Source: Desulfobacca sp. (GTDB lineage Bacteria; Desulfobacterota; Desulfobaccia; Desulfobaccales; Desulfobaccaceae). Taken from it: DNA of 33,221 nucleotides. Below the pieces are notes generated by a model. The model had not been told where the DNA came from and searched no databases. It worked only from the letters and a program-made list of their open reading frames with translations. The first letter of the stretch is position 1; each line of letters starts with the position of its first letter. This document shows positions 1 to 33,221 of the stretch, piece by piece. The stretch spans positions 1 to 33,221 of the forward strand of contig JAQVHY010000019.1 in the NCBI GenBank assembly GCA_028695935.1. The letters run 5' to 3'. The position numbers and the translations under genes are program-made.

Positions 1-705
1 CCCAAAGCCGCGCTTAAAGAGATCCGTGCCACTTTCGGGAAACTGCCCCGCGGCCCGGAGCTGCCGCCTTTTCGCCCCTTAGAACCCCCGCAGCAGGGCG
101 AACGCCGGGTAACCGTGCAGCGGGAAGCGCAATTACCGTTTATCTGCCTGGGCTATCACGTGCCCAACCTGGGTCATCCCGATGCCTACGCCTTGGAAGT
201 GCTATCCTCTATCCTGTCTCAGGGGCGTAGTTCCCGGCTTTTTCAGCAGTTGGTTTATGAAAAACGCCTAGCCCTGGATGTCGGGGCCGATTATAACCTG
301 GCAACGGCTTCGCCCTCCGTGTTTATGGTCTATGGCCAACCCTTGCCGGGCAAGAGCGTGGAGGAACTAAAGCAGGCCCTGGAAACCGAGCTGATTCGGA
401 TCAAAACTACGCCGGTGGCTGATCGGGAACTGACCAAGGCCAAAAACCAGGCCGAATCAGGTATCATTATGGCTCAGGATTCCCTGTTCTATCGCGGTAT
501 GCTTTTGGGGCGCTATCAGACTATCGACCATTGGCAGCGTTTAAAAGAACTGCTGCCTGGTATTCAGGCCGTAGACAAACCAGATGTGTTAAGGGTCGCG
601 CAGCAATACCTGGTACCGACCAACTGCACGGTAGGGATACTCCATCCCCTGAAAACCGACAAGCCCGTCGTCGGGCGTTATAAAGGACATGGCCAGATTG
701 ACTAG
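1..705 (+). CDS. M16 family zinc peptidase, C-terminal part (5' end outside window)
   Basis: The frame is open from base 1 to the stop at 703-705, so 234 residues of a longer protein are visible. They match the C-terminal half of a pitrilysin/processing-peptidase (M16) protein: the stretch GYHVPNLGHPDAYALEVL followed by SSRLFQQLVYEKRLA is the usual start of an M16 C-terminal domain. The zinc-binding HxxEH motif belongs to the N-terminal domain and lies outside the window, so catalytic competence cannot be judged here. The next gene starts inside this one (17 bases shared) and encodes an M16 protein without zinc ligands. In known bacterial pairs one subunit is catalytic and the other is not, so this is probably the catalytic partner of a periplasmic heterodimer. 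The family call is firm; the catalytic role is inferred. Confidence 0.9.
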   Translation, partial: PKAALKEIRATFGKLPRGPELPPFRPLEPPQQGERRVTVQREAQLPFICLGYHVPNLGHPDAYALEVLSSILSQGRSSRLFQQLVYEKRLALDVGADYNLATASPSVFMVYGQPLPGKSVEELKQALETELIRIKTTPVADRELTKAKNQAESGIIMAQDSLFYRGMLLGRYQTIDHWQRLKELLPGIQAVDKPDVLRVAQQYLVPTNCTVGILHPLKTDKPVVGRYKGHGQID

Positions 706-2074
706 AAAAATATGTAGCTTAATCATTATTGGAGTCTTCTTCCTGGTTAGTCGGGGAATTGCCGCCCCCGCCGATCAGGTATTAGGGGAGCGCCATCAGT
801 TATCCAACGGCCTGGTCTGGTTGTTCTCCGAGCAATCCGATCTGCCCCTGGTCACCTTGGAACTGTTGATCAAGGCCGGGGTTTTGCAAGAACCACAGGG
901 CAAGGCGGGTCTGGCCAACCTGACCGCGGCGCTGTTATTAAACGGGACTAAAACCAGAACTGCCACTCAGATTTCCGAGGAGATCGATTTTTTAGGGGCC
1001 AAGCTGGGGGCTAGCGGCGGGCAGGATTATGCTGTGATCAAGCTCACGGTGTTGAAAAAGAATCTGTCCGCGGCCCTCGAACTCTGCCAGGATATCTTAT
1101 TACATCCTACCTTTGCCCTGGCGGAGATTGCCCGTAAAGTCGAACGCCTTAAGGGTCAGTTGCAGAGCGAACAGGATGAGCCCCGTATGGTCGCGGCGCG
1201 GGCCTTTTGCCGGGCCTTGTATGGCGCTCATCCTTATGGCTATCCGGTGATTGGCACTACGGCCGACCTGTCGGCCATCACTCAGGCTGATCTGGTAAAC
1301 TTTCATCGCACCTATTACCGGCCCAACAATGCTATCCTGGCGGTGGTCGGGGACTTGCGGGTAGATGAGGCCCGGGGGCTGCTGGAGAAATTTTTCGGCA
1401 AGTGGGCCGCGGCCCCGGTGCCCCCCAAGGAGATCCCGGCCATCCCCGATCTACAGCAGAACCAAGTGCTCAGGGTCGACAAGGATATTACCCAAGCCAA
1501 CATTATTCTGGGGCAGGTGGCCCTCAAGCGCCAGAATCCCGATTTCTATCCTTTTTTAGTAATGAATTATATCCTCGGCGGCGGCGGCTTTGCCTCGCGG
1601 CTGATGGATAATATCCGGGATAACCGCGGCCTGGCTTACAGTGTCGCTAGCGGCTTTAATCCTGGTGTGGAGGCCGGCCCCTTTGAAGTTACCTTGGAAA
1701 CTAAAAATGCCAGCGCCGGTCTGGCACTTCAGGAGGCCCTGAAGGAACAACAGCGGATCCGAAGTGAATTGGTAACCGAAAAAGAGTTATCGGAAGCCAA
1801 GTCTTTCCTGATCGGCAGCCTGCCCCTGAAGATGGATTCCAATGCCAAGCGGGCCTGGCTGTTAGGTTACGTAGAGTTTTATGGGCTGGGGTTGGATTAC
1901 CCCTGGCGTTATCCTGATCTCATCAATGGCCTGACCCGGGAACAGATTCGAGCCGTGGCCCAAAAATATCTATCGCCCCAACAATTAGTGGTAGTAGTGG
2001 GTAACCAGGAAAACATCAAGTTAAATTTACCCCAGGATTGGAAATTAATTAACCAACCGCCGAAAGCGGAATAG
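689..2074 (+). CDS. M16 family peptidase-like protein, non-catalytic subunit
   Basis: 461 residues. The N-terminus is a signal peptide (LIIIGVFFLVSRGIAA, cleavage near residue 26), so the protein acts outside the inner membrane. Two M16 domains follow. Where active members have HxxEH, this protein has GLANLTAALLLNGT (residues 74-87): N77, A80 and A81 replace the His, Glu and His that bind zinc and catalyse. The C-terminal domain keeps the substrate-binding RGLAYSV motif. It should therefore be a non-catalytic partner that helps form the peptide-binding chamber with the upstream M16 protein. An AAAGGA ribosome-binding site just before the ATG and the 17-base overlap suggest translational coupling. 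The htrA-type gene 9 bases downstream completes an envelope proteolysis operon. Confidence 0.9.
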   Translation: MARLTRKICSLIIIGVFFLVSRGIAAPADQVLGERHQLSNGLVWLFSEQSDLPLVTLELLIKAGVLQEPQGKAGLANLTAALLLNGTKTRTATQISEEIDFLGAKLGASGGQDYAVIKLTVLKKNLSAALELCQDILLHPTFALAEIARKVERLKGQLQSEQDEPRMVAARAFCRALYGAHPYGYPVIGTTADLSAITQADLVNFHRTYYRPNNAILAVVGDLRVDEARGLLEKFFGKWAAAPVPPKEIPAIPDLQQNQVLRVDKDITQANIILGQVALKRQNPDFYPFLVMNYILGGGGFASRLMDNIRDNRGLAYSVASGFNPGVEAGPFEVTLETKNASAGLALQEALKEQQRIRSELVTEKELSEAKSFLIGSLPLKMDSNAKRAWLLGYVEFYGLGLDYPWRYPDLINGLTREQIRAVAQKYLSPQQLVVVVGNQENIKLNLPQDWKLINQPPKAE

Positions 2075-2083
2075 GAGAGTCTA

Positions 2084-3517
2084 ATGCTGCAATATAAGCA
2101 TAATATTAAGCTTTTGGTGTTAACCATAGTTATGGCTCTGATGCTCCTGGGACCAGGTTGGTCAAGGGGAGATAAGCAACTCCAGGCTGCCCTGGCTCCC
2201 GAGTCCTTTGCAGATTTAGCCCGGCAGGCCTCGCCGGCCGTGGTTAACATCAGCACCGAAAAGACCCACAAGGCTCCGGGGCGAGTTAAAGAATTTTTTG
2301 GCCCTTCGCCTTTTGGCCGGGATGACCCCTTCCGGGAATTCTTCGAGAAATTTTTTGGAGACCTTCCCAAAGACTTTAAGCAACGCAGTCTGGGATCGGG
2401 CTTCATTATTGATCACGACGGTTTTATCATTACTAACAACCATGTGGTCGAAGGGGCCGACAAGATCAAGGTTAAACTGGTCGATGGCCGTGAATTTCCG
2501 GCCACTATCAAAGGTCGGGACCCCAAAACCGATCTGGCCCTGATCAAGTTGACGACCTCAGCCCATGACTTGCCGGTTTTAAAGCTAGGAAATTCTGATA
2601 CGGTCCAGGTCGGGGATTGGGTGCTGGCAGTAGGCAATCCCTTCGGTCTGGGGCATACCGTCACCCAGGGGATTATCAGCGCCAAAGGCCGGGTCATCGG
2701 CGCCGGCCCTTACGACGACTTTCTGCAAACCGATGCCTCCATCAATCCAGGGAACAGTGGCGGCCCCTTGCTCAATCTGAACGGCGAAGTGGTGGGCATT
2801 AACACCGCCATTCTGGCCACCGGGCAGGGGATCGGCTTTGCTACCCCGAGCAATATAGCCCAAGAGGTTATTCCGCCGTTAAAAGAAAGGGGCAAGGTGA
2901 CGCGGGGGTTGCTGGGGGTTCAGATCCAGGTGGTAACCCCAGATCTGGCGAAATCCTTTGGTCTGGCCAAGCCCCAGGGGGCCTTGGTGGCCGAGGTCAA
3001 TCCCGGCTCGCCGGCGGCTCAAGGCGGGATTCAACGCGGTGATATTATTGTGGAATATAATGGCCAGGAAATTAACGAGATGCACGATCTGCCCCGTCTG
3101 GTGGCTCATACCGCGCCGGGCACCAAGGCAACGGTTAAGGTTATGCGCCAGGGCAAGGAAAAGACCATATCGGTCACCATCGGAGAACTTAAAGAAGAGA
3201 CCCAGTTAGGTAGTAAGCCAGATGGTGACTCGGAATCCGAGTTGGGGATGGTGGTCCAAGAATTGACCCCACAACTGGCCCGCCAGTTCCGCCTGCGGGA
3301 GACGAGTGGGGTAGTGGTGATGGCGGTAGATCGGAGCGGTCCCGCCGCGGAGGCCGGGTTGCGACCGGGCGATGTGATCGTGGAGATTAATAATGCCCAA
3401 ATTAACAGCCAGTCCGACTACCACAAGGCCATTAAGGGGCTGAAAAGTGGAACCCCGGCCCGGCTGCTGATTAAACGCCAAGGACGCACCCTGTATGTTA
3501 CCCTGGAGATACCCTAA
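2084..3517 (+). CDS. htrA: Do/HtrA-type periplasmic serine protease
   Basis: 477 residues, normal for DegP/DegQ/MucD. Residues 1-28 form a hydrophobic signal sequence. The trypsin-like domain carries a full triad: H120 in ITNNHVVEGAD, D150 in DPKTDLALIKL and S225 in NPGNSGGPLL. Two PDZ domains follow, roughly residues 274-365 and 390-470, each with a GDVI/GDII-type ligand-binding strand. The protein should degrade or chaperone misfolded periplasmic proteins as an oligomer. The ATG has an AGGAG site 6 bases upstream and lies 9 bases after the M16 gene, so the three peptidase genes are likely co-transcribed. Among degP, degQ and mucD the exact orthologue cannot be decided from sequence alone. 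Confidence 0.95.
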   Translation: MLQYKHNIKLLVLTIVMALMLLGPGWSRGDKQLQAALAPESFADLARQASPAVVNISTEKTHKAPGRVKEFFGPSPFGRDDPFREFFEKFFGDLPKDFKQRSLGSGFIIDHDGFIITNNHVVEGADKIKVKLVDGREFPATIKGRDPKTDLALIKLTTSAHDLPVLKLGNSDTVQVGDWVLAVGNPFGLGHTVTQGIISAKGRVIGAGPYDDFLQTDASINPGNSGGPLLNLNGEVVGINTAILATGQGIGFATPSNIAQEVIPPLKERGKVTRGLLGVQIQVVTPDLAKSFGLAKPQGALVAEVNPGSPAAQGGIQRGDIIVEYNGQEINEMHDLPRLVAHTAPGTKATVKVMRQGKEKTISVTIGELKEETQLGSKPDGDSESELGMVVQELTPQLARQFRLRETSGVVVMAVDRSGPAAEAGLRPGDVIVEINNAQINSQSDYHKAIKGLKSGTPARLLIKRQGRTLYVTLEIP

Positions 3518-3796
3518 GATTCAGCCGTCTCTTTAAACTGATCGCACTGACGCCCGAATTCGTTAAATCTAACTGGAGTTAGGCAATAATATCCCAAGGC
3601 CCGAGAGACGGTAATAAAGGTAAAATCTAAAACCTAAGTTACCCATAATTATCTGAATATTTCAAACCCTGGTCTGCCCTCTGGTTAAATTTTCCGGCCG
3701 ACCATAATTCCAGGGCAATCCTAGTGGGGGGCGGGAAATTTGTCTATCCAGCCGATGGAGCTGAAAAATTAGCCGCAAAAGGACAAATTTTCGGTA

Positions 3797-7415
<3,619 letters not shown>

Positions 7416-7649
7416 TACCTATTATTAGATAGTTTTCATTCGGAAACTCCCCCGCCCCGGGTGGGAGTGGGCATAAATTTCAAGATGTTGAGATTATATA
7501 ATATTTTTCACCTCCACCCTGACCCTCCCCCATCAAGGGTGCGGAGAATCATGGTTTCCGGATGGGTACTAATGGGGCCGGTAAACCATTTAACTCTGCA
7601 AGCCGGGCGGGCTAACAATAAACAGGCCGTTTAACAGAGGAGAAGATAG

Positions 7650-7904
7650 ATGGAACCATGCGATGTCAAGCTCTATGCCTTGAGTACTTGTGGTCATTGC
7701 AAGAATACCAAAGAATTTCTCAATCAATGCGGGATTAATTACGACTGTGTGGATGTCGATACCCTAACCGGCGAACAGCGACAGCAGGTCCTGGAAGAGG
7801 TTAAAAAGGTCAACCCCAACTGTTCGTTTCCGACCCTGGTGATTGGCGATAAAGTTATCGTTGGTTTCAGAAAAGACGAAATCAAAGAGACTCTGGGGAT
7901 ATAA
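7650..7904 (+). CDS. Glutaredoxin/thioredoxin-like protein with CGHC site
   Basis: 84 residues, a minimal thioredoxin fold. The redox site is C14-G-H-C17 in STCGHCKN, and the cis-proline is P61 in SFPTLVIGD, so the key fold elements are present. CGHC is more typical of protein disulfide isomerases than of glutaredoxins (CPYC). There is no signal peptide, so it works in the cytoplasm. Its stop codon overlaps by one base the start of a ferredoxin:thioredoxin reductase catalytic-subunit gene, which strongly suggests that this protein is the electron acceptor of that reductase. Start: ATG with GAGGAG about 10 bases upstream. Confidence 0.9.
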   Translation: MEPCDVKLYALSTCGHCKNTKEFLNQCGINYDCVDVDTLTGEQRQQVLEEVKKVNPNCSFPTLVIGDKVIVGFRKDEIKETLGI

Positions 7905-8254
7905 TGAAAGTAGAACAGCTATACGAGATGTTAAAACAGAGTCAAGAGGCCAAGGGTTATTTTTTTAACCGGGATAAGCAGAAGGTGTTTGAACTGCTGG
8001 AGGGCCTGTTAATCAATAAAGCACGTTATGGCTATATGTCCTGCCCGTGTCGCTTGGCCGCGGGGGATCGGGACTGGGATAAGGATATTATCTGCCCCTG
8101 CGTCTACCGCACCCCTGATGTCGCTGAGTACGGCAGTTGTTACTGTAATCTTTATGTTTCTCAAGATTGGAATGAAGGCAAAATCCCCCAGGTTTATGTT
8201 CCGGAACGGCGGCCGGTGGAAAAGGTCTTAGGCCCGGAGTTTAGCCAGGGTTAA
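7904..8254 (+). CDS. Ferredoxin:thioredoxin reductase catalytic subunit-like protein
   Basis: 116 residues. Three cysteine pairs are seen: C47-P-C49, C64-P-C66 and C79-Y-C81, with 14 and 12 residues between pairs. This is the FTR catalytic-subunit layout, in which four cysteines hold a [4Fe-4S] cluster and two form the redox-active disulfide. The plant spacing is longer for the first gap and shorter for the second, so this belongs to a bacterial/archaeal branch. It should pass electrons from ferredoxin to the CGHC protein encoded just upstream, with which it overlaps by one base. No variable (FTR-V) subunit is nearby, as is common in anaerobes. Confidence 0.9.
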   Translation: MKVEQLYEMLKQSQEAKGYFFNRDKQKVFELLEGLLINKARYGYMSCPCRLAAGDRDWDKDIICPCVYRTPDVAEYGSCYCNLYVSQDWNEGKIPQVYVPERRPVEKVLGPEFSQG

Positions 8255-8320
8255 AGAATATCAGGGGGTGAGTCTCTGACTAACAGTGAAACTGCGAAGA
8301 CCTGCTTAATACCGAAACCC

Positions 8321-8773
8321 ATGAAAAATCTAGCTGAAACCCGTGATATTATTAAAGAGTTGCTGTTTTCCCAGAAGCTCGCGGTTCTCTCCACCCACCA
8401 ACAGGGCCAACCCTACACCAACCTGATGGCCTTTGCGGTGACCGATGACCTTAAATTTTTTCTGTTTGCCACCACCCGGGCTACCCGCAAGTATTCCAAT
8501 CTGATGGCCGATTCTCGGGTCTCCTTGCTGGTCGATAACCGCGCCAACCAAGAATCCGACTTTTCGGAGGCCGCGGCGGTCACCGCCTTGGGGAAGGCCT
8601 GGGAGTTGCAGGGCCTGGAGCGCCAACAATTTTTGAAAATTTTTCTGGACAAGCATCCTTATCTCCAGGAGTTTGTGTCATCGCCGTCCTGTGCCCTGCT
8701 GCGGGTTAAAGTCGAAAAATACATTCTGGTCACCCGGTTTCAGGAAGTACGGGAGTTGCAACCAAGCTCCTGA
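8321..8773 (+). CDS. Pyridoxamine 5'-phosphate oxidase-family flavin-binding protein
   Basis: 150 residues with the split-barrel FMN-binding pattern of small PNPOx-like proteins: KLAVLSTHQQGQPYTNLMAF, then FFLFATTRATRKYSNL and ADSRVSLLVDNR. Such proteins bind FMN, F420 or heme, and their substrates are usually unknown; this one is too short and divergent for a true PdxH. It is cytoplasmic, with no signal peptide. The start at 8321 lacks a clear ribosome-binding site, and no better in-frame start is seen upstream. It lies 66 bases after the FTR gene, so redox-related co-expression is possible but not proven. Confidence 0.8.
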   Translation: MKNLAETRDIIKELLFSQKLAVLSTHQQGQPYTNLMAFAVTDDLKFFLFATTRATRKYSNLMADSRVSLLVDNRANQESDFSEAAAVTALGKAWELQGLERQQFLKIFLDKHPYLQEFVSSPSCALLRVKVEKYILVTRFQEVRELQPSS

Positions 8774-8875
8774 GTTTAGTGCGGCCGACTCTTGGCATCA
8801 GTTCCAAACAGTATTTATTCGACAACGCCCCTGACTTATATCCGATAGAGCTTTAGCCCAGGAGCCCGAAAATCC

Positions 8876-10936
8876 ATGCCTCGTGATCTCCCGCTGGGTA
8901 ATGGCAAGCTGCTCATCTGTTTTGATCAGCATTATGCCCTCCGCGATCTATATTTTCCCCACGTCGGTCAGGAAAATCATATCGGCGGTAGTCGCTGCCG
9001 CCTCGGGGTCTGGGTGGAGCAGCAGTTTGCCTGGGTGGGGGAGGGCTGGCAGCGCCAACTGCGTTATGTGCCCGACACCTTGGTCACTGAAGTCCAACTG
9101 CGCCATCCCGAACTGGGTCTAGCCCTGCTCTGTCAGGACGCGGTGGATTTTCATGAAGATGTCTATCTCAAGGAAATCACCGTAGAAAATTTAGCCCCCC
9201 GCCCCCGCGAAATCCGGCTGTTTTTTACCCTGGACCTCAGTATTTCGGCCTATAGTGTGGGCGATACCGCGGCCTTTGACCCCAAGACCGGCGGCGTGCT
9301 GCATTATAAAGGGGCCCGGTATTTTCTGGCCAACGGTTGCGATGAGGAGGGCGATGGCCTGTACCAGTTTGCTGTCGGTCAGAAAGGCGTGGGCGAAAAG
9401 GAGGGCACCTTCAAGGATGCCGAGGATGGCGAACTTTCCGGCAACCCCATCGAACAGGGGTCGGTGGATTCAGTTATCGCATTGACGCTGACCCTGGAGG
9501 GCGGGGCTCAGGGGCAGGTCTATTTCTGGCTGGCCGCCGGACAGAGCTGGGATGAGGTGCAGCGCCTGGATGGCCTGGTGAAGCATAAGCATCCCAGAAA
9601 TCTAATTAAACGGACTCATGATTACTGGCGTCTGTGGGTCCTGAAAGAGTCGCCGGCCCTCGGACAATTGCCCGAGCCGGTGGCCGAATTGTATCATCGC
9701 AGTCTGCTCATTTTGCGGACCCAGATCGATGGGCAGGGCGGCATTGTCGCGGCGAATGATTCGGATGTCATCCATTTTAACCGGGATACCTATTCCTATG
9801 TCTGGCCCCGGGATGGCGCCCTGGTGGCCCATGCCCTGGATCAGTCCGGCCATCCTACCTGTTCCCGGAATTTTTTCCGCTTCATTGCCCGGCTCCTGGA
9901 GCCGGAGGGCTGCCTGCTGCATAAGTATAATCCGGACGGCACCCTGGCCTCGTCCTGGCATCCCTGGTTCCACGGCGGTCAGGCCCAACTGCCCATTCAG
10001 GAAGACTCCACCGCTTTGGTCATCTGGGCCTTGTGGCACCATTTTGTTTATTATCGGGATCTGGATTTCATCAAGCCCTTTTATCGCACCCTGGTCAAAA
10101 AGGCTGCGGATTTCATGTGTCAATATCGGGATGCCGAAACCGGGCTGCCGGCCCCCTCTTATGACCTCTGGGAAGAACGCCGGGGCATCTTAAGCTTCAC
10201 GGTGGGCGCGGTATTCGGCGGCCTGACCGCGGCGTCCCTATTCTGTAAGGTCTTTGGCGAAGAGGAGAGAGCGGAATACTATCGCCAGATCGCCGCCGAG
10301 ATCCGGGATGCGGCTTCCACTTACCTGTGGCGACCGGAACTGGGCCGCTTCTGCCGGATGATCTACCGCAATCCGGCGGGCTACCTGGAGGTGGACGTGA
10401 CCTGCGATGCCAGCCTCTGGGGGCTATTTGCCTTTGGTCTTTATGCCGCCGAGGATCCCCGGCTGGTATCGACCATGGCGGCCTTAAAGGACAAATTATG
10501 GGTCAAGACCAAGATCGGCGGCCTGGCCCGTTATGAGGATGATGCCTATCATCGGGTCAGCCCTAACCTGCCCGGCAACCCCTGGTTTATCTGTACCCTG
10601 TGGCTGGCCGACTATCTGCTGGAACAGGGCGATGATGCGAATAGCATCGACCAGGCCCTGGACATCCTGTCCTGGGTGGCGGCCCACGCCTTGCCCTCGG
10701 GGGTACTGGCCGAGCAGATCAACCCCTTGACCGGGGAACCCCTATCCGTTTCTCCTTTAACCTGGAGTCATGCCACGTATATCACTTCGGTGCACCGCCT
10801 GCTGCGCCGCTTGGCCAAAAGGGCGGCGGTGCCCGAGGCGGCCGCAATCTTGGGCCCCTATCGGCGCCAGGAGGACTGGATAGAACGGTTATATGCGCAG
10901 ACTTGCGATTCCATCCACGGCATCTGCAAACTCTGA
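8876..10936 (+). CDS. Glycoside hydrolase family 15 protein (glucoamylase type)
   Basis: 686 residues, in the range of bacterial GH15 enzymes that have an N-terminal beta-sandwich (about 1-250) and an (alpha/alpha)6 barrel (about 270-670). Signature segments are YSYVWPRDGALVAHAL (W310, R312, D313), the probable catalytic acid in LWEERRGI (E433/E434), the probable base E613 in LAEQINPLTGEP, and SPLTWSHATYI. No signal peptide is seen, so it likely acts on cytoplasmic alpha-glucans such as glycogen or maltodextrin; trehalase or dextran-type specificity in GH15 cannot be excluded. An AGGAG lies just upstream of the ATG. No other glycogen genes are in the window. Confidence 0.92.
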   Translation: MPRDLPLGNGKLLICFDQHYALRDLYFPHVGQENHIGGSRCRLGVWVEQQFAWVGEGWQRQLRYVPDTLVTEVQLRHPELGLALLCQDAVDFHEDVYLKEITVENLAPRPREIRLFFTLDLSISAYSVGDTAAFDPKTGGVLHYKGARYFLANGCDEEGDGLYQFAVGQKGVGEKEGTFKDAEDGELSGNPIEQGSVDSVIALTLTLEGGAQGQVYFWLAAGQSWDEVQRLDGLVKHKHPRNLIKRTHDYWRLWVLKESPALGQLPEPVAELYHRSLLILRTQIDGQGGIVAANDSDVIHFNRDTYSYVWPRDGALVAHALDQSGHPTCSRNFFRFIARLLEPEGCLLHKYNPDGTLASSWHPWFHGGQAQLPIQEDSTALVIWALWHHFVYYRDLDFIKPFYRTLVKKAADFMCQYRDAETGLPAPSYDLWEERRGILSFTVGAVFGGLTAASLFCKVFGEEERAEYYRQIAAEIRDAASTYLWRPELGRFCRMIYRNPAGYLEVDVTCDASLWGLFAFGLYAAEDPRLVSTMAALKDKLWVKTKIGGLARYEDDAYHRVSPNLPGNPWFICTLWLADYLLEQGDDANSIDQALDILSWVAAHALPSGVLAEQINPLTGEPLSVSPLTWSHATYITSVHRLLRRLAKRAAVPEAAAILGPYRRQEDWIERLYAQTCDSIHGICKL

Positions 10937-11290
10937 GCGGAGGTGCTGTTACGACAAGTTCAAGGTTCAAGGTTCAAAGTTTGGTAAGGGTAGGGTAGGG
11001 CCCTGCCCGCCCGCCCATTCTTCATCCTATGGGAGCGCGCCAACTTTCTCTGCAAATGACTTTCATAGGGCGCGTCCTACGCGCCGAAACATTATGGGTG
11101 ATAAGCACCCCGGGGTAATTTTCCTGATTTTGGGGGTCCGGAAGGAATACGCCGGACTGGTGGGATATTACACCGGGCGACGCTCTGAGAGCCAGGGTTA
11201 AAAAATTTTAACGCCAGATAACTAGTTGTAATAATTGCTATTAAATTATTCAATTCCTTTCTCCATTCCCACCTCGCTTCCCATTTTTAA

Positions 11291-11465
11291 CCACTAACTA
11301 TCGTAAGTAGTGGACAAGATCCAACTCTCTGCCGATTTGCAACGCTAAAACCGGGTTCTGGCCCCTTCCGGGTCCGGTTAGCATCGAAACCAACCATGGT
11401 CTGTTTTCCGGGGCTGCACTAGCGGCCGGTTGCTGATGATCTCCTTCGGGAGGCTACTACCGGTG
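11291..11465. other. Possible structured RNA or DNA element (several stable hairpins)
   Basis: Successive inverted repeats are seen: CCACTA/TAGTGG (11291-11313); a 9-pair stem, GCTA-aa-ACCGG with CCGGTTAGC, around 11344-11382; and CTCC-TTCG-GGAG, a very stable UUCG-type tetraloop hairpin enclosed by CCGGT/ACCGG at about 11426-11463. This density is unusual for plain spacer. I do not recognise a known riboswitch: no c-di-GMP, cobalamin or TPP core motif is seen. The strand of any transcript is unknown. Confidence 0.4.
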
Positions 11466-11672
11466 ATTTTCCAATCTGCTGCTATCTTTAAAAAAATTAA
11501 TATCTTTCCTTATCCAGAATATAAGAGTATTTTATAGTTCTCCATTTATATTGAGGTATAAAGTCTATCTTTTTAAACATAATGTTAAGTATTTTTAACA
11601 ATAACCAATTTAAAAGAACCTGACTATAAGCTAACTAAAAGAATTTAGAGGATATTAACAAGCACTATCATT

Positions 11673-11688
11673 TGGTATCTAAATTGCA
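11673..11688 (+). promoter_or_regulatory. Candidate sigma-54 (-24/-12) promoter
   Basis: TGGTATCTAAATTGCA has GG at 11674-11675 and GC at 11686-11687, exactly 10 bases apart, as RpoN requires. It lies about 207 bases upstream of the PEP-CTERM gene within AT-rich DNA. PEP-CTERM genes are known in some bacteria to be controlled by RpoN with PrsK/PrsR, which supports the call. The predicted leader is long, near 195 bases. Confidence 0.55.
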
Positions 11689-11895
11689 TTATAATTAATA
11701 AAATCGGTTATAAGAAAACCGTATTAAAGATAATTATTATTCAATAGGAGTTTAACAAGATTTCTTAGGGAAGGAGGGTAGCGCAGGAAGGTCCCAGGGG
11801 TGATAAGCAACCGAGTCACTGCTGGCGGGCGGCGGGAGAAAAGAGCAATTAAAAGATATTAAACAACCTTTGAAGAGGAAGGAGGAAGGAGGATC

Positions 11896-12792
11896 ATGAA
11901 ACCAAGATTTTTGGCAGTGGTGATGGGGCTGATGCTCTGTCTCGGTATTCCCGCCGGGGCCGGGGCTTACGACATTAGCCTTTACGATGATGGGACTCAC
12001 GATATAAGTCCTGGCGTATTAGCCCAAGTCGGTGGTAGTGCCATGATGCACGGTTCCCTGGTGCACACCGGTGATCGGACCTGGAGCGATAGTGTATCGG
12101 CAACCTGGGTAAATGTATCGCAAACCAATCAAGCCGGTAGTGATTGGGGTATATCTATTTCCGAACCGTGCACCACTTGGGACGCGGATGGCTTCGGTAA
12201 GACCACCAGCTTCACCGTCAGGTTTGATGTCAACTCCCTGTGGGCCCATGTTGAATCCGCTGGAATCACGGCTTATGCTGGTGAACGGATGGAAATGCGG
12301 ACCTATTTCGAACCTGGGGTAGCTGAAGATCCACTTACTGATCCCGAGATCTGGATCGATATCAACTGTGGCGGACCTGATATTGCCAGTGATATGAAGG
12401 TCTGGACCTATTTGGCCTATCGTTACAATTGGACTTTCTTCCAGAAAAATCTTTATATTATCTCAGATGTACCAACTTACTTGAACTGTCCGGTAGCGCC
12501 GCGCAGCATTGGTGACGAAACTGACCCTGCATTGGCGTTGGATTACTTTTTGAATCCGCTGGACCATACCGGCGGGGTGATAGGCCGGTACTGTTTGTCC
12601 CTGAAATTCATTGATGAGATGGAGTGGTGGAATCAACTCGGCGATTTTGACCATAGCTGTTGGGTGGAGGCGACCGTTAATATTAAAGAACCTAATATTG
12701 CGGCAGTGATAGTGCCGTTGCCGCCCGCCATGCTGCTGTTCGGCGGCGGACTGTTGGGTCTGTGGGTAGTTGGTCGCCGGAAAAAAAGTTAA
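11896..12792 (+). CDS. PEP-CTERM sorting-domain secreted protein (VPLPP type)
   Basis: 298 residues. An N-terminal signal peptide (FLAVVMGLMLCLGIPAGAGA) is followed by a beta-rich body with no recognised domain. The C-terminus is a classic sorting signal: VPLPPAMLLFGGGLLGLW, then a basic RRKKS end, which is the Deltaproteobacterial VPLPP variant of PEP-CTERM. Such proteins are cleaved and processed by an exosortase and usually go to the cell surface or extracellular matrix. No exosortase gene is in the window. The start has a long purine-rich AGGAGG site. A sigma-54 promoter lies upstream. The function of the body is unknown. Confidence 0.88.
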   Translation: MKPRFLAVVMGLMLCLGIPAGAGAYDISLYDDGTHDISPGVLAQVGGSAMMHGSLVHTGDRTWSDSVSATWVNVSQTNQAGSDWGISISEPCTTWDADGFGKTTSFTVRFDVNSLWAHVESAGITAYAGERMEMRTYFEPGVAEDPLTDPEIWIDINCGGPDIASDMKVWTYLAYRYNWTFFQKNLYIISDVPTYLNCPVAPRSIGDETDPALALDYFLNPLDHTGGVIGRYCLSLKFIDEMEWWNQLGDFDHSCWVEATVNIKEPNIAAVIVPLPPAMLLFGGGLLGLWVVGRRKKS

Positions 12793-12925
12793 AGCCGCAG
12801 TGCTGAGGCGGCGTGGGAAAGGGGGTGAGGAACGGGAACCGCTGCACATAAGTAGGACACAGTGGTTTTAAGGATTGGTTTTAAACTTTAACAACCCCTA
12901 ATTCAAATTCAAAAAGGAGAGAAAG

Positions 12926-13282
12926 ATGAAAAAGATTGTAGTGTTAGCCATTTGCTTGATGTTGGCTCTGCCGGTTATGGCCCAGGCCGCGACGGTTTGT
13001 GTGAGTGGTCGAGTGACCCTCTTCAATATCTGGGGAGATGTTGGTGGGACCGTTTGTCTGGATGATGGCTGTGGTGCTTGTCTGTGCTGCACCACCACGG
13101 ATTTCTGTGGCTATTACACCTGCTGCTACACCACTGATATCTGTCCCTTCTATCGTCCCAAGGCCAAGGTCTGTGGGGAAAATAATTACGGCTGGTTCCA
13201 TGTCTGCGGCTGCACCCCGGTACCCATCTGCTTGGGCGCCAGCAACCTGTACATTACAAATGTTGATTTTAACATGGATTAA
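12926..13282 (+). CDS. Small secreted cysteine-rich protein, unknown function
   Basis: 118 residues. A clear signal peptide (KIVVLAICLMLALPVMAQA, cleavage near residue 22) is followed by a mature part of about 96 residues containing 14 cysteines, several adjacent (CLCC, TCCY, CGC). I do not recognise a family. The even number of cysteines fits seven disulfides, and metal binding is the other option. Start: AAGGAGAG just upstream of the ATG. It lies 133 bases after the PEP-CTERM gene and is followed by a strong hairpin, so the two may form one transcript of surface proteins. The rich Thr, Tyr and Gly content also suits an extracellular structural protein. Confidence 0.8.
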   Translation: MKKIVVLAICLMLALPVMAQAATVCVSGRVTLFNIWGDVGGTVCLDDGCGACLCCTTTDFCGYYTCCYTTDICPFYRPKAKVCGENNYGWFHVCGCTPVPICLGASNLYITNVDFNMD

Positions 13283-13318
13283 GTAGCCTAATGTCTAACC
13301 CAGCTTAAACTTGCCTGT

Positions 13319-13352
13319 CGTCATGGCCGCCCTAAGGTTGGCGGCCATGACG
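13319..13352 (+). terminator. Strong hairpin after the cysteine-rich gene
   Basis: A perfect 13-pair stem (CGTCATGGCCGCC at 13319-13331 with its complement at 13340-13352) and an 8-base loop, 37 bases after the stop codon. No U-run follows, so it may be a transcript-stabilising or pausing hairpin and not a classic intrinsic terminator. Confidence 0.55.
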
Positions 13353-13463
13353 GCTAGGCACCTCGAAGAGATCACCCCTGCTACCTCGATGGCCTGGAAG
13401 TCAATTACGGTGACCAGATCAACCATCGGTTAACCATCGCAAAGCCAAAAAGTGGAGGAATCA

Positions 13464-14387
13464 ATGGCGACCATCGTCCGGCGGCTAGGGATAGTTTGCA
13501 CCTGTGGCCTTTTGTTTACCTTATTTCTTGCTCTGCCTATACCGGCCCAGAGTAAAGGGTCTTTGAAGATTGTATTTCAGGTCTTTTCGCCTAAGGAGGG
13601 GTTTAATCTGGGTTTTAGCCGATTAGATGGCACTGAACGTCGAAAACTGACCGATAGTAACCGGGCCATAATGCCCAGCTTCTCGGCCGACGGCGACAGT
13701 TTGTTCTTTGCCGAGTTCACCAAAACCGATTTGGGCATGATTCCGCAAATCTTCCAACTCGATCTCAAGACCAATGAACGCACTCAGCTGTCGGATGGTT
13801 CGGCCAATGATGAATATCCCAGGTGTTCTCCCGATGGCCAGCAGTTGGCCTTTATTACTTGGTCTGCGGACCGGGCCAAGAAAGATCAGCCTAAAATATA
13901 TCTTATGGATCTGCAGGAGAAAAAACGCACTCCTTTAGATCCCGAGGGCGATAGCCCGCAACTCTACCCGAGCTGGTCTCCGGACGGCACCAAGGTGGTC
14001 TATGCTTATTTAAAGGTTCCGTTAGCGGTTTTGAAGATTCGGGATTTGGAGAAAAAAACGACTGATACCTTTTTGCCCAAAAAGTTTTATGCCACGGAAC
14101 CGAGCTGGTCGCCGTTGGGAGACCAAATCGCCTTTACGGCCTGGGATCCCAAGGCGCAAAGCAAAACCATCTGGGTGGTCAAGGTGGATGGCTCGGACCC
14201 CCAACAGATTACCCAGGGGCCAGATGACGGTCATCCCGCCTGGTTCCCCGATGGCCGCAAGCTGGTATTCAGCCATGCCGAGGGCCAAGATCGGGTAATT
14301 TGTGAAGTGGACCTGGCCACTAAGAAGGTCAAGACGTTGATCAAAAAGGAAAACGCCAAGTTAGAATTCCCTAGAATCCACCAGTAG
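13464..14387 (+). CDS. TolB-like beta-propeller (PD40) periplasmic protein
   Basis: 307 residues from ATG 13464. That ATG has GGAGG at 13454-13458 (5-base spacer) and gives a clean signal peptide (GLLFTLFLALPIPAQS), so it is preferred over the in-frame GTG at 13452. About six WD40-like/PD40 repeats follow, recognisable by MPSFSADGDSLFFAEF, YPRCSPDGQQLAFITW, YPSWSPDGTKVVYAY, PSWSPLGDQIAFTAW and PAWFPDGRKLVFSH, forming a TolB-type six-bladed propeller. True TolB has an extra N-terminal domain that is absent here, so this is a TolB-like protein of unknown partner. It precedes a TolC/MacAB-type exporter after a 394-base spacer. Confidence 0.88.
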   Translation: MATIVRRLGIVCTCGLLFTLFLALPIPAQSKGSLKIVFQVFSPKEGFNLGFSRLDGTERRKLTDSNRAIMPSFSADGDSLFFAEFTKTDLGMIPQIFQLDLKTNERTQLSDGSANDEYPRCSPDGQQLAFITWSADRAKKDQPKIYLMDLQEKKRTPLDPEGDSPQLYPSWSPDGTKVVYAYLKVPLAVLKIRDLEKKTTDTFLPKKFYATEPSWSPLGDQIAFTAWDPKAQSKTIWVVKVDGSDPQQITQGPDDGHPAWFPDGRKLVFSHAEGQDRVICEVDLATKKVKTLIKKENAKLEFPRIHQ

Positions 14388-14781
14388 CCCGGATAATTTC
14401 CTTCATACCCTCTTTCCTTGCTTAACGCCGCGCCGGTTTTATTGGGCATCACTATTAAATCCCAACCATAAACAGCCGCGGCGTTAGATTTTACTTTTGC
14501 CATCCGGTTCTTTTGGGTACCAGAGCCCGAGCCCTCGGCCTCATTAAGAAGGAGTAAGGGCAAAACCTCTTTGCTCACCGATTGGGCCCTTTTAGGACCA
14601 AAAGCAAAGAGTGAATAGCCCTAGTTAGCCAGACTTTTATGACAAATTTATTTTGCCAAAACATTTTTTAGTGTGATAACATCGGTTACTAAAGATTTGA
14701 TTATGGCTAAGACCAGAGGTCAGCGGGAGGGCGGCCTCGGTTATTCTTTAACTCTCTTCCTATCACTACAGGGAAGTCGCG
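14388..14781 (+). other. Intergenic spacer before the exporter operon
   Basis: 394 bases without a convincing gene. It holds a possible sigma-70 promoter at 14653-14680 and little else that I can identify. Confidence 0.6.
14653..14680 (+). promoter_or_regulatory. Possible sigma-70 promoter of the exporter operon
   Basis: TTGCCA (14653-14658) and GATAAC (14675-14680) are 16 bases apart in AT-rich DNA, about 100 bases upstream of the TolC-like gene. The -10 box matches at only four of six positions. Confidence 0.3.
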
Positions 14782-16146
14782 ATGGTAATTCTACCAAGAG
14801 TCACTTTAGTGGTATTATGCCTTTTTTTCTTGATAGTGACACTTAGTAGCCCAATTAAGGCTGCCCTTAGCGAACCAAAAATGACCGGGGCACGCAAACT
14901 GCCCTTATCACTAGACCAGTCGATCGAACTGGCGTTAAAGAACAACCGTAATTTACAGACCGCCAGGCGATCTCTGACCACCGCGGCTTCCGCCTACCGC
15001 GCCGCCAAGGGAGGCTACTATCCGCAAGTAACTGGGAGCGTTAGTAGTTCTCATGGTCTGGCCAATCAATTGGAAGCCTTCCCCCGGGTAGTAAATCGGT
15101 GGTCCGGGGGGTTTCAAATCACTCTGGACATGCCTTTAGACCTTTCCGGCTCGATTGGCCGCGCGGTGCAGCAGGCCTTAATTAGACTGCTTGACACCAA
15201 GGCCAGATATGTCCTGGCCAGCCAAGATCTAGTCGTCAATGTTTACACCCAATATTATGATATCCTACGGGCCCGAGAGACCATGATCATAGATCGGGCC
15301 CTGGTGGAGCAGACCCAAGAACAATTGCGTATTGCCCAGGAGCGTTTGAAAGCCGGCCGAGTCCCGGAGGTGGATGTCCTGACGGCCAGCGTGCAGTTGG
15401 ATAATGCCAGCCAGACCATGAAGGCCGATGAGGGGGCTTACGAAAATGCTCTGGCTACTCTACGTAACACCTTGGTTTTAGATCAGCAGATAGAAATTAT
15501 TCCCACCGACAAGCTGACCTATGTTCCGGAAACTTTCGAATATCAGACCTGTGTCCAGGAGGCGGTGCAAAACCGTCTGGAAATGCAAACCGCGCGTTTA
15601 AGCCTGGAATCGGCTAAGATCAGTTTGAAGTCAACCTACGATCGCTATCTGCCTAGCTTGAATGTCTCGGGTGGTTGGGATTATAATGTTACGGGGCGCA
15701 ACCCCCCCGAGGCCATCGAAGAACGGCCGAAGGGACCGAGCTGGAACATAATCGCCCGCATCAACGTGCCGATTTTTATCTTTGACGGCGGTGTGATTCG
15801 GGAATCAAAGGTCCAGGCCTTGACTAGCATTGACCAGGCCGAGGCTAACGTGCATCAGACCCGAGAGGATATCGAGCTTGAGGTGAAAAGCGAGGTGATT
15901 AACCTAAATAATGCCCTGGAACGGGTCAATATAGTAAAAAATAGCATCAAGTTGGCGAAAGAAAGCCTGAATATCGAGGAGTTGCGGTATCGCATGGGTC
16001 TGACCAGTTACCTGGAGCTGACCAACGCCCAACAAAATCTTAGAACCGCGGAATTGAACCTGCTGACCGCCATCATCCAATATAACCTGTCTAAGGAACG
16101 GCTATATCGAGCTTTAGGCCGGGCGTTGGTCACCGTTGCCGACTAA
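14782..16146 (+). CDS. TolC-family outer-membrane efflux protein
   Basis: 454 residues. A signal peptide (LVVLCLFFLIVTLSSPIKA) is followed by two repeats of the outer-membrane efflux protein family, the first opening with LSLDQSIELALKNNRNLQ, as typical for TolC/OMF proteins. The long helical stretches (RIAQERLKAGRVPEVDVL and LRYRMGLTSYLELTNAQQ) are the hallmark tunnel helices of each repeat. It should form the outer-membrane channel for the MacA/MacB-type components encoded directly downstream. A GGGAAG ribosome-binding site lies 5 bases before the ATG. The transported substrate is not evident. Confidence 0.93.
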   Translation: MVILPRVTLVVLCLFFLIVTLSSPIKAALSEPKMTGARKLPLSLDQSIELALKNNRNLQTARRSLTTAASAYRAAKGGYYPQVTGSVSSSHGLANQLEAFPRVVNRWSGGFQITLDMPLDLSGSIGRAVQQALIRLLDTKARYVLASQDLVVNVYTQYYDILRARETMIIDRALVEQTQEQLRIAQERLKAGRVPEVDVLTASVQLDNASQTMKADEGAYENALATLRNTLVLDQQIEIIPTDKLTYVPETFEYQTCVQEAVQNRLEMQTARLSLESAKISLKSTYDRYLPSLNVSGGWDYNVTGRNPPEAIEERPKGPSWNIIARINVPIFIFDGGVIRESKVQALTSIDQAEANVHQTREDIELEVKSEVINLNNALERVNIVKNSIKLAKESLNIEELRYRMGLTSYLELTNAQQNLRTAELNLLTAIIQYNLSKERLYRALGRALVTVAD

Positions 16147-16243
16147 ATACCAGAAATCGGGTAAGACTTCGGGCACGGTCGGTATTTTTTAATATCAAAA
16201 AGTGCTAGTAAAAATTTAGCAACTTGTCTGAGTAAGATGTCAT

Positions 16244-17494
16244 ATGCCCAAGATCTTTACTAATAAAAAATTTTTAGTGGCTGGAGGCCTGGTCCTGATT
16301 CTGCTCCTTTTCTTACTATGGGGTCGAAAAACTCGGGGACCAACAGGCAGTCATCAGGTTTATACGGTTGAGACCGGGGACATCGCCGCCAAACTTCATC
16401 TATCCGGCACCATTCAGCCGTTGTATTCCGCGGACGTGGCCAGTCTGATTGACGCCCGCATCAAGGAAGCCCTGGTTAAAGATGGCGACCGGGTCGAGGA
16501 AGGCCAATTATTAATTCGGCTCAGTGAGGAAGACCTGATTTCCAAGCTGGAAACTGATAGGTCTAAATATCTAGATGCCAAAGTCAAATTAACCGATGTC
16601 CTGAACTGGGAAAATTCTCCGACCTATGTGAATTCCAAATCGCAACTGGAAACCGCCCGCCTGGAATTCGAAGAAAAAGACAAAACTTATAACCAGAATG
16701 TGCAACTTTATAAAGGCAAAGCAATCTCCAAGCAGGATTTAGACAATTCCCGGTTGGAGCTGGAACGCGCCAAGGCTAATTTAGCCGGTGCTCAGGCCCA
16801 GTTTGCCGATGTGGTAGCCAAAGGCAATCAGGACGCAGTGCAAAAGGCCCGCTCCGACTTTATCGCCATGGAGATTGCTTTTCAGATGTCGCAAGCGGCC
16901 TTAGCCCATAAAGAAATTTTGGCTCCGTACACCGGGGTGGTCAGTATTAAACGACAGTCAAGTACCTTAATGGGGCAGGTGGAAAAGTCACTTTCCGAGA
17001 ACCGCAATGTGACGGCCGGGGAGATTTTAATGACCATTGACGATCAGACTCATCTTACGGTCGATGTGCAGGTGGACGAATTCGATGTCTTCCGGGTACA
17101 TTTGGACCAACCGGCGTCGATCACTATTCCGGCTCTTCCCCAGGAGAAGTTTACCGGTAAAGTAGTATCGATTTCAGCCATGAGTTCTGAGACCGGCAAT
17201 ACCTACAATGTGCGTTGTCAGCTAGATAATCCCAGTCCCCTTCTAAAAGTAGGCATGTCGGGCCATGTGGAAATTCCCTTGGAGGAGAAAAAAGGGGTCT
17301 TGTTGGTACCAGTTTCGGCATTAGTCAAACGCCAGGGCCAATACGGCGTTTATCTGCTGGGCGGCAAGGAACCGCGCTTTCAGCCGGTGCAGGTGGGCAT
17401 CACTAGTGATACCTCGGCGGAGATTACCCAGGGACTGGCGTCGGGGCAAAATATTCTGCGCTATATCCCGGTTGGCCTGGCGGAGGGAGGCTAA
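16244..17494 (+). CDS. Periplasmic adaptor of an ABC efflux system (HlyD/MacA type)
   Basis: 416 residues. One N-terminal membrane anchor (FLVAGGLVLILLLFLLWG) is followed by a lipoyl/barrel-sandwich half, a long alpha-helical hairpin (about 110-220), the second lipoyl half (EILAPYTGVVSIKR) and beta-barrel and membrane-proximal domains (LTVDVQVDEFDVFRV, then GMSGHVEIPL). It should bridge the MacB-type transporter to the TolC-like channel. It lies 97 bases after the channel gene and 15 bases before the ATPase gene. The start ATG has only a weak ribosome-binding site. MacA-like by context; exact orthology not claimed. Confidence 0.92.
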   Translation: MPKIFTNKKFLVAGGLVLILLLFLLWGRKTRGPTGSHQVYTVETGDIAAKLHLSGTIQPLYSADVASLIDARIKEALVKDGDRVEEGQLLIRLSEEDLISKLETDRSKYLDAKVKLTDVLNWENSPTYVNSKSQLETARLEFEEKDKTYNQNVQLYKGKAISKQDLDNSRLELERAKANLAGAQAQFADVVAKGNQDAVQKARSDFIAMEIAFQMSQAALAHKEILAPYTGVVSIKRQSSTLMGQVEKSLSENRNVTAGEILMTIDDQTHLTVDVQVDEFDVFRVHLDQPASITIPALPQEKFTGKVVSISAMSSETGNTYNVRCQLDNPSPLLKVGMSGHVEIPLEEKKGVLLVPVSALVKRQGQYGVYLLGGKEPRFQPVQVGITSDTSAEITQGLASGQNILRYIPVGLAEGG

Positions 17495-17509
17495 AACATC
17501 AAGGAATTT

Positions 17510-18178
17510 TTGCGACTGACAAACATTAACAAGACTTATGCCACCGGTGAGCTTTCCTTAAAAATTTTACAGGACGTCAGTCTTAAGGTGTTAGAGGGAG
17601 AGTTCGTGACCATCATGGGGGCCTCGGGGTCGGGCAAGACCACCTTGCTCAATATCCTGGGTTGCCTGGACCGGCCCTCTTCCGGAAACTATTTTTTTCG
17701 CGGCCAGGCCGTCGAGAGCTTGTCGGATAAGGAGTTGTCCTTGCTCCGTAAGCGAGATATCGGGTTTGTTTTTCAATCTTTTAACCTGTTGCCGCGCTTG
17801 AGCGCCAGACGTAACGTAGAGTTGCCGCTCATCTATCAGGAAATTCCGGAGTCGCGACGTAAAGAGATTGCCATGCAGATGCTCGACCGAGTGGGCTTGG
17901 GTAAGAAAACTGAACGACTGCCCGGCGAGCTTTCCGGGGGAGAGCAGCAGCGGGTGGCCATAGCTCGAGCCTTGGCCTCGCAACCGGCCCTCCTACTCGC
18001 CGATGAGCCGACCGGTAATCTCGATACCAAGACCGGCACCGAGATTATGGATATTTTGCGGGAACTGCACCAGAGTGGCATTACGATTATCATGGTTACC
18101 CACTCTCCGGAAATGTCCACTCATGCGGATCGGACCATCATCATCCGGGATGGTCAGATCGTCGAAGGTTCAGGTTAA
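17510..18178 (+). CDS. ABC transporter ATPase, MacB/LolD type
   Basis: 222 residues. It has Walker A GASGSGKT (37-44), a Q-loop near [12 protein letters not shown], signature LSGGEQQR (141-148), Walker [10 protein letters not shown] and the switch His in MVTHSPE. This is the stand-alone ATPase of the MacB/LolD/FtsE group; the permease is a separate gene one base downstream, unlike E. coli MacB, where both are fused. The start is unusual: TTG 17510 gives [10 protein letters not shown], which fits the family, but the best ribosome-binding site (GGGAGG, 17485-17490) is spaced for an ATC codon at 17498. No ATG or GTG lies between. Confidence 0.92.
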
Positions 18179-18179
18179 C

Positions 18180-19367
18180 ATGTTGCCTCGAGATATCATC
18201 GGCACCGCCTGGCAGAGCTTGGGGGTCCATCGCCTGCGCACCGGACTTTCCATTCTGGGCATCGTCATCGGTATTGCCTCTTTTTCCATTATGTATTCCG
18301 TCGGGGAAAGCGCCCAGCAAAAGACCAACCAGGCCATCCAGGAGTTGGGGGCGGATGTTATCCAGGTAAGCCCGCAACGTACTAAACTGTCGGACAAAAA
18401 AGAACCGGCGACCAGAGGTGAGACTCTATCTCTCCGAGATATCGATGGTATTAAGGGGTTCTGTCCCGCGGTATTGGACGTCTCTCCCGAGATCAGTGAT
18501 TCCAGCGATTTCTATCGGCACGGCAAGAAGGAAATGTTGAATGTAACCGGCATCCTTCCCGCTTATGAAGAGATGTTTAAATTGCAGGATGCCAGGGGCC
18601 GGACGATTTCGGAACTGGACCTGGAATCCGGACATCAGGTCTGTTTATTGGGAGACATGGTGGCCACCCGCATTTTTGGGAACAAGGATCCCCTGGGGGA
18701 GCAATTAGCCATCAAAGGCTATCTATTTAAGGTTATAGGTATTATCAAGGACACCGGCTTGGGCATGGTAAATGTTAAAAACGATATCCTGATCCCGTTA
18801 CCGCTAGCCCAGCGTCTATTTCAGTCCAATGAAATTCGCACCCTCTATGTCCGGGCCCGGGATACCAATAGCGCCATGGCCGAATTAGAGCGGTATTTTC
18901 AGTTGCGCTACGGGGATGCCAATCGTTTTGAGATTAGAAGTCAGAAACTGCTGCTCCAGACCCAGGAAAAAAATATTAAGATCTTCGAATATATCCTCTG
19001 GACTATCGGCAGTATTTCGCTGCTGGTGGGGGGTATTGGGATAATGAACATCATGCTGGTCTCGGTTACCGAGCGGGTCAGGGAAATCGGCATCCGCCGG
19101 GCCTTAGGGGCGACCAAGACGGAAATCAAGCTGCAATTTTTATGTGAATCTATTCTGCTCTGCCTGGTCGGGGCCATAGGAGGCACCATCTTGGGGTTTT
19201 TAGGGGCCAGACTGATCAGCTACTTATTTCGCTTTCCCCCGGTTTTTTCGGTGAAACTGTTACTTATTGCCCTGGTGATTGCCAGCGTTTTGGGTATTGT
19301 CTGCGGCACTTATCCTGCGGCCCGCGCTGCCAACCAGGATCCTACCGTGGTGCTGCGCTATGAATAG
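18180..19367 (+). CDS. MacB-type ABC transporter permease (FtsX domain)
   Basis: 395 residues from ATG 18180, one base after the ATPase stop. An open frame extends upstream to 18003 but runs antiparallel in meaning to the ATPase gene and is not used. Layout: first membrane helix (LSILGIVIGIASFSIMYSV), a large periplasmic MacB-PCD domain (about 50-270), then three helices of the FtsX domain, including LVGGIGIMNIMLVSVTERV and the conserved REIGIRRALGAT coupling segment. With the ATPase, adaptor and TolC-like channel it makes a complete mechanotransmission exporter. Substrate unknown; the neighbouring secreted proteins are possible cargo or partners, but this is only positional. Confidence 0.93.
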   Translation: MLPRDIIGTAWQSLGVHRLRTGLSILGIVIGIASFSIMYSVGESAQQKTNQAIQELGADVIQVSPQRTKLSDKKEPATRGETLSLRDIDGIKGFCPAVLDVSPEISDSSDFYRHGKKEMLNVTGILPAYEEMFKLQDARGRTISELDLESGHQVCLLGDMVATRIFGNKDPLGEQLAIKGYLFKVIGIIKDTGLGMVNVKNDILIPLPLAQRLFQSNEIRTLYVRARDTNSAMAELERYFQLRYGDANRFEIRSQKLLLQTQEKNIKIFEYILWTIGSISLLVGGIGIMNIMLVSVTERVREIGIRRALGATKTEIKLQFLCESILLCLVGAIGGTILGFLGARLISYLFRFPPVFSVKLLLIALVIASVLGIVCGTYPAARAANQDPTVVLRYE

Positions 19368-19408
19368 CATAAAGATAAGCTGCAGCCCATCAACATGGAG
19401 GGAACAGG

Positions 19409-19807
19409 ATGCGATTTTTCAAGGTAATAGTAACCATAATGGCCTGCTGGGGAATCTTGAGTCCGGTGCCTGGCTGGGCGCAGGAGATTGAGCTACGCGA
19501 GCCGCCGGATAGCCTGGTTAAGACGGTTCCGGATTTATTGTTAGTGCGGCCGGTGACTATGGTGGGCTCATTGGTGACCACTTCGGCGTTTTTGGCCACT
19601 TTGCCGTTTTCCTATCCTTTAGGTCAAGATCTTAAGATTGTCTCGGTTACGGTCGAACAGCCCTGGAACTATACCAGTAATAGATCCTTGGGGGTATTTT
19701 TGCCCCCCCGCCCGGTTGTAGACGTGGTCGATAACCATATCAATCAAATACATAGTGAGTTCCTAAACCGGAACAATGTGGGCGGCGATCCGCTAAACAT
19801 TAGATAG
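19409..19807 (+). CDS. Small periplasmic protein of unknown function at end of exporter operon
   Basis: 132 residues. A signal peptide (VIVTIMACWGILSPVPGWA) is followed by VRPVTMVGSLVTTSAFLATL, a hydrophobic segment that may be a membrane helix, then EQPWNYTSNRSLGVF. This layout (RP, hydrophobic stretch, PF, then a P..YT..R.LG motif) resembles a family of small uncharacterised proteins in Gammaproteobacteria and Deltaproteobacteria. No catalytic motif is seen. A GGAGG site precedes the ATG, and the gene lies 41 bases after the permease, so it is probably the last gene of the exporter operon. Confidence 0.75.
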   Translation: MRFFKVIVTIMACWGILSPVPGWAQEIELREPPDSLVKTVPDLLLVRPVTMVGSLVTTSAFLATLPFSYPLGQDLKIVSVTVEQPWNYTSNRSLGVFLPPRPVVDVVDNHINQIHSEFLNRNNVGGDPLNIR

Positions 19808-19837
19808 GTTGTCGCGGTTTTAAGCTACCGGGTAGGG

Positions 19838-20191
19838 TCAATATCGACTTTTCTCTACTTTAACCTGATAATCTTCTACCCGGTCATCTTTAAAGTAAAC
19901 ATCAAGATCGGCGCGTTCTACCCCCAGATTGCCCAGATAGACATAATTATAGCGCCACCAATCCGCCTTTTCGAGATCAGCCGTGTTACTCTCCACCGGT
20001 CTACCGAACAGGCGCAGGACATCATCCCGGGTAGATTGACCTTTGATGAGTTCGGAGGCCTTTTGGGGGTCAAACTTTTTCCCCAAGGCATAAAACGGCG
20101 TAAAACCACAGCCCATACTATAAGCAGCAATAATGACAAACAAAATAACCAATTTTAGCCTGGGCCAGGCCCCATAGCTGATAAAACCCAT
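19838..20191 (-). CDS. BamE/SmpA-like lipoprotein
   Basis: 117 residues. An N-terminal hydrophobic segment ends in a lipobox-like YSMGC (Cys near residue 28), so the mature form is probably a lipoprotein. The body has the SmpA/OmlA (BamE) pattern: KGQSTRDDVLRLFGRPVES, then WWRYNYVYLG and VYFKDDRVEDYQV. BamE is an accessory part of the outer-membrane protein assembly complex; many small lipoproteins share this fold without that role, and at this genomic position, away from bam genes, the role is open. It converges with the exporter operon (30 bases between stops). Confidence 0.8.
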   Translation of the reverse strand: MGFISYGAWPRLKLVILFVIIAAYSMGCGFTPFYALGKKFDPQKASELIKGQSTRDDVLRLFGRPVESNTADLEKADWWRYNYVYLGNLGVERADLDVYFKDDRVEDYQVKVEKSRY

Positions 20192-20445
20192 AAGCTAACT
20201 CTCCAGAAAAGCTGAGATTCCTTAGAGCCGGAAAGAGCCAGACTCCGGAGGCTATCTTTATTTTGGCTGATTAATCTGCGCTTTGATCATGGACCATTTT
20301 ATGCTGCCTTGGCTTCGGAGTCAATGGCGACGTTATGGTTGACTTTGGCTTTAACCTGCTGTGGCCAGGGAACGATAACCAAAGATAGATAATTTGAGAT
20401 TAGGCTACCGGCGATTATTTCAGGGGTAAGCCAGGATGCTTAAAT
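20192..20445. other. Spacer between kinase-like gene and BamE-like gene, with a coding-like fragment
   Basis: 254 bases without a full gene. On the minus strand a 46-codon open stretch (20439 down to 20299) reads like protein, including SLVIVPWPQQVKAKVNHNVA and ending DSEAKAA, but it has no good start codon (only an internal TTG). It could be a gene remnant. Short AGAGCC repeats lie near 20225. Confidence 0.3.
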
Positions 20446-21309
20446 TTATAGATTTGATCCTATGACTTGGGCCAGGCCTGCAGGTATGTGCCTGATAATC
20501 TCTGCTACCTGGGTGGCTGGGGTAGGGTGGGCGTAATGCCCGGCAAAACGATTGACCCGGGCGGCCATGATCGCCGCCTGGTCAATGGCCATGCCGGTGC
20601 TGGCCAGGGCGGCGACGATTCCGGTCAGGGTATCCCCGGTCCCCCCCAGGGCTTCCAGGGCGGGTTCAAGCGGATGGGCAACGGTAGCCACGATACCCGC
20701 GCGGGTGGCCAGATAATCTTGTTGGCCCTTGACCAATAGATAGCGGGCGGCGTTGTCGTGGGCATAGGCGCGGGCAATCAGTTCTGGAACCCGATCTTCC
20801 TGATGCAAAATAAAACCTCGGGTATAGAAGGGATGCGGAGCCTGTTCATCCGCTAAAAAGGCCAACTCCCCGACATCAGGGGTAAAAAGATCGTAGCAAC
20901 TGGCCTGCCCGCTCATTTTGGCGGCATACATGAACCCGGCGTCGGCGATCAGGATAGGACGCGGGGACATCTCTTCCACCGCGAACAGCACGCGGTTATG
21001 CCAATCGACATCGGGCTGTAGGTAATGAAAGACCAGGGTGTGGATGTGGGCTTTTTTGAGGTTGGCCGCTAGGTATTGGTAAAGTCGGCGGCTGCCCTCA
21101 CCCAGGCCGAGATCTCCTACCAGATAGGCATAAGGGGCTGGTTGACCCAGGACTTCACAGACTATGAGGGCCGCGGCCAGCAACGCCGGGGTGCCGCGGT
21201 TGACTGAGACCTGATATCCCAGTATGTCGATCAGATCCTGGTTCAGGGTGACTTGGCCAGTCACCAGGGGGAAATCCGGCACAGGCACGGTGCCTACTAC
21301 CGCGAGCAT
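20446..21309 (-). CDS. NAD(P)H-hydrate dehydratase/ribokinase-like protein in selenium-type cluster
   Basis: 287 residues from ATG 21309, which overlaps the upstream DUF3343 stop by 13 bases; the longer frame to 21441 would overlap that gene fully and is rejected. Motifs of the ribokinase-like YjeF-C/NNRD fold are clear: LIADAGFMYAA, the acidic DLFTPDVGELAFL (like NPxE), YLLVKGQQDYLA, and the phosphate/catalytic loop EALGGTGDTLTGI with the conserved Asp. NNRD repairs damaged NAD(P)H, but the divergence and tight linkage to YedE/TusA/DUF3343 genes suggest a different small-molecule or phosphorylation role here. The function is uncertain; the fold is confident. Confidence 0.78.
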   Translation of the reverse strand: MLAVVGTVPVPDFPLVTGQVTLNQDLIDILGYQVSVNRGTPALLAAALIVCEVLGQPAPYAYLVGDLGLGEGSRRLYQYLAANLKKAHIHTLVFHYLQPDVDWHNRVLFAVEEMSPRPILIADAGFMYAAKMSGQASCYDLFTPDVGELAFLADEQAPHPFYTRGFILHQEDRVPELIARAYAHDNAARYLLVKGQQDYLATRAGIVATVAHPLEPALEALGGTGDTLTGIVAALASTGMAIDQAAIMAARVNRFAGHYAHPTPATQVAEIIRHIPAGLAQVIGSNL

Positions 21310-21848
21310 TGCCGGACTATCTCCTCGAAGGCCAGTTGCAGGGCATAGCCGCATAGGGTATGGCCGATTTCTTTCGGGCGGGGGGCCGTGGCCAGGGTCT
21401 TCCCGACCATTTTCTGCGCCAGGTAGGGGACATCGGGACAACCGCCACCCGAGATGTTAACAATAAGCTGAGATTCTTTGTCCACGGTCAATTTCATATT
21501 AGCGGCTCGAATCATCAGGTAGCGGCCAAAGTCCTTGATCTGGAAAAGGTCTACGGGTTTCATCAGAGGGCTGCTCACCGGGACTATTTGCAGCGGGCTG
21601 AGCTGAGCTGCCTCTAGGGTCCGGACCAAGTTAAGCTCTTCGATCAGCGGAAATTCAATAACCAGATCGCAGCCGCTCTGGATCTCCGGCGGCGGCCCCA
21701 TCACCCGGATCTGCCAGCCGGCCGCCTTCAGGAGCTTTTCGGCCCGGATAACTTCGCTGGTATGGGAAAAAACCAATATACCCAAATCAGCCTGGCTCTC
21801 ATCCGGTCGGGATCGCAGTTGGCGTTTAAAAATACCACGCCACCTCAT
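21297..21848 (-). CDS. DUF3343 (putative Se/S carrier-like) protein with C-terminal extra domain
   Basis: 183 residues from ATG 21848, 2 bases after the tusA-like stop. Residues about 22-70 are DUF3343: ILVFSHTSEVIRAEKLLKAA, then the conserved Cys in EIQSGCDLVIEF (C60). DUF3343 proteins are proposed selenium/sulfur carriers. The second half (about 95-183) is not a domain I recognise. It contains ISGGGCPDVPYLA (C137), C166 and C181, a Gly-rich Cys motif that could be a second chalcogen acceptor site. It overlaps the kinase-like gene, so they are probably translated together. Confidence 0.8.
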   Translation of the reverse strand: MRWRGIFKRQLRSRPDESQADLGILVFSHTSEVIRAEKLLKAAGWQIRVMGPPPEIQSGCDLVIEFPLIEELNLVRTLEAAQLSPLQIVPVSSPLMKPVDLFQIKDFGRYLMIRAANMKLTVDKESQLIVNISGGGCPDVPYLAQKMVGKTLATAPRPKEIGHTLCGYALQLAFEEIVRQCSR

Positions 21849-21850
21849 GG

Positions 21851-22069
21851 CTAGTCCTTGGTGAGGGTAAGTTGATATTCTAGGCCTTCTTGTTGCATCT
21901 CGGTCAACTGCCAACCCTGGCTGGCTGCGGCCCGAATGACGTTCTCCTTGGAAGTATCGGTATCCACCAGGACCATAATTTGCCCCTTATTCAGCTTCTT
22001 AATCGCTTGTAAGGTCAGCAGCACCGGCTGGGGGCAGGACAGCCCCCGGGCGTCGATCGTGGTGCCCAT
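21851..22069 (-). CDS. tusA: TusA/SirA-family sulfur (selenium) carrier protein
   Basis: 72 residues, normal for stand-alone TusA. The N-terminal IDARGLSCPQPVLLTLQAI holds the catalytic Cys (C12) in the CPxP motif, which carries a persulfide or perselenide. The start ATG 22069 has GAGGTGAT just upstream; a longer frame to 22291 runs antisense-like through yedE and is rejected. It lies 11 bases after yedE and 2 before DUF3343. In selenium metabolism a TusA domain is often part of YedF; here it stands alone. The symbol is by family; the cargo (S or Se) is not proven. Confidence 0.92.
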   Translation of the reverse strand: MGTTIDARGLSCPQPVLLTLQAIKKLNKGQIMVLVDTDTSKENVIRAAASQGWQLTEMQQEGLEYQLTLTKD

Positions 22070-22080
22070 AATATCACCTC

Positions 22081-23175
22081 TCAATTTAACTTGATGCGCA
22101 TGGTGTAGCCAATCGCCAGACAGACGATAAGCCCGATAATGACCGCGATAATCCCATATTGCCCGACTCCCTGGGGGGAACTGGCCAGCTTGAAGTTGTG
22201 GGCCACGCCCGCGCCGACGATCATCCCCAGCACGAACACCCCGGCGTCGCCATCGCCTTCGCCGGCCAGGAAGAGCTGCCGTCCCGGACATCCCCCGGCC
22301 AGGGCAAAAGCCAGACCAGCTACCACCATTCCCCCGAAGTTCCAGATTTCCATGGTATGGGCCACCGGCTGGTTAGTAAAACCCGGGTGGAACTGGCCAA
22401 CGATCAGGTTGGTGACCCAGGCCGCGGCCAAGAGCGCCAGGACGCCGGAGAATAAATGCGCCTGGCGGAAGAGAATCAGATCCCGAAAGGCCCCCATGGT
22501 GCAAAACCGGCTACGCTGGCAGATGATGCCAATCAACAGGCCCACCGCCAGGGAGACCATGACCGGCGCGTACATGGCTCCCGGCCCCTGGAGACTGTAA
22601 AATAGTATGCCGCTTTCGCCCTGCTCCGGAATCGGCGGAAAGATCAGGCGGAGCAGGAGTAGTCCGACCATGAGCAGCGGCAGGGTCCAACCTACCGACG
22701 TATAAGTAGCCTGAGAGCGCCCCAGGTTGTAGCCCTGCCTGAAGAACCAGGTGCCAATCCACACCCCGGTCACCAGACCGAGTAAGCCGAAAAGGGCATT
22801 GCCGTCCCCGCCGGCCAGACGCAGCAAGGCCCGCCAGGGGCAGCCCAGAAAGACCAGGGCGCCGATCATGGCGATGGCTCCCAGCACGAACCGGACGATC
22901 GGCGCGGAACCAGCCCGGGGGCGGAATTCCTTGAACAGATAGGCGCTAACAAAGGCCCCGAGTACGAAGCCGATGATTTCCGGGCGGACATACTGGACTA
23001 CCGCGGCCCGGTGCAGCCCCAGACCGCCGGCGATATCCCGTTCAAAGCAGGCCACACAGATGCCCATGTTGCCCGGATTGCCCCATTTCTGTAACAGGGC
23101 GGCCAACACCCCAATCACCAGGCCCACCCCAATGATGCCCCACCGGGTGGCAAAGAGATTTTTCCATAAAGTCAT
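22081..23175 (-). CDS. yedE: YedE/YeeE-family membrane transporter, selenium-metabolism type
   Basis: 364 residues, about ten membrane helices. It carries the YedE/FdhT-type N-terminal signature: GNPGNMGICVACFERDIAGG (C40, C43) and LHRAAVVQYVRPEIIG. Further conserved Cys and Gly motifs are FLGCPWRALLRLAGGDGNA, CQRSRFCTMGAFRD and AGGCPGRQLFLAGEGDGDA. This subfamily is linked by genome context to selenium use and is thought to import a selenium or sulfur species, probably thiosulfate-like in the wider YeeE family. It is first in a compact operon with tusA, DUF3343 and the kinase-like gene. A GGAG site precedes the ATG. Confidence 0.88.
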   Translation of the reverse strand: MTLWKNLFATRWGIIGVGLVIGVLAALLQKWGNPGNMGICVACFERDIAGGLGLHRAAVVQYVRPEIIGFVLGAFVSAYLFKEFRPRAGSAPIVRFVLGAIAMIGALVFLGCPWRALLRLAGGDGNALFGLLGLVTGVWIGTWFFRQGYNLGRSQATYTSVGWTLPLLMVGLLLLRLIFPPIPEQGESGILFYSLQGPGAMYAPVMVSLAVGLLIGIICQRSRFCTMGAFRDLILFRQAHLFSGVLALLAAAWVTNLIVGQFHPGFTNQPVAHTMEIWNFGGMVVAGLAFALAGGCPGRQLFLAGEGDGDAGVFVLGMIVGAGVAHNFKLASSPQGVGQYGIIAVIIGLIVCLAIGYTMRIKLN

Positions 23176-23333
23176 CTAGGTTCTCCTTCTAATTATAACA
23201 AAATCACGCGACGGGCAGCAGAAATGGCGATTGGCACCTATTATCAACTTTCCATTCCAATGCAAACCACTTAACACATAACCTACTGATTAAATTTATC
23301 CTTTCAACAGAAAACCGAAAACTGAAAACAGTA

Positions 23334-24731
23334 TTAAAACCCTACCTGCCCCTGGACGGTCACCAGGTTCTGATCGCCGCCGCTGTAGTTGCCGCTGGGG
23401 GCGTGATCTTCCTGTTGGGTGATCTGCGTCCAATCGACGCTCAGCTTGGCGTTTTGGCCTTTGAGATAATAATTGAGACCGAAGCTGGGGAAATAGGTGT
23501 CCGGGCGATTTTTGACAAACAGACGCTCATAGCGGAAATAGGGTTGCAGTTTTCCCGGCCCCAACTGCCAGGGTAAGAGATAGCCCCCTTGAATATAAAA
23601 GAGCTGGGCGTCTTCTCCGGCTACCAGCCAGCTATAACCCAGGGTTTGGGTCATATTTTTGACATTGATATAGGCGGCTTCGGCGGTAAGCGCGCCGCTG
23701 CCGATGGGATGGTCGAAAAACAGGTCCACTGTCCAGCCCAGATTGTTCTCGTCCGGTCGGTTATTTAGGGTCAGGTTATTCTGGTAATCAAAACCGGCGC
23801 CCAGAGACAGGACCTTTTTCTTCCCCAGATAGGTGCCTTGATTAAACCAGGAGGTTTCGGGCTCCAACAGACTTAAGGAGAGCCGACCGGCCAGTCTCAG
23901 GTTATCATCGGGGTTAGCCGCGCCCTCAACCCCGTCAAAGACTCCCAGGCGATACTGGATTAGCCCGCCCCAGGGATTGCCCCACAACAGCACCCCGTCA
24001 TCGCGCCCCACTTTGCTGTAATAAAATATGCCGCCCCGCACCCCGCCCTGATTGAAGGCCAGTTCCAGCGGCAACAGGCCGAAGGTAGAGGTGGTGCCAT
24101 AGTTGCGGGTGAAGGGGATATACATCCGGCCTAACTGGATGGTCAAAGGCTCACCCAACTTATAATAAACCCAGGCATCGCGCACCGCGATACTGGTCCC
24201 CAGACCTACGGAAGGCTGATCCAGCCCATCCTGACCGAGACGGTCCCCGGCAATATGGGCAAAGAAACCAAAGCCCGGGAAGGCCTCACCCTGTAGGTAA
24301 AAATAGAAGCGGCGCAGCATAAAATCGTCCAGGTCTTTCCGGCCCTTCCCCGCAGCTTTGCCATCTTCCATAAACTGATACCAGGCCTGCATGCGCAACC
24401 CGGCTTTAAGCTTGTGTTTTTCGATAAAATTCTCCACTTTGCCGGTCAGGGTGGCCACCTCTTGTTTGACCTCCTTGACCTCGTCGGGCGGAGCTTCCCG
24501 TACCTCGGCGGGCGGAGCTTGCGGTTTCTGAGTTTCCTGTTCTAAGGCGGCAATTCTCTTTTTTAGTTCGTTTATTTCCTCGTCTTTTTTCCGTTCCAGG
24601 TCGGTCAGCATCTTTTTTAAGAGTTCAATTTCGGCTTCTACCGGGGCGGCCAGCGCCGGGATCACCCTGATCGAGAGCGTCATCCCGGCCAGAACTAAGG
24701 CTAGCAGGCAGATGTTGATATGCTTGGTCAT
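23334..24731 (-). CDS. OprP/OprO-type outer-membrane porin
   Basis: 465 residues. A signal peptide (ICLLALVLAGMTLSIRVIPA) is followed by a coiled-coil segment (about 34-70, LTDLERKKDEEINELKKRI) and a Pro-rich linker, then a beta-barrel of about 350 residues with alternating amphipathic strands (MLRRFYFYLQGEAFPGFGFF) and a C-terminal Phe (GQVGF), the outer-membrane insertion signal. It resembles the phosphate-selective porin O/P family; the ion selected cannot be told. It lies between the nickel operon and the yedE cluster on the same strand, so a role in uptake of a metal or oxyanion is possible. Confidence 0.88.
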   Translation of the reverse strand: MTKHINICLLALVLAGMTLSIRVIPALAAPVEAEIELLKKMLTDLERKKDEEINELKKRIAALEQETQKPQAPPAEVREAPPDEVKEVKQEVATLTGKVENFIEKHKLKAGLRMQAWYQFMEDGKAAGKGRKDLDDFMLRRFYFYLQGEAFPGFGFFAHIAGDRLGQDGLDQPSVGLGTSIAVRDAWVYYKLGEPLTIQLGRMYIPFTRNYGTTSTFGLLPLELAFNQGGVRGGIFYYSKVGRDDGVLLWGNPWGGLIQYRLGVFDGVEGAANPDDNLRLAGRLSLSLLEPETSWFNQGTYLGKKKVLSLGAGFDYQNNLTLNNRPDENNLGWTVDLFFDHPIGSGALTAEAAYINVKNMTQTLGYSWLVAGEDAQLFYIQGGYLLPWQLGPGKLQPYFRYERLFVKNRPDTYFPSFGLNYYLKGQNAKLSVDWTQITQQEDHAPSGNYSGGDQNLVTVQGQVGF

Positions 24732-25146
24732 GTTCCTTACCTCTCTAATGTGATCTTCAGGACAATATGCCCTACGTGTCCCTGGTTATGGCCGGAGTAC
24801 AGCATCGCTAGTCCCGGGCTCTGGTTTGGAGCGTATAACAATATGATAATTTTATGAAAACTAAATTATGCTTATTTAGGCTTGAATAAAAAGCTAGGAA
24901 TTTAGGTCTGGCTTTAAGCTCAACCAACCCGGGCGGAGTTTGACATGCGACTTCAGGTGAAGCCGGAAGGAGGCAATAGCAGGTTCCTTTTTGAGGCTAA
25001 ATTAAGGTTAGCGCCAAATTGCTATTCACCATAATATCGATATCCTTGATTTGTCAAATAGAAAATTGCGATAGTTAAAAAGTTCTTATAATATATGGCA
25101 ATTATTAGTGATTTTGCAATCAAGATAACTTTGGGTCTTGCCCTGG
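24732..25146. other. Spacer upstream of the porin gene
   Basis: 415 bases, no gene seen. The part at 25021-25130 is very AT-rich and contains a possible minus-strand promoter (25031-25057). Confidence 0.6.
25031..25057 (-). promoter_or_regulatory. Possible sigma-70 promoter for the porin gene
   Basis: On the minus strand a perfect TTGACA (25057-25052) is followed, 15 bases on, by TATTAT (25036-25031). The spacing is short and the box is 300 bases from the porin start, so this is tentative. An ATATCGATAT palindrome lies within the spacer. Confidence 0.3.
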
Positions 25147-25926
25147 TCATTTTCCTGGCCAACCAGTAAACTGCACCCAAAGCACCGCACCGTATTCGGC
25201 GTCCTTTTTCTTGCCGTCCGGTTGGGCTATGGCGTTTTTTTCCTCGTTTAAGGCGGAGAATCCCCACCAGCCAGCCTGGGGGGCCGCAAAGCTAAAGACC
25301 CCGTTCTTATCAGTTTTTACTACCTGGGTGATAAAATAATCGTTGGGAGCGGTCAACTTTTGGTCAGCGTTCCAGTATTCCACTTCCACATCGACGTTAG
25401 GCACCGGCTTGCCCTTGAATTTCACCGTCCCCTGAAAGACGTTGCCGGTATAGAGGCCAAAGGGCCGGGTTAAGGGGATAATTTCCGCTTTCAGGCCCAG
25501 TTCCCGATCCCAACCGGCTTCGTCCCCAAAGGCGGCTACGTAAGTTTTGGTCTGGTGGACGATATACTTATCCTCCGCGGGTTCCCAGTAGGGTTGGGGA
25601 TCAAAGTAAAAGATATAAACCCCAGGTTTTTTCAGGGTATAACTGGTCTTCCAGGCCTGCTTAGCCAGGATCTTGGTTTCCTCAAGGGTATTCAGAAGAT
25701 TGGTTTTCTCTTTCCCGGATTGGACCCCAAAAGCCTGGGGTTTAGCCAGGTCCATGCCGTTCTGCTCAAAGGGATGGCAGAAGGCCAGGAGCAGCTCCAG
25801 GTTGGGGTTGTCGCCCGGCAACACCATAGTTTTGTCGGGCAGGAGGACCCCGAAATGGGCCTGGCTGACCTGGGCCAGTGAGATGACTAACATCAGTCCC
25901 AGACAGAGTATAAGGGAACGCTTCAT
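25147..25926 (-). CDS. nikK: DUF4198 periplasmic protein of nickel transporter (NikK-like)
   Basis: 259 residues from ATG 25926, which has GGAGAAAGATC directly upstream; a longer frame to 26103 adds unrelated residues and overlaps nikO. A signal peptide ends in AQVSQA, giving a mature protein that begins HFGVLLPD, so the first residue is probably histidine. The DUF4198 body ends with beta-sandwich segments such as [23 protein letters not shown]4198 proteins of this type accompany ECF nickel/cobalt transporters (NikK of Rodionov and co-workers) and are thought to bind the metal. It follows nikO by 82 bases. Confidence 0.82.
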
Positions 25927-26008
25927 GATCTTTCTCCATTCAATTTCTTTGGGGTTCACATCGGCTTTGAGAAATACTGATAAAAAAAACAGGTTATAGC
26001 TTCCCAGG

Positions 26009-26737
26009 TCAATATTCACCCCCAGGGGCCGAGACCGTTTTTTTGCAGGTCGAAACCGGTTCCTCGCCTGCTCGGTGGGGCAGGGGTTGACAGCAGTGTC
26101 CATGTACTCGGCAGCACTCCTTGACCGTGTGGTTTAAAAAATCATGTTCATGGGAAACGATCATATAAGAGATCTCCAGGTTTTTCAGGATGTGGATGAG
26201 ACGATGTTTGGTGTGCTCGTCCAACCCGGTGGTAGGCTCATCCAACAACAGCAACTGCGGTTGCATGGCCAACACCGTGGCCAGGGAAACCAGCTTCTTT
26301 TCGCCCCCGGAGAGTTTATAGGTCACCCGGTCTTCAAAGCCTGTAAGCCCCAAGCGATCCATGGTCTCCCGAGCGATTTGTACCGCCAACGCGGGCGACT
26401 TTCCCTGGTTCAGGGGACCGAAGGCCACGTCTTCTAAAACCGTGGGGCAGAAAAGCTGGTCATCGGCGTTTTGAAAGAGCAGACCTACCTTTTGCCGGAC
26501 CCGGACAAAATCCTTCTCCTTGTTGACCTCTTCTCCGAAGATGACGATTCTACCGGCCTGGGGGCGCAACAGTCCCATGATCAGGTGTAACAAAGTAGTC
26601 TTGCCGCAGCCGTTGGGACCGATGAGGCCGATATGATGGCCCGGCAGGAGCTGAAAGTTAAAATCTTGAAATACCGGCCGGGAAGCGCCCGGGTAGGCGA
26701 AGGTAATATTGTGCAAGGCAATCAAGGCTTCACTCAT
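26009..26737 (-). CDS. nikO: ECF nickel/cobalt transporter ATPase (NikO/CbiO type)
   Basis: 242 residues. Walker A is GPNGCGKTT (near 40-48), the Q-loop [13 protein letters not shown] is typical of CbiO/NikO, the signature is LSGGEKK (142-148), Walker B LLLLDEPT (162-169) and the switch His in IVSHEHDF (H196). It energises the NikM/NikQ transport module at the membrane. The tail beyond residue 200 is unusual: it holds C208, C209, H212, H214, C215, C216, H221 and C231 and may bind metal. It lies 7 bases after nikQ. Nickel and not cobalt is inferred from the NikL and NikK neighbours. Confidence 0.9.
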
Positions 26738-26744
26738 GCGATAT

Positions 26745-27515
26745 TCACCCTAGACTAGGTTTTAGCCATTCGAGACAGAAGAGGACCGCGCCGGCGAGCA
26801 GGGCAGCCGCCAAAAAAGTACCGTCCCGGCGTTGCCAGTAAAAGGTCCGCAGGCTGTAGAACCTCCCGTGAAACCCGCGGCACAACATGGCCTGGAAAAC
26901 GCGGTCGGCCCGATCATAGCTGCGTACCAGCAACATCGCCGCCAGATAGGCGTAAGAGCGATAGGTGTGCAGATTGGTACGAGGCTGAAATCCCCGAATT
27001 TTCATGGCCTGCACCAGACGGCGATATTCCTCCTCAAAAACATACAGATAGCGGTAAGTAAACAGCAACAGATGGCACAACTTGTCCGGCAGCCGCAGAT
27101 TCTGCAGGGCCTGTCCCAGGGTAATGACCGGCACCGTGGCCACTAAGGCAATGAGGATGATGATAATGGCATTGGATTTAAGGGTGATCAGGCCGGTAAA
27201 GAGCAGCCCCTGCCGGGTGGCGGACAGCGGCCCCAGCTCCCACACCACGTCTCCGGGATAAGTCAGGGGCAGGACCAGCCAGAGAAAAAAAATAAAGCTA
27301 TTCACTACCAGCAGCCGGGCAACCACTTTTCTTAAGGGAAGACCGGCCAGGGCCAGAAAAACCAGGGACAGCGCCAGTCCGGCCAGGATGGTGGTGTAGG
27401 TCTGGGCGGTGGCGATCAAGACGGCAAACAGACCGGCTACCCCGATCTTGCCCCGGGGGTCCAAACGGTGCATCAGCGATGCGCCTTCGGAAAATGGCTC
27501 TTGAATGGCACTCAA
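26745..27515 (-). CDS. nikQ: ECF nickel/cobalt transporter T-component (NikQ/CbiQ type)
   Basis: 256 residues with four to six membrane helices. The N-terminus reads ASLMHRLDPRGKIGVAGL, the usual CbiQ/NikQ opening, and the C-terminal coupling helices carry AMKIRGFQPR and AMLCRGFHGRF, the two A-R-G motifs that contact the ATPase. The start is TTG 27515, which overlaps the nikL stop (TTGA); ATG 27473 is the only other option and would remove the conserved N-terminal residues. It links the substrate-binding NikM to NikO. Confidence 0.88.
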   Translation of the reverse strand: MSAIQEPFSEGASLMHRLDPRGKIGVAGLFAVLIATAQTYTTILAGLALSLVFLALAGLPLRKVVARLLVVNSFIFFLWLVLPLTYPGDVVWELGPLSATRQGLLFTGLITLKSNAIIIILIALVATVPVITLGQALQNLRLPDKLCHLLLFTYRYLYVFEEEYRRLVQAMKIRGFQPRTNLHTYRSYAYLAAMLLVRSYDRADRVFQAMLCRGFHGRFYSLRTFYWQRRDGTFLAAALLAGAVLFCLEWLKPSLG

Positions 27516-28156
27516 GGATTTCTCTTCCGCCGGCTTTGGAAATAAGCCCAGAGGCCGAAAATGCCGAGGATATAACCGATACCGCCGATGATGTCCGGCA
27601 ACGAAGTCCGGCGGACGGTCAGTTCGGTAAGCATCTCCTTGATCGGCACTAACTGGCGCTCCAGGGCTTTATTTACGGCCTCTTCTAATTGTTGCCGGTC
27701 AACCGTGACGGCTGGGGTCTCCGCAGCTACCGGCGTCGAGGTCGATGCGGGGGGCTGAGCCGTGGCCTTTTGGACTCCCTGGAGATAGCTGTCGGCCCGG
27801 AGCAGCCATTCTCCCCGATGTCCCATGCCGGCCTCCAGGACGATTTCCAGGTCTAGCTTCTGGGCCACGGCCTCGGCCGGGATTTTAAAGGAGAACTTTC
27901 CCTGGTCATCGGTCTGGCCGGTCAACAAGACCTTGCCGGTTTTGCGATCCAGGACCTGTACTTCACCCTGGCGTACCGGCGTGTCCGGCACAAACTTGCT
28001 CTCCGTATGGATGGTATCGCCCTCGGCGTAGGCGAAAATTATTGCCCGGTGAGCCAGGCCGGGGCTGGTTAAGGCACAGATAAAGATAATAAAAACAGAT
28101 AATTGAACTATAGACTGTAATAGATGGGATTGCCCTCGCCACCATTTACTAGGCAT
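27512..28156 (-). CDS. nikL: Accessory membrane-anchored protein of nickel transporter (NikL-like)
   Basis: 214 residues from ATG 28156, which overlaps the nikM stop by 8 bases and has GGAGG upstream; the longer frame to 28228 lies inside nikM and is rejected. Signal segment QLSVFIIFICALTSPGLA is followed by a mature start HRAIIFAYAEGDT, again a histidine. A carboxypeptidase-regulatory-like beta domain follows (RQGEVQVLDRKTGKVL), then a Pro/Thr linker and a C-terminal membrane helix (DIIGGIGYILGIFGLWAYF) ending in RRKR. This layout matches NikL, which replaces NikN in some nickel transporters. Confidence 0.82.
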   Translation of the reverse strand: MPSKWWRGQSHLLQSIVQLSVFIIFICALTSPGLAHRAIIFAYAEGDTIHTESKFVPDTPVRQGEVQVLDRKTGKVLLTGQTDDQGKFSFKIPAEAVAQKLDLEIVLEAGMGHRGEWLLRADSYLQGVQKATAQPPASTSTPVAAETPAVTVDRQQLEEAVNKALERQLVPIKEMLTELTVRRTSLPDIIGGIGYILGIFGLWAYFQSRRKRNP

Positions 28157-28754
28157 AGATTCCCTCCAACATCTCCGGACGGACTTTTTGCAGAAATAGA
28201 TAGATAAACAGCGTAATGATACCCTCAATGATCATTATCGGGATATGCGCCAGCAGGACCAACTGGGCTACTTCGAGAAAGGCCTGGCCGGTGGTGATTA
28301 AGGCTAAGGCGACCAGCAGACCGCTCAGCAAAACCGCGGTGAACCCACAGGCAAAAGCACCAATGGCGGCGGGGGTGCCGGGATGGCGCAATAGGCCGCG
28401 ATAGGTATAAAAGCAGAGGACCGCCGGGGCCGCCATGGTCACGGTATTCACTCCTAGCACGGTCAGCCCCCCGAACTGGAAGAGCAGGGCCTGCAAAAAC
28501 AGGGCGATAAGAATGGCAGGGACGGCCATCCAACCCAGCAGCAGCCCCATGAGGCCATTGAGCACCAGATGCAGGCCTACCGGGCCGACCGGGACATGAA
28601 TGAGTGAAGCCACAAAGAAGGCCGCGGACAGGATGGCCACCCGGGGGATGGCCTCATAATCAATTTTTCTCAGGCCAATCGCGGTGCCCACTACCGTCAA
28701 GACGGCGCCCCCCGCCAATACCGCGGGACTGAGCACTCCTTCTGAAATGTGCAT
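28149..28754 (-). CDS. nikM: ECF nickel/cobalt transporter substrate-binding subunit (NikM/CbiM type)
   Basis: 201 residues from ATG 28754. The start gives MHISEGVLSP, the defining CbiM/NikM N-terminus in which the amino group and His2 bind the metal; the longer frame to 28793 would bury it and is rejected. A further conserved His lies in GPVGLHLVLNGLMG (H62), the position of the third ligand in known NikM structures. About six membrane helices follow. It captures Ni2+ or Co2+ for import. It is the first gene of nikM-nikL-nikQ-nikO-nikK, and its leader contains an intrinsic terminator (28822-28878). Confidence 0.92.
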   Translation of the reverse strand: MHISEGVLSPAVLAGGAVLTVVGTAIGLRKIDYEAIPRVAILSAAFFVASLIHVPVGPVGLHLVLNGLMGLLLGWMAVPAILIALFLQALLFQFGGLTVLGVNTVTMAAPAVLCFYTYRGLLRHPGTPAAIGAFACGFTAVLLSGLLVALALITTGQAFLEVAQLVLLAHIPIMIIEGIITLFIYLFLQKVRPEMLEGIYA

Positions 28755-28821
28755 GTTTTCCCTATTCTTTAGATTGTAATTCCGAGAAATCAAACATCAA
28801 CAGGTAAGTCCACCAGACCAC

Positions 28822-28878
28822 AAAAAAAGCCACGAAGGTTACCTTCCTCAAGGAAGGGTGATAAGCCTTCATGGCTTT
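28822..28878 (-). terminator. Intrinsic terminator in the nikM leader (possible attenuator)
   Basis: On the minus strand AAAGCCATGAAGG pairs with CCTTCGTGGCTTT (12 of 13), enclosing a perfect CCTTCC-TTGA-GGAAGG hairpin, and runs into a stretch of seven U. It lies about 67 bases upstream of the nikM ATG. No gene lies upstream on that strand, so it is better explained as leader attenuation or the end of a short RNA. Confidence 0.7.
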
Positions 28879-28926
28879 AATGTTCCTTTAAATTATTGCT
28901 AAATGTCCTACCGTTTATTCAACCTC

Positions 28927-28955
28927 AGTGTATAGCAAATAGCCGACAAATGCAA
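28927..28955 (-). promoter_or_regulatory. Possible sigma-70 promoter of nikM operon
   Basis: TTGCAT (28955-28950) and TACACT (28932-28927) on the minus strand are 17 bases apart. Transcription would start near 28920, about 42 bases before the leader terminator. Confidence 0.3.
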
Positions 28956-29006
28956 CGAAAAATTACTAAGTAGTTCGATTCAATGAGGCGAGCCCCTAAT
29001 TTTTCT

Positions 29007-29038
29007 GATCTTTGGATCTGCTATATGACCTGATCTGC
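29007..29038 (+). repeat. Short GATCT direct repeats upstream of a promoter
   Basis: GATCT occurs at 29007, 29015 and 29032; GATCTGC is exact at 29015-29021 and 29032-29038 (17-base period). The repeats end 10 bases before a TTGACA box and may be an operator. Confidence 0.3.
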
Positions 29039-29047
29039 AAAAAGGTC

Positions 29048-29077
29048 TTGACAAAGGTTAGAAACCCGGATTATTAA
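29048..29077 (+). promoter_or_regulatory. Possible sigma-70 promoter of tetrapyrrole-methylase-like operon
   Basis: A perfect TTGACA (29048-29053) is followed 18 bases later by TATTAA (29072-29077). The predicted transcript starts near 29084 and would include the hairpin at 29090-29105 and the terminator at 29142-29187. Confidence 0.4.
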
Positions 29078-29089
29078 TAGGGCACAAAG

Positions 29090-29105
29090 CGGGGAATGAA
29101 CCCCG
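29090..29105 (+). other. GC-rich hairpin at start of leader
   Basis: CGGGG-AATGAA-CCCCG, five G-C pairs and a six-base loop, close to the predicted 5' end of the plus-strand transcript. Could stabilise the leader or form part of an aptamer. Confidence 0.4.
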
Positions 29106-29141
29106 GTTAAACATTCAAAACTAAAGCGGTAAAAAACTCAG

Positions 29142-29187
29142 CCACGAAGGCCACAACCACCAGAAGGTGGAGGTTCGTGGTTTTTTT
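29142..29187 (+). terminator. Intrinsic terminator upstream of tetrapyrrole-methylase-like operon
   Basis: CCACGAA (29142-29148) pairs with TTCGTGG (29174-29180), enclosing CCACC-AGAA-GGTGG, and is followed by seven T (29181-29187). It lies 142 bases before the start of the first gene and has no plus-strand gene upstream, so it suggests attenuation. An A-run at 29131-29136 also makes it weakly bidirectional. It shares GCCACGAAGG with the nikM leader terminator. Confidence 0.65.
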
Positions 29188-29328
29188 ATGCTCATTTTTA
29201 GGAAAGAACCACCATGATTTGCTCAGGCTAACCGGCTGGACGACTGGCCGTCCAAGGATTTTCCTTACCTTGGCCCTATTGGTGTTCTTAAATCGAGATA
29301 CTCTGGGTTCTTCAGAAAGGATAGAGAA

Positions 29329-30261
29329 ATGGCAGGAAAAAAGCTGGCGAAGCTGATCTTGATGACGTTTTGGTTATTAATGTTGGGGATGGTTTCCAGC
29401 CTGGCCGCGACCGCAGGTTCGGGAACCTTATATGTGGTAAGCACCGGTCCGGGCGATCCCCAACATATCACCCTCAAGGCCCTGGAAACCATCAAAAATG
29501 CCGACCTGGTATTATGCAGCCCCGAGTCGGCCAAACTATTGCCGGAAGTCTTGCAGGGCAAAAAGGTGGAAGATCCCTGGAAGGAATTGTGGTGGCATCA
29601 GGGCAAGGTGTGGATGAAAGATCTTGCCACCTTTAAGCCCGAGGAACGGGCCCGGATCGTGGCGGGAAAAAAGCGCCAACGCGATGAATATGTCCAACGC
29701 CTGAAAACCCTACTGGCCCAAGGGCAAAATATCGCCCTGTTGGACCGCGGCGACCCGACCGTCTATAGCCGGTCCTTCTGGCTGCTGGAAGGGCTGGACC
29801 AGGATCAGGTAGAAATTATTCCAGGGGTCGGCGCCATGACCGCGGCCATGGCGGCTTTGAAAAAAAGCAGCACCGGCGGCGGGGCCCGATTTGTGGCTCA
29901 GACCGCGCCATATGCCTTTTTCGGGAAAACCGACCGCGAGGACCTGGCCCGCGACCTCTCCCGTTATCCCGGCACCCTGGTGTTCTACATGGGTATGGCA
30001 GAAATTGAGAATCTGGTAAACACCCTGAAGAAATACAACACCGCCGACCTGCCGGTGGCCGTGGTTTATTACGCCGGCTATGCTGACAAAGAAAAGATGG
30101 TCAAAGGCAACCTGGGCAATATTCTGGGTAAGCTCGCTTCCGAAAAAGAGGAATTCATGGGGATAATTATCGTTGGGCAATGTCTGGAGGGCCCAACTTT
30201 CACTTTGTCGGAGGAAGCCCCAGAGAAACCGACTCTTCCGAAAGGCACGAGCCAAAAGTAA
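29329..30261 (+). CDS. Exported tetrapyrrole methylase-fold protein, copy 1
   Basis: 310 residues. A lysine-rich start and hydrophobic core (LILMTFWLLMLGMVSSLA) form a signal peptide or membrane anchor, directly followed by a complete tetrapyrrole (corrin/porphyrin) methylase fold of the CbiF/CobA superfamily. SAM-site motifs are intact: STGPGDPQHITLKAL (GPGDP at 40-44), LLDRGDPTVYS (GDP at 141-143), IIPGVGAMTAAMAAL, LVFYMGM and, at the end, GIIIVGQCLEG. Normal members are cytoplasmic, so an exported version is odd, because SAM is not expected in the periplasm. No in-frame ATG lies between the signal and the fold, and AAGGA precedes the used ATG. It may bind a tetrapyrrole or metal complex and not methylate it. 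Confidence 0.85.
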   Translation: MAGKKLAKLILMTFWLLMLGMVSSLAATAGSGTLYVVSTGPGDPQHITLKALETIKNADLVLCSPESAKLLPEVLQGKKVEDPWKELWWHQGKVWMKDLATFKPEERARIVAGKKRQRDEYVQRLKTLLAQGQNIALLDRGDPTVYSRSFWLLEGLDQDQVEIIPGVGAMTAAMAALKKSSTGGGARFVAQTAPYAFFGKTDREDLARDLSRYPGTLVFYMGMAEIENLVNTLKKYNTADLPVAVVYYAGYADKEKMVKGNLGNILGKLASEKEEFMGIIIVGQCLEGPTFTLSEEAPEKPTLPKGTSQK

Positions 30262-30337
30262 TCCATCTTAGTCAAGAGTAGTAATTTAGCGGATATTTTG
30301 GCTGAGATGCTAATGATGGCACCAATGAGGATAAATT

Positions 30338-31300
30338 ATGTCATTATGGAAACGGATAAACCTTACAATTTGGCTTGCAGGTTTGATGCTGGCGGTGGGG
30401 GTGATTGGGGTTCAGGCCGGTTCCCTCACCCCTGGCACTTTTTATGTGGTGGGCGTCGGCCCGGCCGGACCGGAACATGCTACCTTGCGAGCCCTGGAAG
30501 TCATCAAAGGCGCAGATTTTATCCTGTGCGGCGAGAAGATGGCAGCACGCTTTAAGCCCTACTTGCAAGACAAAACTATTCTGGGTGATCCTTGGAAGGG
30601 TATGTGGGATTATAAAGGCAAGACTTGGGAAGAAATCCCCAAACTAAAGCCCGAAGAACAACGAGTCTTCCAAGAGGAGCGGATCAGCATCCGTGAGGCG
30701 CTGGTTCGGCAGATAAAAGAGAAGCTGGGGGAGGGCAAGACTGTAGCCTTATTGGACAGCGGCGACCCTTGCCTCTTTGGCCCGGCGCATTGGTTTAGCG
30801 AAGGTTTGGAGCCGCAACAGGTGGAAATCATTCCGGGAGTGGGGGCCTTCAGCGCGGCGATGGCGGCCCTGCAAAAATCCAGCATGCCGGCCTATGATGC
30901 CCGCTTTGTCATGCAGACCTCACCTTTCTTTCTCAAAGGAAAACAGGAAAAAGGCGATAAGGTGATCCAAGACTTGGCTAAATATCCCACCACCATGGTG
31001 TTTTACATGGGTATTAAGGACCTCCCCCATCTCATTCCCCTGTTAAAGAAATCCCATCCCGGCGATCTGCCCGTGGCTATAGTCTATAATGCCGGTTATC
31101 CCGATAAAGAGAAGGTAGTTAAAGGGACGCTCGACACGATCTTGGGCCAAATAAGCGGGGAAAAGGAAAAATGGAACGGCCTGATCATTGTGGGCCGCTG
31201 TCTGGAAGGTCAACCTTACCGCGGTCGGGTGGAAAGACTGGCGGGCTATCAGGATATTAAAAAGGTTAAAAAGTCTGCTAAGACAGCACCAAGTCGGTAG
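30338..31300 (+). CDS. Exported tetrapyrrole methylase-fold protein, copy 2
   Basis: 320 residues, a tandem paralogue of the gene 76 bases upstream; both share the unusual DPWK-x-x-W block (residues 84-90 here) and KPEE. A signal peptide (LTIWLAGLMLAVGVIGVQA) comes before the fold. The first SAM loop is altered: GPAGPEH (41-47) replaces GPGDPxx, losing the conserved Asp, while SGDPCLFG (GDP 142-144), IIPGVGAFSAAMAAL and MVFYMGI remain. A basic tail ends the protein (KKVKKSAKTAPSR). The loss suggests weakened or changed cofactor binding. GAGG lies 7 bases before the ATG. Function unknown; fold confident. Confidence 0.83.
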   Translation: MSLWKRINLTIWLAGLMLAVGVIGVQAGSLTPGTFYVVGVGPAGPEHATLRALEVIKGADFILCGEKMAARFKPYLQDKTILGDPWKGMWDYKGKTWEEIPKLKPEEQRVFQEERISIREALVRQIKEKLGEGKTVALLDSGDPCLFGPAHWFSEGLEPQQVEIIPGVGAFSAAMAALQKSSMPAYDARFVMQTSPFFLKGKQEKGDKVIQDLAKYPTTMVFYMGIKDLPHLIPLLKKSHPGDLPVAIVYNAGYPDKEKVVKGTLDTILGQISGEKEKWNGLIIVGRCLEGQPYRGRVERLAGYQDIKKVKKSAKTAPSR

Positions 31301-31350
31301 TTTCGAGCGGATGATGCCCTATTTTTTACCAAACAATAAGGAGATTTAAG

Positions 31351-32112
31351 ATGAAAAAAATCTGTATAATTCTTACCCTGGCCCTGATCTTGATCTTTCC
31401 GGTCAGCTCCCTGGCCCATATGATCTGGCTGTTGGCCGACCAAGACGTTGCCCAAGTGAAGCAGCCGGTTAAGATCGAAATCGGCTGGGGACACAAATTC
31501 CCCAAAGATGAACAGATCAAGGCGGAGCGATTAGGCGCGGTCAAGGCCGTGGGCCCGGATGGCCAGGAGGTCGCCCTGAAAAAAATCTCCGTCAGCCAGT
31601 ATGAATTGGTGCCACCCACCGCCGGGGTCTATCTGATTTCCGCGCAGTTGGTTCCGGGGTTTGCGACCCGCACCCCGCAGGGGATGAAGATGCAAAGCAA
31701 AAAAGGGGTCCCCGACGCTAACTACTGTTTTCGGTTTGACATGGCTGCCAAGACTCTGGTCAATGTCGGCAACTCGAAGCAAGGGACTGACCGCCCAGCT
31801 CAGAGCAATCTGGAGATTGTGCCGCTCAAAGACCCGGTTGCTTTAAAGGTCGGGGACACGCTGCCGGTTAGAGTTATGTTTCAAGGAAAGCCCCTGGCCG
31901 GGGTCAAACTTGAATTCACCCATGAGAATTGGGCCGATCCGCAAAAACCCTCGGCTACCCTGGGCCAGACCAACGACCAGGGTGAAATTCAGGTGAAAGT
32001 TGACCAACCGGGGCAATGGCTGCTGTTGGCCTCACATAAGACTCCTTATGCACAGCCTGAGGAATGTGATGATAATTTTTACCGCGCCACCCTTACCTGG
32101 CGGGTCCGCTGA
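31351..32112 (+). CDS. DUF4198 periplasmic protein (second, NikK-like relative)
   Basis: 253 residues. The signal peptide (IILTLALILIFPVSSLA) would leave a mature N-terminus HMIWLLADQ, fitting the H-x-x-W opening typical of DUF4198. The last third has a beta-sandwich with GKPLAGVKLEFTHENW and QTNDQGEIQVKV, the same type of C-terminal domain as the NikK-like protein in the opposite operon. Exposed N-terminal His plus inner His residues suggest metal binding, most likely nickel or cobalt by family context. AAGGAG precedes the ATG. It lies 50 bases after the second exported methylase-like gene and 3 before the permease gene. Confidence 0.85.
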   Translation: MKKICIILTLALILIFPVSSLAHMIWLLADQDVAQVKQPVKIEIGWGHKFPKDEQIKAERLGAVKAVGPDGQEVALKKISVSQYELVPPTAGVYLISAQLVPGFATRTPQGMKMQSKKGVPDANYCFRFDMAAKTLVNVGNSKQGTDRPAQSNLEIVPLKDPVALKVGDTLPVRVMFQGKPLAGVKLEFTHENWADPQKPSATLGQTNDQGEIQVKVDQPGQWLLLASHKTPYAQPEECDDNFYRATLTWRVR

Positions 32113-32115
32113 CCC

Positions 32116-33221
32116 ATGAACCACGTCGCCTCCGCTGGTGCCCGCCAGGACTCAGTGCCGAAATGTCAATATCGCCACCAACTCGGCCTCTTCTCTGCCG
32201 TGATCCTGGTGGTGGCCAATATGGTGGGCACCGGCATCTTTACCACCTCGGGCTTCATTATTCAGGAATTACACAACCCCTGGGCCATGTTGGCCTGCTG
32301 GGCGGTGGGGGGGCTATTTGCCCTGACCGGGGCTCTGTGCTATGGCGAACTGGGAGCCCGGTATCCTCGGGCCGGGGGGGAATATGTCTTTCTGCGGGAA
32401 AGTTTCGGCGAATCAGTGGCCTTTTTGTCCGGCTGGGTGTCCCTCCTGGTAGGTTTTTCGGCCCCGGTGGCCGCGGCGGCCATGGCCTTTGCGGTCTATT
32501 TTCTGGGGAGTCTGGGTCTGCACCCCAACCTGGGTTTTACCTTAAACATTCAGGGGATGACGGTGCTGACCATCTCCCCCGTGACCCTGTTGGCGGCCGG
32601 CATTATCCTGGGCTTTTCCTTGGTCCACCGCCACAGCCTATTCTTGGGTAGCCGCATCCAAAATCTGCTTACCTTGTTTAAGGTCGCCATCATCTGCACC
32701 TTAATCTTTTGGGGCCTGGGCTGGGGTAACGGGTCGGTGTCCCACTTTGGCACCTTCCCGTCGGCCAAGGTCTTGTTTTCCAGCCCGTTTGCCACTTCAC
32801 TGGTATTTATCACTTTCGCGTATAGCGGCTGGAATGCCGCGGCCTACATGGGAAGCGAAATCTCCCGTCCTACCCAGAACATCCCTCTGGCCCTGGCTCT
32901 CGGTACGCTTTTAGTGACCGTCTTTTACCTGCTGCTCAATATGACGTTTATTTATGGACTTTCCACCCCGGAGATGAGCGGCGTTTTGGAGGTCGGGGAA
33001 AAGGCCGCCCTGGCCCTTTTTGGTCCCGGAGTGAGCCGCATCTTTGCCGGGGCCATTGCTTTGAGTCTGCTCTCGCTGATCAGCGCCATGATGATGACCG
33101 GGCCCCGGGTCTATCAGGCCATGGCCGGTGATGGTCTATTTTTTACCGCCTTCAGCAAATTACGGCACGGCTCCGGGCCGCCCGGCAATGCCATCCTGCT
33201 TCAGGCCGGGTTGGCACTGTT
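32116..33221 (+). CDS. APC-superfamily amino-acid permease, N-terminal part (3' end outside window)
   Basis: The frame stays open from ATG 32116 to the window end, giving 368 residues of a protein usually 430-480 long. The first helix has the APC signature VANMVGTGIFTTSGF, followed by GALCYGELGARYPRAGGEY, typical of the amino acid/polyamine/organocation family, and SLVFITFAYSGWNAAAYMGS for helix 6. About nine membrane helices are visible. Its start is 3 bases after the DUF4198 stop with a weak ribosome-binding site, so translation may be coupled. A cationic or neutral amino acid is the likely substrate, but a chelator such as histidine would suit the metal context. Confidence 0.9.
   Translation, partial: MNHVASAGARQDSVPKCQYRHQLGLFSAVILVVANMVGTGIFTTSGFIIQELHNPWAMLACWAVGGLFALTGALCYGELGARYPRAGGEYVFLRESFGESVAFLSGWVSLLVGFSAPVAAAAMAFAVYFLGSLGLHPNLGFTLNIQGMTVLTISPVTLLAAGIILGFSLVHRHSLFLGSRIQNLLTLFKVAIICTLIFWGLGWGNGSVSHFGTFPSAKVLFSSPFATSLVFITFAYSGWNAAAYMGSEISRPTQNIPLALALGTLLVTVFYLLLNMTFIYGLSTPEMSGVLEVGEKAALALFGPGVSRIFAGAIALSLLSLISAMMMTGPRVYQAMAGDGLFFTAFSKLRHGSGPPGNAILLQAGLAL

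Follow-up and report, generated by a model that had tools for sequence, protein, structure and literature searches.

Two tandem genes of a Desulfobacca genome, here called A and B, encode exported proteins with the fold of tetrapyrrole methylases (TPMs). We propose, with a probability of roughly two in three, that they are periplasmic parts of a TonB-dependent nickel acquisition system, and that a leader RNA controls both their own operon and a divergent nik operon. The uptake system of these sulfate-reducing bacteria and the RNA element are undescribed; judging from the genomes alone, nickel is most likely what the system imports, and this element appears to act as its switch. Nickel is needed for the hydrogenases and CO dehydrogenase of these anaerobes, and its crossing of the outer membrane is poorly known. 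A survey of cable bacteria found no relative of known nickel receptors there (PMC11247825). For nickel uptake one can now name a receptor, the periplasmic protein that constantly goes with it, and a candidate regulator. The genes lie in a stretch of 33,221 nucleotides (the window) of a genome of about 3.17 Mb; the data are MAG assemblies, with genes called by longest ORF.

Two exported proteins with a tetrapyrrole methylase fold

29329..30261, + strand: gene A, exported TPM-fold protein of the GPGDP type, with a signal peptide at about residues 1-27
30338..31300, + strand: gene B, exported TPM-fold protein of the GPAGP/GDPC type

The products of genes A and B have 310 amino acids (starting MAGKKLAKLILMTFWLLMLGMVSSLAATAG) and 320 amino acids (starting MSLWKRINLTIWLAGLMLAVGVIGVQAGS), respectively. 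In both, the Pfam profile TP_methylase (PF00590) spans the whole domain and scores far over the gathering score (E=3.4e-39 for A, E=4.8e-43 for B). AlphaFold2 modelled the product of gene A (pLDDT 90.6, pTM 0.82) as a helix at residues 2-25 followed by the TPM fold, and the top PDB match in Foldseek was CobM (3ndc; E 2.5e-18, TM 0.82 by target length), with CysG, NirE and CbiF as other close matches. The whole-domain profile match and the class III methyltransferase fold place A and B within PF00590. In the NCBIfam profile search no cobalamin or siroheme equivalog came over its cut-off for A or B, and a profile search found no CbiK match in either; with their signal peptides and no named equivalog, the two do not qualify as cytoplasmic biosynthesis enzymes.

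An earlier note, made from the letters of the window, had described in both genes a full TPM fold behind a signal peptide, no internal start that would remove this peptide, and good ribosome-binding sites. The profiles for both proteins and the AlphaFold2 model for A agree with the first claim. Codon inspection of gene A bears out the second: the ATG and TTG codons 3' of the start lie in the hydrophobic segment, and beyond them the next possible start, a GTG, is already part of the first core strand. Shine-Dalgarno-like sequences are indeed present, AAGGA 5' of gene A and GAGGA 5' of gene B. The assignment of both genes to the GPGDP type holds for gene A and fails for gene B, which reads GPAGP.

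Export as a trait of the family

Signal peptides were scored by a home-made rule (not SignalP), applied in the same way to the family and to canonical TPMs. This rule was passed by 61 of 71 family proteins and by 0 of 36 canonical TPMs. At least four of the 10 failing members are truncated, misread or carry His in place of Lys/Arg, and six truly lack a signal peptide (L051, L052, L178 and L181-L183). Since in a quick tree these six fall within the clade of gene B, their missing signal peptides look like secondary losses inside the family. The same quick method placed the exported family and the canonical TPMs on opposite sides of a branch with an SH-aLRT of 81. All three TPM copies of the window genome (the third on contig C103) and all five copies of Desulfobacca acetoxidans have signal peptides, which are separate and unlike one another, each with its own start codon. 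The family occurs in 39 of 395 Desulfobacterota genomes (family model, E<=1e-40), and a scan of species genomes detected members beyond the phylum in one Planctomycetota and two Bacillota. Export, as proposed in the earlier note, is thus borne out by the family counts, and the objection that the note raised against itself, a hydrophobic N-terminus found in no other sequence, clearly fails: the segment is family-wide, so that a unique or misread N-terminus was rejected. The predicted signal peptides show that, in a whole family, a fold of tetrapyrrole-synthesis enzymes has left the cytoplasm. A literature search for exported TPMs with TonB receptors returned nothing relevant.

It seems to us extremely improbable that a signal anchor at the N-terminus keeps the domain cytoplasmic, or that the segment is an annotation artefact. 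Positive residues are found only ahead of the hydrophobic stretch, and the domain is therefore predicted to lie outside. Moreover, the segment is retained across distant members and is missing from the 36 canonical TPMs, and the family includes lipobox variants and a TPM fused behind a DUF4198 domain with its N-terminal His. Other variants are lipoproteins with two TPM domains, members with a Tat-like signal, and one protein (L203) in which the TPM is joined to an Oxidored_molyb domain that carries a CxxCH motif.

Drift of the SAM loops

Gene A has kept the GPGDP, GDP and YM motifs, but carries PGVG and AG, while gene B has lost GPGD too (GPAGP). The full GPGD motif is present in 25 of 79 family domains versus 17 of 19 canonical domains, and PGx[ST] in 35/79 versus 18/19. 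A new AG signature is found in 77 of the 79 family domains versus 1 of the 19 canonical ones, and the GDP loop is retained in 62/79. Between strand 2 and the GDP loop the family has about 26 additional residues, an insert that contains a DPWK..W motif in the clade of the window, and the catalytic Asp/Lys positions of SUMT are not retained. The ordinary reading of a TPM as a cytoplasmic SAM enzyme does not fit, and SAM methylation by the exported proteins is unlikely. The suggestion of the earlier note that the fold is reused for something other than SAM methylation is probably right. As GDP is mostly retained and gene A has GPGD, a SAM-like or tetrapyrrole ligand could still be bound.

The exported proteins might nevertheless be active methyltransferases that use SAM and act, outside the cytoplasm, on a metallophore or tetrapyrrole. 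Besides the motifs of gene A, this reading could draw on the methyltransferase gene that adjoins a member without signal peptide (L183) and on the TrmO-like gene close to an exported member (L174). Against it, the SAM-loop residues vary freely, the SUMT Asp/Lys positions are gone, and SAM is not known to occur in the periplasm; we give this reading very little chance.

A TonB-dependent receptor next to the TPM genes

Gene neighbours were counted from the gene list within four genes, at 62 non-redundant loci. A TonB-dependent receptor gene lies at most four genes away from 54 of the 71 TPM genes and at 47 of the 62 loci, where chance would give about 5% per random gene (an estimate from 20 receptor candidates among about 3,000 genes in D. 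acetoxidans). Conversely, in every genome of the phylum that carries a PCPU selenocysteine receptor (11/11), the receptor gene is followed immediately, on its own strand and at a distance of at most about 310 bp, by a TPM gene; chance gene neighbours were rejected on this count. Members of gene B's clade elsewhere sit after such a receptor. In this receptor subgroup an in-frame TGA occurs at RLPCP-U-DYYWWARCAS, and behind it comes a stem of the bacterial SECIS type that has GGU as its apical loop. Because the receptor scores 1140 bits against NF049947 ('TonB-dependent receptor, PCPU motif-type'; cut-off 800), the receptor family is already known, and it is the TPM link that is new. Scores over this cut-off together with the in-frame UGA and the SECIS hairpin were found in the sister genome and in related genomes. 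In general, the TPM-adjacent receptors are NF049947 PCPU, NF049944 PUIUD, NF049946 CU, NF049945 FCYXU or relatives of these; haem- and B12-type families appear among the receptor relatives with sub-cutoff scores only. A selenocysteine TonB receptor has been reported (PMC12013277) and one is listed in PMC13188914; in the available parts of both papers they are treated as receptors only, with no mention of a TPM partner, a nickel context or a leader RNA. The selenocysteine receptors of NCBIfam now gain a testable substrate class.

In the sister genome (G005) the gene order is TPM-A, receptor, TPM-B, DUF4198, APC, and the window has this order minus the receptor.

30262..30337, + strand: 76-bp gap between A and B, where G005 has the selenocysteine TonB receptor
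31351..32112, + strand: DUF4198 protein (PF10670, E=3.4e-43), NikK-like
32116..33219, + strand: APC amino-acid-permease-like gene, truncated at the edge of the window; repeatedly the final gene of the module

The gap retains pieces resembling both receptor junctions, and no PCPU-type receptor was found anywhere in the window genome; the receptor was lost either locally or in assembly. Loss by way of a lost selenocysteine machinery was rejected, SelB being present in 7/7 genomes of the family.

Periplasmic and membrane partners

A genome search for signal-peptide TPMs linked to DUF4198, which the earlier note had proposed, found DUF4198 at 28 of the 62 TPM loci; APC permeases are present at 27/62 and NikL-like genes at 15/62. 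In the window the DUF4198 gene does stand beside A and B, as that note had said, and the protein combines the PF10670 match with a His that comes first after the predicted signal peptide, the cleavage (judged by eye) falling between SSLA and HMIW. A secreted DUF4198 member binds Ni2+ with a Kd of 18 nM via His1 and His18, and DUF4198 neighbours include TonB receptors and NikR (PMC12537917). The protein at 31351-32112 is of the same Pfam family and has the predicted N-terminal His; an exported TPM is present beside it, whereas the accessible portion of PMC12537917 mentions none beside DUF4198. In a natural fusion (L185), DUF4198 (PF10670, E=1.5e-39) and TPM (PF00590, E=4.5e-42) form one protein behind one signal peptide, which indicates that the two share a compartment. 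Exported FmdE proteins adjoin exported TPMs (L188, L208, L049, L172), and at L183 an unsignalled FmdE accompanies a TPM without signal peptide and an FecCD ABC importer. FmdE proteins bind Zn/Ni and mostly adjoin metal transporters (PMC2954224). Several TPMs without signal peptide are found alongside ABC importers (L178, L181, L183, L052), which is consistent with a protein that goes wherever its substrate is delivered. The TonB receptor with its selenocysteine form, the APC, NikL-like and FmdE genes, the DUF4198-TPM fusion and the shared leader RNA had been missed by the earlier note.

The divergent nik operon

28149..28754, - strand: NikM/CbiM, S component of a nickel/cobalt ECF transporter; starts MHISEG
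27512..28156, - strand: NikL family extracytoplasmic/membrane subunit (NF058648, 183 bits, cut-off 100)
26745..27515, - strand: CbiQ/NikQ, T component (TIGR02454, over cut-off)
26009..26737, - strand: CbiO/NikO ATPase (profile match)
25147..25926, - strand: NikK-like DUF4198 protein with signal peptide; the ORF opens at 26103, the likely start is 25926

CbiM/NikM, NikL, CbiQ, CbiO and NikK occur together (28754-25147) as in NikMLQO(K) ECF transporters; the full nickel ECF transporter that had been placed divergently from A and B is therefore there, and the metal-trafficking setting with nickel, also claimed earlier, is upheld by partners that are nickel-binding and transport proteins. The best NCBIfam name for the NikM/CbiM gene is 'cobalt transporter CbiM'. 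For this group, NikK and NikL have been put forward as periplasmic components of its nickel transporters (PMC545781). The window operon is of the same type as the NikMNQO/NikKMLQO systems of that study, with DUF4198 as NikK and with NikL present. Unlike these, it is coupled to an outer-membrane receptor-TPM module and headed by a leader RNA, and the family lacks a NikR gene.

A leader RNA shared by both operons

29048..29077, + strand: sigma70-like promoter TTGACA-N18-TATTAA; G005 has it conserved, and G006 shares the -35 part
29082..29190, + strand: TPM-operon leader RNA (E=1.8e-14) with a UGAA-loop hairpin, a linker and a AGCCACGAAGGC...UUCGUGG-U7 terminator
28821..28932, - strand: nik-operon leader with the same terminator type (E=1.1e-5, model R2); hairpin 1 not evident

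A strict promoter scan did not list 29048-29077, where the spacer is 18. The region 5' of gene A is alike in three genomes: it has a promoter-like -35, a hairpin whose loop reads AAUGAA or AUUGAA, a linker and the AGCCACGAAGGC terminator. A model of these three sequences (R1) located the element ahead of most receptor-TPM operons of the order; antisense matches of R1 on the palindromic terminator were left out of the argument. Model R2, made from 19 sequences that did not include the nik-operon leader of the window, found the leader in 53 of 297 genomes of the phylum. The shared leader thus joins the gene A operon and the divergent nik operon in one regulon.

Elsewhere, the leader precedes ExbB/ExbD/TonB, DUF4198, CbiM/NikM, FecCD and SBP genes. 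The 105 proteins encoded downstream of about 60 further R2 matches include ExbB (12), TonB plug (12), DUF4198 (9), CbiM (7), ExbD (7), periplasmic binding (4), FecCD (3), SBP family 5 (3), TonB (3) and FmdE (2) proteins, and in L265 and L283 the leader stands before CooC-like ATPase genes. As predicted from these genes, the regulon is one of Ni/Co uptake, which could respond to nickel, but also to cobalt or a corrinoid. The motif CCA-N-GAAGG is nearly invariant among 84 kept leader matches, in part through selection because the matches were filtered on it. Hairpin 1 has kept its GAA loop while its stems vary (45 strong cases versus 1.55 in shuffles), and GC, CG, AT and TA all occur as its closing pair. 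The leader has no match in Rfam 15, NiCo (RF02683) and cobalamin included (E<=0.5 or 1), and identity with a cobalamin or NiCo riboswitch was rejected for lack of a covariance-model match. The NiCo riboswitch is likewise a metal-linked leader RNA; unlike it, the new leader stands before genes for uptake and has a conserved terminator at its end.

Near mutual exclusion of the leader and NikR

NikR control was rejected, since a NikR gene is absent from 7/7 genomes of the family and the site GTGTTAC-N13-GTAACAC was not found in the window (N13 spacing searched). Among the 297 genomes the leader and NikR are found together in 2 versus 24.4 expected (p=1e-13), and without the window's order p=1e-10, both p-values ignoring shared descent. 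In some families (f11, f46) part of the members have the leader and others have NikR. From this distribution the leader appears to replace the nickel repressor NikR, and if it senses nickel it would be a regulator of nickel uptake in NikR's place. The sense of the RNA (off with nickel) and its ligand are read from the regulon and the NikR exclusion only.

A module for cobalt or corrinoid uptake is an unlikely alternative to nickel uptake. NikM/CbiM, CbiQ and CbiO are common to cobalt and nickel ECF transporters, and the top NCBIfam names speak of cobalt. Nickel is favoured by the nickel-type partners NikL and NikK(DUF4198) (PMC545781 and PMC12537917), by the replacement of NikR, by the CooC-like ATPase genes behind the leader, and by the Rfam search, which found no cobalamin riboswitch. 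Nickel as the metal is well supported, if indirectly.

Proposed route of uptake and possible ligands

On the nickel-acquisition reading, a nickel complex would enter via a dedicated TonB-dependent receptor, often with selenocysteine or cysteine at the ligand side. The exported TPM-fold protein would hold or dismantle the complex in its old SAM/tetrapyrrole trough and pass the metal to the Ni2+-binding, NikK-like DUF4198 protein; this ligand binding and order of hand-over we infer. NikMLQO, the APC permease or both may then carry the metal or the freed ligand across the inner membrane. Where a lineage uses an ABC importer, the TPM protein would have lost its signal peptide and would work in the cytoplasm. 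The terminator-ending leader RNA would control both divergent operons in place of NikR, most simply by halting transcription when nickel suffices. Some points count against this reading: APC permeases are amino-acid transporters, with no direct pointer to a metal or tetrapyrrole; a DUF4198 or NikL neighbour is missing from some TPM loci; and, with the GDP loop (62/79) and the GPGD of gene A kept, binding of SAM/SAH may remain.

In a narrow form of the idea in the earlier note, the imported ligand may tentatively be a metal-tetrapyrrole (F430 or its breakdown products, corrinoids, Ni-porphyrin or haem) that is bound or dismetallated by the TPM protein in the periplasm. The TPM fold, by analogy, suggests a tetrapyrrole complex: its known ligands are tetrapyrroles and SAM. 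The haem- and B12-type families among the receptor relatives (sub-cutoff scores only) and the CxxCH haem motif in the domain fused to the TPM of L203 point the same way. Conversely, no recurrent tetrapyrrole gene lies near the family, the partners are nickel-binding or transport proteins, the trough is remodelled by the insert, and a fold alone is no proof of a ligand. It is a rather doubtful, more speculative extension that NikR-less Desulfobacterota scavenge organic nickel complexes, possibly tetrapyrroles such as F430 remains, by selenocysteine TonB receptors and dismantle them by exported methylase-fold proteins, with leader RNAs of a new, nickel-sensing class shutting off the regulon.

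The family has the whole fold, domain order, GDP loop and YM motif in common with the cobalamin/siroheme methylases (CbiF/CobM, CobA/SUMT, CysG, NirE). Unlike these, its members are exported, form their own branch (SH-aLRT 81), have the insert of about 26 residues, the SAM-loop drift and the AG signature, and are encoded in metal-uptake operons. The periplasmic cobaltochelatase CbiK-P of Desulfovibrio is a precedent for an exported tetrapyrrole-family protein; it has a chelatase fold, whereas A and B have a methylase fold.

Leader RNA of the divergent operons

The two divergent operons of the window, encoding the exported tetrapyrrole methylase-fold (TPM) proteins and the NikM-NikL-CbiQ-CbiO-DUF4198 set (nik operon), are preceded by the same undescribed leader RNA, which consists of a UGAA-loop hairpin, a linker and a AGCCAYGAAGGC terminator. 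Copies in the window's own genome include:

29082-29190, plus strand, before the TPM operon
28821-28932, minus strand, before the nik operon, with no evident first hairpin
contig C165:4247-4373 (L263), minus strand, before an ExbB-ExbD pair

Contig C165 also carries a TonB receptor. The leader RNA, which is not among the families of Rfam 15, occurs in 53 of the 297 Desulfobacterota genomes searched; its regulon is Ni/Co uptake, and it and the nickel repressor NikR are nearly mutually exclusive. It may be of greater value than the exported-TPM finding itself.

Neighbors and fusions of TPM genes

At loci from other contigs or genomes, selenocysteine TonB receptors adjoin exported TPM genes in every case, these receptors being PCPU-type (L040, L122, L129, L043, L046, L047, L049, L050) or PUIUD-like with two in-frame TGA codons (L048). 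Exported proteins of six loci (L203, L187, L194, L200, L206, L209) fuse the TPM domain to an Oxidored_molyb-like domain, and a CxxCH haem-type motif is present in L203 and other such fusions. ResB/CcsA-like genes, identified by eye, lie close to the L194 and L200 fusions. TPM genes also adjoin a signal-peptide protein combining nucleoside-hydrolase-like and FmdE domains.

L203:7184-8941, minus strand, Oxidored_molyb-like/TPM fusion
L049:10766-12262, nucleoside-hydrolase-like/FmdE protein
L172:5250-6740, nucleoside-hydrolase-like/FmdE protein

FecCD-type ABC importers adjoin TPM genes without signal peptides (L183, L181, L178), and these loci would be a cytoplasmic version of the module; in L183, FmdE and a class I methyltransferase accompany them.

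In the window, a cluster that looks selenium-related follows downstream of the nik genes:

21297-24731, minus strand, YedE-like membrane protein, DUF3343-like gene and ExtI-like porin

The first two were identified by eye; only the porin was profile-checked, scoring 138 bits, below the cut-off of 150.
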